From assembly GCF_003952725.1 (NCBI RefSeq), contig NZ_CP032509.1, positions 3,372,001 through 3,436,000 on the forward strand: a DNA stretch of 64,000 bases, given 5' to 3'. The stretch comes from Georhizobium profundi (GTDB lineage Bacteria; Pseudomonadota; Alphaproteobacteria; Rhizobiales; Rhizobiaceae). A program made the translations under genes and the position numbers. The notes under the pieces are model-generated. The model worked only from the letters and a program-made list of their open reading frames with translations. It did not search any database and had not been told where the DNA came from. Below, one piece after another: positions 1-64,000 of this stretch (positions are counted from its first letter, which is position 1; each line of letters starts with the position of its first letter).

Positions 1-1
1 A

Positions 2-730
2 CCGCCCTCTCTCGCACCTGCCGTCTCGCCTTCACCGGCTTCGGCTCCCGCCCCTGCGCCCGCACAGGCCGCTCCCCTTGCCACCACCGAACCCATGACA
101 ACGCCGCTCGCCTATACGGCCGAGGAGCCGGTACAGCAGGCTCCGCCGCAGGCTGCACCCGTCATGGCTGCCGCTCCCCGTCCGCGGGCAATCCAGCAGG
201 CTCCTGCGCGCGCGACCGGCGGCTGCACCCAAACGCTCAATCCCGAATCTCTTTCGCCCGCCTCAGCGCTTGCGCGCGGCTGGTGCCTGATGGACATCAA
301 CCGCCCGCTCGAAGCTGCGAAGGCTTTCGAAGTCGCGCTGAGGGGCCAAGGCGACACGGCCAGGGATGCTGCCTATGGCCAAAGCCTTGCCTATTTGCGC
401 GCGGGTCTCGTCGACGAAGCGGCCGTTGCGGCGGCGAGCGCGCCGATGACGGCCGAGCGCGCCGGCGAACTTCAAGCCAATATTCTTTCAGAGCGTGCTT
501 CAGGCGCCTTCGAGCAGCGCCGCTACGTCGAGGCGTTGATGGCGCTCGACCAGCGCGCGCAGATCGCGCCGGAGCGCAACGACCTGATGGTTCTGCGCGG
601 CTACGCCTATCTGAACCTCCGGCGCTACGGCGATGCGGAGCGCGTGTTCCAGGCCGTCGCGGGCACCGGAAACCGGGATGGGCTTCGAGGCCTGGCCGCC
701 GTTCGCGAACAGACGGGCCGCCAGCGCTAG
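2..730 (+). CDS. TPR-repeat protein, C-terminal part (5' end outside window)
   Basis: The reading frame is open from base 2, with no stop before the first ATG at 95, so the true start lies upstream of the window. The visible 242 residues begin with a Pro/Ala-rich low-complexity stretch of about 75 residues, typical of a linker, followed by helical repeats with TPR-like spacing (for example LMVLRGYAYLNLRRYGDAER near the C-terminus). The protein ends TGRQR. TPR arrays usually mediate protein-protein contacts; no enzymatic domain is visible. Which system it serves cannot be told because the upstream neighbours are missing. The repeat fold is fairly sure, the role unknown. Confidence 0.7.
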   Translation, partial: PPSLAPAVSPSPASAPAPAPAQAAPLATTEPMTTPLAYTAEEPVQQAPPQAAPVMAAAPRPRAIQQAPARATGGCTQTLNPESLSPASALARGWCLMDINRPLEAAKAFEVALRGQGDTARDAAYGQSLAYLRAGLVDEAAVAAASAPMTAERAGELQANILSERASGAFEQRRYVEALMALDQRAQIAPERNDLMVLRGYAYLNLRRYGDAERVFQAVAGTGNRDGLRGLAAVREQTGRQR

Positions 731-947
731 GTTCTTTGGATGCCACGGCGCAGCAACTAAGGCAGGCAAACTCTTTTCGTGCCCCGCGAAACAGGAATGC
801 CACCTTAAGGCATTGAGAGCATGATCTGTCGGAACACCACCGCCTGGCGCTGGTTTGCCCCGTAAGACGGCTTCTGGCATCGCGCCGGTGACAGCGATGC
901 GGATGACTTCATCCATTTCAAAAGACCAATGGCCGGAAGGCAATATC

Positions 948-1340
948 ATGAACCACCAGGATGACTACCAGTATCCACCACTCGAACCGTGGCGCGTCGG
1001 CATCAAAGGCCGTTGCCCGCGCTGTGGTGAGGGTCATCTGTTCAATGGTTTCCTGAAGCTCGCGCCGCGGTGCGAGGTGTGCGGACTTGATTATTCCTTT
1101 GCGGATCCAGCCGACGGGCCTGCTTTCTTCGTGATCATCTTCGGCTGCGTGCCCTCGATCCTCTTTGCCGTCTGGGCCGAAGTGTCTTTTCAGCCGCCCT
1201 TCTGGTTCCACCTCGTCGTTTCGCTGCCGCTGATCCTTGCGACGTGCATTCCGCCGCTTAGGCCGCTCAAGGGCTGGCTCGTCGCGAGCCAGTTCCACCA
1301 CAAGGCCGAAGAGGGCAAGCTGGTTCGGCGGAACGACTAG
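948..1340 (+). CDS. DUF983 family membrane protein with zinc-ribbon motif
   Basis: A 130-residue protein. The start at 948 (MNHQDDYQYP) is chosen because GGAAGG lies just upstream; a longer frame from 855 adds 31 unlikely residues. Two Cys pairs, CPRCGEGHLF near residue 24 and CEVCGLDY about 20 residues later, form a rubredoxin-like zinc ribbon, followed by the DPADGPAFF signature of DUF983 and two hydrophobic helices (FVIIFGCVPSILFAVW and FHLVVSLPLILATC). The family is widespread in alphaproteobacteria; its function is not established. It stands alone between a TPR gene and a convergent HAD phosphatase. Confidence 0.82.
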   Translation: MNHQDDYQYPPLEPWRVGIKGRCPRCGEGHLFNGFLKLAPRCEVCGLDYSFADPADGPAFFVIIFGCVPSILFAVWAEVSFQPPFWFHLVVSLPLILATCIPPLRPLKGWLVASQFHHKAEEGKLVRRND

Positions 1341-1376
1341 TCGGTCTCCGCCTCCGATACTAACGGTCTGGCACGA

Positions 1377-2054
1377 TCAGCCGGCTGACCGGCCCTTGAG
1401 CGCAATGCCTGATGCGCTTCCGGACCCCAGCTGAAACTCGCTGTAGTTCGAAACCTGGACGTGGTGCGTCGACAGAGGATGAGCGTGCGTTGCCGTTATG
1501 ACGACGACCGCGCAACCAGCCGCCTCCGCGGCGGTGATGCCTGCTGGAGCATCCTCGAACGCCAGACAGCGCACCGCGTCCGCACCGAGGCGCTGCGCTG
1601 CCATCAAAAAGCAATCGGGAGCGGGCTTGCCCTTTGCGACATCTTCGGCGGTGATCATCTGTGGCGGCATCGGAAGCCCCGCTGCCGAAATCCTGCGCTC
1701 GGCCAGTGCGCGGGGCGCCGATGTCACGACAGCCCAGCGATCAGCCGGCAGGGACGCCAGGAAATGTGCCGCGCCAGCGATCGGCTCTACGCCTTCCGTA
1801 TCGTCGATTTCGGCGCGCATGATCTTGGCTGCTTCCACCTCGGCGTCGATGCCCGGCAGGTTCAGCCTACGGATGGTGTCGATGGCACGCACCCCATGGA
1901 TCGTCGGCAGGAAAGCGTCGAGATCGAGACCGTGCCGCAGTGCCCAGGCACCCCACACACGTTCCGAGGCCTTGATCGACGTCAGGATCGTGCCGTCCAT
2001 ATCGAAGAGGACTGCATCAAAGGTTCTGCTGAGGAAATGGTCGTGAAAGTTCAT
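1377..2054 (-). CDS. HAD-superfamily hydrolase, subfamily IA (sugar-phosphatase/phosphoglycolate-phosphatase-like)
   Basis: 225 residues, full length for the family. Motif I is LFDMDGTI with nucleophile Asp18 and acid/base Asp20; motif II is the VVTSA stretch; motif III Lys lies in DVAKGKPAPDCF; motif IV is LAFEDAPAG. A helical cap of subfamily I type sits between motifs I and II. Such enzymes remove phosphate from small metabolites, often sugar phosphates, in the cytosol; the substrate cannot be read from the sequence. The start is supported by AGGA nine bases upstream. It is convergent with the DUF983 gene and divergent from the PRC-type secreted protein. Confidence 0.85.
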   Translation of the reverse strand: MNFHDHFLSRTFDAVLFDMDGTILTSIKASERVWGAWALRHGLDLDAFLPTIHGVRAIDTIRRLNLPGIDAEVEAAKIMRAEIDDTEGVEPIAGAAHFLASLPADRWAVVTSAPRALAERRISAAGLPMPPQMITAEDVAKGKPAPDCFLMAAQRLGADAVRCLAFEDAPAGITAAEAAGCAVVVITATHAHPLSTHHVQVSNYSEFQLGSGSASGIALKGRSAG

Positions 2055-2249
2055 ATTTCGGCGTCCTATCGATGTCGCGACGACGATAAGCTGATCAATC
2101 GTCGACGCTTAAATACTTGGATATGCGCGGGAACAAAATGGATACAATTGAGTTACAGCTAATGGATGAAGCCAAACGGGATGCTTCATGCCGAATTGCC
2201 TGCCCGTAAATAACGGGGTCAGGCCAAACAAGCTCCTGTCGGAACATCG

Positions 2250-3038
2250 ATGACAAAATTGAAAGCACTCGCTGCTGCTGCGATCACACTCGCGCTCGGC
2301 AGCGGACCGGTCATGGCCGCATGCAACATTTCAGACACCCAGCTCGAGCAGGCCATTCTCGAAAAGCCTGAACTGCGCGATCCGGAGAACCGCTATCTCG
2401 TGCTTGACCTGCGTGCGCTACGCGACGCTGCATATCTGCTCTGGGTGTATGGCATGGAACGAGACTGCGAACGACTTGTCGGCAACATACGCGAACTGAT
2501 CGCTGCTCCGGCCATGGGCCGCATGGGCAACAACGATGAGGACGCGGCCGATCAGCAGCTGGCCGCAAGTCAACCCGAATGGCACCGGCTGGGCCAAATT
2601 CAGGGAACGAGGGGAGCACCAAATGAGGGAGCACTGGTGAGCCTCGCCGATCTCGACCCTGGGCTTCTTGCCAGTGAGATTGTTGGCGCAGAAGTGCGCA
2701 CGTCGGACGACATGATCGTCGGTGAAGTGCGCAACGTAATCATTGGGACACGCGATCGCTGGGACTATGCCGTGGTCGCTTCTGGCGGCTTCTTCGTGCC
2801 GGGCGAGGACAGCCTGGTTGTGCCGCTTCGATATCTCGTGATCGATCAGCAGCGGCGAAGCTTCTTCTTGCGCATCTCGAACGAGCAAGTGCAAGCGGTG
2901 CCGCTCATGCCCGATCAAGACTACAAATGGCTGGACGACGAAAGCTGGCGTGCGACCAACGATGCGATCTTCCAAAGCCTCGTTCCGGAAGCTGCTTTGC
3001 TCGAAGATGCGACCCCGTTGAAACCTATTCAGCAGTAA
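2250..3038 (+). CDS. Secreted PRC-barrel-domain protein
   Basis: 262 residues. The N-terminus (MTKLKALAAAAITLALGSG...VMAA) is a Sec signal peptide with a likely cut after VMA-A. Residues about 130-215 (LLASEIVGAEVRTSDDMIVG, then the DYAVVASGGFF and VVPLRYL strands) look like a PRC-barrel: a small beta-barrel also found in RimM and photosynthetic reaction centre H subunits. Rhizobial genomes hold many such periplasmic PRC proteins; their roles are mostly unknown. An N-terminal helical part (QLEQAILEKPELRDPENRYL) contains two cysteines. It stands alone, with 195 bases of leader upstream that hold no other gene. Confidence 0.72.
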   Translation: MTKLKALAAAAITLALGSGPVMAACNISDTQLEQAILEKPELRDPENRYLVLDLRALRDAAYLLWVYGMERDCERLVGNIRELIAAPAMGRMGNNDEDAADQQLAASQPEWHRLGQIQGTRGAPNEGALVSLADLDPGLLASEIVGAEVRTSDDMIVGEVRNVIIGTRDRWDYAVVASGGFFVPGEDSLVVPLRYLVIDQQRRSFFLRISNEQVQAVPLMPDQDYKWLDDESWRATNDAIFQSLVPEAALLEDATPLKPIQQ

Positions 3039-3098
3039 TCGGCTGCTAGGTCGCTCAGAATGCCGGGCCGCCGATGGCGGCTTAGTCCATCCGTCATC

Positions 3099-3350
3099 TC
3101 ACGACGACGCCTCGGACAGTTGAACCTGCGCGGCCTTGGAGACCCGCTCCTGCATCTCGCCGCCGTCGTGGCGGTTGAGCGTCAGGGTGCACTTTTCTAG
3201 GGTATTCCAGTCGGGGCCGCGCTCCATGAGCATGTGCAATTCGATCAATTCCTCCAGGTAGTGGGTCGTTTCGATCAGTCCATTGGCCGAATTGTACTCC
3301 ACCACCGCCTTCCAGCGCTTGTCACCGTGAAGCGTATGCACGTTGCTCAT
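3099..3350 (-). CDS. Small conserved-type hypothetical protein (83 aa)
   Basis: The start at MSNVHTLHGDKRWK is preferred because GGAG lies upstream (minus strand, before 3350); a longer frame to 3419 has no ribosome site. The protein is soluble and mixed in charge, with no signal peptide or membrane segment. It contains an ELIELHMLMERGPDWNTLEK stretch and a short strand (CTLTLNRH). I do not recognise a named family. The real-gene call rests on codon use, ribosome site and the compact, non-repetitive protein composition. Confidence 0.6.
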   Translation of the reverse strand: MSNVHTLHGDKRWKAVVEYNSANGLIETTHYLEELIELHMLMERGPDWNTLEKCTLTLNRHDGGEMQERVSKAAQVQLSEASS

Positions 3351-3573
3351 TGGCGGAACTCCATCTGGCTGCCGACATGGTGAAGAGACAGATCGGACCC
3401 CTAGGGCCGAACCCACCATGCATGCGCTTATAATTCGGATAACGGCTCTGATCTTCTATCTTTTCGATCGCAACAGCAAGCGCACCTGCATGGCTTTGCC
3501 GCGTTAAGATCGCATTGGGGAACAGGCTCTATCATTCGCGCCGGGGCATCGGCGCAGCTGACGGGGCAAGCGG

Positions 3574-4755
3574 TTGGATATGGACAATTTCACATTCCTG
3601 CCGCCGCTGGTGATGCTGATCTTTGCGTGCGCCTATCTGCTCGTGTGGTTCTATGGATCGCGCGTCGCGATCTGGTGGGCGCTCGGCTTCGTCGGGCATG
3701 CGGTCGCGTTCGCCGGTGAAGTTGCGTTCCAGCCGCTCGGCGACGAAATGCGCACGCTGCTCGTCGATGCGGTGTTCATCCTCTCTTATCTCGCGCTTTC
3801 GCTCGGGCTATCGGCGCATTTCGCGCAGCGGCTTCAGGTCGGCCGTCGGATCCTGCTTTCCCTGGTCGGATTCGGTCTCGTCGTCTATGCAATCTTCGCA
3901 GCGGAAAGCCTGCGTTTCGAGCTTCTCGCCGTCGATTTCACATGCGGGCTGCTGTTGCTTCTCCCGATCGCACGCCTTGGTGGCTGGCCCCGGCAGATGG
4001 TGGACAGGGTTCTGGTCGTTCTCGCCGTCATGGCGACTCTCGACTTCGTCGGCCGCGCCCTGGTCTTCGCCGCGATCGCTCCAGCCGATTCAAGCTTTGC
4101 GACCTACGCAACGTCTTTCTATGCCTATGCGGCACAGGTGAGCGGAACGCTGATCGGGCTCAGTTTCGCGCTGGTCGGGCTTGGCGCGGTCGCGCTGGAC
4201 GTGCTGGACCGCTATCGCGACGCGGCGGAGACGGACTATCTCACAGGCTTGCTCAACCGGCGCGGCTTCGAAAACATGACGCTCGCCCATATCGACAGGA
4301 TGAGCGAGGGGGCCGTCATTCTGTGCGACATCGACCGCTTCAAGCGGATCAACGATCTCTATGGCCACGCTGCCGGTGACGGCGTGATCGCCGGTTTCGC
4401 GGCACTCCTGAAGCATGCCCTCCCCACGACAGCGCACGCCGCACGGTTCGGCGGCGAGGAATTCGTGATCTTCCTGCCGACGCATTCCAATCTTGAAGCC
4501 ACGAGCGTGGCCGAAACCATCCGGGAAGCTTTCGGCGAAACCGACTTCTCGATGATCGGCATCAGGGAGCCGATCACGGCAAGCTTCGGTATCGCGAGCA
4601 TCCGCGCGGTCGATCGCAGCATCCACGCTGCCATCAGCCGGGCCGATGCGCGCATGTATGTCGCCAAGAGCATGGGGCGAAACCGTGTCGTGGCCGACGA
4701 CACCCCGGCACCTGCGGAAAGCGGTCACGCAGCTTCGGTGTCGGCAGCCGCCTGA
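3574..4755 (+). CDS. Membrane-bound GGDEF diguanylate cyclase
   Basis: 393 residues. The first about 200 residues form six to seven hydrophobic helices (starting FLPPLVMLIFACAYLLVWFY), a membrane sensor resembling MASE-type domains. Residues about 215-380 are a GGDEF domain starting DYLTGLLNRRGFE, with active-site GGEEF at 293-297 and the usual CDIDRFKRIND metal/substrate motif. It should make cyclic di-GMP from two GTP at the inner membrane. No RxxD inhibitory site precedes GGEEF, so product feedback through that site is unlikely. TTG at 3574 has GGGG at good spacing; ATG at 3580 is the alternative. No EAL domain is present. Confidence 0.88.
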   Translation: MDMDNFTFLPPLVMLIFACAYLLVWFYGSRVAIWWALGFVGHAVAFAGEVAFQPLGDEMRTLLVDAVFILSYLALSLGLSAHFAQRLQVGRRILLSLVGFGLVVYAIFAAESLRFELLAVDFTCGLLLLLPIARLGGWPRQMVDRVLVVLAVMATLDFVGRALVFAAIAPADSSFATYATSFYAYAAQVSGTLIGLSFALVGLGAVALDVLDRYRDAAETDYLTGLLNRRGFENMTLAHIDRMSEGAVILCDIDRFKRINDLYGHAAGDGVIAGFAALLKHALPTTAHAARFGGEEFVIFLPTHSNLEATSVAETIREAFGETDFSMIGIREPITASFGIASIRAVDRSIHAAISRADARMYVAKSMGRNRVVADDTPAPAESGHAASVSAAA

Positions 4756-4785
4756 GAGCAGCCAGCGTCGCCATCTGTTACGAGC

Positions 4786-6774
4786 CTATCGCCGGAACAG
4801 GAAGACCGCGACGGTCGAGGCACCGATGAAGACCGCGAGAATGCCCGCCGGCAGCTCGGTGGGCGCGAAGATGATGCGGCCGACCCAATCCGAAAATGCC
4901 ACAAGCGCCGAGCCGATGAGCGCTGCCGCGATCACCTGATGGCGTCCGCGGCGCAGGCCAGCGAGGTTGGCGACATGGGGTGCAAGCAGGCCGACAAAGC
5001 TCATCGGCCCGATGACGAGCGCGGCGGCACCCGTCACGATCGCCGAAACAATCAGGATGGTGAAGCGAACGGCGCGGATGGGCAGACCGAGACCGCGCGC
5101 CGCCTCGTCGCCGAGCGGCAGGATATCGAGCCAGCGCGAGAAGGGCAGCACGGCGACGAGGCTCGCGATCGAGATCACGGCCACGGCCAGAGCGAGTTCC
5201 ATCGTCGCGCGATAGGTAGAACCACCCATCCAGGCCAGCACCTGTGACGAGCGCGGATCGCCGAGCGCCAGGAAGAGGAGCACGACGCCGTCGAGAAGAG
5301 CGGTCACCGCGATGCCGATCAGCAGCAGGCGTTCGGCCTGGAAGCCGCGTCGGCCTCCCAGCACCATCAGAAGCGCCATGACGGTCAACGCTCCACCGAT
5401 CGCTCCAAGCAGTTGCAGCCCGACGCCGGCGGTCGACGACAGGAGCAGAGACACGATGAGGCCGACGGCAACGCCGCCGCCGACGCCCAGGATTTCGGGG
5501 CTCGCCATCTGGTTGGCGAACAATCGCTGCACCAGCGTTCCGGCAACGCCGATGCCGAGACCGGCAGCCGCCGCGGCGATGACGCGCGGCAGGCGCCACT
5601 CCATGGCCCCTGCCCCGACATCGAAGCCGAAGGTGAGCCCTTCCGGACCGCGGCCAACCAGCAAGGCAGCGCCGAGCACCGCTACGAGGACCAGCGCCGC
5701 CACCATCAGGGCCTGCATGGGCCGCGCCGATACGGCGGAGGTCACGGAGGCGACGCGGCCGCTGCCCTCAAGCGCGATGGCCGGAAGCCGGCTCAGGAGC
5801 CAGATCATGATCGGAGCACCGATCAGCGCCGTCACCGCGCCGGTCGGCAGCAAGGCCGATTGTCCGGGCGTTGCAAGCTGGATGGCCTGATCGATCACGA
5901 GCACGAGCAGAGCGCCGGCAATCGGCGCGCCGATCAGCCGCGACGACAGGCGTTCGGCACCGGCAAGGCGCGCCAGATGGGGAGCTGCGAGACTGATGAA
6001 GGCAATGACTCCGACGCTTGCCACAACGCTCGCGGAGAGAAACACCGCCACGCCGAGCAGCAGCGGGCGGGCGAATTTCAATGAAACGCCGAGACCACGC
6101 GCCGCATCGTCGCCGAAGCCGAGCAGCAGCAAGGCGCGCGACAGAAGCGCAACGATCAGGATGCAGGCGGCGAGCCTTGGCACGAGAAAGCCGACCGAGC
6201 TCCAGTCATCCTGCGCCAGCGACCCCGCACCCCAGATGAAGAGCGAGGTGAGATATTCTTGATTGAGCAGCATCAGGAGGCTCGAGACTGCGCCGAGCGC
6301 GAAGCTGACCACGAAGCCGGTAAGAATAAGCGTCAGCGGATCGCCGCGGTAGCGCCTTGCGATCAGCGCGATCAGGCCCCAGGCCGAGAATGCACCGGCG
6401 ACCGCGAAGAATTCCGGATGCACCGATTGAAGCGTTGGCGCGAGTAGAAGCCCAAGCGTCAGCGCCAGATGCGCGCCGGCGCTGACGCCTAACGTTTCAG
6501 AGGCTGCGAGGGGATTTTGCAGGACCTGCTGGAAGATGACGCCGGCCAGTCCCAATGCCGCACCGGCCAGGAGTGCCGTCAGCAGACGCGGCCAGTAGGC
6601 GTAATTGAGGATCAGGCCATCGGTCAGCGGCAGCGCCTCACCACCAAACAGACCGGATAGGCCAGTCGTGGGCAGCAGACGGTCGAGATTGAGCAGGACA
6701 AAGGCTGCGACCAGCACTGTGCCTGCGCCGAGCAGGACGAAGCCGGTCCGCGAGATGGAGGGATCAGAGCGCAT
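4786..6774 (-). CDS. fhuB: Fe(3+)-hydroxamate ABC transporter permease FhuB (double-length)
   Basis: 662 residues consisting of two FecCD-type permease halves (about 1-330 and 331-662) in one chain, the hallmark of FhuB as opposed to single-length FecC/FecD. Each half carries the conserved GVIFQ/GTLVQ-type and ISLAAPHLARL / VGLLAPHVANL loops that contact the ATPase. It forms the inner-membrane channel for ferric hydroxamate siderophores. It is last in the fhuA-C-D-B operon and overlaps the end of fhuD by 11 bases, pointing to translational coupling. Length matches the E. coli protein (about 660). Confidence 0.93.
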   Translation of the reverse strand: MRSDPSISRTGFVLLGAGTVLVAAFVLLNLDRLLPTTGLSGLFGGEALPLTDGLILNYAYWPRLLTALLAGAALGLAGVIFQQVLQNPLAASETLGVSAGAHLALTLGLLLAPTLQSVHPEFFAVAGAFSAWGLIALIARRYRGDPLTLILTGFVVSFALGAVSSLLMLLNQEYLTSLFIWGAGSLAQDDWSSVGFLVPRLAACILIVALLSRALLLLGFGDDAARGLGVSLKFARPLLLGVAVFLSASVVASVGVIAFISLAAPHLARLAGAERLSSRLIGAPIAGALLVLVIDQAIQLATPGQSALLPTGAVTALIGAPIMIWLLSRLPAIALEGSGRVASVTSAVSARPMQALMVAALVLVAVLGAALLVGRGPEGLTFGFDVGAGAMEWRLPRVIAAAAAGLGIGVAGTLVQRLFANQMASPEILGVGGGVAVGLIVSLLLSSTAGVGLQLLGAIGGALTVMALLMVLGGRRGFQAERLLLIGIAVTALLDGVVLLFLALGDPRSSQVLAWMGGSTYRATMELALAVAVISIASLVAVLPFSRWLDILPLGDEAARGLGLPIRAVRFTILIVSAIVTGAAALVIGPMSFVGLLAPHVANLAGLRRGRHQVIAAALIGSALVAFSDWVGRIIFAPTELPAGILAVFIGASTVAVFLFRR

Positions 6775-7651
6775 TGGCGCGCTCCAGGAAGTCCGCTTCG
6801 TTGAGAAGCAGATCGGCGAAGCGGCCTGCCGATGGCAATGCGCCGAACTGCCAGACGGGCGGGATCAGGCGATAATTGCCGGGAGCGAAGGCGGGGAGCT
6901 GGCCGAGCAGGCTGCGGCGTTGAGGATCTTCGAGTTTCAGTCGCACCGATTCCGGGATCGGCTCGACGATCAGCATCGCGGTGTCTTCCATGCGGGCCAG
7001 ATTTTCGATGGAGGCCATTGCGAAGCCCCAGAAATTGCCGGCCTCTGTCCATGCGTTGGAAAGGCCGGCACGTGCCATCACGTCGTCGAACAGGCTGCCC
7101 TTGGTGAAAACGCGCACGTGGCGGTCGTCCATGAAGCTCACCATCAGCACGGACTTCGTCGCCCGACCGGCGATGCGCTCCTCAAGCGCTGCAATCCGGC
7201 GATCGGTGTCGGCGATCAATTCTGCCGCGGCCTCCTCGCGGCCCGTCATCTCGCCGAGCTCACGGGCGGCCGCCACTGCATGGTCGAACGGCGTCAACTC
7301 ACTCGTGTAGATATCGAGCGAGCGGGTCGGCGCAATGCGGCTGAGGATAGGATCGATCGCTGCGAGCTGGCTGGTGACTGCGATGACATCCGGCTTTGCG
7401 GCTGCCAGGAACTCCAGGCTTGGCGTGACGCGCAGGCCGAGCTCGGCAGTCTCCGGCGGCATGGGTGGGGTCTTCACCCATGCATCGTAGCCGGCCATCT
7501 CGGGCAGGCCGCTTGGCGGCGCGCCGATGGCGGCGAGGGTTTCGGCAAGGCCCCAGTCGACTGCGATCACACGTGGCGCGGCCGTCTGGGCAGCTGCCAG
7601 CACGATCGGCGAGGCGAGCAGAAGCGCCAGAAGCCACGCGGCTCGTCTCAT
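6764..7651 (-). CDS. fhuD: Fe(3+)-hydroxamate periplasmic binding protein FhuD-like
   Basis: 295 residues starting MRRAAWLLALLLASP, a clear signal peptide ending near AAAQT-A. The ATG overlaps the fhuC stop (ATGA), which fixes the start. The body is a class III two-lobe binding protein: VIAVDWGLAETLAAIGAPP in lobe 1, a PSLEFLAAAKPDVI motif, and a connecting helix near the middle. It should deliver ferric hydroxamates from the outer-membrane receptor to FhuB. No lipobox is visible, so it is soluble in the periplasm. It overlaps fhuB by 11 bases. Its place among the fhu genes makes the assignment firm even without substrate residues. Confidence 0.9.
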   Translation of the reverse strand: MRRAAWLLALLLASPIVLAAAQTAAPRVIAVDWGLAETLAAIGAPPSGLPEMAGYDAWVKTPPMPPETAELGLRVTPSLEFLAAAKPDVIAVTSQLAAIDPILSRIAPTRSLDIYTSELTPFDHAVAAARELGEMTGREEAAAELIADTDRRIAALEERIAGRATKSVLMVSFMDDRHVRVFTKGSLFDDVMARAGLSNAWTEAGNFWGFAMASIENLARMEDTAMLIVEPIPESVRLKLEDPQRRSLLGQLPAFAPGNYRLIPPVWQFGALPSAGRFADLLLNEADFLERANAL

Positions 7652-8472
7652 CGGATGAACCCGATGGGTCGCCCGGTTGTCGGATGCGGCATCGTCGACA
7701 TGTCGATGTCGTAGACAGCGCTCAGAATTTCCGGTGTGATGATTTCGGCCGGCGTGCCGCTGGCGATGAGCTTGCCGTTCTTCATGGCAAGCACCTCGTC
7801 GCAGAAGGTGGCGGCGATGTTGATGTCGTGGAAGGCCATGACGATGCCCAACCGGCGCGCGCGGGCAACGCCGCGCAGAAGCTCGAGCAGGTGCGCCTGA
7901 TGGGCGATATCGAGCGCGGCTGTCGGTTCGTCGAGCAGCAAGAACCGGCCGGCCTGCGCCACCATCATCGCCACCCAGACGCGCTGGCGCTCGCCGCCCG
8001 ACAGCGTATCGACGAGCCTGTCGGCAAAATCCGCCACGTCGGCAACGCGCATCGCCTCCTCGATGGCTGCCTGATCTGCCGAGGATTTGCGGCGGAAGGG
8101 GCCGTGCCACGGGTAGCGCCCGAGCGCGACAAGATCCTTCACGCACAATTGCTGGCTGGAGGGCAGCTGCTGCGGCATGTGGGCGACGCTGCAGGCGAAA
8201 GCGCGCGCGGCCCACTCGCCGAGCGGGCGCCCTGCATAGTGGACCCTGCCCTCGCTCGGCTCATGATGGCGGGCCAGAATGCGCACAAGGGAAGTCTTGC
8301 CCGCGCCGTTCGGGCCGATCAGGCCATAGATGCGGTTGGCTTCAAACCGCTTCGTTATGCCGGAGAGAATCCGCGCCGGGCCGATCGTGAGGCCGACATC
8401 GTCCAATGTGAAGCTCGCAGCGTCGAGCGCTACGGGCTTCCCTGTCAACGGCGAGGCGGAAAGGGCCGTCAT
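7648..8472 (-). CDS. fhuC: Fe(3+)-hydroxamate ABC transporter ATPase FhuC
   Basis: 274 residues with a complete ABC ATPase set: Walker A GPNGAGKT near residue 54, a Q-loop in VAHMPQQLP, signature LSGGERQRVWVAM, Walker B FLLLDEPTAALD and the switch His in VMAFHDINIA. This is the iron/B12 subfamily (FepC/FhuC/BtuD). It powers import through FhuB at the cytosolic face. It starts seven bases after the fhuA stop and its stop overlaps the fhuD start, so the four genes are one transcript. Confidence 0.94.
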   Translation of the reverse strand: MTALSASPLTGKPVALDAASFTLDDVGLTIGPARILSGITKRFEANRIYGLIGPNGAGKTSLVRILARHHEPSEGRVHYAGRPLGEWAARAFACSVAHMPQQLPSSQQLCVKDLVALGRYPWHGPFRRKSSADQAAIEEAMRVADVADFADRLVDTLSGGERQRVWVAMMVAQAGRFLLLDEPTAALDIAHQAHLLELLRGVARARRLGIVMAFHDINIAATFCDEVLAMKNGKLIASGTPAEIITPEILSAVYDIDMSTMPHPTTGRPIGFIR

Positions 8473-8479
8473 TGGACGA

Positions 8480-10615
8480 TCACCAGCGGTAGCTCAGCGT
8501 CAGGCCGACTTCGCGGCCTTCGCCGTAGAAACATGCGGTAGGGCTGCTGCAGCCGGCGACATAGGTTTCATCGAAGAGGTTAGAGACGTTGAGCGCGGCC
8601 GCGAACGCATCCTTTTCGTAGCGCAACGCGGCATCGACGAGCACGGTGTCACCGACTTCGAGCGTGTTGGCGGTGTCGGCATAGGAGCGGCCGACATAGC
8701 GAACGCCGCCGCCGACGCTCACGCCTTCGAGCGCGCCTTGCGGGACGGTGTAATCCAGCCAGAGAGATGCGAACTGCTCCGGCGCGGCGGTCGGCACATT
8801 GCCGATCTCGACCGGATTGCCCTCCTCGATCGTGAGATCGTACCAGGTGTAGGAGCCGACGAACTTCAGATCCGGCGTGATCTGGCCGGCCGCTTCCAGT
8901 TCAAAACCTTGCGAATTCACGGCGCCGATCTGGCGATTGAAGTTGATGCCGTCGGACGTCACGACGTTCTCGCGCGTCAGGTCGAAAACGGAAAGGCCGA
9001 TGTACCCGCCGCCCAGAAAGGCAGGCTGGTACTTCACGCCGGCTTCGTACTGGATCCCCGTTTCCGGATCGAATGCCGCGCCCGAGACGCTGTCGGTGCC
9101 GATAACGGGCAGGAACGAGCGCGAAACGCTGACATAGGGCGAGATGCCGTTGTCGAAGCCGTACATCAGCCCCGCACGGCCTGAGAGCGCTTCGGAGGAT
9201 TGGGAGCTGTCGGCGCCGATATTGTTGTCGATATCGGTGTCGACGAAATCGGACCGGCCGGACAGGACGAGATCCCAGTTTCCGTATTCGATCTGATCCT
9301 GCACGTAGAGGCCGAGCTGGCGCTGGACCGTGCTCTGGTCGCTATAGCGCGTCGTCGGTGCGGTGATGCCGGAATAGACCGGGTTGAGAAGATCGAGCGA
9401 CGGGGCGAAGTCGAAACCGGCCTCGTCATCGAGATCGAAGCGGGCATAGTCCACCCCGAAAAGCAGCGTGTGCGAAAGCGGACCCGTTTCGGCTAGGAAT
9501 TCCGCCTGGTTGTCGACCGAGAACAGGCCGAGTTGCGGCGTCGTGATGAAGTTGAAGCGCGCCAGATCGGCGTTCGTGGCGGTGGGCGAGCCGGTCGCGT
9601 AACCAACGCCATAGACATTGGTGAAGTCGATGTCGAGATGCGCGTAGCGCAGGTTCTGACGCACCGTCACCCGGTCGTTGAAGCGATGCTCGAATTCGTA
9701 CCCCGCCATGGCCTGGGTCCGCTTGAACGCATCGTATCCGGGCTCCGACGTGAAGGTTTCCGGATCGATCCGGCCGAAGGGCGCGTCGACCTCGGTGCCG
9801 ACATAGGGCAGGAAGTTCTGGCCATTGGTGCTGAAGGCCTGAACATTGGCGTATAATTCGAGCGTCGTATCCTCGCTCGGCGTCCAGATGAGCGACGGCA
9901 TGATGGCGAAGCCATCGTCGTCGATGAAATCATATTCGGTGTCGCCGGCATTGCCCGAAGCCACGAAGCGCCAGGCCCAATCGCCGGAGCGCCCAGCAAC
10001 GCCTTGTGCGTCAATGCCGAAGTTCCCGCGGCCATGCTCGTTGATGCCGGTCGTGATCTCACCGCCGATCTCCCCCGTCGGCCGCTTGGTGACCATGTTA
10101 ATGAGGCCGCCGGGGTTGGACGAGCCATAAAGGGAGGAGGATGGGCCGCGCAGCACGTCGATACGCTCGAGCAGATAGGGGTTCATCTTCCAAGTGGCGA
10201 AACTGTCGCTGGATTTCAGCGCGAGGCCGTCGACGAAATAGCTGCTCACCTGGGAGGTAAAGCCGCGCAGCAGGAACCAGTCGTTACGGGCATCATTCCC
10301 GAATGTTTCGGAACGAATGCCCGGTGAATAGCGCGTCGCTTCGGTGACCGTGCGGGCCGCCGTGTCGGAGATGAAGTCGGCGCCCACGACGCTGACGGCC
10401 TGCGGCGTTTCGATGATCGGGCGACCGCCCTTGGTGGCGCTGACGCTCGCCTCGGCGGCATAACCTTCGAACGGCCCCTGCCCGTCGTCGAAGACGCCCT
10501 GCACTTCGATCGATTCCAGTTCGGTGGGCGTTTGCGCAAGTGCTGACACTGGCAAGCAAACGCCAGTCAAAAGCGCCAATCGAAGCAGTGTTTTGCAGGA
10601 CGTTGCGGCCATCAT
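8480..10615 (-). CDS. fhuA: TonB-dependent ferric-hydroxamate siderophore receptor (FhuA family)
   Basis: 711 residues. A signal peptide (LLRLALLTGVCLPVSALAQ) is followed by a TonB-box-like LESIEVQG, a plug domain (VVGADFISDT, then LRGFTSQVSSYFVDG and the IDVLRGPSSSLYGSSNPGG motif at its end), and a long beta-barrel ending in an aromatic residue (LTLSYRW) as outer-membrane proteins do. The CFYGEGREV stretch near the C-terminus, with a partner Cys just before, is typical of FhuA/FoxA-type receptors. Start: AGGGGAAC directly before ATG at 10615. It imports ferric hydroxamates with energy from TonB-ExbBD, which are not in the window. A RirA-type operator lies about 85 bases upstream. Confidence 0.92.
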   Translation of the reverse strand: MMAATSCKTLLRLALLTGVCLPVSALAQTPTELESIEVQGVFDDGQGPFEGYAAEASVSATKGGRPIIETPQAVSVVGADFISDTAARTVTEATRYSPGIRSETFGNDARNDWFLLRGFTSQVSSYFVDGLALKSSDSFATWKMNPYLLERIDVLRGPSSSLYGSSNPGGLINMVTKRPTGEIGGEITTGINEHGRGNFGIDAQGVAGRSGDWAWRFVASGNAGDTEYDFIDDDGFAIMPSLIWTPSEDTTLELYANVQAFSTNGQNFLPYVGTEVDAPFGRIDPETFTSEPGYDAFKRTQAMAGYEFEHRFNDRVTVRQNLRYAHLDIDFTNVYGVGYATGSPTATNADLARFNFITTPQLGLFSVDNQAEFLAETGPLSHTLLFGVDYARFDLDDEAGFDFAPSLDLLNPVYSGITAPTTRYSDQSTVQRQLGLYVQDQIEYGNWDLVLSGRSDFVDTDIDNNIGADSSQSSEALSGRAGLMYGFDNGISPYVSVSRSFLPVIGTDSVSGAAFDPETGIQYEAGVKYQPAFLGGGYIGLSVFDLTRENVVTSDGINFNRQIGAVNSQGFELEAAGQITPDLKFVGSYTWYDLTIEEGNPVEIGNVPTAAPEQFASLWLDYTVPQGALEGVSVGGGVRYVGRSYADTANTLEVGDTVLVDAALRYEKDAFAAALNVSNLFDETYVAGCSSPTACFYGEGREVGLTLSYRW

Positions 10616-10691
10616 GTTCCCCTGGCGATGTGGCCGCCACCGCCAAGGGCATGTGAAACGACGCCCCCCGATGGCCTAGCCAAGGGGCGCG

Positions 10692-10718
10692 ATATTAAAG
10701 TTGATGATCCGAGTCAAC
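10692..10718 (-). promoter_or_regulatory. Promoter element with iron-responsive (IRO-type) operator of the fhu operon
   Basis: On the minus strand, TAATAT (plus 10692-10697) is a near-consensus -10 element. Just upstream is the inverted repeat GTTGA-N9-TCAAC at 10700-10718, which contains TGA-N9-TCA, the published core of the RirA iron-responsive operator of rhizobia. It overlaps the -35/-10 spacer region, so a bound repressor would block RNA polymerase. It is the only site of this type noticed upstream of an iron gene here. RirA control is inference from motif plus gene function. Confidence 0.6.
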
Positions 10719-10749
10719 TTCAAACTTGAGTTTACCGCTCCAGAAAGGA

Positions 10750-11712
10750 TCAGCCGCCGAAGACATGGGCTGCGACGAAAACCCAGAAGAGCGTCGACAA
10801 AACCGCCAGCGGCGTCGACATTGTCATGGCCGTCGAGGCGAGGCGCTGGCCGGTGTTGAACTTGTTGGCGATCAGCCAGGAATTGACGCCTGCGGGCATC
10901 GAGGCCGAGACGACGGCGACCTGCGCGGTTAGCGGTGGCAAATCCAAGATAAGCGCCATGACAAGGACAACCGTGGGCATCACCATCAGCTTGAGGAAGG
11001 TCAGCGCTGCGGCGGGCATCAGGTGTCCGGCAAGTCCGAAATTGCGCAGGCTCATGCCCATGGCGAAAAGCGCCAGGGGGGCTGCGATATCGGCGAGGCT
11101 GTTGACGAGACGGCTGCCGAGCGAAGGCAGTTCGAGGCCGATCAGGCGCCCGATCAGCCCGCAGAGAATGCCGACGATCAGCGGGTTTCGGATGAGTTGC
11201 AGGCCGAAGCTGCGCACGAAAGCGACGATCCCGATCGAGCCCTTCGACACTCCATCCTTGTGCTGCGCCCATTCGAACAACAACATCGACACAGCCATCA
11301 GGATCACCAGATGGATGGAGATGATCAGGCTCAGCAACAAGAGGCCCTCGGGCCCGTAGATGCCGGCGATCAGCGGGAGGCCAAGAAGGACCAGATTGGC
11401 AAAGGCGGATGTCACGCCGGCCACGACGCCTGCCCGTGCGTCTCGCCCGAACACCTGACGGATGGTGATGTGCCCAAGCGTCCAGGTGACGGCAATTCCT
11501 GAGAAATAGGCGATCCACAGCCCCCAGGGCAGACCGGAGCCGAAGTCGGCTGCGAGCAGCGTTCTGAAGAGAAGCATCGGCAGAGCGACGGAGACGACGA
11601 AGGTGCTGAGCCCCTCGCCCGTCTGGGCTTTCAAAAGACCGAGAGCGGCCGCACCATAACCGATGACGATAAGGGCAAAGATGAAAAGGATCGTCTCGAC
11701 GAAGGGCGGCAT
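10750..11712 (-). CDS. AEC-family transporter (auxin/malonate efflux carrier type)
   Basis: 320 residues from ATG at 11712 (MPPFVETILFIFALI). Upstream in-frame codons to 11817 encode a polar stretch that does not resemble the family, so the shorter start is used, though its ribosome site is weak. About ten hydrophobic helices form two five-helix bundles, with the family's NPLIVGILCG and MPAGVNSW motifs in the second half. AEC proteins export organic anions by secondary transport; the substrate is unknown. It lies upstream of fhuA on the same strand, but the operator between them suggests fhuA has its own promoter. Confidence 0.85.
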   Translation of the reverse strand: MPPFVETILFIFALIVIGYGAAALGLLKAQTGEGLSTFVVSVALPMLLFRTLLAADFGSGLPWGLWIAYFSGIAVTWTLGHITIRQVFGRDARAGVVAGVTSAFANLVLLGLPLIAGIYGPEGLLLLSLIISIHLVILMAVSMLLFEWAQHKDGVSKGSIGIVAFVRSFGLQLIRNPLIVGILCGLIGRLIGLELPSLGSRLVNSLADIAAPLALFAMGMSLRNFGLAGHLMPAAALTFLKLMVMPTVVLVMALILDLPPLTAQVAVVSASMPAGVNSWLIANKFNTGQRLASTAMTMSTPLAVLSTLFWVFVAAHVFGG

Positions 11713-11933
11713 GGCAGACTTTGGGAGGTGGGGCAGCGAAGGCGATTGTGCCAGCGATAGGGGGCAAAGCTTGCTTACGCCCGCAATTTGCGCCTGTACA
11801 CCCTTGCTGCCAGGCAATCACGCGTCTGACCCCGACGAAGATTGCAGCAGCCTCGAAGGCATGGCAAACGCTAACCCGACGCAGCTGCCTTCCTGGACGC
11901 CTCTCGGCTCCAGCAATCCCAGGACCATCTCCT

Positions 11934-12365
11934 TTGACCGAACTTATAGGCCTGTTCTTTTCCGCCATGGTTTCGGCAAGCATCTTGCCCGGAACTTCCG
12001 AGGCTGTGCTCATCTATCTCATCAGCACCGGGACGACCGCGATCTGGGTGCTCGTGGTAGTGGCGACGGTCGGCAACGTGGCGGGATCGATCATCAACTG
12101 GATCCTCGGTCTCTATGTGGAGCGCTTTGGCGATCGGAAGTGGTTCCCGGTTTCGCCCGACAAGCTCGACAAGGCGCAACGCTGGTTCAGCCGATACGGG
12201 GTCTATGCACTCCTGTTTTCATGGGTGCCGCTGTTCGGCGACGCGCTGACGCTTTTTGCCGGCGTGATGAAAACCAAGCTGCTCACATTCATCATTCTCG
12301 TGGCGATCGGTAAAGGTGCACGCTACATCGTCATCGCCTACACGACCTCGGCCATTGCGCGCTGA
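11934..12365 (+). CDS. YqaA-family small inner-membrane protein (DedA/SNARE-associated related)
   Basis: 143 residues from a TTG at 11934 with AGGA eight bases before it; there is no ATG near the start of the conserved region. Hydrophobic segments start LIGLFFSAMVSASILPGTSEA and continue with VLVVVATVGNVAGSIINWILG, followed by the conserved RYGVYALLFSWVPLFGDALT region. E. coli YqaA is of almost the same length. The family is distantly related to DedA proteins; the function is not known. The gene is followed after 22 bases by an aminotransferase in the same direction, possibly one transcript. Confidence 0.8.
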   Translation: MTELIGLFFSAMVSASILPGTSEAVLIYLISTGTTAIWVLVVVATVGNVAGSIINWILGLYVERFGDRKWFPVSPDKLDKAQRWFSRYGVYALLFSWVPLFGDALTLFAGVMKTKLLTFIILVAIGKGARYIVIAYTTSAIAR

Positions 12366-12387
12366 GCCACCGGACAAGGAGCGCTTT

Positions 12388-13500
12388 ATGGGATTTTCGC
12401 GGTTCACGTCACTCGTCTCCGGTCTTCCGGCAACGATCCCCTTCGTCGGGCCGGAGACCCAGGAGCGTCAACGCGGACGGCCGTTCGATGCGCGCATCGG
12501 CGCTAATGAAAGCGCCTTCGGCCCCTCTCCCAAGGTCGTCGAGGCCATGGCTGAAGCGGGCAAGGAAGCCTGGAAATATTGCGATGCGGAGAACTACCAG
12601 TTGAAGACCGCGCTGTCGGCGCATCTCGGCGTTCCCTATGACGCAGTTGCAGTCGGCGAAGGGATCGATGGCCTGCTCGGCCTGATCGTGCGCATGATCG
12701 TTGAGCCCGGCACGCCGGTGGTGACGTCGCTCGGCGCCTATCCAACCTTCAACTACCATGTTGCCGGGTTTGGCGGGCGGCTCGTTACCGTGCCCTATCG
12801 GGACGATCATGAGGACTGGCAAGCGCTCGCCGAAACCTGCCGCAGGGAAGACGCACCGCTCGTCTATTTCGCCAACCCGGACAACCCGATGGGCAGCTTC
12901 GTCGACGCCGGCCAGGTGGCAGCGTTCGTCGATGCCGTTCCGGAGACAACGATGGTGGTGCTGGACGAAGCCTATGGCGAAACCGCGCCAGATGGCACGC
13001 TGCCTGCGGCAGATGCCTTTCTCGACCGGCCGAACGTGATCCGCACGCGCACCTTCTCGAAAGCCTATGGGCTGGCAGGAATGCGGGTCGGCTACGCGAT
13101 CGGAGCGCCGGATACGATCCGCACCTTCGACAAGATCCGCAACCATTTCGGCGTCAACCGCCAGGGGCAGATCGCGGCGCAGGCAGCACTTGCCGACCAG
13201 ACGCATCTGAAGAGCGTCGTCGATGCCGTGGCCGAAGCGCGTGAACGGATCGCGGAGATCGCTCGCGACAATGGTTTGACGCCACTGCCCTCGGCGACCA
13301 ACTTCGTCACCATCGACTGCGGCCAGGACGGCGTGTTCGCGAAGAGCGTGCTGACCGCGCTGGTCGAAAGCGGTGTTTTCGTGCGCATGCCCGGCGTCGC
13401 ACCGCTGAACCGGTGCATCCGTGTGAGCGCGGCGCCAGAGGCCGAGCTCGATGTCTTCGCAGAACGGCTGCCAGCGGCCTTGAAAGCCGCCCGCGGCTGA
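12388..13500 (+). CDS. PLP-dependent aminotransferase, histidinol-phosphate aminotransferase-like (class I/II)
   Basis: 370 residues from ATG at 12388, preceded by AAGGAG. Fold-type I motifs are present: GANESAFGPSPKV at the N-terminus, GEGIDGLLGLIV for the cofactor phosphate, FANPDNPMGS, VVLDEAYGE with the Asp that holds pyridoxal phosphate, and TFSKAYGLAGMRVGY with the Schiff-base Lys. The set is HisC-like, and proteins of this type often annotated as HisC paralogues act on aromatic amino acids or other substrates. No other his genes lie nearby, so a role outside histidine synthesis is quite possible. Its tight spacing after the yqaA-like gene suggests co-transcription. Confidence 0.87.
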   Translation: MGFSRFTSLVSGLPATIPFVGPETQERQRGRPFDARIGANESAFGPSPKVVEAMAEAGKEAWKYCDAENYQLKTALSAHLGVPYDAVAVGEGIDGLLGLIVRMIVEPGTPVVTSLGAYPTFNYHVAGFGGRLVTVPYRDDHEDWQALAETCRREDAPLVYFANPDNPMGSFVDAGQVAAFVDAVPETTMVVLDEAYGETAPDGTLPAADAFLDRPNVIRTRTFSKAYGLAGMRVGYAIGAPDTIRTFDKIRNHFGVNRQGQIAAQAALADQTHLKSVVDAVAEARERIAEIARDNGLTPLPSATNFVTIDCGQDGVFAKSVLTALVESGVFVRMPGVAPLNRCIRVSAAPEAELDVFAERLPAALKAARG

Positions 13501-13558
13501 GGGACATCTCCGGCCGCACCCTTCTTGCGGAGCGTCTTGCCGGTCCCTCAGCGATCGA

Positions 13559-13825
13559 TCAGTGCATCGTCATCCATTCGCGGGCAGCGCGCAGCGCCGC
13601 AGCGAGTTCGCTCTTCGACATCGTCGCGGCAACGTCGGCGCGCAGTTCGGCGGCGCGGTCGGAGCCCTTGATGGCGGCGATGTTCAGCCATTTGTGGGCT
13701 GCGACCAGATCCTGACCGCATTCGCGGCCGGTCGCATACATCAGGCCCATTTCGCAGAAGACGTCTGCATTGGTCTTGCCGCCCTGGGCGGAAACTTCGT
13801 GATCCAGAATGTCAAAGCGAGCCAT
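13559..13825 (-). CDS. Small Sel1-repeat protein (88 aa)
   Basis: 88 residues. The central part FCEMGLMYATGRECGQDLVAAHKWLN matches one Sel1-like repeat (helix-turn-helix of SEL1/TPR type), followed by a second partial repeat (IAAIKGSDRAAELRADVAA). No signal peptide, so probably cytosolic. A GGGGATATGAGAT leader precedes ATG at 13825. Such one-repeat proteins are common in rhizobia and presumably bind partner proteins; none is known here. It is convergent with the aminotransferase gene. Confidence 0.8.
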   Translation of the reverse strand: MARFDILDHEVSAQGGKTNADVFCEMGLMYATGRECGQDLVAAHKWLNIAAIKGSDRAAELRADVAATMSKSELAAALRAAREWMTMH

Positions 13826-14331
13826 ATCTCATATCCCCGTTCGAATTCGTTTTCTTCGTTGTCCCTGTCGCACTCTTTCCGAGAGCGTCTTTTGCTTTTC
13901 TTTTTGTTGCCCGGTGCCGGTTTTCCGGTCTTTCCGGGGTGTCAGCGCCGTCTTGCCGCGGCGTCTCCCTGATGTGATCTACTATGCCCGGAAGGCTTGA
14001 AACCGCCGTTAAAAGGCGTGCTTAACTGGAGACAAACAAAGTTCAAATGCTTGGTAAATTTGGGTTTTTGTTAAACATCGCACCCGCTGCGGCGCGGCGC
14101 TTTTGAGACAAATTTTAGAGGATGTTTACCGAGCGATTTTCACCGGCTGCTAACCACGAATAACGGCGGTGATTCTTATCGGCACGCGGACTCGCTCTGC
14201 CGGACAGGAATTTCCACGGCGAGATGCGCACGCAGAGCGCCAATTCTGTTTACGCTTACGTGCGCGTCATCTATAAGAGGGCACGGTCGCCCGGGAGGCT
14301 TCGGCGATCGCTCTTGAGGAGGAGACAATCG
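13826..14331. other. Intergenic region, about 500 bp, partly AT-rich
   Basis: No convincing gene is visible. The part around 14030-14150 is AT-richer than the rest, with runs such as GGGTTTTTGTTAAACATC. The left part is the leader of the Sel1-repeat gene on the minus strand; the right part carries a good promoter for the DUF2147 gene. Nothing that looks like a tRNA or riboswitch was found. Confidence 0.5.
14249..14277 (+). promoter_or_regulatory. Predicted sigma-70-type promoter of the DUF2147 gene
   Basis: TTTACG at 14249-14254 and TATAAG at 14272-14277 are separated by exactly 17 bases, close to the housekeeping consensus. The predicted start near 14284 gives a leader of about 48 bases ending in AGGAGGAGA before ATG at 14332. 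Confidence 0.5.
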
Positions 14332-14679
14332 ATGATGATGCGCGCAGTCATTCTGGCAGGCGTGATGAGTTTTGGCCTTGCGGCTCAGGCGAATGCCGCC
14401 GAGCCGATCGAAGGCACGTGGCTGCGTCCGTCCACGGGCACGCTCGTGACCTTCGCGCCGTGCAGCGACGGCTTCTGCGGAACCGTTCAGAACGGCGAGT
14501 TCCAGGGCCAGCAGATCGGTGCGATGGCCGGTTCGGGCACCAACTATTCCGGCTCGATCACGGATCTAGCCGAAGACAAGACTTACAGGGGCAAGGCGGC
14601 TGTCGACGGCAACAATATGCGCCTCGAAGGCTGTGTACTCGCGGTTCTGTGCCGCGGCGAGACCTGGCAGCGCCAGTAG
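14332..14679 (+). CDS. DUF2147 family secreted protein
   Basis: 115 residues beginning MMMRAVILAGVMSFGLAAQ with signal cleavage after ANAA. AGGAGGAGA seven bases upstream marks the start at one of three tandem ATGs. The mature part, EGTWLRPSTGTLVTFAPCSD then FCGTVQNGE, has the GxW...C...G pattern of DUF2147, small periplasmic proteins with a lipocalin-like barrel. Four cysteines suggest two disulfides (CSDGFC; CVLAVLC). Function unknown. A strong terminator follows, and a promoter precedes it, so it is a single-gene unit. Confidence 0.85.
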   Translation: MMMRAVILAGVMSFGLAAQANAAEPIEGTWLRPSTGTLVTFAPCSDGFCGTVQNGEFQGQQIGAMAGSGTNYSGSITDLAEDKTYRGKAAVDGNNMRLEGCVLAVLCRGETWQRQ

Positions 14680-14701
14680 ATCGTACCAAGTTCTGACATT
14701 T

Positions 14702-14733
14702 GCCGCCGTGGCATCCGCTCCGGCGGCTTTTTT
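14702..14733 (+). terminator. Intrinsic terminator after the DUF2147 gene
   Basis: GCCGCCG (14702-14708) pairs with CGGCGGC (14721-14727), loop of 12 bases, followed directly by TTTTTT (14728-14733). It lies 22 bases after the stop. Confidence 0.85.
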
Positions 14734-14879
14734 GCGTGCGCAGAAAAGCCGAACGAAGCCGGCATGGATGACCCTAAAGGGTGGGCGCTCGATCTCTCTG
14801 GTCGGAATTTGAGAGGCAGTATAGAGCGAATGGATCGCCTCGCGATTCGCGCTGCCACCCTTCCTTCCGGGGATCCTCG

Positions 14880-15230
14880 ATGACCTACGCCGCCATCATG
14901 CCGATCGTGCTTCTCGCGCTGTCGAACGTCTTCATGACGTTCGCCTGGTACGGACATCTGAAATTCGAGAACAAGGCCCTCTGGATCGTGATCCTGGCCA
15001 GTTGGGGGATCGCCTTCTTCGAATACTGTCTTGCCGTGCCGGCAAACCGCATCGGACATCAGGTGTATTCGGCAGCCGAGCTGAAGACGATGCAGGAAGT
15101 GATCACGCTCGTGATCTTTGCCTTCTTCTCGGTCTATTTCCTCGGCGAGAAGCTGACCATCAACCACCTCGTCGGCTTTGCGATGATCGCCGGCGGCGCC
15201 TTCTTCGTGTTCAAGGCGCCGCTCGGCTAG
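14880..15230 (+). CDS. DMT-type small membrane protein (DUF486)
   Basis: 116 residues from ATG at 14880 (MTYAAIMPIVLLALSN). Four hydrophobic helices, with the conserved FMTFAWYGHLKF and EYCLAVPANRIG motifs and a C-terminal helix GFAMIAGGAFFVFK. This is the DUF486 family, related to small drug/metabolite transporters. The role is unknown; it probably sits in the inner membrane as a dimer. It is convergent with the glutathione transferase-like gene, with only five bases between stops. Confidence 0.83.
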   Translation: MTYAAIMPIVLLALSNVFMTFAWYGHLKFENKALWIVILASWGIAFFEYCLAVPANRIGHQVYSAAELKTMQEVITLVIFAFFSVYFLGEKLTINHLVGFAMIAGGAFFVFKAPLG

Positions 15231-15235
15231 ATCAC

Positions 15236-15931
15236 TCAGCGCGCGCGCTGGCCGAAGAGCACCTTCTTCGCCTCATCGTCATTGGCGATGTTGCGGCGGT
15301 GCTCCTCTCCCACCTTGAGGCCACGCTCGACCGCGGGACGGGCCAGCAGCGTTTCGAACCAGCGCTTCAGATGGGGGAAATCGTTCAGATCCTGGCCCTG
15401 ATTGGCGTGGGGCTTGACCCACCCGACGCAGGCCATGTCGGCGATCGAATACGCGCCCGCTAGAAACTCACGGTCCGCCAGGCGCTTGTTCATGACGCCG
15501 TAGAGGCGGTTCACCTCGTTGGTATAGCGATCGATGGCGTAGGGCACCTTCTCCGGCGCGTACTGGCGGAAATGATGGGCTTGGCCAGCCATCGGCCCCA
15601 GACCGCCCATCTGCCAGAACAGCCATTGGTCGACCTCGACACGTGCGCGCTCGTCGCTTGGGTAGAACTGCCCCGTCTTGCGGCCCAGATACTGAAGGAT
15701 GGCGCCCGATTCGAAGACGGAAATGGGCTGCCCACCGGGACCATCCGGGTCCACGATCGCGGGCATACGGTTGTTCGGCGCGATCTTCAGGAACTCGGGC
15801 TCGAACTGCTCGCCTTTGCCGATATTGACATATTTGACGTCGTAGGGAAGACCCACCTCCTCAAGGAAAATCGTGACTTTCCAGCCATTTGGTGTCGGCC
15901 AGTAATGCAGTTCGATAGGCCTGTCGTTCAT
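15236..15931 (-). CDS. Glutathione S-transferase-like protein of the YfcG/Ure2 type
   Basis: 231 residues from ATG at 15931, which has AGGAGG eight bases before it; ten extra upstream codons are unlikely. The thioredoxin-like N-domain has IELHYWPTPNGWKVTIFLEE, the cis-Pro motif NNRMPAIVDPD and the glutathione-holding VFESGAILQYL. The all-helical C-domain follows (VDQWLFWQMGGLGPMAGQ, then SIADMACVGWVKPH). E. coli YfcG with the same motifs is a glutathione-dependent disulfide reductase lacking a catalytic Cys. A cytosolic redox role is likely; the true substrate is unknown. Confidence 0.88.
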   Translation of the reverse strand: MNDRPIELHYWPTPNGWKVTIFLEEVGLPYDVKYVNIGKGEQFEPEFLKIAPNNRMPAIVDPDGPGGQPISVFESGAILQYLGRKTGQFYPSDERARVEVDQWLFWQMGGLGPMAGQAHHFRQYAPEKVPYAIDRYTNEVNRLYGVMNKRLADREFLAGAYSIADMACVGWVKPHANQGQDLNDFPHLKRWFETLLARPAVERGLKVGEEHRRNIANDDEAKKVLFGQRAR

Positions 15932-16109
15932 CTTGGGAGCCTCCTGTTGCGTTGGCATCAAGGTAGGTTCGGTATTCGGCCATGCAAGCGGCCGAAGCCG
16001 ATTGTCTGAACGCTGGATGAACGCGAGCCTCAGACCGCGTTCAGAAGCTCTTTCTTATAAAGGCGACACGATCAGCGGATGGGCCGCTGGCTTGAGAGGA
16101 GAGACAGTC

Positions 16110-16277
16110 ATGATCGCCAGGTCCAAGCGAGGCATCGCGACTGCTCTGCGCATCTGCCTCCTCACAGCCACCTTCGTCGGGCCAATGGGCGCCTTTGCGA
16201 TGGCCAATGCCGGTGCTGAAAACAACATCAGCGGCGCCGGCCTGGTGCTCTATGTCAGCCTGCAGCGAGCCGGCTGA
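16110..16277 (+). CDS. Small secreted protein, unknown (55 aa)
   Basis: A 55-residue frame starting at ATG 16110, with GAGAGGAGAGACAG just before it. The N-terminus (RGIATALRICLLTATFVGP) followed by GAFAM is a good signal peptide; the mature part would be only about 25 residues (ANAGAENNISGAGLVLYVSL). I do not recognise it. Support is the ribosome site, signal peptide and lack of a better gene in the 180-base gap between the convergent neighbours. Confidence 0.5.
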   Translation: MIARSKRGIATALRICLLTATFVGPMGAFAMANAGAENNISGAGLVLYVSLQRAG

Positions 16278-16290
16278 CGCAAAATCACCG

Positions 16291-18270
16291 TTAAACGGCA
16301 GGCTGCGGTTCCGACAGAAGCCCAACAGATGCGTGATCTTCCTCCGCGCCTTCGACAGCCGCTCTCGCCTCAGCTTCCTTCGACACCTCGGCAAGCGGTT
16401 TCAGCGCTGCCACGACTTCCACGATCGTCGTGCAGACTGCGTCGGGACGGATCGCGTCCTCGATCTTCGCCAACTCGTCCCGGCCGCCTGTCGCACCCCA
16501 AAATGCGATGATGATTGTCAGCTTGGGGCTCTGGCGCCGTAGGCGACGCACCAGATAGCGGGCGTGTGCGATGGATTCGCTGTTCAGATAACCCACCACG
16601 ATCGTACCGATATCGTCGAAATCGAAACTGCGAAGCTGGGTCGGCTGGAGCATCTCGTGCGGGACGTCCAGCGCGTGGATCGAGGCGTGTTCCAGCGCAT
16701 CGCGCAGCATGAAGGCCGCCGCATCGTCGAGATTGCCGCGAGCACCCGCGCAGACGATGCGTCCTGGGTTCAGCTTCAAATCCGGGTCAGCAGCGTGTTT
16801 CAAGTCTCTTTCGCTCGCGTCCTCGGCAGCCTCGACATCCTCATGTTCGGACAGGTTCTCGACGAGCTCCACCGCGCTCGTCGCGACCATCTCGCGATGT
16901 GCATCATCCAGAACGCCGCGCGAGCGGTCATGCTCGACCAGAACGAGCGCCGGGATGGCAACATCGTCGTAAAATGAGCGGATCGGACGCTCGCGCAGAT
17001 AAATCTCCGCCTGTTCCGTCGCTTCGTCCGGATCGCCGGCCAGCAAGCGCTGATAGAGCCGCTCGTGTGGGGCGAGGACCGGCTCGTTGCCGAGGAGAAT
17101 GTCGAGAAATTCGAATTGCTGAACGTGGCGCCCAAGCACGACGAAGCAAACCGTCAGGGGTGTGGAAAGAAGCAGGCCGATGGGCCCCCAGAGCCACGTC
17201 CAGAAGATCGCTGCAAGAATGATGGCGACCGGTGAGAGGCCTGTGCGCGACCCGTAAAGCCACGGCTCGATCAGGTTGTTGGATATCAGTTCCAGCGTGA
17301 TGAGCAATGCCGCGGTATAAAACAGCATCGTCCAGCCCGGATCGACCGCGATCGCCAGTGCCAGCGGGAAGAACGCGGCAATGATCGGACCGACATAAGG
17401 AACGAAGCGGAGCACGAGGGCGAGCAAGCCCCACAGGAGCGCGTTCGGCACGCCGATGAACCAGAGACCTGCGGCAACCGGGATGGCGTAGGTGACGTTC
17501 ACGACCAGTTGCATCAACAGATACTGGCCGACGCGTCGCCCGGCATCCTGCAAGGCGCTGGTGGTCTTATGGATATCGGTCGATCCGGCGAGGCGGATGA
17601 ACCTATCCCGCAAATCTTCCCGCCGCAGAAGCATGAAGATCACGAACACGATCACGATGCCGCCTGTGGCCAGCGGCTCGATCAGCGGGACGACGAATGT
17701 CTGCAGCATCTCCAGCGGCGTAAGAGGCGCTTCCTCGATCCGCACCGGCATCGGGGCCGGTGTGCCGGAAGCCTCTGCATCTGCCGCGTCGACCTCTTCG
17801 GCCTGTTGGATCTCCTGCTCGATCGCCTCGAGCATGGCTGCGGCGCGGTCGAAGGAGCCACTCGCCAACTGCGTTTCGCGCAGGTCGCGGATCTTGTTCT
17901 GGATGTTGAACTGATAGGAAGGCAGGTTCGACGAAAGCACGCTCACCTGATTGGCGACGACGACGCCGAAGCAGAAGATCGTGAACATCGCCATGATGAC
18001 GACCGTGACGACCGAGATGGATCTCGGGATTCGCCAGCGCCGCAGCAGCGAAACGATGGGCGAAAGAAGAAAGGTCAGAAGGACGGCCAGGGCGATCGGC
18101 ACGAATACATCCCGACCGAAATAGAGCGCCGTGACGACTGCGATCGCGGCGATCAGCGACTGCGGGCCGAAGGGGGCGGCCTGGCGAACAGCCGTTCCTG
18201 CTGGTGTGACTTTAGGAGTTAAAGCGCCGCCGGCGATGGCTGCGCTTCGCTTGCTGTCCTGCTGCGGCAT
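16291..18270 (-). CDS. AI-2E-family transporter with long C-terminal cytosolic domain
   Basis: 659 residues from ATG at 18270 (a TTG at 18294 is the alternative). Residues about 35-400 form the AI-2E (PerM/TqsA) permease: paired N-terminal helices (VFVPIALAVLLTFLLSPIV), a long soluble insertion with a QQAEEVDAADAEA acidic stretch, then LRFVPYVGPIIAAFFPL and NLIEPWLYGSRTGLSPVAII, the family signature. Typical members end near residue 350-400. Here about 250 more residues follow (YQRLLAGDPDEATEQAEIYL, then alternating strand/helix with DIGTIVVGYLN). That tail looks like a Rossmann-type sensory module. Substrate unknown; autoinducer-2 export should not be assumed. Confidence 0.83.
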   Translation of the reverse strand: MPQQDSKRSAAIAGGALTPKVTPAGTAVRQAAPFGPQSLIAAIAVVTALYFGRDVFVPIALAVLLTFLLSPIVSLLRRWRIPRSISVVTVVIMAMFTIFCFGVVVANQVSVLSSNLPSYQFNIQNKIRDLRETQLASGSFDRAAAMLEAIEQEIQQAEEVDAADAEASGTPAPMPVRIEEAPLTPLEMLQTFVVPLIEPLATGGIVIVFVIFMLLRREDLRDRFIRLAGSTDIHKTTSALQDAGRRVGQYLLMQLVVNVTYAIPVAAGLWFIGVPNALLWGLLALVLRFVPYVGPIIAAFFPLALAIAVDPGWTMLFYTAALLITLELISNNLIEPWLYGSRTGLSPVAIILAAIFWTWLWGPIGLLLSTPLTVCFVVLGRHVQQFEFLDILLGNEPVLAPHERLYQRLLAGDPDEATEQAEIYLRERPIRSFYDDVAIPALVLVEHDRSRGVLDDAHREMVATSAVELVENLSEHEDVEAAEDASERDLKHAADPDLKLNPGRIVCAGARGNLDDAAAFMLRDALEHASIHALDVPHEMLQPTQLRSFDFDDIGTIVVGYLNSESIAHARYLVRRLRRQSPKLTIIIAFWGATGGRDELAKIEDAIRPDAVCTTIVEVVAALKPLAEVSKEAEARAAVEGAEEDHASVGLLSEPQPAV

Positions 18271-18372
18271 GAATTCCACCACGCTCGCACCCAATTCGAT
18301 GCCTCACCGCGAGCGACGGTCAGACAGGACCAGAACGGGGCCTGCCTCGATTGGTTCCTTAGGGCGATCTCA

Positions 18373-18402
18373 TGAAAAGAAAAGGCGGCCATCAGGCCGC
18401 CT
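18373..18402 (-). terminator. Intrinsic terminator of the chemoreceptor gene
   Basis: Arms AGGCGGCC (18383-18390) and GGCCGCCT (18395-18402) form a perfect 8-bp stem with a 4-base loop. Read on the minus strand the stem is followed by TTTTCTTTTC (plus 18373-18382), a U-rich tail. It sits about 50 bases after the stop of the chemoreceptor gene. Confidence 0.8.
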
Positions 18403-18452
18403 TCCCCCTTCCCCGATCCCCGCTTTTTAAGCGGGACTCTCGAGCGATGCGA

Positions 18453-20420
18453 TCAGAACTCTTCCCAGTCCGACGCCTTCAGCGCCGCATTGCCTTCACT
18501 GCGCGGAGAGAATGCACCGGCAAGCTTGCGGCCAAGCGCGCGGGCCGGCGATTCGGGCCGCTTCGTCGCGCTGTGCTCGGCCGCCGCAACAACGGGCCGC
18601 TGCCTTGGCGTCGTCGATCGGCTTTCATGGCCATCCATGCCGCCGATCTTGAACTGCGCGAGCAGTTCGTTGAGCGCCGTCGCCTCACGGGCCAGACTAT
18701 GGCTTGCCGCCGTCGACTGTTCCACCATGGCTGCGTTCTGCTGGGTGTTCTGGTCGATCTGGTTCACGGCAGTGTTGATTTCGCCGAGACCGAGCGACTG
18801 CTCGCGCGAGGCTTCCACGACCGCAACGACGTGGCGGTTGATTTCCTGCACCTCGACCACGATGGCTTCGAGCGCCTTGCCGGTTTCGCTGACGAGAGAT
18901 GCCCCTTCCTTGACCTGTGCACCGGAGCTGGTGATCAGCGTCTTGATCTCCTTGGCTGCCTGAGCGGAGCGCTGTGCCAACTCCCGGACTTCCTGGGCGA
19001 CAACCGCAAAGCCCCTACCCGCGTCACCTGCCCGTGCGGCTTCGACACCCGCGTTGAGTGCCAGAAGGTTGGTCTGGAAGGCGATGTCGTCGATAACGCC
19101 GATGATGCTTCCGATCTTGTCGGACGAAGCTTCGATCGCGCCCATGGCGCCGACGGCCCTGGCGACGATCTCACCGGAACGCTCAGCACCTTCGCGGGTC
19201 TTGGCGACGAGATGGCCAGCCTCTTCCGCGCGACGTGTGGCGTCCTTCACCGTCGTCGTCAGCTGCTCGAGCGCTGCTGCGGTTTCCTCGACGGAGGCCG
19301 CCTGCTGTTCGGTGCGCTTGGAGAGATCGTCGGCAGCGGCGCGAATTTCTTCCGACCCTGCATAGATGCCGCTTGCATTGCCGCCGACAGCCCGCAGCGC
19401 TTCCTCGAGCTTTGCCACGGCGTCGTTGAAATCCAGACGCAGACGATCGAGCTTGCCGGAGAATTCGGTGTCGATGCGATAGGCAACGTCGCCATCCGCC
19501 AGACGGCCGAGCGCTTCGCCGATGGCTGTGATCGCCATTTCGATCTGTGCTGCTTCCCGTGCCTTTTCGGCTTCGCGGGCGATCCGCTCCTTCTCGGTCA
19601 GCGAACGGCCGTCCTCTGCCTCCTGCTCCAGACGGATCTTGTCGCGGCCGGCATCGCGGAAGATCGCCACCGATGCCGCCATGTCACCGATCTCGTCCCT
19701 GCGGTCGGAGAACGGAATTTCGCTCTGCAGGTCACCTGCAGCGAGCGCGTTCATGGACGCGGTGATGCGGGTGATGGGTTTGGAAATCCGGTTGAGTGCA
19801 AGCACGCCCGCCCCGATCGCCAGCAAAATCGACAGGAGGACGGCACCGATTGTGACGATGCGCGCCTGCTCGTAGGCTGCTTCAGCCTCTGCCACGGCGT
19901 TCGCGTTCATCTGGTCGTTGAAATCGAGCATGGCGGCGATCCGGCTGTCGATCTCGTTATAGGCGACACGCAGAGAACCCATGAACATGCTCTGGGCGGC
20001 GCCTTTCCGGTTCAGGCGCGAACGCTCCAGCATCTCGTTCGCCGAGTCCATGTAGGCGCCCCAAGCCTGTGTGAACTCAGCATGAAGTCCGCGCGAGGTA
20101 TCCGTCGTCAGATAGGTCAAGTACAGAGCGTTCAGCTCATCCAGCCGCTCCATGCGGCGCACGATCCGATCTTCGACTTCAGCCGTCTCTTCCGGGGTGA
20201 TGGCCATGGTGTGATTTGCGTGCGCCAATCGAATGTCGGCCGTCGCAGCATCGATCTGGTTGATCAGTTGACCGATCTGGACACGACGCTCACTGAATTC
20301 CTGTACCTGCTCCCGCAGTGTCGCCACCGCCGAATAGCCCAGTGCGCCCTGAGCCAGCGCAATCAGCGCCATCAGCGCGAAAAGGGCCGGCAGCAGCTGC
20401 TTTATCTTTATCTTCGACAT
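18453..20420 (-). CDS. Methyl-accepting chemotaxis protein
   Basis: 655 residues from ATG at 20420 ([20 protein letters not shown]). TM1 about 8-30, a periplasmic four-helix-bundle ligand domain (about 31-185), TM2 about 186-208 ([20 protein letters not shown]), HAMP (about 210-262), a second HAMP-like segment near 315-365, then the signalling hairpin with [20 protein letters not shown] at the tip. It ends ASDWEEF, matching the xWxxF type tether for CheR/CheB. It should control CheA through CheW; the ligand is unknown. No che genes are nearby. GGGAAC precedes the start. Confidence 0.92.
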
Positions 20421-20730
20421 TCTTTGTTCCCATGGACATAGCGTCGGTCCCGCGCGAAAGCGGGCCGTTAAACGGCTGTTTGACGATCGTTGATGAGAGG
20501 GACGCGCCGAGAGATCATCTCGTCGCAACGCCATGCCGCCGATGGGAGGCGTCCGGGAGAACTGCATCATGCAATCTGGTGGCGAAGTACCAGTCTCCAA
20601 GCCATATCATTGGTGGCAGTCGTCTATGAAGAAGGCATTAATTGCATATCATCAATTCCAGTAGGTGCCCCTTGCGTGGAAAATTAGCGTTGGCGATTTC
20701 CCTGTCACGAAGCGATGCCTATAGTAGAGC
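20421..20730. other. Divergent intergenic region between chemoreceptor and amn
   Basis: 310 bases without a gene. It holds the palindrome GCCGTT-A-AACGGC at 20464-20476 on the chemoreceptor side and TATAGT at 20720-20725 just before the amn start, too close (6 bases to ATG) to be a clear -10 unless the message is leaderless. No RNA gene is visible. Confidence 0.4.
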
Positions 20731-22233
20731 ATGGACAAGAAGACTTTCGACCACACCGACGCCCGCATATTGTCACCTGACGCTTACGAACCGCGATCAT
20801 TCTCTGATCCGGATGAAGCGCTGGCAGCCATTTCGGAGCTTTATGCCCGCAACACCGCGTTCCTGACCGACGCGTTCAGAGGCCTGAGTGAGGGCGTTCC
20901 GCCCGCTACGCGGTATCGCGCCTACTACCCGCAGGTCAGCCTCTACACGACCTCCTACGGCCATGTTGATTCGCGCCTCTCCTATGGGCATGTGACCCAG
21001 CCCGGGCATTACACGACCTCGATCACGCGGCCGGAACTGTTCGCACCCTATCTGAAGGACCAGATCGGGCTCCTTTTGAAGAACCATGGCGTACCGATCG
21101 TCGTGTCGGAATCGGATACGCCGATCCCGCTGCATTTCGCTTTCGGCGAAGGCGCCTATGTGGAAGCATCCTTCGCGGAAAACTTCGCTGTGCCGCTTCG
21201 GGATCTCTTCGATACCCCGGACCTGACGAACACCGATGACGAGATCGCCAATGGCGCCTACGAGCCCGGACCCGGCGAGCCCTCGCCGCTCGCGCCCTTC
21301 ACGGCGCAGCGCATCGATTACTCGCTGGCGCGGCTGTCGCACTACACCGCGACCAATGCCGACCATTTCCAGAATTTCGTCCTGTTCACGAACTACCAGT
21401 TCTACGTGGATGAATTCTGCGCCTTCGCCCGCCGTCTGATGGCGGAAGGCGGCGGTGGCTACGAAGCCTTCGTCGAACCGGGCAATCTGATGACGCCTGC
21501 TGGCTCGGACGAGCCAACGGAAGGCGTGGCCGGCGTGCGGCTGCCACAGATGCCGGCCTATCACCTGAAGAAGAAATCCCATGGCGGGATCACCATGGTG
21601 AATATCGGTGTCGGGCCATCTAACGCGAAGACCATTACCGATCACATCGCGGTGCTCAGGCCGCATGCGTGGCTGATGCTCGGCCACTGCGCGGGCCTGC
21701 GCAACAGCCAGACATTGGGCGACTATGTGCTGGCCCACGCCTATGTGCGCGAAGACCACGTGCTCGACGACGATCTTCCGGTGTGGGTGCCCATTCCGGC
21801 GCTTGCCGAAATCCAGGTCGCGCTGCAGGAATCGGTTGCCGAAGTCACAGGGCTGGAAGGGTACGATCTGAAGCGCATCATGCGCACGGGCACGGTTGCC
21901 ACGATCGACAATCGTAACTGGGAACTGCGCGACCAGCGCGGACCGGTGAAGCGGCTCTCCCAGTCACGCGCGATCGCGCTCGACATGGAATCGGCGACGA
22001 TCGCGGCAAACGGCTTCCGCTTTCGCGTGCCCTACGGAACGCTGCTTTGTGTCTCGGACAAGCCGCTTCATGGCGAGCTGAAGCTTCCCGGCATGGCAAC
22101 GGCGTTCTACCGGACGCAGGTGAGCCAGCATCTGGAAATCGGCATCCGCGCGATGGAGAAGCTTGCCGCCATGCCACCCGAGCGTCTGCATTCGCGCAAG
22201 CTCAGGAGCTTTTACGAGACTGCTTTCCAGTAG
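20731..22233 (+). CDS. amn: AMP nucleosidase
   Basis: 500 residues, the usual length for Amn. It hydrolyses AMP to adenine and ribose 5-phosphate, balancing purine pools in the cytosol. The N-terminal AMP-nucleosidase domain includes the RYRAYYPQVSLYTTSYGHVD region; the C-terminal half is a nucleoside-phosphorylase-type domain with MVNIGVGPSNAKTITDHIA, LMLGHCAGLRN and the ALDMESATIAANGFR active-site motif. No Shine-Dalgarno is obvious (TATAGTAGAGC before ATG). Its 3' end overlaps the convergent lipid kinase gene by 32 bases. Confidence 0.93.
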   Translation: MDKKTFDHTDARILSPDAYEPRSFSDPDEALAAISELYARNTAFLTDAFRGLSEGVPPATRYRAYYPQVSLYTTSYGHVDSRLSYGHVTQPGHYTTSITRPELFAPYLKDQIGLLLKNHGVPIVVSESDTPIPLHFAFGEGAYVEASFAENFAVPLRDLFDTPDLTNTDDEIANGAYEPGPGEPSPLAPFTAQRIDYSLARLSHYTATNADHFQNFVLFTNYQFYVDEFCAFARRLMAEGGGGYEAFVEPGNLMTPAGSDEPTEGVAGVRLPQMPAYHLKKKSHGGITMVNIGVGPSNAKTITDHIAVLRPHAWLMLGHCAGLRNSQTLGDYVLAHAYVREDHVLDDDLPVWVPIPALAEIQVALQESVAEVTGLEGYDLKRIMRTGTVATIDNRNWELRDQRGPVKRLSQSRAIALDMESATIAANGFRFRVPYGTLLCVSDKPLHGELKLPGMATAFYRTQVSQHLEIGIRAMEKLAAMPPERLHSRKLRSFYETAFQ

Positions 22234-23155
22234 ATGCGCCCTTCGCGTCCAAAGCTGTCTGGCTGGGCGCGAGGATCTTCAGCTCGCCCGGGTGGAGCAG
22301 GATGGTCACGTCTCGCTCCAGCTCCACCAACTCGCCGTCGATGACAGCACGCGCCTTGGAATAGAGCTTGGGGAAATAGAGGTGCACCTTCATGGCGCCG
22401 ATCTCGTCGATATTCTCATTGTCGCGGAAGCGACGGCGCAGAATGTCGGCCGCAAGACGCGTCATGCCGGCCGTCGATAGCGGCTTGGCGATGTAAATGC
22501 CCAACTGGCCGCCTGTCAGCGTGTCCGCATAAAGCAAGGAATCGTTGCCATAGTGATTGTTGGAGACGGCGATCGCGGACACCTTGCGGGTCTCGGACTT
22601 GCCATCGATATCGATGGACACCTTGAAGACCGGCGGATCGAGGATGACGCCCATGGCAGCACGGCTCGTCGCGATGATCTTCTGGAAGCGGGACTTGAAC
22701 GAGTAGCTGTTGCGCAGCCGGACCATGCGGGCCTGCATGCCGATCGAGAACTGGTGCACGAAGGCGCGGCCGTTGGCGCTCGCAATGTCGGCATCCATAA
22801 TCTCACCGGCCGCCAGGGATTCAAGTGCCTCTTCCAGATCGAGCGGCACCTTCAAGGTTCGCGCAACAAGGTTCATGGTGCCCGCCGGCACCACGCCAAG
22901 CGGCATGCCAGCTTTCCAGGCGATACCGGCCGCCGTGGAAATCGTGCCATCACCACCGCCGGCCAAGAGAACATCGACGTCACCCTTGGCCGCGACTGCC
23001 TCGAGCTTCCGTTTGATCTGCTTGCCGGTCACGTTTTCGCACGTGAGCGTATGGCCATGCGCTTCGAAGATGCGTGTGGCGGTCTGGCAGAACGCATCCA
23101 TATCCATCGTGCGGAACGTTCCGCCGTCGCGGTTGAAGACTGCATGCACATTCAT
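22202..23155 (-). CDS. Diacylglycerol/sphingosine-kinase-family lipid kinase
   Basis: 317 residues from ATG 23155 (MNVHAVFNRDGGTF); an in-frame ATG at 23200 adds 15 residues but has no ribosome site. The DAGK catalytic domain has VDVLLAGGGDGTISTAAG (the GGDGT nucleotide loop) and PLGVVPAGTMNLVARTL; the C-terminal beta-sandwich follows. Members phosphorylate diacylglycerol or related lipids (YegS, DgkB) with ATP. The lipid here is unknown. The short N-terminus without a signal peptide places it in the cytosol at the membrane. It is convergent with amn and overlaps it by 32 bases. Confidence 0.87.
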   Translation of the reverse strand: MNVHAVFNRDGGTFRTMDMDAFCQTATRIFEAHGHTLTCENVTGKQIKRKLEAVAAKGDVDVLLAGGGDGTISTAAGIAWKAGMPLGVVPAGTMNLVARTLKVPLDLEEALESLAAGEIMDADIASANGRAFVHQFSIGMQARMVRLRNSYSFKSRFQKIIATSRAAMGVILDPPVFKVSIDIDGKSETRKVSAIAVSNNHYGNDSLLYADTLTGGQLGIYIAKPLSTAGMTRLAADILRRRFRDNENIDEIGAMKVHLYFPKLYSKARAVIDGELVELERDVTILLHPGELKILAPSQTALDAKGASTGKQSRKSS

Positions 23156-23319
23156 GGTCGAGGATCCAATCAGCGGTCGGGACGCGCCTGCCTCATCCAT
23201 CTGAAAAACAAAGATGGGAGCCAGCTTTGGCCGGCGGGCGCGCCACCATATTGATGCCGCCGCCTAAACGGTCAAGCGAACGAAAAGTTACAGCCTGTTG
23301 CTCGAATTCTGATTGAGAG

Positions 23320-23943
23320 TCAGCGGGCTGCGACCCACGCTGCAGCGCCGACCATGGCCGTGGCGGAAAAGCGGTTGACGATCCGCATCGAGCGGGCGCG
23401 CGTCAGAAGCCGCCGCGCCCGGGCCGCGAGCACGATATAGAACCCGAAGACGATGGCGAGAACGGCAAGCGTGATCGCTGACAGCTCCACATAGCCGAGC
23501 ATCGTGACCGCTTCCAGGTCGATGAGATTGGGCAGGAGCGCCATGTAGAAAACCATGGTCTTCGGATTGCCGAGCGTCACTGCAAGCCCCGCCGAAAAAA
23601 GCACCAGCGGATGCTCACCGCCCTCTGCGGCGCGCACATTCGTAGGCTTTGGCGCGGACGTCCACATTTTGTAGGCCAGATAGACGAGATAGAGCACGCC
23701 CGCCCATTTCACCGCCTGGAAGACGAGCGCGAAGTTTTGGGCCAGCAGCGCGAGGCCGCCGATCGCAGCGGAAAGCCACAGCACGTCACCGAAGGCGACC
23801 CCGGCGGTAAAAATCACCGCACCGCCCGCGCCGGTGCCCAGCACCCGCGCAACAATCGCGGCGATGCCGGGTCCCGGCGAAGCAGCAGCCACGAAAAGCG
23901 CACCGGCAAAAACGGACAGGGCAGCGAGGTCCATGAAAGGCAA
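23320..23943 (-). CDS. LysE/RhtB-family amino-acid exporter
   Basis: 207 residues, normal for the family, with about six hydrophobic helices. The N-terminal signature is FVAAASPGPGIAAIVARVLG with the conserved SPGP turn, and VTLGNPKTMVFYMALLP carries the GNPK motif. These proteins export amino acids or analogues by proton exchange at the inner membrane; substrate unknown. ATG at 23934 (MDLAAL) is an alternative start three codons in. It stands alone. Confidence 0.9.
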   Translation of the reverse strand: MPFMDLAALSVFAGALFVAAASPGPGIAAIVARVLGTGAGGAVIFTAGVAFGDVLWLSAAIGGLALLAQNFALVFQAVKWAGVLYLVYLAYKMWTSAPKPTNVRAAEGGEHPLVLFSAGLAVTLGNPKTMVFYMALLPNLIDLEAVTMLGYVELSAITLAVLAIVFGFYIVLAARARRLLTRARSMRIVNRFSATAMVGAAAWVAAR

Positions 23944-24010
23944 TCCACGATGACATTAGAGGCGTGGACAATACGCCTTTGGCCGCGCCCGGGAAAGCGC
24001 ATCGACCGCC

Positions 24011-24883
24011 TCAGTCCAAGATGAAGTCCTGCACGACGGGATGATGGTCCGAGGGCAATTGGCCATCATAATTGCGCCGGAACACGACACCGCGGCCAAC
24101 GGGTTCGAAGCGTTCGGAATAAAGAAGATGATCGATCGCCGGAAAAGCGCCGATGCCGGTTCCGAAGTGGAACGTGGGGCCGGTGATCCATGAGAACGCC
24201 AGGTCCGCCCGGCGCAGGATTGCGGCTGTGGGCGAATGGCGCAGCGCGTTGAGGTCCCCGATGACGAGCACCGGCTCGCCGCGGGCGATCGCCGGGGCTA
24301 TCTCCGTGGCGATCTTGGAAGCGGCCTCCTGTCGCCGGGTGCCGCTTTGATGGTCGAAGTGGAAGTTATGGACGTGGATCGGTGGACCACCCTCCAGCGG
24401 CTGGAGGAGCGCCCAGCTTGCATAGCGGTTCTGTCGCCCATCGGCGCGGCGGGGAAAAACGGGATCGCCCTGGCCGGGATAGAAATAGAACCCCTCGTCG
24501 AGCAGCCTGAACCGATCTTTGCGGTAAAGGATCGGCTGGGTCGACGGTACGGTTTCAGGCGGTCCGATTGCCGCAAACCCATAGGACGGCAAGCGCTCCA
24601 TCAGGAAATCGAGCTGAAGATTCTCCTCATGCAACGGCCTGCCGTCAAATGTCTCGACTTCCTGCAGTGCGAAGATGTCCGCGTCGATCTCGGCGATGGC
24701 GGACACCATGGCCTCGCGCCGATCGAGCCACGCCTCGAAACGCGGACCCGACGGGCGGATATAGAGGGCGTTGAGGCTGGCGACGCGTAAGCGGGCACTG
24801 TCCAGCTGGTCGTTCGATGGTAAGGACGTGCAGCCGACGAGGATCGCCATTGCAGCGAGAAGCGCCGACAGGCGGACCAGCAT
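24011..24883 (-). CDS. Endonuclease/exonuclease/phosphatase-family lipoprotein
   Basis: 290 residues. The N-terminus LSALLAAMAILVGCTSLPS contains a lipobox (LVGC), so it should be a lipoprotein. The rest is an EEP-fold enzyme: LRVASLNALYIRP near the N-terminus, ADIFALQEVETFD with the metal-binding Glu, PIHVHNFHFDHQSG, VLVIGDLNALRH, and the catalytic His in QLPSDHHPVVQDF. Such secreted enzymes cleave phosphodiesters of nucleic acids or lipids; the substrate is not evident. It follows the ETF-QO gene by 12 bases on the same strand, so they may share a transcript. Confidence 0.84.
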   Translation of the reverse strand: MLVRLSALLAAMAILVGCTSLPSNDQLDSARLRVASLNALYIRPSGPRFEAWLDRREAMVSAIAEIDADIFALQEVETFDGRPLHEENLQLDFLMERLPSYGFAAIGPPETVPSTQPILYRKDRFRLLDEGFYFYPGQGDPVFPRRADGRQNRYASWALLQPLEGGPPIHVHNFHFDHQSGTRRQEAASKIATEIAPAIARGEPVLVIGDLNALRHSPTAAILRRADLAFSWITGPTFHFGTGIGAFPAIDHLLYSERFEPVGRGVVFRRNYDGQLPSDHHPVVQDFILD

Positions 24884-24895
24884 CCGCCCGGCGCC

Positions 24896-26566
24896 TCACA
24901 TGTTCTGATACACCGGCCCTTCCCCACCCTGCGGCGGAACCCAGTTGATGTTCTGGTTGGGATCCTTGATGTCGCAGGTCTTGCAGTGCACGCAGTTCTG
25001 CGCGTTGATCACATAGGTCGGCTCGCCGCCGCCTTCCGTGTGCCACTCATAGACAGCGGCCGGGCAGTAGCGCGCAGATGGGCCGGCGAAGACGCCCCAT
25101 TCGGATTTCTTCTGCAGGTCCATGTCCTTCACCTGGAGATGGACCGGCTGATCCTCCTCGTGATTGGTGTTGGACAGATAGACTGAGGAGAGCCGATCGA
25201 AGGTGAGGACGCCGTCTGGCTTCGGATAGTCGATCTTCTTGTGCTTGGAGGCCGGCTCGAGCGCTTCCTGGTCTGCCACGCCGTGCTTCTGGGTTCCAAA
25301 AGGCGACCAGCCGCGAAACAGCGTCGTCAGCCACATGTCGATGCCGCCGAGCGCAATGCCGGCCATGCCGAAGCGCGACCAGAACGGCTTGACGTTGCGT
25401 ACCCGGCTCAGGTCGTCGCCGACCGGCGATGTCCGCCAGGCCTGATCGTATCCCTCGACCGCATCATGCGAGCGTCCCGCCTTGATCGCATCCGCCACAT
25501 GTTCGGCGGCCAGCATCCCGGACAGTACCGCGTTGTGCGAACCCTTGATGCGCGGCACGTTGACGAAGCCGGCCGAGCAGCCGATCAGCGCCCCGCCCGG
25601 GAAGACGAGCTTCGGTACCGACTGGAAGCCGCCTTCGGAGATCGCCCGGGCGCCATAGGAAACGCGCTTGGCACCTTCGAACACGTCGGCAATCTTCGGA
25701 TGCGTCTTGAACCGTTGAAATTCGTCGAAGGGCGACAGGTGCGGGTTCTTGTAGTTCAGGTGGACGACGAAGCCGACGGCGACGAGATTGTCTTCGAGAT
25801 GGTAGAGGAACGAGCCGCCGCCGGTCTTGTAATCGAGAGGCCAACCGAAGGAATGCTGCACGAGGCCCGAGCGGTGGTTTTCGGGCTTCACCTCCCAGAG
25901 TTCCTTCAGGCCGATACCGTATTTCTGCGGCTCGCTGTCCTTGGCAAGCGCATATTTGGCGATCAGCTTCTTGGCGAGCGAGCCGCGCACGCCTTCGCCA
26001 ACCAGCACGTATTTGCCAAGCAGTTCCATGCCGGGCTGGAAGCTCGGACCCCGCGTGCCATCGCGCTCCACGCCCATATCTCCCGTCACCACGCCGATGA
26101 CGGCGCCGGCATCGTCATAGATCAGGTCGGCAGCTGCAAAGCCCGGATAGATTTCGACGCCTAACTCTTCCGCTTTCCCGGCAAGCCAGCGGCAGACATT
26201 GCCGAGCGACACGATGTAGTTGCCGTGATTGTTCATCAGCGGGGGCATGAGGAAATTTGGAAGGCGCATGCCGCCTGCCGGGCCGAGCACGAGGAATTGA
26301 TCTTCGGTGACGGGGGTTTTGAAGGGATGATCCGCTTCGCTCCGCCAATCGGGAAGGAGCTGGTCGATGCCGGATGGATCGACGACGGCACCGGACAGGA
26401 TGTGGGCACCGACCTCGCCACCCTTTTCGAGCACGACGACGTTGATCTCGGGATCGCGCTGCTTCAGCCGGATCGCGGCTGCCAGACCAGCAGGGCCAGC
26501 GCCGACGATCACGACGTCGAATTCCATGCTTTCGCGTTCGATTGCAGCCTCAGTCGTGTCGTTCAT
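24896..26566 (-). CDS. Electron transfer flavoprotein-ubiquinone oxidoreductase
   Basis: 556 residues from ATG 26566, preceded by GAGGAAACACCGG. An FAD site (DVVIVGAGPAGLAAAIRL) opens the protein; the middle holds the membrane-associated quinone region (GGLKEL-like stretch, LDYKTGGGSFLYH). The C-terminus has the single 4Fe-4S site: CPAAVYEW followed by NAQNCVHCKTCDIKDPNQN and WVPPQGGEGP, typical of ETF-QO. It passes electrons from ETF (fatty acid and amino acid oxidation) to ubiquinone at the inner membrane. The ETF subunit genes are not in the window. It is divergent from the UDG-like gene. Confidence 0.95.
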   Translation of the reverse strand: MNDTTEAAIERESMEFDVVIVGAGPAGLAAAIRLKQRDPEINVVVLEKGGEVGAHILSGAVVDPSGIDQLLPDWRSEADHPFKTPVTEDQFLVLGPAGGMRLPNFLMPPLMNNHGNYIVSLGNVCRWLAGKAEELGVEIYPGFAAADLIYDDAGAVIGVVTGDMGVERDGTRGPSFQPGMELLGKYVLVGEGVRGSLAKKLIAKYALAKDSEPQKYGIGLKELWEVKPENHRSGLVQHSFGWPLDYKTGGGSFLYHLEDNLVAVGFVVHLNYKNPHLSPFDEFQRFKTHPKIADVFEGAKRVSYGARAISEGGFQSVPKLVFPGGALIGCSAGFVNVPRIKGSHNAVLSGMLAAEHVADAIKAGRSHDAVEGYDQAWRTSPVGDDLSRVRNVKPFWSRFGMAGIALGGIDMWLTTLFRGWSPFGTQKHGVADQEALEPASKHKKIDYPKPDGVLTFDRLSSVYLSNTNHEEDQPVHLQVKDMDLQKKSEWGVFAGPSARYCPAAVYEWHTEGGGEPTYVINAQNCVHCKTCDIKDPNQNINWVPPQGGEGPVYQNM

Positions 26567-26724
26567 CCGGTGTTTCCTCATTCGTCTGGAGCAGAGATGC
26601 CGGCACGCACCGCCGCTGAAAGCCTACTCTCCATGGCAAAACGTCAACACATTGTCGACCCGTCCCGTTCCCGAGACGGCCGGGAAATCCCTGCGCGTTT
26701 GCCAGCGCCGCGGAAGGACGATAA

Positions 26725-27633
26725 TTGAGGGGCATGCATTCCAACGATCTCGCCCAGCTCTCAGATCGCGATCTGGCTGCCCTGCTCGCCTTCTACGCCG
26801 ATGCCGGTGTCGACTGCATGCTGGAGGATGCCGCGATCGATCGCTTCGCGGAAAGCGCGACCCTACGCTCCGAGCGATCCGGTCCGATCGCCGGGCGTGC
26901 CGATGTGTCAGTTCGGCCAGGCGAGCGGGATCCCCGCCCTCTGCCGGCGACGCCGCGCGAGGGTCCCGGCGAAGGTCGCGTCGTACAATCCTCGCAGCAG
27001 TCGAACGGTATGCCGGTCGGGATCATTCCCGACGAGGTCGCGCTTGCCGATGCGCGGCAGAAGGCACGGCAAGCCACGACGCTTGCCGAACTGCGCGAGG
27101 CCGTGAGCGACTATGCCGGCTGCAGCCTCAAATTCAGCGCCAAGACCACAGTCTTTGCCGATGGCAATCCGCAGGCGCGGGTGATGATCGTCGGCGGCGC
27201 ACCCGGGCGCGAGGAAGATCTGCAAGGCCTCCCCTTCGTGGGGCGCGAGGGCCAGATGCTCGACCGGATGCTGGGCGCAATCGGGCTTAACCGTGAGACC
27301 ACCTATCTCACCAATCTGATTTTCTGGCGGCCGCCCGGCAATCGAACGCCGACGCCGCATGAGGTGGCGCTTTGCCGGCCCTTTGCCGAGCGCCATATCG
27401 AGCTCGTCGATCCGGAAATCCTCGTTGTCCTCGGCAATGTCGTGACCAAGGGGCTCATGGACATGACCGGCAACATCACCGCGCAGTGTGGCACCTGGAC
27501 GGACTATCGGCTTGGCGATCGCACCTGGCCGGCACTGCCGATGCTCGACCCACAGGCTCTGCTCGCAAGTCCGGCCCACAAGAAAGTCGCCTGGCGCGAC
27601 CTTTTGGCGCTCAAGGCCCGGCTCGACGCGTAA
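26725..27633 (+). CDS. Uracil-DNA glycosylase family 4-like protein with altered active-site motifs
   Basis: 302 residues. TTG at 26725 has AAGGA seven bases upstream; ATG at 26734 is the alternative. The first about 110 residues are a variable, Pro/Arg-rich region. The rest is a family 4/5 UDG fold: VMIVGGAPGREEDLQGLPFV, REGQMLDRML, TTYLTNLIFWRPPGNRTPT and VLGN. In family 4 the first motif is GEAPG and the late motif has His (HPxxLL). Here the first Glu is Gly158 and the His is Asp275 (MLDPQALLASP). The expected 4Fe-4S Cys pattern is reduced (Cys in AGCSL and ALCRPF remain). It may be weakly active, have another substrate, or be a non-enzymatic paralogue. Confidence 0.78.
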   Translation: MRGMHSNDLAQLSDRDLAALLAFYADAGVDCMLEDAAIDRFAESATLRSERSGPIAGRADVSVRPGERDPRPLPATPREGPGEGRVVQSSQQSNGMPVGIIPDEVALADARQKARQATTLAELREAVSDYAGCSLKFSAKTTVFADGNPQARVMIVGGAPGREEDLQGLPFVGREGQMLDRMLGAIGLNRETTYLTNLIFWRPPGNRTPTPHEVALCRPFAERHIELVDPEILVVLGNVVTKGLMDMTGNITAQCGTWTDYRLGDRTWPALPMLDPQALLASPAHKKVAWRDLLALKARLDA

Positions 27634-27803
27634 TTTCAGGCCATTTGGCGCCGGATGACAGCTGACGTGTCGTCATTGAGCCTGCGTCTGCCATGATTTC
27701 GTGCAATTCGGGGTTCAGGGCGGGCGCCGCGGTCCGACTGCGTCGCGACCCCTCCTCAAATCCTTGCCCATAACGACAACAACAAAATCGGCGGCGCTTG
27801 CCC

Positions 27804-29075
27804 ATGATCACCAATCTTTTGCCAATCGGCAGCCTGCTTTCTTCGGCGTTCCTGATGCTGATGGCCGGCGGTCTTGCCGGATATCTGCTGCCGCTTCGCG
27901 CCGTTGCCGAGGGCTGGTCGACGCTGTCGGTTTCACTGATGGCCACGAGCTACGCGATCGGCTTCACGACCGGGTGCGTGCTGACCCCGCGGCTTGTGCT
28001 GCGCGTCGGGCATGTGCGCGTCTTCGCCGTGCTCGCGACCCTGATGTCGGTGTCTGTGCTGCTGCATGCGCTGATCGTTCATCCGCTGGCCTGGATCGCC
28101 ATCCGCGCCGTAGCGGGCTTTTCGATTGCCGGTGGCTACATGGTCATCGAAAGCTGGCTCAACGAGCGTGTGACCAACGAGACGCGCGGCAGCGTGTTCT
28201 CGGTCTACATGACCATTTCGATGCTTGGCCTCATGATGGGCCAGTTTGCCGTACCGCTTGGCGATGCGGCCGGACCCACGCTCTTCATCGTCGGCGCGCT
28301 GCTCTACAGCCTGGCGGTGATCCCGACCGGGATATCGAGCGCGCAGTCACCGCAGCCGCTGAGCCAGGTGACGCTCGACATCCGCAAGCTCTTCCGCAAC
28401 TCGCCAGCCTCCGTCGTCGGCGCCGTGCTGGCCGGAGCGATCGCGAGTGCGTGGAGCAATCTGGGGCCCGTCTATTCGCAGCAGAGCGGGCTCTCCACCG
28501 CGGAAGGCGCGACGATGCTCGCAGCCGCCATGATTGGCGGAGCGGTGTTCCAGATCCCGCTCGGCCGGTTTTCGGACCGCACCGACCGCCGCTATGTCAT
28601 GATCTTCGCAGGGCTGGTCGGCCTGGTGCTGTCGCTGGCCGCCGTTCTGGTCGGTGTCGACAGCCGCTGGGCGTTTTTCCTGACGATGTTCCTGCTTGGC
28701 TCTGTTCTGTTCCCGATCTACTCGCTGAACGTCGCCCATGCGAACGACCACGCCGAGCCGAACGCGTTCGTGGAGGTCTCGAGCGGCCTTTTGATCATTT
28801 ACGGCTTCGGCACGATGATCGGACCACTCGTCACGGGTGCCGCCATGGATGCGTTTGGGCCGTGGGCGCTCTTTGCGACGATCGCCACGGCATTCGGGCT
28901 CTATTCGGCTTACGCCTTCTATCGCACCACCAAGCGCGCCAAGCCGGCCGATGAGGCGCGTTCCGAATTCCGCGCGATCCCGATCGGCAAGGGGCAGACG
29001 CCGCAGACGGTGGAACTGGATCCGCGCGTCGACGCCACCCCCGACGACGTGATCCAGGAGCGGCCAGCGGCTTGA
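27804..29075 (+). CDS. MFS transporter (YcaD-like)
   Basis: 423 residues from ATG 27804; a TTG two codons earlier is possible. Twelve hydrophobic helices in two halves, with an MFS motif-A-like stretch in the second half (GRFSDRTDRRYVMIF) and a conserved GYMVIESWLNERVTNETRG region of the YcaD type. The C-terminal about 40 residues are polar and cytosolic. Secondary transporter of unknown substrate in the inner membrane. The gene stands alone; the histidine kinase downstream is convergent, 18 bases away. Confidence 0.88.
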   Translation: MITNLLPIGSLLSSAFLMLMAGGLAGYLLPLRAVAEGWSTLSVSLMATSYAIGFTTGCVLTPRLVLRVGHVRVFAVLATLMSVSVLLHALIVHPLAWIAIRAVAGFSIAGGYMVIESWLNERVTNETRGSVFSVYMTISMLGLMMGQFAVPLGDAAGPTLFIVGALLYSLAVIPTGISSAQSPQPLSQVTLDIRKLFRNSPASVVGAVLAGAIASAWSNLGPVYSQQSGLSTAEGATMLAAAMIGGAVFQIPLGRFSDRTDRRYVMIFAGLVGLVLSLAAVLVGVDSRWAFFLTMFLLGSVLFPIYSLNVAHANDHAEPNAFVEVSSGLLIIYGFGTMIGPLVTGAAMDAFGPWALFATIATAFGLYSAYAFYRTTKRAKPADEARSEFRAIPIGKGQTPQTVELDPRVDATPDDVIQERPAA

Positions 29076-29093
29076 GGCGTGAGCTTGAACCGC

Positions 29094-30296
29094 CTAGTGC
29101 GCGACTGAAGCGCTGCGCGCGAAGCTGACCGTGAAGCGGCAGCCGGGATTGGCGCGGGGCTCGATCTTGAGTTCCGCTTCCAACTGCCGCGCAAAAGAGT
29201 TCACGATCTTGAGGCCGAGGCTCTCGCGGGCGGCTTCGAAGTCGAAGTCCGGCGGGAAGCCGTTGCCCTGATCACTCACGCTGACCGTGACTCGCTCGTG
29301 ATCGGCGTCGACCTTGACGGAGATCGGGCCATGCTGGCCTTCTGGATAGGCGTATTTCATCGCGTTGGTGATCGTTTCATTGACAAACAGCCCCAGCGGG
29401 ATGGCGCGGTCGGCCGACATTTGGAGCGGCGACGGGCCTTCGCAGGAGATCGGATGTCCGGGACCTGCGCCTTCAAGGTTGCGGCAGAGATCGCGCAGGA
29501 ACCCGACAAGGTCGACCTCGCCCACCATCTCGCCGCGCCACAAATGATCGTGCACCTGCGCGACGGTCGCGACTCGCGATCCTGCATCGTCCAACGCCTT
29601 GCGCACCTCGTCCGACACGCCGCCGCGCGCCTGGATGCGCAGCAGGCTGGACACGACAGCGAGCGAGTTCTTCACCCGGTGGCTCATTTCACGTGTCAAA
29701 AGCGACTGGTGCTCCAGCGCCTGCGCCAGAAGCCGGTCCTTATGCTGGCGCTCGATGGCGATGCCGAGCAGTGCCGCAAAACCCGCCAGAAAATGCGCGT
29801 CGGAGGTGTCGAACATGCCGGCATCGGGGCTGTCGACCTCCATGACGCCGAAGCGTTCCGGCCCGTCGCCATACTCGATCAGCACATTGATCGCGCGACG
29901 GATGTTGTGCCTGCGCAAAAGTTCGGGTGTGCGGAACCGCTCCTCGTGCTCCAGATGGTTCGAGAGGACCGACTGACGCGTATGGTAGGCAAAGCCCGCC
30001 GGCGAGGCCAGATCGGCACCAAGTGCCGCATTGCCCACCGAGCCTTCTTCCCAGCCGACGCCGGCGACCATCAGGAGGTCGTTCTGCTCGGGCCGGTAAC
30101 ACAGGATTTTCGCATAGGGCGTGCGCAGGCCAGCGGAGCACAGTTCCGTCGCTCGCTGCAGCACTGCGTCGAGATCACGCGACTGCAAGGCGAAGCTTGC
30201 GAATTCGGCGAGCAGCGATTGCTGGGACAGGCGGTAGGTGAGTTCGTCGGTCGTCAACGTTTCGACCGCCAGGGTGCCTTGAAGCGATTCATTCAT
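29094..30296 (-). CDS. GAF-domain sensor histidine kinase (HisKA_2 type)
   Basis: 400 residues, no membrane segment, so cytosolic. An N-terminal GAF domain (about 25-185; LLAEFASFALQSRDLDAVLQ to FLAGFAALLGIAIERQ) is followed by a HisKA_2 dimerisation helix with phospho-acceptor His in REMSHRVKNSLAVVSSLL and an HATPase_c_2 domain (LFVNETITNAMKYAYPEG as N-box, SDQGNGFPPDF, SLGLKIVNSFARQL). This kinase class often feeds single-domain or PhyR-type regulators in alphaproteobacteria. No response regulator is next to it, so the partner is unknown. Confidence 0.88.
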   Translation of the reverse strand: MNESLQGTLAVETLTTDELTYRLSQQSLLAEFASFALQSRDLDAVLQRATELCSAGLRTPYAKILCYRPEQNDLLMVAGVGWEEGSVGNAALGADLASPAGFAYHTRQSVLSNHLEHEERFRTPELLRRHNIRRAINVLIEYGDGPERFGVMEVDSPDAGMFDTSDAHFLAGFAALLGIAIERQHKDRLLAQALEHQSLLTREMSHRVKNSLAVVSSLLRIQARGGVSDEVRKALDDAGSRVATVAQVHDHLWRGEMVGEVDLVGFLRDLCRNLEGAGPGHPISCEGPSPLQMSADRAIPLGLFVNETITNAMKYAYPEGQHGPISVKVDADHERVTVSVSDQGNGFPPDFDFEAARESLGLKIVNSFARQLEAELKIEPRANPGCRFTVSFARSASVAH

Positions 30297-30556
30297 GGAT
30301 GATGCGTATCCCCCGCCCCTCTGGCGGCCCCGTCATGTGCCCGGTTGATGGTCGGTCGAGCATTGTTTCGTTCGGCGCATCAGATGGGATCTGCCATTGC
30401 GCTTTCCAAGCTTTGGCTCACCTTCCCGCCATTTGCCAAGTGCGCCAGCCCCCACCGTGTTGAAGACGGAGCTCCATAATTTCTGCTGCGACGCTATGCC
30501 TCACCGCATGATACGCTACCTCTCGGCATGGGGGCTTTGCATCCGGGAGCATCACG

Positions 30557-31066
30557 ATGCGCATACGCGAACGCAAAGAGTTCATGAACAAGCCGAAACC
30601 GCTCGCATTCCCGCCCGATACGCCGGTGAGCGAAGCGGTGAAGCAGATGTCGGAGATGAATTACGGCTCCGTGGTGGTCGTCGATCCGCAAAACAAGCTT
30701 CTAGGGATCGTGACGGAGCGCGATCTGATGAAGCGGCTCATCAACCAGGGTCGGGATGCGCAGCAAACGATGCTCGGCGACATCATGACCCGCAACGTCA
30801 AGGTCGCCCATGCCGACGACAATGTCGTCGAATGGCTGCAGATCATGTCGAACGAGCGTTTCCGGCGGTTGCCTGTGGTGGACAACGAAGGTCGCGTGAC
30901 GGCTATCATGACGCAGGGCGATTTCGTGTCCTACACCTGGCCGGACATGATCGACCATGCGCGGGACGTCACCCGGGCAACGATCTCGTCCAACCTGCAA
31001 TTCGTGCTGATCGCGGCGGGCATCCTGATCTACACGGTGATCCTGATCGCCTTCCTGACGAGCTGA
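30557..31066 (+). CDS. Tandem CBS-domain protein with C-terminal membrane anchor
   Basis: 169 residues. GGGAG eight bases before ATG 30557 supports this start; ATG 30587 is an alternative. Two CBS domains: residues about 18-75 (PVSEAVKQMSEMNYGSVVVV, LGIVTERDLMKRL) and about 80-135 (MTRNVKVAHADDNVVEWLQI, FRRLPVVDNEGRV). CBS pairs bind adenosine nucleotides and act as energy or redox sensors. The C-terminal FVLIAAGILIYTVILIAFL is a single transmembrane helix, so the sensor faces the cytosol as a tail-anchored protein. No effector domain is attached; a partner is expected. Confidence 0.85.
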   Translation: MRIRERKEFMNKPKPLAFPPDTPVSEAVKQMSEMNYGSVVVVDPQNKLLGIVTERDLMKRLINQGRDAQQTMLGDIMTRNVKVAHADDNVVEWLQIMSNERFRRLPVVDNEGRVTAIMTQGDFVSYTWPDMIDHARDVTRATISSNLQFVLIAAGILIYTVILIAFLTS

Positions 31067-31069
31067 CGA

Positions 31070-32182
31070 TCAGCCCTGCGGCGTGACCAGCCTGCGCGCG
31101 GCGCGCCGTTCGAGGCCGAGCTGATGCTCGCGCACGATGATGTAGATGCCGGCACCGATGACGATGGCGGTGCCAAGCAGCATCGACCAGGTCGGGACGT
31201 CGCCGAACATCAGATAGCCGATTGCAATGCCCAGGATGATGGAGGTGTATTCGAAGGGCGCGATCGTCGAAGCATCGGCATAGCGGTAGCACTGGGTCAG
31301 CAGGATCTGACCGACGCCACCGAAGAAGCCGGCAGCCATAAGCAAAGCGAACCGCTCCGCGTCGAGTGCTGCCCAGCCGAATGGCAGCGTCAAAAGCGCA
31401 AGCAGCGTTGCCGAGAGCGAGAAATACAGCACGATCGTCGGCGTCCGCTCGGTGGCGACGAGCCGCCGCACGAGGATCATCGCGCAGGCGCCGAGTGCGG
31501 CGGAGGCGAGAATGGCCAGCACGCCGAACGCTTCTTCGGACGACCCGACGCCGCTGTTGAACAGCGTGAGGCGCGGCCAGGATATGATCATGACGCCGAC
31601 GAGACCGACGAGCACCGCGCTCCAGCGGTAGATGCGCACCTGCTCCTTCAGGAAAATCGCCGCGAAAACGACGGTCAGCAGCGGCATCGCGTAACCGAGC
31701 GCGATCGTGTCCGGCAGGGGAAGCTTCGTCAGGCCATAAAAGCCGAGGCCCATCGAGCAGACGCCGACAAGGCCACGCAGAAAGTGCGACAGGGGTGCTG
31801 TCGTGGCGAAAGCGGTGCGCAGCTGCCGGCGCAGAGCCAGGTAGGTAAGGATCGGCACCATCGCAAAGAGCGACCGATAGAAAACGATCTGACCTGCAGG
31901 AATCCCCTCACCCGCCGCCTTGATGCAGGTGGACATGCCGATGAAGACCGTGACGGAAGCAATCTTGAGCAGGATGCCGCGGATCGTCTCCGGGTCGGGA
32001 GCGAGAGCAGACACGTCACCCGGCGCGGCTGATGCGGCTTCCGGGGATGACGAATTGGCCTGCCTGGCAGGAGAAGGAGGGGTCACGGCACGACTCAAGG
32101 GGTTTGGTAAGCAACCCTGATTAGCCGGGAACGCGGCCGATGTCTGAAAAAACACCGGCCGCAGAGACGAAACCAGCCTCAA
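31070..32182 (-). CDS. EamA/DMT-superfamily permease
   Basis: Up to 370 residues. The start is uncertain: TTG at 32182 opens the frame, but there is no ribosome site, and the family core only begins near residue 65 (IRGILLKIASVTVFIGM). GTG at 32086 is another option. Ten helices in two EamA repeats follow, with ASTIAPFEYTSIILGIAIGY and DVPTWSMLLG near the end of the second repeat. These are ten-helix drug/metabolite exporters; substrate unknown. The Ser/Pro/Ala-rich N-terminal 60 residues are not typical and may be non-coding. Confidence 0.82.
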   Translation of the reverse strand: MRLVSSLRPVFFQTSAAFPANQGCLPNPLSRAVTPPSPARQANSSSPEAASAAPGDVSALAPDPETIRGILLKIASVTVFIGMSTCIKAAGEGIPAGQIVFYRSLFAMVPILTYLALRRQLRTAFATTAPLSHFLRGLVGVCSMGLGFYGLTKLPLPDTIALGYAMPLLTVVFAAIFLKEQVRIYRWSAVLVGLVGVMIISWPRLTLFNSGVGSSEEAFGVLAILASAALGACAMILVRRLVATERTPTIVLYFSLSATLLALLTLPFGWAALDAERFALLMAAGFFGGVGQILLTQCYRYADASTIAPFEYTSIILGIAIGYLMFGDVPTWSMLLGTAIVIGAGIYIIVREHQLGLERRAARRLVTPQG

Positions 32183-32222
32183 GAACCGGAAGACCGTCCC
32201 TCGCCCAGGGTTATTTCGGCGC

Positions 32223-34529
32223 TTAGTGGCCCTTCGCGTCCTGGATCAGTGCCCACATCCGATCCGGCGTTGCGGGCATTTCTACGTGGCGGATGCCGAG
32301 CGGGCCATCGAGCGCGTCAACAAGGGCGTTCATGATCGACGGACACGCCCCGATCGTGCCGGCCTCGCCCGCGCCCTTGATGCCGAGCGCGTTGGTCGTA
32401 GACGGCACATTGCGCGTCTCGAACTGGATGAACGGCACGTTGTCTGCCCGCGGCACGGCGTAATCCATGAAGGAGGCGGTGATCAGCTGGCCGTCGTCGC
32501 TGTAGACCGCCTGCTCGCCGAGCGCCTGGCCGATGCCCTGCACGACGCCGCCATGGACCTGGCCCATGAGAAGAATAGGGTTCACCGTCACGCCGAAATC
32601 GTCGACGATCGTATAGGCGACAACATCCACATGGCCGGTCTCGGGATCGATCTCGACTTCGGCGATGTGGGTCCCGTTCGGATAGGTCGCCTCGTCCTGC
32701 TTGATGTCGGACATGGCTTTCAGATCTTCCGGATCGGTCGCGCCTTTTGCGAGATCGCCGTAGTTCACCGCGCGGTCCGTGCCGACGATGCGCGCCTGGC
32801 CATCGACCAGTTCGATATCCTCTGGCCCGGCTTCCAGTTCCTTGCCGGCGAGCTTGCGGATCTTCTCGGCAAGAATCTCGGAGGCGTTGGAGACCGAGAC
32901 GCCGCCGAGCGGAATCGACCGCGAACCGCCAGTGCCGCCGCCGCGATCGAGCTCCTTGGTGTCGCCCTGGCGCACGATGATCTTGTCGAAATCGATGCCG
33001 ATCTTTTCCGCGATGAACTGGCTGTAGGCCGTCGCATGGCCCTGCCCGTTCGTCTGGGTTCCGATGAAGAGCGTGATCGTGCCGTCACCGTTCAGTTCGA
33101 GATGGGCCGGTTCGGAGCCGGCAAAAGCGCAGGCCTCGATGTAGGTCGCCATGCCGATGCCGCGCAGCTTGCCGCGAGACGCCGCTTCCGCGCGCCGGGC
33201 TTCGAAATCAGCCCAGCCGGCACGGTCCATCGCCTGGGTCATGTGCCCGTCGAATTCGCCCACGTCGTATTGGCGGCCGGTGGGCGTCTTGTAGGGAAAC
33301 TGCTCGGGCCGGATGAAATTGATACGGCGAAGCTCTTCCGGCTTGCGGCCGGTTTCGCGCGCGCAGGCATCGACCAGGCGCTCGATCAGATAGGCAGCTT
33401 CGGGCCGGCCAGCGCCGCGATACGCATCGACCGGCGCGGTGTGGGTCATGACCGCTTTAATGGTGAGATCGAGGTTCTGAATGTCGTAGACGCCAGTCGA
33501 CATGGTTGAGCCGATCACCGGAATGTTCGGACCGAATGTGTGGCAATAGGCGCCCATATTGGCGATCGTCTCGATCCGGAGGCCCGTGAAGCGGCCATCC
33601 GCATCCATGGCCATCGACGCGGTGACAAGATTGTCACGGCCATGCGCATCGGTGAGAAAATGCTCGGTGCGATCGGACGTCCATTTGACGGGATGCTTCA
33701 GGAGCCGTGCAGCCTCCATGGCGAGCGGATATTCGCGATAGGCAAACATCTTGGTGCCGAAGCCGCCGCCGACGTCATGGCTGATGACGCGGACCTTATC
33801 GAGATCCATCTTGAAGACGTGTTGCGCCAGCGCCCGGCGCATGGAGTGAACGCCCTGGCTGCCGACCACGATGGTGAAGCCTGCCTCATCGTCCCACTCG
33901 GCGACGCAGGCACGCGGCTCCAGATAGTTCGACACGAGGCGATTGTTGACGAACTGGATCGTGGTGACATGCGTGGCGGCATCGAAGGCCTTGGCCGTCG
34001 CTTCGCGGTTGCCGTTCTCGTGGAGGTAGAGCTGATTGCTGCCGAGTTCCGGCCAGACGAGCGGCGCTCCCTCATCGAGCGCGGTCGCAAGATCGGTCTG
34101 GGCGTCTTCGGCATCGTAATCGACCTCGATCAGTTCGGCGGCGTCCTGTGCCTGATCGATGCTGTCGGCAACGATGAAGGCGATCGCGTCGCCTACATAG
34201 CTCACCCGGTCCGCAGCCAGCAGCGGAATATCGCGCACCGGGTGCTCCTCGCCGCTCGGCTGCTTGGCCTTGGCCATGCATTTGATCGGGCCGAGATGAG
34301 CGATGTCCTTGGCAATGAGGATAAGCTTCACGCCGGGCGCCGCCTTTGCCTCGTCGAGCGACCCGATCTTGAAGGTGCCGGCTGCCTGGGGCGAGCGCAG
34401 CACATAGGAATGCAGCGCGCCTTCGCGCTTGACGTCGTCGGTATAGCGGCCCTCGCCCTTGATCAGCGCGTCGTCTTCCTTGCGCAAGGCGGAAGCACCC
34501 ACTCCGAATTTCGGTGTAGCGATCGTCAT
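32223..34529 (-). CDS. Xanthine-dehydrogenase-family molybdopterin-binding subunit (form II CoxL type)
   Basis: 768 residues from ATG 34529, with AGGA about eight bases before it; the open frame extends upstream but without family similarity. An N-terminal Ald_Xan_dh_C domain (VGASALRKEDDALIKGEGRY) is followed by the large molybdopterin-binding part with GGGFGTKMFAYREYPLA, AYRGAGRPEAAYLIERLVD, the TNGQGHATAYSQ loop and the C-terminal GAGEAGTIGACP with the catalytic Glu. AYRGAGR is the motif of form II (BMS) CoxL; genuine CO dehydrogenase has AYRCSFR with a Cu-binding Cys. So the substrate is likely another aldehyde or heterocycle. The usual [2Fe-2S] and FAD subunits are not next to it. Confidence 0.9.
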   Translation of the reverse strand: MTIATPKFGVGASALRKEDDALIKGEGRYTDDVKREGALHSYVLRSPQAAGTFKIGSLDEAKAAPGVKLILIAKDIAHLGPIKCMAKAKQPSGEEHPVRDIPLLAADRVSYVGDAIAFIVADSIDQAQDAAELIEVDYDAEDAQTDLATALDEGAPLVWPELGSNQLYLHENGNREATAKAFDAATHVTTIQFVNNRLVSNYLEPRACVAEWDDEAGFTIVVGSQGVHSMRRALAQHVFKMDLDKVRVISHDVGGGFGTKMFAYREYPLAMEAARLLKHPVKWTSDRTEHFLTDAHGRDNLVTASMAMDADGRFTGLRIETIANMGAYCHTFGPNIPVIGSTMSTGVYDIQNLDLTIKAVMTHTAPVDAYRGAGRPEAAYLIERLVDACARETGRKPEELRRINFIRPEQFPYKTPTGRQYDVGEFDGHMTQAMDRAGWADFEARRAEAASRGKLRGIGMATYIEACAFAGSEPAHLELNGDGTITLFIGTQTNGQGHATAYSQFIAEKIGIDFDKIIVRQGDTKELDRGGGTGGSRSIPLGGVSVSNASEILAEKIRKLAGKELEAGPEDIELVDGQARIVGTDRAVNYGDLAKGATDPEDLKAMSDIKQDEATYPNGTHIAEVEIDPETGHVDVVAYTIVDDFGVTVNPILLMGQVHGGVVQGIGQALGEQAVYSDDGQLITASFMDYAVPRADNVPFIQFETRNVPSTTNALGIKGAGEAGTIGACPSIMNALVDALDGPLGIRHVEMPATPDRMWALIQDAKGH

Positions 34530-34783
34530 GAAATTGTCCTGTATCTCGTCGATGAAGGCGGCTTGGGAGACGGAGCCGAATGACGCGAAAGCGAAACGGG
34601 TGCTGAGATCGCACCGGCCGCTTTCTGACCGTCCGATAGTTAAATCCAAGCGCGCGAATGTCGAGCCCGAATAGGTAAAAACATCGTTTGCCCATCGGCG
34701 CCAGCATTGCCGCCGCGCTTTCCATGGCAACGCTGTTCCGATAGGACAGCACGATCCCTCACAGTCAGCAAGGCGTGCCATTC

Positions 34784-37429
34784 ATGCGTACCGAGACCGG
34801 CCAGGTTTTTCATCTGAGCGATTACCGTCCGACCGATTTTGCCATCGAGACGGTGTCGATGACGTTCCGCCTGGCCGGCGCGGACACGGAAGTGGTGAGC
34901 CAGATGACGCTCCGTCGCCGCGATGGCGTTCCGACCGATGCACCGCTGGTGCTCGACGGCGACGCGCTGCAACTGGTTTCGCTTGCCATCGACAACGAAA
35001 CCGCGGAGGGCCAGAGATATGAGGTCACGCCGGATCGGCTGACAATCCACGATCTGCCGGCGGACGGCACTTTCTCCGTCACGGTCACGACCAAGCTCGA
35101 CCCGGCCGCCAACACGCAGCTGATGGGTCTCTATCGCTCTAATGGCGTCTATTGCACCCAGTGCGAGGCTGAAGGCTTCCGGAGGATCACCTATTTCCTC
35201 GATCGGCCGGATGTTCTCGCCGTCTACACCGTTCGAATCGAGGGCGACCGGAGCGAGACCCCGCTCCTGCTTTCGAATGGCAATCCCGTGGAAGCCGGCG
35301 CGCTCGATGGGAACCGGCACTATGCGGTCTGGCACGATCCGCACCCCAAGCCGTCCTACCTCTTTGCGCTGGTCGCCGGTGACCTCGGCGTCGTCGACGA
35401 TGTCTTCACCACCGCGTCGGGCAGATCGGTCGACCTCAAGATCTATGTGGAGCACGGCAAGGAGGCGCGCGCGGCCTATGCCATGGACGCGCTGAAGCGC
35501 TCGATGAAGTGGGACGAAGACGTCTTCGGGCTCGAATACGATCTCGACATCTTCCAGATCGTCGCGGTGTCCGATTTCAACATGGGGGCGATGGAGAACA
35601 AGGGTCTCAACGTCTTCAACGACAAATATGTGCTGGCTGACCCCGAGACTGCGACCGATGCCGACTACGCCAATATCGAGGCGATCATCGCGCATGAGTA
35701 CTTCCACAATTGGACCGGCAACAGAATCACTTGCCGCGACTGGTTCCAGCTCTGCCTCAAGGAAGGGCTGACCGTTTACCGCGACCACGAATTCTCCGCC
35801 GACATGCGCTCGCGCCCGGTCAAGCGCATTGCCGAGGTGCGGCTCTTGAAGGCGCACCAGTTTCCGGAGGATGCCGGCCCGCTCGCTCACCCGCCCCGGC
35901 CGGTGACCTACAGCGAGATCAACAATTTCTATACGGCGACGGTCTACGAGAAGGGCTCGGAGGTCGTGCGTATGATCGCGACGATCCTCGGCGCCGAGGG
36001 CTTCCGCAAGGGCATGGATCTCTATTTCGAGCGTCATGATGGTGAAGCCGCGACGATCGAGGATTTCGTCAAATCCTTCGAGGATGCGACCGGCACCGAC
36101 CTTGCCCAGTTCGCCATCTGGTACCATCAGGCCGGCACGCCGACCGTCAGCGTGTCCGTCAACTACGACCAGCGTTCAGACAGCCTGACCGTCGATCTGG
36201 AACAGTCGGTGGCCGCAACGCCCGGTGAAAGCGCCAAGAAGATCATGCACATCCCCTTGCGCTTTGGGCTGCTGCTCGAAGACGGAAGCGAAGCTGAACC
36301 AGCGGAGGTTTCAGGTGCGCGCGTCGATGGCGACGTCATCCATCTGACCGAACGCCGCCAGAGTGTCGTCTTCAAGAGCTTGGGCGGCCGGCCGGTGCTG
36401 TCGCTCAACCGCGGATTTTCCGCGCCGATCAATTTGTCCTTCGAACAATCATCGGCCGATCTCGCCCATATCGCGAAGCACGAGAGCGATGCCTTTGCCC
36501 GGTGGCAGGCGCTGAACGAATTTGCGATGCGGATACTGCTGGATGCGGCGAAGCTTTCGCGTGACGGTCGGACGGTGGCGGTCGATCCCGATCTCATCGC
36601 AGCGCTGATCGCCAGTGCCAGCGACGAGACGCTGGAGCCGGCCTTCCGCGCCCAGGCGCTCAGCCTGCCGAGCGAGGCCGACATTGCGCGCGAACTCGGC
36701 AGCAATATCGATCCGGATGCGATCAAGCGCGGCCGCGACGCCGTGCTTGCCGCGGTCGCCCAGGCCCTCAAACCGGTCGCGGAAAAACTGTTCGACGAGA
36801 TGGCAACGCCCGGGCTCTTCTCGCCGGACGCGATCAGTGCGGGCAAGCGCGCGCTGCGGGCCGTTGCGCTCAGCTATCTGTCGATTGCCGAAGCGGACCC
36901 GAAACGCGCTCTCGGGGTTTTCGACGAGGCCGACAACATGACTGACATGGCATCGGCGCTTCAGATTCTGGCGCATCTCTTCCCGGGATCGGCCGAGGCC
37001 ACACAAGCTCTCGCGGCCTTCGAGGGACGCTTTGGCGGCGACCCGCTGGTGATCGACAAGTGGCTGTCGATCCAGGCCATGGCACCGGGCGCCGATACGC
37101 TCGATCATGTGAAGGGGCTGATGGAAACACGCCATTTCGCGCTCTCCAACCCGAACCGCGTGCGGGCGCTCATCGGTGCCTTTGCATCGGGCAACCCCAC
37201 GGGGTTCAACCGCGAAGACGGCGCGGGATACGGTTTCCTGGCCGATCAGGTGCTTGCGATCGACGCCCGCAACCCGCAGCTCGCCGCCCGCCTTTTGACT
37301 TCCATGCGCTCCTGGCGCTCGCTCGAAGCCGGCCGGCGCGAACACGCACGTGCTGCGCTTTCGCGAATTGCCGCGGCCGAGGGGCTCTCCACCGACGTCA
37401 GCGACATCGTGAAACGAACGCTGGCATAG
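34784..37429 (+). CDS. pepN: Aminopeptidase N
   Basis: 881 residues, usual for proteobacterial PepN (M1 family, gluzincin). AAGG ten bases before ATG 34784; an in-frame GTG at 34775 is possible. Substrate-binding GAMEN motif in MGAMENKGLN near residue 267; zinc site HEYFH at 304-308 with downstream Glu in KEGLTVYRDHEF; the conserved Tyr follows in ATVYEKGSEVVRM. C-terminal Ig-like and helical domains complete it. It removes N-terminal residues from peptides in the cytosol (no signal peptide). It precedes the PleC-like kinase on the same strand, with 135 bases between. Confidence 0.95.
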   Translation: MRTETGQVFHLSDYRPTDFAIETVSMTFRLAGADTEVVSQMTLRRRDGVPTDAPLVLDGDALQLVSLAIDNETAEGQRYEVTPDRLTIHDLPADGTFSVTVTTKLDPAANTQLMGLYRSNGVYCTQCEAEGFRRITYFLDRPDVLAVYTVRIEGDRSETPLLLSNGNPVEAGALDGNRHYAVWHDPHPKPSYLFALVAGDLGVVDDVFTTASGRSVDLKIYVEHGKEARAAYAMDALKRSMKWDEDVFGLEYDLDIFQIVAVSDFNMGAMENKGLNVFNDKYVLADPETATDADYANIEAIIAHEYFHNWTGNRITCRDWFQLCLKEGLTVYRDHEFSADMRSRPVKRIAEVRLLKAHQFPEDAGPLAHPPRPVTYSEINNFYTATVYEKGSEVVRMIATILGAEGFRKGMDLYFERHDGEAATIEDFVKSFEDATGTDLAQFAIWYHQAGTPTVSVSVNYDQRSDSLTVDLEQSVAATPGESAKKIMHIPLRFGLLLEDGSEAEPAEVSGARVDGDVIHLTERRQSVVFKSLGGRPVLSLNRGFSAPINLSFEQSSADLAHIAKHESDAFARWQALNEFAMRILLDAAKLSRDGRTVAVDPDLIAALIASASDETLEPAFRAQALSLPSEADIARELGSNIDPDAIKRGRDAVLAAVAQALKPVAEKLFDEMATPGLFSPDAISAGKRALRAVALSYLSIAEADPKRALGVFDEADNMTDMASALQILAHLFPGSAEATQALAAFEGRFGGDPLVIDKWLSIQAMAPGADTLDHVKGLMETRHFALSNPNRVRALIGAFASGNPTGFNREDGAGYGFLADQVLAIDARNPQLAARLLTSMRSWRSLEAGRREHARAALSRIAAAEGLSTDVSDIVKRTLA

Positions 37430-37564
37430 GGCGCCTGAAACACGGGGGCCGTGAAGGTTAAAGAAAGATTGCCACCGGCTCTGGACAACACGATTCGCCC
37501 ATGATTCCTTAGGGCAGATTCGGAGATGGGATAGCCGAATCGCTCCAGAAGGAAGTTGGGAACA

Positions 37565-39946
37565 ATGGCGGAAGCGCAGCCTTTGGGCGCGGCCGATGGC
37601 CTTGCCATGTCCACCGACAAGGGTGGTGTGAAAGCGTGGGATGGAAATCTCGCCGGACACGCCAAGCTCTTCGCCCGGCCGACTTACGCGCAGCTGGTCA
37701 AGGCTGAGCCCTATCTCAAGCGCTCCATCCCCATCCTCATCGTCGTCTTCCTGCTGGTGGTGGGGGCCGCACGCTTCGTCGACCTGACGGGCCAGCGCGA
37801 AGCCGCCATCGATCAGGGCCGCGACGCCGTCGTCATGGCCGTCACCGCTGCGAGCGCCATCCTCTCGGATGCCGATCTTTCGGGCGATACCGCCCGCTGG
37901 GATACCGAAGCGCGCCTGAACCGGCTGCTGCCGACGGAACGGCTGAGCGAAGGCCAGATCATGCTCGTGGCCGACACTTCGGCGCGGGTCTTTGCCGCAA
38001 CGGCCAACGGTTCCTCGCTCATCGGACTTTCCGCCCATGTGCTTGCGCCGGAAAGCTCCGCCATGTGGCGGTTCGGCCAGCGCGCCGGTGTCGGCGAGAT
38101 CGAGCATGGCGACGTGTCCTATCTCGTCAGCGTATCCCATCTGCCATCGGGCGAAGGCTCGGTGCTGACGCTTGCACCGCTGACGCCGATCATGGAGGAC
38201 TGGCGCCGTTCCGTGTCGCTGAACGTCACGCTGTTCACGGCCACGTCGGCAGTGCTGCTCGTCATCCTCTACGCCTATTTCAGCCAGGCCACCCGGGCGC
38301 GGGAAGCCGACGACATCTACATGGAATCGCATCTGCGCGTGGATACGGCGCTCTCGCGCGGCCGCTGCGGTCTGTGGGACTGGGACATGGCGCGGGGGCG
38401 TATGTACTGGTCGAGCTCGATGTACGAAATGCTCGGCATGCCGCCGCGCGACTGCGTGCTGTCGTTCGGCGATGCCATGCGGCTCATGCATCCCGACGAC
38501 AGCGATCTCTATTCGATTGCCCGATCCATCGCACGCGGCGAGACCAAGCAGGTCGACCAGATTTTCCGCATGCGCCACGCCGACGGGCATTATGTGTGGA
38601 TGCGCGCCCGTGCGCAGGTGATCGACCGCTCCTCGACCCAGACACATCTCATCGGTATCGCCATGGATGTGACCGAGCAGCACAAGCTCGTGCAGAAGAC
38701 GGCCGAGGCCGATCAGCGCCTGTTCGAGGCGATCGAAAGCACATCCGAAGCCTTCGTGCTTTGGGACAAGAACGAAGAGCTCGTGCTCTGCAACTCAAAC
38801 TACCGCACCATGTACGGCCTGCCGGACGAGGTGCTGCGCCCCGGTACGCCGCGCGCCGTGGTCTATGCGGCCTCGACACGGCCGGTTGTGGAGCGCCGCA
38901 TGGCGGATGGCGGCACGATCCAGCAGTCGCAGACCAGCGAAGTGCAGCTTGCGGACGGGCGTTGGCTGCAGATCAACGAACGCCGCACGCGCGACGGCGG
39001 CCTCGTGTCGGTCGGCACGGACATCACGCAGTTGAAGCGCCAGCAGGAGCGGCTGGCCGATTCCGAGAAGCGCCTGATGGCGACCATCGGCGACCTGTCG
39101 AACTCGCGCATGAAGCTGCAGCGCCAGACGGTCGAGCTCTCGGAGCTCAACGCCAACTATATGGCCGAGAAGGAACGCGCCCAGGCGGCGAACCAGGCCA
39201 AATCTGCCTTCCTCGCCAACATGTCGCACGAGTTGCGCACACCGCTGAATGCCATCATCGGATTCTCGGAAATCCTGCACGCGGGCATGTTCGGGCCGCT
39301 TGGCTCGGACAAGTACGTTGAATATGCCCGCGATATCCACGGGTCCGGCACGCATCTGCTCAACGTCATCAACGACATTCTCGACATGTCGAAGATCGAG
39401 GCCGGCCAGATGAAGCTGGAACGCGAAGCGATCGATCTCGCACCTCTCGTCGAGGAAGCCATGCGCCTGACCGCCATCCCGGCGGAAAAGAAGCACCTTC
39501 ACGTCGTGCAGCGCATCGAGCCGGGCCTGGCGTTGCCGGCGGACCGCCGTGCGATGAAGCAGATCCTGCTCAACCTGCTGTCCAACGCCGTCAAGTTCAC
39601 CGACGAAGGCGGCCGCGTGGCCGTCACCGCCCGCAAGGTGTCCGGCGCGGTCATCCTGTCGATCGCCGACAGCGGCATCGGCATTCCCAAATCGTCGCTC
39701 GGCAAGATCGGGCAGCCCTTCGAACAGGTGCAGAACCAGTTCTCGCGCACCAATGGCGGCTCCGGCCTGGGACTTGCCATTTCCAGGTCGCTGACCGAAC
39801 TGCACGGGGGAACGATGCGCATCAAGTCGATAGAGGGCGTCGGCACAATCGTGTCGATCCGCATCCCGAACCGCGAACAGCGCCGCCTCTCAAACGTGAT
39901 TGCGTTTGCCAATGAGCAAGGACGGTATGAAGCACGGGTGGCTTGA
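37565..39946 (+). CDS. pleC: PAS-domain sensor histidine kinase, PleC/DivJ (PdhS) family
   Basis: 793 residues. ATG 37565 follows GGGAACA and an upstream AAGGAAG. One or two N-terminal transmembrane helices (IPILIVVFLLVVGAARFV near 60; LFTATSAVLLVILYAYF near 225) bracket a periplasmic sensor. Then PAS domains (RCGLWDWDMARGRMYWSSS; SEAFVLWDKNEELVLCN), HisKA with His555 in NMSHELRTPLNAIIGFSEIL followed by MFGPLG, a PdhS-type hallmark, and an HATPase domain (NAVKFTDEGG, DSGIGIP, GGSGLGLAIS). This family controls DivK and thereby CtrA and the cell cycle. Position next to pepN and glnE matches what I recall for rhizobial PleC; the name is inference. Confidence 0.78.
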   Translation: MAEAQPLGAADGLAMSTDKGGVKAWDGNLAGHAKLFARPTYAQLVKAEPYLKRSIPILIVVFLLVVGAARFVDLTGQREAAIDQGRDAVVMAVTAASAILSDADLSGDTARWDTEARLNRLLPTERLSEGQIMLVADTSARVFAATANGSSLIGLSAHVLAPESSAMWRFGQRAGVGEIEHGDVSYLVSVSHLPSGEGSVLTLAPLTPIMEDWRRSVSLNVTLFTATSAVLLVILYAYFSQATRAREADDIYMESHLRVDTALSRGRCGLWDWDMARGRMYWSSSMYEMLGMPPRDCVLSFGDAMRLMHPDDSDLYSIARSIARGETKQVDQIFRMRHADGHYVWMRARAQVIDRSSTQTHLIGIAMDVTEQHKLVQKTAEADQRLFEAIESTSEAFVLWDKNEELVLCNSNYRTMYGLPDEVLRPGTPRAVVYAASTRPVVERRMADGGTIQQSQTSEVQLADGRWLQINERRTRDGGLVSVGTDITQLKRQQERLADSEKRLMATIGDLSNSRMKLQRQTVELSELNANYMAEKERAQAANQAKSAFLANMSHELRTPLNAIIGFSEILHAGMFGPLGSDKYVEYARDIHGSGTHLLNVINDILDMSKIEAGQMKLEREAIDLAPLVEEAMRLTAIPAEKKHLHVVQRIEPGLALPADRRAMKQILLNLLSNAVKFTDEGGRVAVTARKVSGAVILSIADSGIGIPKSSLGKIGQPFEQVQNQFSRTNGGSGLGLAISRSLTELHGGTMRIKSIEGVGTIVSIRIPNREQRRLSNVIAFANEQGRYEARVA

Positions 39947-40005
39947 GCCGGCTGGCCTGGTGATACCGTCGATCGGCTGACATTTGTCGAATGGATGGTG
40001 CGGTA

Positions 40006-40029
40006 GATCCTCGGCGCGAGGCCGAGGAT
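40006..40029. repeat. Palindromic intergenic element (ATCCTCGGC ... GCCGAGGAT)
   Basis: A perfect 9-bp inverted repeat, ATCCTCGGC at 40007-40015 and GCCGAGGAT at 40021-40029, with a five-base loop. It lies between the convergent pleC-like and EF-hand genes. Similar ATCCTCGG palindromes occur scattered in intergenic DNA of many alphaproteobacteria, from memory. It may work as a bidirectional terminator or a REP-like repeat. Confidence 0.55.
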
Positions 40030-40152
40030 GACAGGTGTTCAGAGCCCCTAGCGCAACCTAAGCGTCGGCATGGTGCGGTCTTTCGGTCATCACGGTCGGG
40101 CTTTTCCCGACGATCTGCTGAGCTGAGACTCAGTCGGTCCTGGATGCGTCTC

Positions 40153-40175
40153 ATCCCCGAGCACCGCCCGGGGAT
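40153..40175 (-). terminator. Possible terminator downstream of the EF-hand gene
   Basis: ATCCCCG (40153-40159) pairs with CGGGGAT (40169-40175) with a nine-base loop. It lies 27 bases past the stop of the minus-strand EF-hand gene. On the minus strand no clear T run follows; on the plus strand AAGGTTTTCC follows. Weak. Confidence 0.35.
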
Positions 40176-40201
40176 AAGGTTTTCCTGCTTCTGCGGCTGG
40201 C

Positions 40202-40837
40202 CTATCGGCCGTAGCGCTCCATCATGCCGTGGTGACCACCTCCAGGACCCTTGCCATGGTGGCCCATGCGGCCGTGCGGGCCGCGCATGCCCTCGCCGCG
40301 ACTGGGCATTTCGTCTGCGGTCAGCACGCCATCATCGTTGCGGTCCATGAGAGCAAAGCGCTTTTCCTGGTGGCGCTCCAGTTCCTCGATGGTGATCTCG
40401 CCGTCGCCATTGATGTCGAAGCGGGCCAGCAAGCGGGCTTCGCGGCGCTCCTGACGGCGCTGGTCGATGGCGCTCGTCAGTTCTTCCATGGAGATCACCC
40501 CATCACCATCCGCATCGGCTTCGCTTAACCAGCCGAGACGGCGCTGGCCGAATTCCTCGACGCTGATATCGCCCGAACCGTCCTGATCGAGCCGTTGCAG
40601 CATGCGATCCGCACGGCGGCCGGGACCGCGCATGGCCGGGCCGGCATCGGCGTCTTCTTCCGCCATGATGTCTGCATCGTCGCCTTCCAAGGAACCGGCA
40701 TCATCGTCCATCGGCTCTTCGATCGCGGGCACCGTCTGGTCGTCGGCGTTATCGGATTGCTGGGCGATCGCGAAGCTCGACGTGGCGAGAAGGGCCGCGA
40801 TCAGTGTCGCCAAAGTGGCCTTGCGTGCGATTGTCAT
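40202..40837 (-). CDS. Secreted calcium-binding protein with four EF-hand motifs
   Basis: 211 residues from ATG 40837, which has AAGGAG at seven bases; an ATG two codons earlier sits too close to that site. MTIARKATLATLIAALLA...AIAQQ is a signal peptide. An acidic stretch (EPMDDDAGSLEGDDADIMAE) comes next, then four EF-hand loops: DQDGSGDISVEEF, DADGDGVISMEEL, DINGDGEITIEEL and DRNDDGVLTADEM. The C-terminal tail is Gly/His/Met-rich (MGHHGKGPGGGHHGMMERY) and may bind transition metals. It probably acts in the periplasm as a calcium buffer or sensor. Partner unknown. Confidence 0.88.
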   Translation of the reverse strand: MTIARKATLATLIAALLATSSFAIAQQSDNADDQTVPAIEEPMDDDAGSLEGDDADIMAEEDADAGPAMRGPGRRADRMLQRLDQDGSGDISVEEFGQRRLGWLSEADADGDGVISMEELTSAIDQRRQERREARLLARFDINGDGEITIEELERHQEKRFALMDRNDDGVLTADEMPSRGEGMRGPHGRMGHHGKGPGGGHHGMMERYGR

Positions 40838-41036
40838 CCTCATACTCCTTCGTGGGCGCAGTCCGCTTCCAAGCGGCTTCGGGCCATTAAGATCGACCGG
40901 ATCCGGTCCGGCAAAGCCGCGGCGTTCAACCGAAGCTCTGGGAAGGAAGGTGCCATTCGGCCGATGAATGGCGGATGACCATGGCATTACAATTCAGTAA
41001 TCTTTGCAGAGGCTTGCCGCGCAAAGCTGGAGTCGA

Positions 41037-44036
41037 TCAACCCTTGCTGTGCGCTGCGGTGGCCTGTACGATGTCGGCGTTCAACAGGCCGAGCATGATC
41101 GTGCGCACCTGCTTTGCCTGCCGTTTCAGGTCCGCCTCGAGCGTCTTCAGGTCCGGCAATTCGGCAGTTCGGCAGAGCTGGTCGATCAGGCCGGCGGGGG
41201 CCTCGGCGGGGTCGAAATCGCCGTCGAGGCAGAGCCGCATCATCTGCGAAAGCTCCGTCTCGAGAGACAAAGCGGCCAGCACCGTCTTCAGATCGTCGGC
41301 TTTAAGCTTCCTCGACCCCAAAGCTGCCAGCACATCGGCGGTGGTCGTCGGCCGTTCGGCGCCGTCCGGAAACGCCTCCACGAGCGCGAGATGCTGCGCC
41401 ATGAACTCGATGTCCACCAGACCTCCGGGAATGAGTTTCAGGTCCCAGTTGCTCTTTGGTGGTTTTTCCTGATCCATCAGCTTGCGCATCTCGAGCACGT
41501 CGGACGCAATCTTCGCCCGATCGAGGCGTTCGGCAATGATCTCGGCCACGATCGTGTCGACATCTGCCCTGAGGCTCTCATCACCCGCGACGGTCCGCGC
41601 CCGTGTCAGCGCCATGTGCTCCCAGGTCCAGGCTTCTTCGCGCTGATACTTTGCGAACGCGTTGATGCGAGTCGCGACCGGGCCCTTGTTGCCGGAAGGG
41701 CGCAGGCGCAGATCTACCTCATAGAGCACGCCCTCGGCTGTCGGCGCCGACAGGGCGGCGATGAGACGCTGCGTCAGCCGGGCGAAATAGCGCGGCGGGT
41801 CGATGGGCTTCTTACCGTCCGATTCATCGGCCTCGGCGTCGTGGTCGTAAATCAGGAGCAGGTCGATGTCGGACCCGGCCGTCATTTCGTGGCTGCCGAG
41901 CTTGCCCATGCCAAGCAGGGCCACGCGCTGTCCGGGCACCTTGCCGTGCACGGAGGCGACTTCCGCTTCCACTGCCCGCAGCGTCGTCTCGAGAATGAGG
42001 TCGGCCAGATCGGTGAGCGCCCGACCGGCGCGAGCGCCGGTGATCGCGCCGGTCAGCAAGCGCACGCCGATGAGGAAGCGCTGTTCGGAAGCGACGATGC
42101 GCAGCCGATCGAGGATCTCCTCATAGGCAAAATTGCCGAGCAGAAACGCATCGAGACGTTGCTTGAGATAGTCGCGCGTCGGCAGTTCGGCGAGCAGCGA
42201 CGGATCGAGCATGCCGTCGAAGACATGCGGCTTGCGCGCGATGATGTCGGCCAGACGCGGCGCCGACGACATGATCGTGACGATGAGCGAAAGCAGCCCC
42301 GGGTTCTGGCCGAGCAGCGAGAAAAGCTGGATGCCCGATGGCAGGCCGGAGAGGAAGCTGTCGAAGCGCAGCAATGCCTCGTCGGCGCGCCGCGTGCGGC
42401 CAAACGCGGTCAGAAGCTCCGGCGTGAGCTCCGTCAGGCGCTCCCGCGCTTCGGCGGACTGGGTCGCACGGTAGCGGCCATAGTGCCAGGTGCGGATGAT
42501 CTTCGCGATCTCCGAGGGTTTGTCGAAGCCCAGCCGCTTCAGCGTCGCCATCGTGTCGGGGTCGTCGTCCTCGCCGGTGAAAACGAGGTTCCCGGCCTCG
42601 CCGGACAGGTGGCTCTCGTGCTCGAAGAGTTCGGCGTAGTGGTGCTCGACCGTCTTCAAACGGCGCGTGAAGTCGGCGGCGAAAACCTTGGTGTCTTTGT
42701 GCCCGGCGAGATAGGCGATGCGCTTCAGCTCCGCTTCGGTCTCCGGCAGAGTGTGGCTCTGCTCGTCGCCGACAATCTGGATGCGGTGCTCGATATCGCG
42801 CAGGTACCAGTAGGCTTCGGTCAACGTATCGGCGGTCTCCGCATCGATCCACCGGGCCTGCACCAGCGCCTGGAGCATCTCGTCGGTGCGCCGCCCGCGC
42901 AGGGCCGGCATGCGGCCACCGGCGATCAGCTGCTGCGTCTGGACGAAGAACTCGATCTCGCGGATGCCGCCGCGGCCGAGCTTGACGTTGTGCCCCTTGA
43001 CCGCGATATCGCCGAAACCGCGATGGGCGTGGATCTGGCGCTTGATGGAATGGATGTCGGCGATTGCCGCATAATCGAGATATTTGCGGAAGACGAAGGG
43101 CACGAGCTCGCGGCAGAACTGCTGGCCGGCCTCCAGATCGCCCGCAACGGGCCTCGCCTTGATGAAGGCGGCGCGCTCCCAGTTCTGGCCCCTGCCCTCG
43201 TAATAATTCAGCGCGGCTTCGACCGGGATCGCGAGCGGCGTCGAGCCCGGATCCGGACGCAGCCGGAGATCGGTGCGGAAGACATATCCGTCGCCGGTGC
43301 GCTCCTGCATGATGCGGATCAATCGGCGCGCCATTTTGGAGAAGAGATCGGCCCCATCGCCCGGATCCTTCAGCACACGGGCATCCGGCTCGAAAAACAG
43401 AACGATGTCGATATCGGAAGAGTAATTCAGTTCGCGCGCGCCGAGCTTGCCCATGCCCAGCACGATGAGGCCCGAGCCCTGGGAGGGATTGGCGCGATCG
43501 GGCAGCGTGATCTTGCCGGCATCATCCAGACCGAGCAGCAGGAAATCGATTGCGGCGGCGAGGCTCGCTTCGGCCACATCGCTCAGCCAGGCGGTCGTTT
43601 CCGCGGCAGACGCGACGCCCGCAAGATCGGCCAGCCCGAGCGTCAGCGCCGCCTCGCGCTTCAGCCGCCGCAGCGAGGCCATCAGGGCCTGCTCGGTCAC
43701 GGGGCCTTCAGCGCCTTCGGAAGGCTTCCACGCTTGGCGTGCCCGTCGGCAAAGCCCGTCAAGATTGCGATCGAGCGGTTCGGTGACTGCACGCGCCAAC
43801 ATCGCCGGATCTGCGAAAGCAGTATCGCGCAGAAAGGGTGACAGGGAGAAGGTCGCCGCGAGGAAATCGGCAAGCGTGCTGTTCTTCGCCAGCGCTTGCC
43901 CAAGCTCGGGAGCTTGCGCAGCAAAATCTTTCAGTGCCGAGCGTGCCGACTTTTCATCTGCTTTGGACAACGACCGCAACGGCGAGGACTGCAGCTCGGA
44001 GAGGGCGACCGTCGTTTTCAATTTAATTTTTGTCAC
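41037..44036 (-). CDS. glnE: Bifunctional glutamine synthetase adenylyltransferase/deadenylase
   Basis: 999 residues from a GTG at 44036 with GGGAGGG just before it. Two nucleotidyltransferase domains in one chain: the N-terminal deadenylase with ELNYSSDIDIVLFFEPD and the C-terminal adenylylase with GSDIDLLLIYDHD, each followed by a helical GlnD/PII-responsive domain (GGIREIEFFVQTQQL in the first, GGLVDIEFMAQHLAL in the second). It switches glutamine synthetase off and on in response to PII. It comes 26 bases after the end of the histidine kinase gene on the same strand, so the three genes RR-HK-glnE may form an operon. Confidence 0.95.
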   Translation of the reverse strand: MTKIKLKTTVALSELQSSPLRSLSKADEKSARSALKDFAAQAPELGQALAKNSTLADFLAATFSLSPFLRDTAFADPAMLARAVTEPLDRNLDGLCRRARQAWKPSEGAEGPVTEQALMASLRRLKREAALTLGLADLAGVASAAETTAWLSDVAEASLAAAIDFLLLGLDDAGKITLPDRANPSQGSGLIVLGMGKLGARELNYSSDIDIVLFFEPDARVLKDPGDGADLFSKMARRLIRIMQERTGDGYVFRTDLRLRPDPGSTPLAIPVEAALNYYEGRGQNWERAAFIKARPVAGDLEAGQQFCRELVPFVFRKYLDYAAIADIHSIKRQIHAHRGFGDIAVKGHNVKLGRGGIREIEFFVQTQQLIAGGRMPALRGRRTDEMLQALVQARWIDAETADTLTEAYWYLRDIEHRIQIVGDEQSHTLPETEAELKRIAYLAGHKDTKVFAADFTRRLKTVEHHYAELFEHESHLSGEAGNLVFTGEDDDPDTMATLKRLGFDKPSEIAKIIRTWHYGRYRATQSAEARERLTELTPELLTAFGRTRRADEALLRFDSFLSGLPSGIQLFSLLGQNPGLLSLIVTIMSSAPRLADIIARKPHVFDGMLDPSLLAELPTRDYLKQRLDAFLLGNFAYEEILDRLRIVASEQRFLIGVRLLTGAITGARAGRALTDLADLILETTLRAVEAEVASVHGKVPGQRVALLGMGKLGSHEMTAGSDIDLLLIYDHDAEADESDGKKPIDPPRYFARLTQRLIAALSAPTAEGVLYEVDLRLRPSGNKGPVATRINAFAKYQREEAWTWEHMALTRARTVAGDESLRADVDTIVAEIIAERLDRAKIASDVLEMRKLMDQEKPPKSNWDLKLIPGGLVDIEFMAQHLALVEAFPDGAERPTTTADVLAALGSRKLKADDLKTVLAALSLETELSQMMRLCLDGDFDPAEAPAGLIDQLCRTAELPDLKTLEADLKRQAKQVRTIMLGLLNADIVQATAAHSKG

Positions 44037-44062
44037 GTCGCCCTCCCAAGCTCCGGGACTGC

Positions 44063-45475
44063 TCAGCCGTCGAACCGCATGCGGACGGCGAGTCCCGGCC
44101 GTAAATCATCGGCTTCTTCATGCGGGAGGCCGTCCAGCAGTTCAAGCCGGCCACGGTGAAGATGCATCACCGCTTCCACAAGGCTCAGCCCCAGGCCGGT
44201 GCCCGGGCGCGAGCGGCTGTCATCGAGCCGGACGAAGCGCTGAACAGCAGCCGCGCGCTTGTCGGCCGGAATACCGTTCCCGTTGTCGGCCACGGTAATC
44301 ATCGGACCTTCCGACACTCGTTCCAGCCGAACGTCGATCCGCGCCGAAGGCAGGCCGGCCGTATATTTGATCGCGTTGTCGATGAGGTTGGCCAGCGCCT
44401 GCCCGACCAGTTCCCGATTGCCTTTGACGGAGATGCCGGGCGCGACCGCGGTCGTCAGGGTGACGCCGGCATCCTCGGCAAGCGGTTCGTAGAGCTCCAC
44501 CGTGTCGGTGACGATTTCGGAAAGATCGATATCCTGTAGCTCGGCAGCTGCCGATCCCGCCTCAACACGGGCAATCATCAAAAGCGCGTTAAAGGTGCGG
44601 ATGAGCTGGTCGCTCTCGCCGATCACATCCTCCATGGCGCCGCGGTAATCGTCGACCGTATCGCTTGCGGCAAGCGCCATCTCGGCGCGGTTGCGCAACC
44701 GCGTCAGCGGTGTCTTCAAATCGTGGGCGATGTTGTCGGAAACCTGGCGCAGGCCTTCGTTGAGCTTTTCGATCCGGCCGATCATCGCGTTCAGCGATTC
44801 CGAAAGCCGGTCGAATTCATCGCCTGAACTGCCCACTGGCAAACGCTGCCCCAGATCACCCGCGATGATCTTGCGGCTTGCTTGGTCCATGCGGTCGATG
44901 CGCTGAAGGGCCCGGCGGCCGACGAAAAACCAGATTGCCAGCGCGCCGAAGCCCATGATGGCGAGCGCGATGACGAGCGCACGCCGGACCAGGTTGCGGA
45001 AGAGCTCCGGCTCGCCGAGATCGCGACCCACCAGCAGGCGCATGCCATTCGGCAGGAACACGATCTGGGCAAGCGCCGTGTGTTGGCGCGCCGTATCGTC
45101 GTTCTCGGTATAGCGATCGTAGCGGAAGGGAAGCGCCGTCCAGCCTTCGCGGTCCAGCGTGCCCGGCTGAAGAGAGGCGACATTGCCAGCGATGATCTCG
45201 CCGTTCGGAGCGGTGATCGTGTAGAGCCCGGCGCCCGGCTGGCGGGACCGACGCTCGACGACGCGCACGAGGCGGGTAATGCCGCCGGTCTGGTAGGCCC
45301 GCGAAAGGAACCGCATCTCAGCATCGATCGCTTCCTGGGTCTGGGCGCGCAGGAGGTTGCCGGAGATGGCGGTGACGTAGAAGACAAGCGCCACGGCGCA
45401 GAGCGCAAAGAGGCCCAGATAAAGTGCCGACAGGCGGACAGCCGTGGTGCCAAAAAGGGCGCGCAGCCGCTTCAT
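44063..45475 (-). CDS. Membrane sensor histidine kinase (OmpR-partner type)
   Basis: 470 residues. Two transmembrane helices (LYLGLFALCAVALVFYVTAI and a second near 170, LVIALAIMGFGALAIWFF) surround a periplasmic domain of about 130 residues. HAMP follows (RIDRMDQASRKIIAGDLGQR), then HisKA with His in DNIAHDLKTPLTRLRNRAE and an HATPase domain (NLIDNAIKYTAG, DNGNGIP, GTGLGLSLVEAV). It starts five bases after the stop of the response regulator, which must be its partner. It sits between degP and glnE; whether it senses envelope stress is inference. Confidence 0.9.
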   Translation of the reverse strand: MKRLRALFGTTAVRLSALYLGLFALCAVALVFYVTAISGNLLRAQTQEAIDAEMRFLSRAYQTGGITRLVRVVERRSRQPGAGLYTITAPNGEIIAGNVASLQPGTLDREGWTALPFRYDRYTENDDTARQHTALAQIVFLPNGMRLLVGRDLGEPELFRNLVRRALVIALAIMGFGALAIWFFVGRRALQRIDRMDQASRKIIAGDLGQRLPVGSSGDEFDRLSESLNAMIGRIEKLNEGLRQVSDNIAHDLKTPLTRLRNRAEMALAASDTVDDYRGAMEDVIGESDQLIRTFNALLMIARVEAGSAAAELQDIDLSEIVTDTVELYEPLAEDAGVTLTTAVAPGISVKGNRELVGQALANLIDNAIKYTAGLPSARIDVRLERVSEGPMITVADNGNGIPADKRAAAVQRFVRLDDSRSRPGTGLGLSLVEAVMHLHRGRLELLDGLPHEEADDLRPGLAVRMRFDG

Positions 45476-45479
45476 CGGC

Positions 45480-46160
45480 TCAACTATCCGCCTTGATCAT
45501 GTAGCCGGCACCGCGCACCGTGCGCAGCAAGGGTTGGTCGAAATCCTTCTCGATCTTCGATCGCAGGCGCGAAATGTGGACGTCGATGACGTTGGTCTGC
45601 GGATCGAAGTGGTAATCCCAGACATGCTCGAGCAGCATGGTCCGCGTCACCACCTGGCCGGCATTGCGCATGAGATATTCCAGAAGCCGAAACTCACGCG
45701 GCTGCAGCGTGATGTCGCGCCCTCCCCGCCGCACTTCGTGGGACAGTCGATCGAGTTCGAGATCGCCGACCCGGTAGCTGGTCTCACTTTCACGCGTGCC
45801 AACCTTACGGCGCGCGAGAACCTCGACGCGGGCGTGGAGTTCGGAGAACGCATAGGGCTTGGGGAGATAATCGTCGCCGCCTGCGCGCAGGCCTGTCACG
45901 CGATCGTCGACCTGGCCGAGCGCGGACAGGATGAGGACCGGCGTTTCATTGCCGAGCCGACGCAGTTCCGAGACGATCGACAGGCCGTCGCGCTTCGGCA
46001 GCATGCGATCGATGACCAGAACGTCATAGGTGTTCTCGCTGGCCATATGAAAGCCGGTGTCGCCATCGGCTGCATGATCGGCCGCGATTCCAGACTCGCG
46101 AAACGCCTTGACCAGATAGGTCGAAGCCTCTCGGTCGTCTTCGATCAGCAGGATTTTCAT
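45480..46160 (-). CDS. OmpR/PhoB-family response regulator
   Basis: 226 residues from ATG 46160 (MKILLIEDDREAS); an upstream ATG at 46172 has no ribosome site. Receiver domain with acidic pair Asp8/Asp9 and phospho-acceptor Asp51 (VIDRMLPKRDG), Thr/Ser and Lys in LILSALG and YLPKPYAF. The winged-helix DNA-binding domain has LQPREFRLLEYLMRNAGQVV and VDVHISRLRSKIEKDF. First gene of the RR-HK-glnE run, separated from degP by a strong terminator, so it needs its own promoter in 46161-46230. Confidence 0.92.
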   Translation of the reverse strand: MKILLIEDDREASTYLVKAFRESGIAADHAADGDTGFHMASENTYDVLVIDRMLPKRDGLSIVSELRRLGNETPVLILSALGQVDDRVTGLRAGGDDYLPKPYAFSELHARVEVLARRKVGTRESETSYRVGDLELDRLSHEVRRGGRDITLQPREFRLLEYLMRNAGQVVTRTMLLEHVWDYHFDPQTNVIDVHISRLRSKIEKDFDQPLLRTVRGAGYMIKADS

Positions 46161-46228
46161 GAATTCTTTCATAGGCACAAATTCGATGCTTGGACAGGGT
46201 TGGGAATTGGATCGGTCGCACCCGAATG

Positions 46229-46260
46229 CAAAACGGCGAGCCGTGGGGGCCGGCTCGCCG
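46229..46260 (-). terminator. Intrinsic terminator after degP
   Basis: A perfect 10-bp stem, CGGCGAGCCG (46234-46243) with CGGCTCGCCG (46251-46260), seven-base loop. On the minus strand TTTTGCATT follows; on the plus strand TCTCTTT follows, so it may act both ways. It separates degP from the downstream response regulator. Confidence 0.8.
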
Positions 46261-46382
46261 TCTCTTTAAGTCTCCGTCCGGGGATCAACGTCGCCTTCAG
46301 GCGTCGTGGGCAAGTTTGCGAATCCTCGGGCGAAGACGGCGGACCGGAAACCCACGTCACGGTCCGCCTCGGTTCGCTCCGC

Positions 46383-47918
46383 TCAGCCTTGATCGATCGG
46401 CAGGGCGACGAAGCGGTTCTGCTCATCGCTGCGCAGCTGGAAAAGCGCTGCGCCTCGACCATCTTCAGCGGCGGCCGCAACGGCTGCCGTAATGTCTTCG
46501 GCACTCGCGACATCCCGATCCTGTACGCGCACGATCACGTCGCCGACCTGGAAGCCACGCTCCGCGGCCGTGCCGTCTGGATCGAGTTCGGCGATGACCA
46601 CGCCATTGCCATCGTCCGAGGGGGCAACGGTCATGCCGAATTCGGTCAGTTCGCCACCGCTCGAAGGCGCGGGTACTGCTTCTTCCGTCGCGGATGCCTG
46701 CTGCTCATCTGCTGGGAACGTGCCTAGCGTGACGGCAACCGTTTCCGAAGCGCCATTGCGCCAGACCGAAAGCTCGACCTCGGTGCCCGGCTCGATAGAA
46801 GCGATGCGGCGGGCAAGATCACCCGGATTTTCAACGGCTTCACCGTTCACGGCCGTCACCACGTCACCCGATTCGATACCGGCGGCAGCTGCAGGCGCAT
46901 CGGGCTGGGGCGCGGTGACGAGAGCACCGGAAGCTTCGGCCAATCCGAGGGACTCAGCGATATCCTCGCTGACTGGCTGGATTTGCACACCGATCCAACC
47001 ACGGCTGACGCTGCCGCTCTCGATCAGATCCTGCACGACGTCCTGTGCAAGAGTGGCCGGGATCGCGAACGCGATGCCAACATTGCCGCCGGAAGGAGAG
47101 AAGATCGCGGTGTTCACGCCGATGACTTCACCGGAGAGGTTGAACGTCGGACCGCCCGAGTTGCCGCGGTTCACGGCTGCGTCGATCTGCAGGAAGTCGT
47201 CGTAGGGTCCTGCACCGATTTCACGACCGCGAGCTGAGATGATGCCGGCAGTGACGGAGCCGCCCAGACCGAACGGGTTGCCGACTGCAACGACCCAATC
47301 GCCGACCCGTGCGCCCTGATCGTCACCGAATTCGACATAAGTGAATTCTCGGTCCGCATCGACCTTGAGCACCGCAAGGTCCGTCCGGCTATCAGTGCCG
47401 ATCAGCTCGGCCGACAATTCGGTGCCATCATCAAGGATAATGCTGTAGCTCGATCCGCCTTCAACGACGTGGTTGTTGGTAACGAGATAGCCGTCATCAG
47501 AGATGAAGAAGCCGGATCCCTGAGAAACGGGCATCGGACCGCGGGGACGGTTCGGTCGGTCGGGTCGGCCTGGCTGGCCGAAGTTCGGGCCACCAAATTC
47601 GTCAAAGAACCGGCGCATCGGATGGTCTTCAGGCAGATTTTCCAGGCCGGGAGGTCCGAACTGGAAACCGAAGCCCTCGTTTTGCGCGACCTCTTCGGCT
47701 TCTCCCTGGACGCGGACGGAAACGACAGCCGGCGAAACGGCCTCAACCACATCCGCGAAGCTTGGCGCGGTTGTCGGAGCCTCGATCCGGACTGGATCGG
47801 CCATCGCGCTGATGGTTGCCGGCACGCCGGTGACGAGCATCACACCGGCGACGCCAGCAATGGTGGATGTGGCCAGGATGCTTTTCAGCTTTGTCTGGAA
47901 GGACTGGTTCGATTTCAT
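46383..47918 (-). CDS. degP: Do-family periplasmic serine endoprotease (DegP/DegQ type)
   Basis: 511 residues. N-terminal membrane/signal segment (ILATSTIAGVAGVMLVTGVPA), then a trypsin-like domain with catalytic His in VTNNHVVEGGS, Asp in DSRTDLAVLKVDAD and Ser in VNRGNSGGPTFNLSG. Two PDZ domains follow (GWIGVQIQPVSEDIAESLGL and a C-terminal one near EFGMTVAPSDDGNG). It degrades misfolded proteins in the periplasm. The acidic EEVPAPS-type linker between PDZ1 and PDZ2 is usual in alphaproteobacteria. It is downstream of the ccm operon and upstream of the two-component pair. Confidence 0.94.
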   Translation of the reverse strand: MKSNQSFQTKLKSILATSTIAGVAGVMLVTGVPATISAMADPVRIEAPTTAPSFADVVEAVSPAVVSVRVQGEAEEVAQNEGFGFQFGPPGLENLPEDHPMRRFFDEFGGPNFGQPGRPDRPNRPRGPMPVSQGSGFFISDDGYLVTNNHVVEGGSSYSIILDDGTELSAELIGTDSRTDLAVLKVDADREFTYVEFGDDQGARVGDWVVAVGNPFGLGGSVTAGIISARGREIGAGPYDDFLQIDAAVNRGNSGGPTFNLSGEVIGVNTAIFSPSGGNVGIAFAIPATLAQDVVQDLIESGSVSRGWIGVQIQPVSEDIAESLGLAEASGALVTAPQPDAPAAAAGIESGDVVTAVNGEAVENPGDLARRIASIEPGTEVELSVWRNGASETVAVTLGTFPADEQQASATEEAVPAPSSGGELTEFGMTVAPSDDGNGVVIAELDPDGTAAERGFQVGDVIVRVQDRDVASAEDITAAVAAAAEDGRGAALFQLRSDEQNRFVALPIDQG

Positions 47919-48047
47919 GGACGTCTAACCCTCGTTCTTGCCGATTTCGTGCTGCTTTGGCAGCGTCGACATAGAGATAGGGCACGTCACATTACGGCGC
48001 TCTGTCCTCGACATGAAATTTTGGTAATGTTGACCAGCTTGACGACG

Positions 48048-48527
48048 TCAGCTGCGTTTCGAGCGCTCTTTCAGCAGATCGGCGATTGCCTTCTCCTCGC
48101 CCTCTGTCAGCGTCGGACCGGCCTGAAGCGGATCGCGATTGCGCAGGAACGTTGCGATGGCGGCGATGCCAGCGCCCATGACAAGAATGGGTGCGGCCCA
48201 GAGCGCAAGCGTCTGGATCGACAGGCGAGGACGCAGGAGCACAAACTCGCCGTAGCGGGAAACCACGTAGTCGTAGACTTGCTCATCGGTGTCACCCGAC
48301 ACCAGCCGTTCCCGCACAAGCACGCGAAGATCCCGCGCCAGTTCCGCATCGGAATCATCGATGGACTGGTTCTGACAGACCATGCAGCGCAGTTCGGCGG
48401 AGATGGAGCGTGCCCGCTGCTCCAAAGCTGGATCGTCCAGAATTTCGTTGGGTTGCACCGCGAACGCGGGCGACGCCAGCCCCATGACGACGATCAGGAG
48501 GGCAAGAATGCGCGCGCTCCCGATCAT
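48048..48527 (-). CDS. ccmH: Cytochrome c maturation protein CcmH (CycL)
   Basis: 159 residues from ATG 48527, which overlaps the ccmF stop (ATGA). A signal peptide (SARILALLIVVMGLASPAFA) is followed by the redox motif in AELRCMVCQNQSI (LRCxxCQ), a helix bundle and a C-terminal transmembrane helix (ALWAAPILVMGAGIAAIATFL). It reduces apocytochrome c cysteines before haem attachment by CcmF. Last of the ccmI-E-F-H operon, in the cycHJKL order of rhizobia. Confidence 0.94.
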   Translation of the reverse strand: MIGSARILALLIVVMGLASPAFAVQPNEILDDPALEQRARSISAELRCMVCQNQSIDDSDAELARDLRVLVRERLVSGDTDEQVYDYVVSRYGEFVLLRPRLSIQTLALWAAPILVMGAGIAAIATFLRNRDPLQAGPTLTEGEEKAIADLLKERSKRS

Positions 48528-50536
48528 TCCGCCGGCTCCATCACAGGACCGGCAGCCTTGCGCTGACGGTGCGGCTTCGGCGCGCCGACGCGCAGGCGAC
48601 GATCCGACAGCGATATCAATCCGCCGAAAGCCATGATGACCGAGCCGATCCAGATCAACGTGACTTGCGGCTTCCACCAGACGCGCACGACGATGGCGGT
48701 TGGCGCCTCGGCGCCCTCCGGCGTGACAAAGTCGCCGAGCGACACGTAAAGCTGGCTGAAGCCTCGGGTGAGGATGCCGGCTTCGGTCGTCGGCGTCTGT
48801 CGCGCGGTGTAAACGCGCTTTGCCGAGTCCATGCGAGAGACTTCCGCGCCATTCCGCAGCACCGTGAAATGGCCGACATCCTCGACATAGTTCGGGCCCT
48901 GGTTCGGGTCCATGCTATCGAAGCGAAGCGTGTATCCGCCGGCATCGATCGTCTCGCCCGGCGCCATTTCGGCAACCGCCTCGGTTTCGAATGCTGTGAC
49001 CGCCACGATGCCGATCACCATGACGCCGAGGCCGAAATGCGCCATGGCGCCACCGAAGGCCGATCGCGGAAGGCCAGCGAGCCGACGCATCGCGATACCG
49101 GCCGACACTTTGCCGACGCCCGCCCGCAACGCGAGATCGGTTACCGCGCCGAACATGACGAAAAAGCCTATGGCGAGAGCGAGCGCCGCGAGCACCGGCG
49201 CCCCAGTCGTGAAATAGACAACGATGAGACCGGCAAGCAGAGCGAGACCGGCCGCAACATAGAGCCTTTGAGCAGCGCCGAGCAGATCGCCGCGCTTCCA
49301 CGCCAGCAGCGGGCCGAACGGTACCGCCAAGAGCAACGGGATCATCAACGGACCGAATGTCAGATTGAAGAACGGCGGGCCGACGGAAATCTTTTCGCCC
49401 GTCACCGTTTCCAGCAGCAACGGATAGAGCGTGCCGATCAGCACCGTCGCGGTGGCCGTCGTCAGGAACAGGTTGTTCAGCACCAGTCCGCCTTCACGCG
49501 AGATGGGCTGGAACAGTCCACCGGATTTCAGCGAGGTCGCCCGCAGCGCGAAAAGCCCGAAAGCGCCGCCGATGAAGACCACCAGAATGGCGAGAATGAA
49601 GACGCCGCGGCTCGGATCGGATGCAAAGGTATGAACCGACGTGAGCACGCCTGAGCGCACCAGGAACGTGCCGAGCAACGACAGGGAAAAGGTGATGATC
49701 GCGAGCAGGATCGTCCAGATCTTCAGGGCCTCGCGTTTTTCCATCACGAGCGCGGAATGCAGAAGCGCGGTGCCGGCGAGCCAGGGCATGAAGGACGCGT
49801 TTTCGACCGGATCCCAAAACCACCAGCCGCCCCAGCCAAGCTCGTAATAGGCCCAGTAGGAACCCATGGCGATGCCGCCGGTCAGGAATATCCAGGCCGT
49901 CAGCGTCCATGGCCGCACCCAGCGCGCCCAAGCCGCATCGATCCGGCCTTCGATCAGTGCCGCAACGGCGAAGGAGAAGCAGATGGAAAAGCCGACATAG
50001 CCAAGATAGAGCAGCGGCGGATGGATCGCGAGCCCGATGTCTTGGAGGATCGGATTGAGATCGCGGCCTTCCATCGGAGTGGGCACGATCCGCGCGAAGG
50101 GGTTCGAGGTCTGCAACACGAAGAGCAGGAACGCCGTCGTGATCCAGCCCTGAACGGCGAGCACATTGGCACGCAGGGACTTCGGCAGGTTTCGACCGAA
50201 GAAGGCGACCAACGCACTGAAGAAGACGAGGATGAGGATCCACAAGAGCATGGATCCCTCGTGGTTTCCCCAGACGCCGGAGATCTTGTAGATCATCGGC
50301 TTCAGGGAATGGGAGTTTTCGTAGACGTTCTGGACCGAGAAATCGGAAACCACATAGGCGTAGGTCAGCGCGCAGAAGGACAACAGCACGAGCAGGAAGG
50401 AAACGATGGCAGAGGTATCCCCGATCGCCATCAAGGACTGATCGCCGCGCCGTGCGCCAATGACCGGCAGAACCGACTGCACCAGCGCCGTCGCAAAGGC
50501 GATGATCAACGCATAATGTCCGAGTTCGACGATCAT
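48524..50536 (-). CDS. ccmF: Haem lyase subunit CcmF (CycK)
   Basis: 670 residues, usual length, with about 15 transmembrane helices. The periplasmic WWD motif is present as GWGGWWFWDPVENASFMPW, with conserved His residues flanking it. It attaches haem from CcmE to apocytochrome c in the periplasm together with CcmH and CcmI. It starts 40 bases after the ccmE stop and overlaps ccmH by four bases. Confidence 0.95.
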   Translation of the reverse strand: MIVELGHYALIIAFATALVQSVLPVIGARRGDQSLMAIGDTSAIVSFLLVLLSFCALTYAYVVSDFSVQNVYENSHSLKPMIYKISGVWGNHEGSMLLWILILVFFSALVAFFGRNLPKSLRANVLAVQGWITTAFLLFVLQTSNPFARIVPTPMEGRDLNPILQDIGLAIHPPLLYLGYVGFSICFSFAVAALIEGRIDAAWARWVRPWTLTAWIFLTGGIAMGSYWAYYELGWGGWWFWDPVENASFMPWLAGTALLHSALVMEKREALKIWTILLAIITFSLSLLGTFLVRSGVLTSVHTFASDPSRGVFILAILVVFIGGAFGLFALRATSLKSGGLFQPISREGGLVLNNLFLTTATATVLIGTLYPLLLETVTGEKISVGPPFFNLTFGPLMIPLLLAVPFGPLLAWKRGDLLGAAQRLYVAAGLALLAGLIVVYFTTGAPVLAALALAIGFFVMFGAVTDLALRAGVGKVSAGIAMRRLAGLPRSAFGGAMAHFGLGVMVIGIVAVTAFETEAVAEMAPGETIDAGGYTLRFDSMDPNQGPNYVEDVGHFTVLRNGAEVSRMDSAKRVYTARQTPTTEAGILTRGFSQLYVSLGDFVTPEGAEAPTAIVVRVWWKPQVTLIWIGSVIMAFGGLISLSDRRLRVGAPKPHRQRKAAGPVMEPAE

Positions 50537-50576
50537 GCGCTTACCTCTCCCTTATCCGTGGCCAATCGACAATCGA

Positions 50577-51026
50577 TCAATTGGCCTCCCCCTCACCCTG
50601 CCAGACGCCCTGCTCGCGCAGGCTGTCGGCAACTTCGCGCGGCATGTAATTCTCATCGTGCTTGGCAAGCACCGTGTCCGCAACAAAGACCGGACTTCCC
50701 GGCTGAAACGCACCCTCGGTAATGACGCCCTGCCCTTCGCGGAAAAGATCCGGGAGGATGCCGTTGTACTCCACCTCGACCTCGCTGCCGCCGTCCTCGA
50801 TGGCAAACCGGACGAGCGTGCCGGACGAGCGATTGAGCGAGTCGTTGGCGACCAGACCACCCAACCGGATGCGCGTGCCGGGCTCGACGGCGTTGGTCAA
50901 AAGGTCGCTCGGCGAATGGAAAAAGACGATCTCGTCACGCAGCGCGACCAGAACGAGGGCGGCGGCAACCGCGACCACGCCCATGCCTCCGGCGATGACC
51001 GCCAGGCGTTTCTGCTTGCGCGTCAT
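50577..51026 (-). CDS. ccmE: Periplasmic haem chaperone CcmE (CycJ)
   Basis: 149 residues. One N-terminal transmembrane anchor ([20 protein letters not shown]) and an OB-fold periplasmic domain. The haem-binding motif is in [11 protein letters not shown]: His123 carries covalent haem and Tyr127 is the axial ligand. The start overlaps the ccmI stop by four bases. It carries haem from CcmABCD (not in the window) to CcmF. Confidence 0.95.
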
Positions 51027-52258
51027 TGCGCACTCTCCTCTTCCAGCCGGTCAACCCCAACCTGGCGCGCGACGGCAAGCAGTGCCCGGCCATCTTCGCT
51101 CTCCTCGGGGAACACGGCAAGCCCCCGGGCCAACGCCTCGCCGGCCTGTTCGGGCTGACCGAGCACGCCATAGGAGCGCACCAACCGGATCCATCCTTCG
51201 ATATCCTGCGGGTTTTCCTGCAGGCGACGATCAAGATTGCCGACCATCGTTTCGATCATGGCCTGACGCTCGTCGTCGCTCATGTCACGCGCCGCAGCCA
51301 GATCGTCCTGCGATGGGCCGGGCTGAAGCGGCGGCTGAACCGACGCGACATCGCCGGAAACGGCACCTGCATCCGCTTCGGCACCCGGCAACAGGCTCAA
51401 AGGCGGCAAGCCGGAAGGACTGATGTCGGCAACTTGCCCGCCCAGCGCCGCAATTTTCTCGTTCACCACCGTCATCCAGGGAGCGTCAGGCGGCGATTGT
51501 TCTGCAAGCCGGCGGAACGCTTCAAGAGCACGGTCGTCGCGCCCTTCCTGCTCCAGCGCCAAGGCAAGATAGAACGCTGCCTTCGGCTCGTCCGGCTGCA
51601 ATTCACGCGCGGACTGAAAAGCCACAGCGGCCTCTTCGGTGACGACGCCGCTTGCCAGCGCGACAAGCGCTTCACCGTAGCCGCTTTGGCGGGCCGAGGT
51701 GGGGCCCAAGAGGCGGATGGCGTTCAGATAGGCCGTGCGCGCTTCCTGCAGTTGCCCTGCCCGAAGATAGATCGGTGCCAGAACGTCCCAACCGCGCCCG
51801 TCATCCGGGTTTTCCTCAAGATGCTGCTCGGCCTGAGCGATCATCGTCGCGATCGGCGAAGCTTGCTCAGGCGCCGTTGCACGCGATGCGAGCGGCTGAT
51901 CCGGGAGACCAGGAGCGCCGGTCGCGAGATAAACGCTCATTCCCAACAGCGGAACGCCGACGAGAACGCACAGGCGGGCAGCGGTCGTCAGGCGACCTCC
52001 GCCGCGGCGGTCTGTTGCAGCATTTTGTGCTTTTTTTGCCCGCAAAAGACGACGGCCGATCTCGGCGCGGGCGTGTGCTGCCTCGTCCGTGCCGATCAGG
52101 CCGCCTGCTCGATCACGTTCGACTTCGGCCAACTGGTCGGAATAGACCTCGACATCGTATTCAGCGTCGTTGCCGGCGCGCTTGCCGCGCGCAAGGGGCA
52201 GCAACAACGCAGTCGTCACGAGGGCAGTCAAAACGGCGGCGAGTACCCAGAACATCAT
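51023..52258 (-). CDS. ccmI: Cytochrome c maturation protein CcmI (CycH)
   Basis: 411 residues. Two N-terminal transmembrane helices ([20 protein letters not shown] and [19 protein letters not shown]) around a cytosolic leucine-rich loop, then a periplasmic TPR region ([40 protein letters not shown]). CcmI binds the C-terminus of apocytochrome c and hands it to CcmFH. First gene of the ccm operon here; it overlaps ccmE. Confidence 0.92.
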
Positions 52259-52384
52259 GTCAATCGAATATCCGACGGGCTCTCATCTTCCAAGAGCAAA
52301 CACAGGCTTACCACGATCACGGGGCGTTTGGTCGCAAGCCAGAAGCGTCTCTTCAAACTGAAATTTAGCCCGAAAACCGTTCGA

Positions 52385-52843
52385 TCAGGTCAAAGGCGTC
52401 CAGGTGCCTTCCGCAGAGCGGCATGCGGTGCCTCTTGCGACGATCGGCTGGCCACTACCACGCAGGGTGTGCGTGTACTGGCGGCAGTTCTGGGAACCGA
52501 CCTGATAGGCCTGGGCTGCTGCAACTTCGCCGGACAGACCGGAGCGTTCGTTGGTCCAGGCAACCGATTGGCCTACGGGTGCTGCCTCGAGCGCATTGTA
52601 TTCCGCTTCCAGGGCCTTGCGCAGATCGCGTTCCGAGAGCGTGTTGCCGGCAACCGGGGCGATGATCCCGCCATTCAACGCGGTCAGGAAGGCGTTATCC
52701 GCCGTCTGGCCACGCTCACTGCTGAGCGAAGCCGGCAACATGGCGAGTGTCGAGCTGCCGGTTTGCGAAGACGCGCATCCGGCCAAGGCGCCTAGCGCAA
52801 TGACAACCAAGAACTTCGTTGTGTGCTGCAGGGAGTGAAGCAT
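52385..52843 (-). CDS. Lipoprotein with RT0821/Lpp0805-type surface-antigen domain
   Basis: 152 residues from ATG 52843; further in-frame ATGs at 52876 and 52885 cannot be excluded because no start has a clear ribosome site. The signal FLVVIALGALAGCASS contains a lipobox (LAGC). The conserved part is LSERDLRKALEAEYNALEAA, VAWTNERSGLSGEV and QNCRQYTHTL with two cysteines, as in 17-kDa surface antigen-like proteins of rickettsiae and rhizobia. Envelope protein of unknown role. It follows feuQ on the same strand. Confidence 0.8.
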   Translation of the reverse strand: MLHSLQHTTKFLVVIALGALAGCASSQTGSSTLAMLPASLSSERGQTADNAFLTALNGGIIAPVAGNTLSERDLRKALEAEYNALEAAPVGQSVAWTNERSGLSGEVAAAQAYQVGSQNCRQYTHTLRGSGQPIVARGTACRSAEGTWTPLT

Positions 52844-52958
52844 CGCTAAAAGTATAATTTCCGGCGCAGGAGCCATTGTCGGCACTCAAATTGGGTGCCC
52901 GATGCTTATGGCCGCATTGTGGCCGATAAGGCAACAGAACAAATGACGAATTCGCGAC

Positions 52959-54398
52959 CTACGAGCGCAGTCGCAGCCGAGACGCCGCTTCCTTGATGGC
53001 AGGCAACGTGACTTCCGCGCGAAGTCCACCGAGCGGGCTCTGCGTCAGCCGGAGAACGCCGTGATATTCCCGCGCGATCTCGTCGACGATGGAAAGCCCC
53101 AGCCCCGTGCCGGGCTTGCTTTCGTCGAGCCGGCGACCGCGCTTGACGGCCTCCGCCATCTGGTCTGCCGTCAGTCCGGGCCCGTCATCCTCCACGACCA
53201 GCGTCAGCCAGCCATCGCTGGGTCCATCGTCGGGACGGGCCGGAGCGACAGCGCCGACCGCGAGGCTCACCTTGATCCGGCTGCGGGCGAATTTGGCGGC
53301 GTTGTCGAGCAGGTTGCCGCCGATCTCCTCGAGATCGTGCTGCTCGAGCGCGATCCATACGCCCTTGGGTTTCACGCTCAACTCGAAAGCCAAATTGGGA
53401 TTCAGCCGGCGCATAACCCGTATCAGACGCTCGAAAGCTGGCTCTGCCTCGGTTCTCGCGAGAATGGATCCTGATTGCGCGACGATACGCGCCCGATCAA
53501 GATAGGTCTGTACCTGCCGCTGCATGGTCTCCGCCTGATTGCGGACGAGGTCGCCATGCTCGGAGGTCATGCCCTTCGATTCGTTGAGCAGCACGGCCAG
53601 CGGCGTCTTCAGCGAGTGGGCAAGGTTGCCCACCTGCATGCGAGCGCGTTCCACGACCCTTCGGTTGGTGTCGATCAGGGCGTTCACTTCCCCTGCCAAC
53701 GGCGCGATTTCGCGAGGGAATTCATCGTTCAGCGATGAGCTCTTGCCGGTCCGGATGCTTTCAAGCGCCCGACGCACGCTGTCCAAAGGCCGCAGCCCGA
53801 TCAGGATCGCCCCGGCATTTACGAAAAGCGACGCTACACCGAAGATGACAAGGGCAATCGTCAGTTGGTTGGTGAATTCGGCCACGTCGGCCTCGACCGC
53901 GTCGCGATTGCCGGTCACGCGAAAGCGCGCGACACGCCCTTCGTCGTTCAGTTCGACTTCGGTCTCCATGACGACGACATCGTTGCCGAACGGATCGACG
54001 ACGTCATAGGCGCGCTCGTAGAGGGCGTTGAAGGAGATTTCTTCCTGGCTCGGCCGGTCGAGCGACCGTCCCCCGAGCGAGATCGAGGATTTTGGTGGCG
54101 AATTCGACCCTTCGATCGGCTCCACGACCCAGTACCAGCCGGTTGCAGGCTGGGAGTAGCGCAGATCACCGAATTCGGGTTCTCCGCGCAACTCGCCCTC
54201 GCCGTTAATCCAGACGGAGTTCACGACATTGTAGAGATGCGCGCGCAGCAATTCGCGAAAGCCGCGTTCCGTGCCTTGGCGATAGAGCGTGTTGATGATG
54301 AGACCGACGGCGATGAGCGCGATCACCGCCCAAAGCGTCGAAACCGCCAACACGCGTAAGGTGAGAGAACTAACCCTTTTCGGCCGTGCCGCCGCCAT
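52959..54398 (-). CDS. feuQ: Sensor histidine kinase FeuQ (PhoQ-like)
   Basis: 479 residues from ATG 54398, with AGGAG eight bases before it; it overlaps feuP by 29 bases. TM1 near 20-40 (LAVSTLWAVIALIAVGLIIN), a periplasmic domain of about 130 residues with DPFGNDVVVMETEVE, TM2 (LTIALVIFGVASLFVNAGAI), HAMP, then HisKA with His in VGNLAHSLKTPLAVLLNES, a PhoQ-type sequence, and HATPase (LLDNAAKFARS, EDDGPGLTADQM, GTGLGLSIVDEI). In Sinorhizobium meliloti FeuQ-FeuP control cyclic glucan export and osmotic adaptation (from memory). The iron-uptake name goes back to R. leguminosarum. Confidence 0.85.
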   Translation of the reverse strand: MAAARPKRVSSLTLRVLAVSTLWAVIALIAVGLIINTLYRQGTERGFRELLRAHLYNVVNSVWINGEGELRGEPEFGDLRYSQPATGWYWVVEPIEGSNSPPKSSISLGGRSLDRPSQEEISFNALYERAYDVVDPFGNDVVVMETEVELNDEGRVARFRVTGNRDAVEADVAEFTNQLTIALVIFGVASLFVNAGAILIGLRPLDSVRRALESIRTGKSSSLNDEFPREIAPLAGEVNALIDTNRRVVERARMQVGNLAHSLKTPLAVLLNESKGMTSEHGDLVRNQAETMQRQVQTYLDRARIVAQSGSILARTEAEPAFERLIRVMRRLNPNLAFELSVKPKGVWIALEQHDLEEIGGNLLDNAAKFARSRIKVSLAVGAVAPARPDDGPSDGWLTLVVEDDGPGLTADQMAEAVKRGRRLDESKPGTGLGLSIVDEIAREYHGVLRLTQSPLGGLRAEVTLPAIKEAASRLRLRS

Positions 54399-55059
54399 TG
54401 CCGGGCTCCTGCATGCGGTAGCCAAGACCGCGTACCGTCTCGATGTAGTCTCCGCCGATCTTCTTGCGCAGGCGGCCGACAAACACTTCGATCGTGTTGG
54501 AATCGCGGTCGAAATCCTGGTCGTACATGTGCTCGACGAGCTCGGTACGCGACACCACCTCGCCAATATGGTGCATCAGATAGGAGAGAAGCCGATATTC
54601 GTGCGACGTGAGCTTGAGCGGCTGGCCGTCGACGCTGGCCTTCGACGCCTTGGTGTCGAGCAGCACGGGTCCGCATCTTAGCTCCGACGAGGCATGGCCG
54701 GCTGCCCGACGAATGAGCGCGCGGATGCGCGCCAGCACTTCTTCGAGATGATAGGGCTTCGCCACGTAGTCATCGGCACCCGCGTCGATACCGGCAACCT
54801 TGTCGCTCCAGCGATCGCGGGCCGTGAGGATGAGCACGGGCATAAGTCGCCCCCCCGAGCGCCACCGCTCCAAGACGCTGATGCCATCCATTTCCGGCAG
54901 ACCGATATCCAATACGACTGCATCGTACGGCTCGGTATCTCCAAGGAAATGGCCTTCTTCGCCGTCATAGGCCTGATCGACGACGTAGCCGGCATCGACC
55001 AGCGCATCGCTGAGCTGGCGATTGAGATCGCGATCGTCCTCGACAACCAATATCCGCAT
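54370..55059 (-). CDS. feuP: OmpR-family response regulator FeuP (PhoP-like)
   Basis: 229 residues from ATG 55059 (MRILVVEDDRDLN). Receiver with Asp8/Asp9, phospho-acceptor Asp51 (VVLDIGLPEMDG) and Lys in YVAKPYHLEE; winged helix with KLTSHEYRLLSYLMHHIGEV and SNTIEVFVGRLRKKIG. Overlap with feuQ shows they are one operon. It lies just after the small periplasmic protein at 55117-55404, the arrangement described for FeuN-FeuP-FeuQ in S. meliloti. Confidence 0.88.
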   Translation of the reverse strand: MRILVVEDDRDLNRQLSDALVDAGYVVDQAYDGEEGHFLGDTEPYDAVVLDIGLPEMDGISVLERWRSGGRLMPVLILTARDRWSDKVAGIDAGADDYVAKPYHLEEVLARIRALIRRAAGHASSELRCGPVLLDTKASKASVDGQPLKLTSHEYRLLSYLMHHIGEVVSRTELVEHMYDQDFDRDSNTIEVFVGRLRKKIGGDYIETVRGLGYRMQEPGNGGGTAEKG

Positions 55060-55116
55060 CAAGATGGCCCGCGCCTTGGAAAGATTATGGTTCAGTGCCT
55101 GTTGAAGGCGCTTGCG

Positions 55117-55404
55117 TCAACCGGCGGGAACGGTCCGCGTCTCGCGACGCGGCCTGTCGTCGCTGCCATTGCCGGGGATCAGCACTGTCACGCTGCAGGT
55201 TCCGTTCGGACCTGGCGATACGGACAGCAGGGTGCCACCGGTCTCGGCCACGACGCGCTGTGCCGCGCCGCCGCAGTCCAGTTGCACCATCTGAGTGAGC
55301 GGCCGCTCGTGGTCGACCTGGACGGTCGGCATTGCAGTCGCGGCCACGGCCGAAAAAAGAAGTGACGCTAGCATTGCGGTTCCGATTGATGCTGTCCGTT
55401 TCAT
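55117..55404 (-). CDS. feuN: Small periplasmic protein, FeuN candidate
   Basis: 95 residues. MKRTASIGTAMLASLLFSAVA...ATA is a signal peptide. The mature part of about 70 residues has two cysteines (LDCGGAAQR and NGTCSVTVLIPG) that could form a disulfide and a polar Arg-rich tail. It lies 57 bases upstream of feuP on the same strand. In S. meliloti a small periplasmic protein, FeuN, encoded next to feuPQ inhibits FeuQ. Assignment is by position, size and location; I cannot confirm sequence similarity. Confidence 0.55.
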   Translation of the reverse strand: MKRTASIGTAMLASLLFSAVAATAMPTVQVDHERPLTQMVQLDCGGAAQRVVAETGGTLLSVSPGPNGTCSVTVLIPGNGSDDRPRRETRTVPAG

Positions 55405-55500
55405 AGGCGCACTTTTACCGGAGGCACACTGAACGGCAAATGAATGCCAGCAATCTTCTTTGAGGGGAAGCCGCCGGCCCCGCCTGCGGCTTCTTCGTCT

Positions 55501-55707
55501 CTAAAACAGTCGGCTTGTAGCTGCAAACCGACCATAGACCGCGGCCGCCGCACCCAAAGCACCAATGGCCTGGAGCAATGCCTCCGTCAAAATGAGCTGG
55601 TCACCCGTTTCGAGCGTCAAGCCGAAGAGGCTTCCGAGAGAGGCTGCAGCGGCGATCAGGCCGCCCCAGATGCTGCGCGACATATACCAGGGCTTGATGG
55701 GATCCAT
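55501..55707 (-). CDS. Small phage-type membrane protein (holin-like)
   Basis: 68 residues with AGGAG before ATG 55707. Begins DPIKPWYMSRSIWGGLIAAAA, has one to two hydrophobic helices (IWGGLIAAAASLGSLFGL; ALLQAIGALGAAAAVYG) and a short basic end. Proteins with this look are found at the end of GTA/prophage tail clusters in Rhizobiales and are annotated as holins or hypothetical. Place directly after the gene 15 remnant supports a phage origin; a lysis role is unproven. Confidence 0.6.
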   Translation of the reverse strand: MDPIKPWYMSRSIWGGLIAAAASLGSLFGLTLETGDQLILTEALLQAIGALGAAAAVYGRFAATSRLF

Positions 55708-55734
55708 GCTTGTTCTCCTGTCAGTTAAAGGAAA

Positions 55735-57501
55735 TCAAAGGGTGATCACGGCGCGCGCCGGAAGCCCGAGAGCCATGCGCGATCCGATCTGGCGCACTGT
55801 GATCTCGATGGTCGAAAGCGGCGCGCCGAAGACCGCGCGTTGCTCCGCGTCCGAAAGATGAAACCGGGGCTCGAAGACGTCCACGATGTGCTGGGTCGCA
55901 GATCCGTCTATGATCTGAAGGCGGTATCGCTCGCCGTCAGCATCAAGCGATATGTCGCTGCCGAGCCAACTGTCGGAATCGATACGACCGCGCCTGATCC
56001 AGCAAATTTCGATGCTTCCCTCCTGATCCCGAAAGGCTTCGAGATGCACCGGCGCAAGCGGCGTCAGCGCTCGAGTTCCGCCTGCAATTGGTGTCGCGAG
56101 TCGCTGTACTTCTCCGCCGGTCGCCGAAATTCGCCAGTTGAAGGGGATGCCCACCTCGCTCGGCCGCAACCGGATCGGCGCCAACGCCTCATCCAGCACC
56201 ACGATGCGTGCGTCGATGTCTGCACCCGCAAGCATCGCGTCTTCCGTGCCGCCCTGCCCCCGCAGCAGGCCGCTCAGTCGCCAGTGACCGATTTCGGTCT
56301 CCTCGGCGTGCGTGAACTGAACGACCTCCCAGGCACCGGAATTGCTGCGCACTGCCAACGCGTTGGCGCCGTTCAACACAGCAAGCTCGGCTGCAGATTC
56401 CAGGCTCCCGAAGGCCAGCCGGCAAAATAGCGTCCCAGAACGGTCGAACCGGTTCGCGACACCAGGCTGCAGCGCAGCGGTCAGCACGCCCATGCGAGCG
56501 GGTCGTTCGATTTCTGCTCTCTCGCGAAAGCCTTCCTGCCCTTCGGACATGGAAAGGAGAGCGCGCTTGAACGGCCTGCTCCAGAGAGCCGCCTTGAACC
56601 ACCCTGTTTCATCGAAGCCGTCGAGTACAGGGAGATCGATCAGCTCGATCATGGGCAGCCAGGGCGCCAGCCTGTCAGGAAGTGACGGCGGCCTCGTTCC
56701 ACCGGTACCCGGCAATTTCGGCTGAGCCTCGGCGATGCTGCGCGCTTCGATCCGCCTTGCGCCGCCATCTTCGATGCGGGTCACTGCCCAGCGTGTCGTG
56801 ACCTGCCCTTCCAGAAGCAGCACGTCACCCGGTTCGATCTCGATCCGAGATGGCGGCAGAGCGAAAGTCGCCCGCTCACCTCCAGCCCAATGGTCGCGCA
56901 ACCAGGCTTCCGCCTGCGCCCCGGCCGTTTCCTCGGTCATCACAGCAGGCAGCGAGAGCCGCTGCAGACGCGTCTCCGATGTTTCCAGCCTGCGCGACCT
57001 GCCGATTGCCGCCGAATAATCGCTGTCCGGATCGATGTGGTCGATGATGCATTGGACGGCGAGCTCGTCGGTCTGCGATCGCACAAACGCAATCGTCGCA
57101 GCCTCGTCAGGCTCGACAAGCACATCCGCTGCCAGGGGCGCCACAACGCTGGTGGACCTTGAGCGGACGCGGATGACGCCTGCACTTTCATGGGCATCCG
57201 CCTGAGCAAGTTCGAGAAGCGGTTCGATCAGAGCGCGTGCCGTCATCGGCTCGCTCTGGACATAGCCGCTGAGATCGACGTTCAGATCGTCGCACCGGAT
57301 GGACGAAACGCCGTGGTCGATTCCGATCGCTTCGATGATGTCTGCCATGGCCGCGGTCCCCAGCCGGCCGTTCAGCCAATGGCCTGTGCGCCAGTTCGCC
57401 CCATCGGACCAGACAGCGCTGTCAGCCGGAAAAGCGGGATAGGGGCGCGCATCCCAGGTCCACCCGAAGATGTGATCCAGGTCGACCATGCCAGCTGGCA
57501 C
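55735..57501 (-). pseudogene. GTA gene 15 (baseplate/host-specificity protein), C-terminal half after frameshift
   Basis: 588 codons from GTG 57501 (or ATG 57489) to 55735. The opening MVDLDHIFGWTWDARPYPAF is the direct continuation of the upstream frame's C-terminus in intact family members, where a WxWDARPxPAFP stretch follows the glycoside-hydrolase-like domain. The rest has the phage-tail domain of this family (LPSRIEIEPGDVLLLEG-like region, then GLLRGQGGTEDAM). Read together with 57503-59572 minus one base the product would be 1278 residues, normal for a Rhizobiales gene 15. No good ribosome site precedes the second part, so it is probably not translated alone. Confidence 0.75.
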
Positions 57502-57502
57502 T

Positions 57503-59572
57503 TCACTGCTCGACCAAGTCGAGATGAGCCTCCATGAAGCGTCGTTGAATGAGATCGGACCGCGCACCGGTCGAGAAATACGGGATTTGCCCTTCCGACG
57601 ATTTTGGATCCGGAAAGACGTTTGGCTGGTTGGCTCCCTTGTCGACCGCCGGACAGCCAAGCTCGGTGAACCAGATGGGCTTTGCGCCCGGCAGCCAGGC
57701 GGTCGGCAGCGCGCGTTCCACACCGCCACGTCGCTCGAAGTGAGGATTGCTCCACCAGCCTTCCAGATCCTTCGTCCGGAAGACCCAGGGCTTGTCGTGC
57801 GCACCATCGGTGATGGGCGTGCGACGCCTCTCGGCGCGGTCGCTGGCCGTCGCATAATACCAGTCGAACCCTTCACCGCCCGCTATCTGTGCCCGCATCC
57901 CCACCCGATCAGTGGGGTTGGCGAATCCATCGGGATTGCCATCGGTGACATCACCGTCCTGCCAATCGGCAAGTGGCATGTAGTTGTCGATCCCGATCGC
58001 ATCGATCGCGTCGCTCATCCAAAGCGGATCGAGATTGAAAAACACGTCGCCGCTGCCGTCATCCGGTCGATAGCCGAAATATTCGGTCCAGTCGGCGGCG
58101 TAGGTCAGGCGAGTGGCGGGCCCCATGATGGAGCGCACGTCGTCGGCGAGGCGGATGAGCGCTTCGACGAACGGGAATGCTTCGTTCTCGTCCCGCAGAC
58201 GCGTCAGGCCGCGCATCTCCGAGCCCAGGATGAACCCATCGACGCCGCCGGTCTGCGCCGCAAGATGCGCGTAGTGAAGGATGAACCGTCGATAACCGGA
58301 ATCGCTGCCGGAATAGGCGATGCCTCCTGCACCGGCCGCAAAGTCCGTCGGCAGTGCGGGTCCGCAAAAGGCCTCCACCTGAGCCCGCACCGCCGCCGTG
58401 CGATCGGCGCTGCCCGTGCGACCGGGCGCCGGATAGCTCGTGATGCGACCGCGCCACGGATAGGCCGGCTGCTCGGCTCCGCCTTCGGGATCCGGCAGGC
58501 CGTTGCCAGGCGGAACATCCAGCATCACGAACGGATAGAGATAGACTTTCAACCCGCGCGCCTTCAGATCGGCAATGGCTGCACGCACGCTTGCATCGCT
58601 CGGCGTGCCGCCATAGGCGGGCGAACCGTCCTTCCTCGAAACGAGCAAGGCTGATTGCCGATCGATACCCGCAACCGACCAGGGCTGGCTCTCGTCCAGC
58701 CGCAAAGCCACCTCCACCCTCGGATCGATGCGACAGGCCCCCGCACGCAGGTCGCTGCCGAACCAGGCGCAAACCAGCGCCACGCTTTCAAGATTGGGGC
58801 AGAGCGCCTGCAGCTCATCGAGCGATGCGGCCCAGTCGCTCGTCGCATGCAAGGCGTGACGATTGAGAAACCGCCCCTCACCGTCACCCACTCGCTCCGA
58901 CACCGGTGCCGGTTGATAGCCATGTTCCGTTGCGCCCGGGATCATGGTGATGGCCCGCAGCCCCTGCTCCAACCGACCGATCGGGCGCATCACTTCAAAT
59001 GTCAGTACCGGGATCCGGTTGCCGAAACGGTCGAGCGGCAGGCGCTCGAACACCACATAGGCGAGGCCACGATAAGCTGGCGCCTCGCCGTCGCGCTGCT
59101 TGGCGTCGATCAATGGGTCTGGAAGCTGTTCTTCCGTGCCGTTATGGACCCGCATTTCGATCGCGGTCAGGTCGAGCTCCTGTCCGTCGGCCCAGACGCG
59201 CCGCACGCCGGCAATCACGCCCTCGCACAGACCGATCGCGAAATTGCCGAAATAGCTGTAGGTCTCGACCCGCTGACCGCCGCCCTTCGCACCTTGTCGC
59301 TCCCGCGTCACGGCCTCCTCGAAGCGCGTCGCCCAGATCAGCGTGCCTGCAATCCGCGCCGTGCCATACAGGCGGTTGATCCCCGCGCCTTCCTCGGCAG
59401 ACGGAATGCGCCCGCCCTCGAGGCGCGGCCCACGCCGCGTTTCGCCGCCGATCAGCGCCCGGTCGACCGCTGCTCCGGCCAAGGCGCCTGCCGCACGACC
59501 GACGATCGCGCCGAATGGACCGAACAGGCTGCCGAATGCAGCACCTGCCGTCTGCAAAAGAATGGTGGCCAT
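57503..59572 (-). pseudogene. GTA gene 15 (baseplate/host-specificity protein), N-terminal half, frameshifted
   Basis: 689 residues from ATG 59572, whose A is shared with the gene 14 stop (TGATG). Starts MATILLQTAGAAFGSLFGPF, with the glycine-rich hydrophobic N-terminus of the family, then RRVWADGQELDLTAI and the TIM-barrel glycoside-hydrolase-like domain (GFILGSEMRGLTRLRDE, LTYAADWTEYFGYRPDDGSG, KPIWFTELGCPAVDKG). It ends early at EAHLDLVEQ. One extra base near 57517 (GAC-T-TGG) shifts the frame away from the WSSSEVPAGMVD continuation. In GTAs this protein forms the baseplate and tail fibre hub. Confidence 0.8.
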
Positions 59573-60021
59573 CAGTCGGTGATCCCCGGAAAGCAATAGG
59601 CTGCGGCGACACGGCGCCGCCACGAAGGCACCAGGGCCGATTGGACGACGCTCGCCTGCTCGTAGGCGTGGATGAAGTGGTCGCGGCCGCTCAAGATGCC
59701 GATATGCCTGGCCGGCTGATCAGGCCTCCAGCGCAGTACGATCAGGTCACCCGGCTGCGCGACGGCGAGGCCGAAGGCCGCGCCGCAATGGCGTTCCGCC
59801 GCTTCCAGCAGCCTCTCGCCTTGGTTGCCATCTGCCCAGTCCGCAGCGTAGGGACCAGGCGCCTCCGGTTCGCAGCCGTACACGGCGCGCCAGACACCGC
59901 GGACAAGGCCGAGACAGTCGCAGCCGATGCCCAGGCTCGATCCCTGATGCCGATAAGGCGTGCCCAACCACCGCCTCGCTTCGTCGAGTATGCGCTGTCG
60001 CGTGATAACCGGCGTCGTCAT
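59572..60021 (-). CDS. GTA gene 14, NlpC/P60-type cell-wall peptidase
   Basis: 149 residues from ATG 60021, overlapping the upstream stop (ATGA). NlpC/P60 fold: ILDEARRWLGTPYRHQG, catalytic Cys in GIGCDCLGLVRGVW and His in PARHIGILSG, with the hydrophobic PGDLIVLRW strand before it. In GTAs and phages it sits at the tail tip and cuts peptidoglycan during injection. All key residues are intact although both neighbours are damaged. Confidence 0.88.
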   Translation of the reverse strand: MTTPVITRQRILDEARRWLGTPYRHQGSSLGIGCDCLGLVRGVWRAVYGCEPEAPGPYAADWADGNQGERLLEAAERHCGAAFGLAVAQPGDLIVLRWRPDQPARHIGILSGRDHFIHAYEQASVVQSALVPSWRRRVAAAYCFPGITD

Positions 60022-61010
60022 GGCACCACCGGCGCGCCGTCGTGCAGACCATTTTCGCCGGCATAGCCATAGGCGAAGTCGGAACCCGGCAGATGCGGAA
60101 ATCCTTTGAAATTCAGTACGTTGGCAAATTTCTCTCGGCACGTCTTGAACGTCTTGTCACAGCCCGACGTGAGCTGGAGCGTGTCGCCTTCCTGCGGCGC
60201 ATCGGCCATCGGCGACCACAGCTCGATCTCCGTGCCATCGTCGTGACGGGTGTGATTGAGCACCGCAACCGACACTCCCGTGTTCACACCGCTCTGCCAG
60301 GTGGCAAGGCCGTAGCGAAACCAGCCATCTTCAAAGCTCTCGATCCCGATGACCCGCAGCTTTGCTCCGTTTGCAACAGCAGTGACGGTCCCCATTCCAG
60401 TCAGCTCTGGCGCATCGAGGGTTACGCGACATCGGTGATCACCGAGATTGGCATCGCAACGGCGGCCATAGACGCGCCCCCGGACGGCGTCGAGCTGTTG
60501 CGCCATGCTGCGCAGCTCGGCACGAAACGCCTGTCCAGCACGCGAAACTTCGCCCAGATCGAAAACCTGCTTCAGCAGATGGCCCTCCGCCGGATCTTCG
60601 ATCAACTCGCCGCCCAGTTCCTGTCGTCCAAGACGGGTTCCGCCATAGCGACCCTCGATCGCCTCCAGAAATCCCGGTGCGAGATTGGCGCTGTTGTCCT
60701 GTGTCGCAATCCTTACGCATGCCGTCGTCGGGTCGGCCATGATCCGCTTCAAAAGCGGCACTGCGCGCGGCGTCGTCGTCACCAATTGCCTTGGCCGTTG
60801 ACCGAGCCGCAGTCCGAATTGCAGCATGTCGAACGTTTCGTCCGGGTGCCGCCATTTGGCGAGTTCGTCGCACCAGGCCAGCTCGAATTGCGGCCCGCGC
60901 AGGCTTTCCGGATCCTCAGACGAGAAAATCTGCGCCACCGCCGCTTGCCCAGACCAGCCTGCGCCGCGAGGCTTCAAACCTTGGCCGATCATCCCGCGCG
61001 ATCCGCGCAA
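60018..61010 (-). CDS. Chimeric ORF: terminase large-subunit ATPase core fused to C-terminal part of GTA gene 13 (DUF2163)
   Basis: 330 codons. Residues about 22-139 are the middle of a GTA large terminase: VAQIFSSEDPESLRGPQ, Walker B in FELAWCDELAKW, LVTTTPRAVPLLKRIM and TRLGRQELGGELIED. From about residue 139 on the protein is the C-terminal two thirds of the DUF2163 tail protein (gene 13): LGEVSRAGQAFRAELRSMAQ, YGRRCDANLGDHRC, GCDKTFKTCREKFANVLNFK and GFPHLPGSDFAYGY. The join is around 60585-60600 and is in frame. The terminase nuclease domain and the first about 120 residues of gene 13 are absent. The frame has no proper start: it is in the wrong frame relative to the terminase N-terminus (60916-61320). 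Confidence 0.85.
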   Translation of the reverse strand: MRGSRGMIGQGLKPRGAGWSGQAAVAQIFSSEDPESLRGPQFELAWCDELAKWRHPDETFDMLQFGLRLGQRPRQLVTTTPRAVPLLKRIMADPTTACVRIATQDNSANLAPGFLEAIEGRYGGTRLGRQELGGELIEDPAEGHLLKQVFDLGEVSRAGQAFRAELRSMAQQLDAVRGRVYGRRCDANLGDHRCRVTLDAPELTGMGTVTAVANGAKLRVIGIESFEDGWFRYGLATWQSGVNTGVSVAVLNHTRHDDGTEIELWSPMADAPQEGDTLQLTSGCDKTFKTCREKFANVLNFKGFPHLPGSDFAYGYAGENGLHDGAPVVP

Positions 61011-61320
61011 TGCCCGATACGCCGTCGATCATCACCTCTCGCGCATCGCCAAGCGTCTCCCCGACAAGCGCGATCCGCATTTCCGGGCGGGTGGCGCCCG
61101 TCCCGTTTGCCTGGCGCCCGGTGCTGGATGCCATGCCCTGCACCCACTCCGATCCCGCGCGGGTCTTTCCAGATCCCCGCCCGCCCATCAAAAGCCAGGT
61201 GCGCCAATCCCCGTCCGGCGGATGCTGGGCCGTCCTCCCCTGATACGCCCAGTCCGTATCGATGAATGTCTGCTCGTCCTGCGACAATCCCTTTGCCAGT
61301 CTCGCTTCATTCGTCGCCAT
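60916..61320 (-). pseudogene. GTA gene 2 (terminase large subunit), N-terminal fragment
   Basis: 134 codons from ATG 61320 (MATNEARLAKGLSQDE). Walker A is complete in WLLMGGRGSGKTRAGSEWV, followed by the usual MRIALVGETLGDAREVMIDG. The frame runs into a stop at 60916 just after RRRLVWASG. The expected continuation (VAQIFSSEDPESLRGP) is in the next frame, so there is a +1 (or -2) shift at 60936-60942. With the nuclease domain also missing, this terminase cannot package DNA. It overlaps the small-terminase-like gene by 14 bases. Confidence 0.85.
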
Positions 61321-61669
61321 CAGCGCCGCCCGGCTCCCTCTCCAGTTTGATCCGCTCCTCAAAAAGCGCTTCGATCCGGGCCGAAACGCGCGCCGCGAGC
61401 CGCTCTCGATCAATTTTCACATCTGCGTCCCTGCTGAAGACATCGGCCAGGATCAGTTCCAGAAGTTTCTCGTGGGTCTTCGCGAAGCTCACGATAAGAT
61501 CGAGGATCGACTTGATGTCGCGCAGTGCGTCTGCGTCACTGCGCTCCGCCCGCTCTTTCTCCGATCGCGCTCTGATCACTTCGAACGCGCCGTATTCACT
61601 CTCCAGGCGCCGCCACAGCCGATCCAGGAGCTTCAGGCCCCGCCGCTCCGCTGCCGTCTTCGCCATCAT
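61307..61669 (-). CDS. GTA gene 1 candidate (small terminase-like)
   Basis: 120 residues from ATG 61669 (MMAKTAAERRGLKLLDRLWR). All helical and highly charged, with DIKSILDLIVSFAKTHEKLLELI in the middle and a Arg/Glu-rich coiled-coil end (RIEALFEERIKLEREP). Position immediately before and overlapping the large terminase, size and helical make-up match the GTA small terminase; sequence similarity could not be tested. GGTGGGTGG lies before the start. A strong terminator hairpin ends 16 bases upstream. Confidence 0.6.
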   Translation of the reverse strand: MMAKTAAERRGLKLLDRLWRRLESEYGAFEVIRARSEKERAERSDADALRDIKSILDLIVSFAKTHEKLLELILADVFSRDADVKIDRERLAARVSARIEALFEERIKLEREPGGADGDE

Positions 61670-61684
61670 CCACCCACCGCGCAT

Positions 61685-61709
61685 AAAAAAGCGCTGCAAA
61701 AGCAGCGCT
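61685..61709 (-). terminator. Strong intrinsic terminator just before the small-terminase-like gene
   Basis: Perfect 8-bp stem AGCGCTGC (61690-61697) / GCAGCGCT (61702-61709), loop AAAA on the plus strand, six T on the minus strand after the stem. It ends 16 bases before ATG 61669. Confidence 0.8.
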
Positions 61710-61783
61710 CCGCTTCGATCTATCCGTTTCAAATTCAGGGCGTCCCACCCGCGCTACCCCACCAGCCGCACTTTTCCGACTGT
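61685..61783 (-). ncRNA. Predicted small RNA or terminated leader upstream of the GTA remnant
   Basis: A self-contained unit: promoter TTGACA-N17-TAGGAT (61790-61818), predicted start at A 61783, about 99 nt, ending in the hairpin AGCGCTGC-TTTT-GCAGCGCT followed by TTTTTT (61685-61709). The RNA is G-rich in its first half (GGCTGGTGGGGTAGCGCGGG). No ORF with a ribosome site fits inside. It may be a free-standing sRNA or a leader that stops transcription before the terminase gene. Confidence 0.5.
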
Positions 61784-61789
61784 AGATGA

Positions 61790-61818
61790 ATCCTATCAAA
61801 CCACCGTCACGGTGTCAA
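61790..61818 (-). promoter_or_regulatory. Near-consensus sigma-70 promoter upstream of the GTA remnant
   Basis: On the minus strand, TTGACA (plus 61813-61818) and TAGGAT (plus 61790-61795) are exactly 17 bases apart. The -35 box is a perfect match to the housekeeping consensus. It drives transcription into the 99-nt unit and towards the terminase genes. Confidence 0.6.
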
Positions 61819-61857
61819 GGAATTTTTTCCTATATCGCCAAGCAATCAGCTGAATGC

Positions 61858-61892
61858 AAAAAGCCACCGCGGCGGTGGCCGGCGGTGGCTTT
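61858..61892 (-). terminator. Intrinsic terminator of the 55-aa ORF
   Basis: AAAGCCACCG (61860-61869) pairs with CGGTGGCTTT (61883-61892). On the minus strand the stem runs into TTTTTGC. It lies 37 bases past the stop of the small gene at 61929-62096 and isolates it from the GTA region. Confidence 0.75.
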
Positions 61893-61928
61893 GGAGTGTC
61901 GGTCTGTCGACCGGATCAGCAGTCGCTC

Positions 61929-62096
61929 TTAGCGCCAGTTGATGCCGTCGAAGGACTTCGGGTCCAGACCGATCGAGTTGAGCGCACGGGCGCTCGGCTT
62001 GCGGCCAGCTTCAACTGCGGCGGCGCATTCACGCAGGCCGCTCATGTAGGTAGCGAAGCCGGAAACGCGGTCACGGAAGCTGCGGGGGGTGCTCAT
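61929..62096 (-). CDS. Small basic protein of unknown function (55 aa)
   Basis: 55 residues from ATG 62096 (second of two tandem ATGs), with GGAGAAG just before it. MSTPRSFRDRVSGFATYMSG, then a helix rich in Ala/Glu and an RALNSIGLDPKSFDGINWR end. Soluble, net positive charge, one Cys. It resembles the many short DUF1127-sized proteins of rhizobia, but I do not see their signature and do not name a family. Clear ribosome site, own terminator and an operator-like repeat upstream argue for a real gene. Confidence 0.65.
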   Translation of the reverse strand: MSTPRSFRDRVSGFATYMSGLRECAAAVEAGRKPSARALNSIGLDPKSFDGINWR

Positions 62097-62274
62097 CATC
62101 TTCTCCAAAAGGTGTAATTCACTGTGCATCAGCAATATGGGTTTATTGCACCGCAATATGAATGGCCGATTGCGTGAAGGAGCCGTGCGTTCAGCGCATG
62201 GGTTTCGGTAACCCGTGATTCATCTTCACATGCATCTGCCGCCCGCGGCTGCAGTGAAGGCTGCAAGCCGGTAT

Positions 62275-62739
62275 TCACCGCGCCGTGTCCGGCACTTCGA
62301 AAGGCCATTCGACAAGATGGTCCTCGTAGTCTTCCAGTTCCATCCCCTCCTCCGGCACCGTGCGACCACGCACTGATACGCCAGCCTCGTGCACCGTGTC
62401 GCGGCTGCCCGAAATCAGATGGTGCCACCAGTAGAGATCTTCGCCATCGCGCACGAGGCGATAGCCGCATGTGGGCGGCAGCCAGCTCAGGCTGCGCACT
62501 TCCTTCGGTGTCAGTCCGATGCAGTCCGGTACCTGCGCCTGCCGGTTTTCGTAATCGGAGCAGCGGCACGTCGCGTCATCCAGCAGGCGGCACCGCACGC
62601 TCGTCCAGATGATCTCGCCGGTATCCCAGTCTTCCAGCTTGTTGAGGCAGCAGCGCCCGCACCCGTCGCACAGGCTTTCCCACTCGGCCGCATTCATCTG
62701 CTCCAGAGTCTTCGTTTGCCAAAAGGGTGTGTCATTCAT
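62275..62739 (-). CDS. YcgN-family cysteine-cluster protein (UPF0260)
   Basis: 154 residues from ATG 62739 ([20 protein letters not shown]). The Cys pattern [14 protein letters not shown] near residue 24, [21 protein letters not shown] and PPTCGYRLV matches the YcgN family, which is thought to bind zinc or an iron-sulfur cluster. The YWWHHLISG and [10 protein letters not shown] ends are also typical. Cytosolic; function unknown. An in-frame TTG at 62748 is an alternative start. Divergent from the penicillin-binding protein gene. Confidence 0.9.
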
Positions 62740-62909
62740 GCCGCGCAACTTTTCTTTGAGCCCGGCACAATGCCGGATTGCTTGTTCTTTTCCGCAAACT
62801 GCGACAAAATTTAAACCTCAAGGGGCGATCATCGGCTGCGGCATTTTCGGCCGCAGGTCTGCCGGCTGCCATGCGCCGGTGGTTCGTGTACAGCGGGGCG
62901 TAATCGATC

Positions 62910-64000
62910 GTGCAGGATCCCTTCAGTCAGGGCAACAGGCCACGCCGGCGTCGCAATCTCTTGTTGCGGCTTGATTCGTGGCTTGATTCCACGCTTTGGG
63001 GCGCTGGCTCCGGCCTCGGCGAGACCTGGGAAGAAATCACCATCTTCTTTCGCCGTTTCCGCGTGCGCGGGACCAAGCGGGTCGTCGTGGAAATCATGGG
63101 CGAAGGCCTGACGCTCGGCACCGCCGGCTTCGTGCTTCTCCTCGCACTTGCGCTGCCAGCGTTCGATGCGACCTACGGCAACTGGCGCGCGCAAGACGAT
63201 TTCGCCGTCACGTTCCTCGATCGCTACGGCAATGAAATCGGCCATCGCGGCATCATCCATGAGGATTCCGTTCCGGTCGATGCCCTGCCCGACCATCTGG
63301 TCAAGGCCGTTCTTGGCACCGAGGACAGGCGCTTCTTCGAGCATTACGGCATCGATTTCGTCGGCCTCGCCCGTGCGATGGGCGAGAACGCCCGCGCAGG
63401 CTCGGTCGTTCAGGGCGGATCGACGCTCACGCAGCAGCTCGCAAAGAACATCTTTCTCAGCAATGAGCGCACGATCGAGCGCAAGATCAAGGAAGCCTTC
63501 CTTGCGATCTGGCTGGAGGCCAATCTCTCCAAGAAGGAGATCCTCGGGCTTTATCTCGACCGCGCCTATATGGGCGGCGGCACGTTCGGCATCGCTGCCG
63601 CCTCGCAGTTTTATTTCGGCAAGCCCGTTACCGATGTGACGCTGGCCGAATCGGCACTTCTCGCCGGCCTGTTCAAGGCGCCGGCCCGCTATGCCCCCCA
63701 CAACAACCTGCCCGCCGCACGCGCCCGCGCGAACCAGGTTCTCACCAACATCGTCCAAGGCGGCCTGATGACAGAAGGCCAGGTCATCGGCGCCCGGCGC
63801 AACCCCGCGAGCGTCATCGATCGCGGCACCAAGGATGCACCCGACTATTTCCTCGACTGGGCTTTCGAGGAAGTTCAGCGCATAGCCGGCAACTTTCCCG
63901 AGCACTCGCTGATCGTGCGCACGACGATCGACCTCGACCTGCAGAAAGCTGCTGAAGACGCGCTGGAGTTCGACCTGCGCCAGAGCGGCGCGAGCTTCGA
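62910..64000 (+). CDS. Class A penicillin-binding protein (PBP1A/1C-type glycosyltransferase-transpeptidase), 3' end outside window
   Basis: GTG 62910 is the first start after an in-frame TAA at 62901; GGGG lies ten bases before. At least 363 codons are visible. A cytosolic Arg-rich segment (RPRRRRNLLLRLDSWLDST) precedes one transmembrane helix (LTLGTAGFVLLLALALPAF). The glycosyltransferase 51 domain has GTEDRRFFEHYGIDFVGLA with the catalytic Glu, GGSTLTQQLAKNIFL, ERKIKEAFLAIWLE and YMGGGTFGIAAASQFYFGK. The sequence then enters TTIDLDLQKAAEDALE before the transpeptidase domain, which is cut off. It builds peptidoglycan strands in the periplasm. Confidence 0.92.
   Translation, partial: MQDPFSQGNRPRRRRNLLLRLDSWLDSTLWGAGSGLGETWEEITIFFRRFRVRGTKRVVVEIMGEGLTLGTAGFVLLLALALPAFDATYGNWRAQDDFAVTFLDRYGNEIGHRGIIHEDSVPVDALPDHLVKAVLGTEDRRFFEHYGIDFVGLARAMGENARAGSVVQGGSTLTQQLAKNIFLSNERTIERKIKEAFLAIWLEANLSKKEILGLYLDRAYMGGGTFGIAAASQFYFGKPVTDVTLAESALLAGLFKAPARYAPHNNLPAARARANQVLTNIVQGGLMTEGQVIGARRNPASVIDRGTKDAPDYFLDWAFEEVQRIAGNFPEHSLIVRTTIDLDLQKAAEDALEFDLRQSGASF

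What the first reader, a model, noticed from the sequence alone, without database searches (positions are those of the whole stretch)
60018..61320. GTA cluster with a large internal deletion that fused terminase to the gene 13 tail protein
Genes follow the GTA order 1-2-13-14-15, but everything from the terminase nuclease domain through gene 12 and the first third of gene 13 is gone. The break is inside one open frame: terminase sequence ending GGELIED runs directly into gene 13 sequence DPAEGHLLKQVFDLGEV at about 60585-60600. Typical gene 2 and gene 13 proteins both have an ED/DPAE-like residue pair there, so a short homology may have mediated the deletion. The result is a chimeric frame that keeps the gene 13 C-terminus readable. 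This looks like a frozen intermediate of GTA decay and is the most unusual locus in the window.
Basis: partly seen in the sequence, partly recalled or inferred. Interest (0 to 1): 0.85.

Follow-up and report, generated by a model that had tools for sequence, protein, structure and literature searches.

The report
Gene transfer agent cluster, recently broken
A bacterium closely related to Rhizobium albus has lost about 8,000 bases from the middle of its virus-like DNA-transfer gene cluster, which left two unrelated gene halves stuck together; its closest relative still has the whole cluster, so this is an ordinary and recent gene-loss event.

Summary
On the minus strand an RcGTA-like head-tail cluster reads gene 1, the start of gene 2 (large terminase), then the end of gene 13, 14, 15. 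The 330-aa frame 61010-60018 joins terminase (residues 28-141) to the baseplate hub (139-326). Rhizobium albus NBRC 110149 (95-96.5% DNA identity in the main blocks) and a second same-genus species carry the missing genes, 7,959 bp in R. albus, at exactly this point. The removed DNA is nowhere else in the 4.36-Mb contig. It is a lineage-specific deletion.

Corrections: the shared ED/DPAE pair is not supported; both relatives lack ED in gene 13 there, and the join shows either a 4-base match with one extra base or next to no homology. "Frozen" is not supported: substitutions show no detectable loss of constraint, so inactivation looks recent. A gafA-like activator gene stays open. Incomplete RcGTA-like clusters are already described as abundant. 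A clean instance of a known process.

The parts
61307..61684 (-). GTA gene 1 homologue (putative small terminase), open frame of 125 aa from the upstream ATG; no Pfam or NCBIfam hit, assigned by position and conservation in G001/G002
   Evidence: role of g1 as small terminase in R. capsulatus from passages of PMC6854486
60916..61320 (-). gene 2, N-terminal piece of the large terminase (Terminase_6N profile 1-77), ends early at a frame-breaking lesion near 60941
60018..61010 (-). fused open frame: rest of the terminase ATPase domain (residues 28-141) joined to the hub C-terminal part (139-326)
60590..60599 (-). deletion junction: left parent (terminase) matches through 60595, one base 60594 matches neither parent, 60593-60590 match both parents, right parent (gene 13) from 60593 on
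59572..60021 (-). gene 14, NlpC/P60 cell wall peptidase (TIGR02219), open, 149 aa
57503..59572 (-). gene 15 (megatron), N-terminal half, NF048004 positions 1-697; ends early at a frame-breaking lesion near 57517
55735..57515 (-). gene 15 (megatron), C-terminal half in another frame, NF048004 positions 707-1298
55501..55707 (-). 68-aa frame directly after gene 15, also seen in the DNA of G001 and G002; possible membrane protein (holin-like), guessed from its look only
   Evidence: alignment; function not tested

Best explanation
This is a recently inactivated RcGTA-like gene transfer agent cluster. After the split from Rhizobium albus, one deletion of 7,959 bp removed the second part of gene 2 (from codon 243 of 432), genes 3 to 12 and the first 106 codons of gene 13, probably by repair of broken or slipped DNA with little or no homology; two short frame-breaking losses also hit gene 2 and gene 15. 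The species can no longer make GTA particles from this locus (inferred: portal, protease, capsid, tail tube and tape-measure genes are gone). The fused 330-aa frame is a by-product without expected function. Shown: the two halves, the deletion, its ends, the two lesions, their absence in two relatives, no other copy of the removed DNA. Inferred: order of events, repair route, loss of particle production.
For: Two halves match terminase and hub families. Two collinear alignment blocks meeting at 60590-60593 against G001 and G002, with 7,955-7,960 bp between them in each relative; exact junction. G001 has open frames for terminase with Terminase_6N and 6C, portal, prohead protease, capsid, connector, DUF2460 distal tail, hub, NlpC and a 1,296-aa megatron. 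Distance terminase piece to hub piece is 7,959 bp in R. albus and 7,959-9,720 bp in 14 of 14 named loci that hold both halves (80 loci examined). Genes removed here are under purifying selection between G001 and G002 (dN/dS 0.04-0.26 for the 11 frames listed). A 7,801-bp query from the removed part finds only a 78-bp match elsewhere in the genome. Flanking control: 45 genes compared; leaving out the first 120 nt of each, no or one gene has a frame-changing difference in the window's copy, versus two in 5.95 kb of GTA remnant (p 0.012 or 0.034). Branch-wise N/S in the remnants 47/78 for the window against 46/84 for G001 (p 0.79), so inactivation occupies an estimated 2% (95% upper 14%) of the branch under a simple model.
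Against: Reads were not available, so an assembly join at 60.59 kb cannot be excluded outright, nor single-base errors at the two lesions. 7 of 45 control genes show a net frame-changing difference in the window's copy when whole ORFs are used; I attribute these to ORF starts chosen too far upstream (positions 6-84 of the ORF, one at 284), which was not proved gene by gene. The substitution test has little power in the short retained pieces (9/7 against 5/8 in the hub part, p 0.46). Only two same-genus genomes are held.
Confidence: 0.93

Rival explanations
1. Assembly artefact: the strain has an intact cluster and the assembler skipped 8 kb.
For: No reads could be checked. The join is supported by one assembly only.
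Against: The genome is one 4.36-Mb contig with 99.11% completeness. The junction carries one base that fits neither parent and the adjoining sequence is otherwise as expected. The removed stretch is not repetitive with respect to the rest of the genome. Two further lesions in the same remnant fit a dying cluster.
Confidence: 0.05
2. A functional chimeric protein: the terminase ATPase part and the hub part were recruited together for a new task, for example interfering with particles of related phages or GTAs.
For: The join is in frame and open; the hub part keeps its domains. A prophage with the same kind of hub, peptidase and megatron lies in the same genome.
Against: The terminase frame is broken upstream of the fused part, so the frame lacks the terminase start and its first ~23 residues are out-of-frame reading. 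No sign of constraint: 9 nonsynonymous and 7 synonymous changes on the window branch in the hub part. No second case: of 61 family genomes only the window's has one match over both halves, and 0 of 80 named loci.
Confidence: 0.02
3. Remnant of a prophage rather than a GTA: a defective temperate phage with GTA-like tail genes.
For: Prophages with GTA-like tail genes exist, one in this genome, others in print (PMC11409702, passages).
Against: Head genes of the intact relatives are RcGTA-type (Terminase_6, HK97-type portal, protease and capsid), same place and order in three species, a DUF6456 (gafA) gene about 10.5 kb away in all three, and the separate prophage uses a GpA terminase and another capsid. 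No integrase or phage replication genes were searched for, so this rests on content and conservation.
Confidence: 0.03

Closest known systems
RcGTA-like head-tail cluster (type I GTA of Alphaproteobacteria; Rhodobacter capsulatus GTA)
   Same: gene 1, gene 2 terminase, gene 13 hub, gene 14 NlpC peptidase, gene 15 megatron in RcGTA order; gafA-type DUF6456 gene in the genome
   Different: genes 3-12 and parts of 2 and 13 are deleted; genes 2 and 15 are also frame-broken
Cluster of Rhizobium albus NBRC 110149 (G001, BSNO01000003.1)
   Same: same chromosomal neighbourhood, 95-96.5% DNA identity in the main blocks
   Different: keeps all genes in open frames
Incomplete RcGTA-like clusters in other Alphaproteobacteria
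   Same: described as abundant in a passage of PMC9765227; in the present family sample 5 of 48 other genomes with matches have only one half or fragments
   Different: here the deletion is dated by a 95%-identical intact relative and its ends are known to the base

Membership tests
RcGTA-like gene transfer agent cluster | RcGTA gene order with GTA-type terminase, hub, peptidase and megatron | tested here: met
   PF03237, TIGR02218, TIGR02219 and NF048004 in order 2-13-14-15
RcGTA-like gene transfer agent cluster | portal, protease, capsid and tail genes 3-12 present | tested here: not met
   absent from the locus and from the genome; present in the relative. It is therefore a remnant, not a working cluster
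RcGTA-like gene transfer agent cluster | gafA-type activator in the genome | tested here: met
   DUF6456 hit in 3 of 3 genus genomes at E about 1e-47, open frames of 291-305 codons; naming of DUF6456 as gafA from a table in PMC9765227 (passage). The DnaA-like N-terminal domain was not looked for
RcGTA-like gene transfer agent cluster | vertical inheritance at a fixed place in related species | tested here: met
   collinear in window genome, G001 and G002
RcGTA-like gene transfer agent cluster | production of particles that carry host DNA | not testable with these tools
   no experiment; not expected without genes 3-12
Temperate prophage remnant | integrase, attachment sites, replication and lysogeny genes | not tested
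   no search for these was made around the cluster

The most novel reading that the evidence does not exclude
The fused terminase-hub frame, together with the still open gene 14 and the kept gafA gene, was retained for a new task such as spoiling the assembly of related phage or GTA particles, made by cells that can no longer build particles themselves.
Probability: 0.02. Interest if true: 0.7.

Novelty: new member of a known kind. Interest (0 to 1): 0.2.

Why it matters
It is a clean before-and-after pair: a species with a broken GTA cluster and a 95%-identical relative with an open one, with the deletion ends known to the base. That makes it a usable natural knock-out for asking what a lineage loses when GTA production stops, and it shows that a dead cluster keeps a normal-looking substitution pattern and an open activator gene for a while, so presence of gafA or of single conserved GTA genes does not prove a working GTA. 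It does not change the understanding of GTAs.

Tried and rejected
Shared ED/DPAE homology as the cause of the deletion: rejected at residue level, open at DNA level (chance of a 4-base match 0.02, of a 1-base match 0.46). Two readings of the join remain: one added base beside a 4-base match, or one substitution with a 1-base match. The genome encodes Ku, as do both relatives, so end joining is possible but this does not single it out.

Recombination with the second GTA-like tail module in the genome: the module at G000:C1:3.290-3.310 Mb has an intact hub, peptidase and megatron but only 39% protein identity to the fused frame's hub part, and only a 78-bp DNA match to the removed stretch; not a likely partner.

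Search for the same fusion elsewhere: 61 family genomes including the window's own: 49 have a match. Of the 48 others, 43 have both halves as separate matches: 34 on one contig 8.3-14.8 kb apart, 3 on one contig 19-57 kb apart, 6 on different contigs; 5 have one half or fragments (counted from the list). Some terminase matches there run past query residue 139 (for example to 203) at 51-61% identity; these genomes have the hub as a separate match, with the exception of one (G031) that has no hub match. 80 named loci kept, a capped list (596 stretches matched, 535 confirmed, best 80 kept): 14 have both halves 7.96-9.72 kb apart, 64 terminase only (45 of these with at least 9.5 kb of DNA downstream, so hub farther away, too different or lost; not told apart), 2 hub only, 0 fused.

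Structure prediction and fold search were not used, since the frame is a broken by-product.

Full report
What is there. The window is G000:C1:3372001-3436000 of a 4,356,607-base single contig. On the minus strand, between 61.7 and 55.7 kb, lie a gene 1 homologue, a piece of a large terminase, the fused frame, an NlpC/P60 peptidase and a megatron in two frames. The fused frame 61010-60018 has Terminase_6N at residues 28-141 and TIGR02218 (baseplate hub) at 139-326.

Comparison with close relatives. Three genomes of the genus are held, the window's own included. G001 and G002 each have the terminase match and the hub match about 8.3 kb apart. G001's contig 3 has the same length (1,582,379) and match position as BSNO01000003.1, so G001 is taken to be Rhizobium albus NBRC 110149. 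DNA of the window aligns to both as two blocks that stop and restart at 60590-60593; outside the deletion the main blocks are 95.2-96.5% identical to G001, with one 2-kb block at 92.0%. At base level the left parent is followed through 60595, base 60594 fits neither parent, 60593-60590 fit both, and the right parent follows. In R. albus 7,959 bp lie between. With the terminase start placed as in G002, the break is in codon 243 of 432; the hub keeps residues 107-297 of 297 (from coordinates).

What is missing. In G001 the stretch holds the rest of the terminase with its nuclease domain, portal, prohead protease, capsid, a connector, smaller tail frames, a frame at the tape-measure place without a Pfam hit, the DUF2460 distal tail protein and the N-terminal domain of the hub. 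Between G001 and G002 these frames show dN/dS of 0.04 to 0.26. The stretch is not elsewhere in the window's genome, except for a 78-bp match at 77% in another prophage.

Further lesions. Aligned with both relatives, the window has small frame-breaking losses in the terminase piece near 60941 and in gene 15 near 57517, not shared by G001 or G002. Open copies exist in the relatives. The fused frame therefore lacks the terminase start. In 45 flanking genes a frame-changing difference in the window's copy was counted in 7 whole ORFs, all but one within the first 84 nt of ORFs that had been extended to the first possible start, the last at nt 284 of 1,266 in a gene where G002 also differs. With the first 120 nt of each ORF left out, two lesions in 5.95 kb of remnant against none or one in 48 kb gives p 0.012 or 0.034. 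So random sequencing error is a poor explanation, though reads were not seen.

Age. With G002 as outgroup, the retained GTA pieces have 47 nonsynonymous and 78 synonymous changes on the window branch and 46 and 84 on the G001 branch (Fisher p 0.79). Control genes have 172/779 and 175/826. GTA genes thus evolve faster than neighbours in both lineages, and no additional loosening is seen in the window's lineage. Under a simple two-phase model the neutral part of the branch is 2%, at most 14%. 'Frozen' is the wrong word; 'recent' fits.

How it came about. The join is compatible with end joining or slippage with a 4-base match and one added base, or nearly no homology and one substitution. A Ku gene is present in 3 of 3 genus genomes. 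No repeat longer than 4 bases at the ends is seen. The in-frame join has a one-in-three chance and is no sign of selection.

What remains of the system. A DUF6456 gene, the domain by which gafA is listed in PMC9765227 (passage), stands about 10.5 kb from the cluster in all three species in an open frame. PMC6363796 (passages) states that gafA homologues occur in Rhizobiales and may be split. Gene 14 stays open. G002 has its own one-base frame difference in gene 15, so gene 15 may be damaged independently there; its assembly is a draft of about 20 contigs.

What is known. [quoted passage not shown] PMC9836097 says the genes are kept to varying degrees in about half of Rhizobiales; PMC9662315 gives 57.5% of 1,423 alphaproteobacterial genomes with RcGTA-like genomes. 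Passages only were read. In five literature searches the listings showed no paper titled on this deletion or on a terminase-hub fusion; that is not proof of absence.

Verdict. Observation confirmed, main interpretation right in outline, two corrections (homology, age) and two additions (terminase and gene 15 lesions). A new instance of a known process.

Noticed in passing
G000:C1:3290673-3308915 (L003, L004; outside the window): A prophage-like region with GpA terminase, another capsid type, lambda-type tape measure and a GTA-like tail end (522-aa frame with hub, NlpC, intact 1,321-aa megatron). A hybrid of lambda-like head and GTA-like tail in the same genome.
   Followed up: partly
G000:C1:3444167-3444571 (L110; outside the window): An open DUF6456 (gafA-type) gene kept although the cluster it would switch on is broken.
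   Followed up: partly
L101 near 17859 (G002): Gene 15 of the second relative has a one-base frame difference of its own, so two of three genus members may have damaged GTA clusters by separate events.
   Followed up: partly
G048:C31:60692-61136: Another family member with a terminase in fragments with stops and no hub match, a more decayed stage.
   Followed up: no
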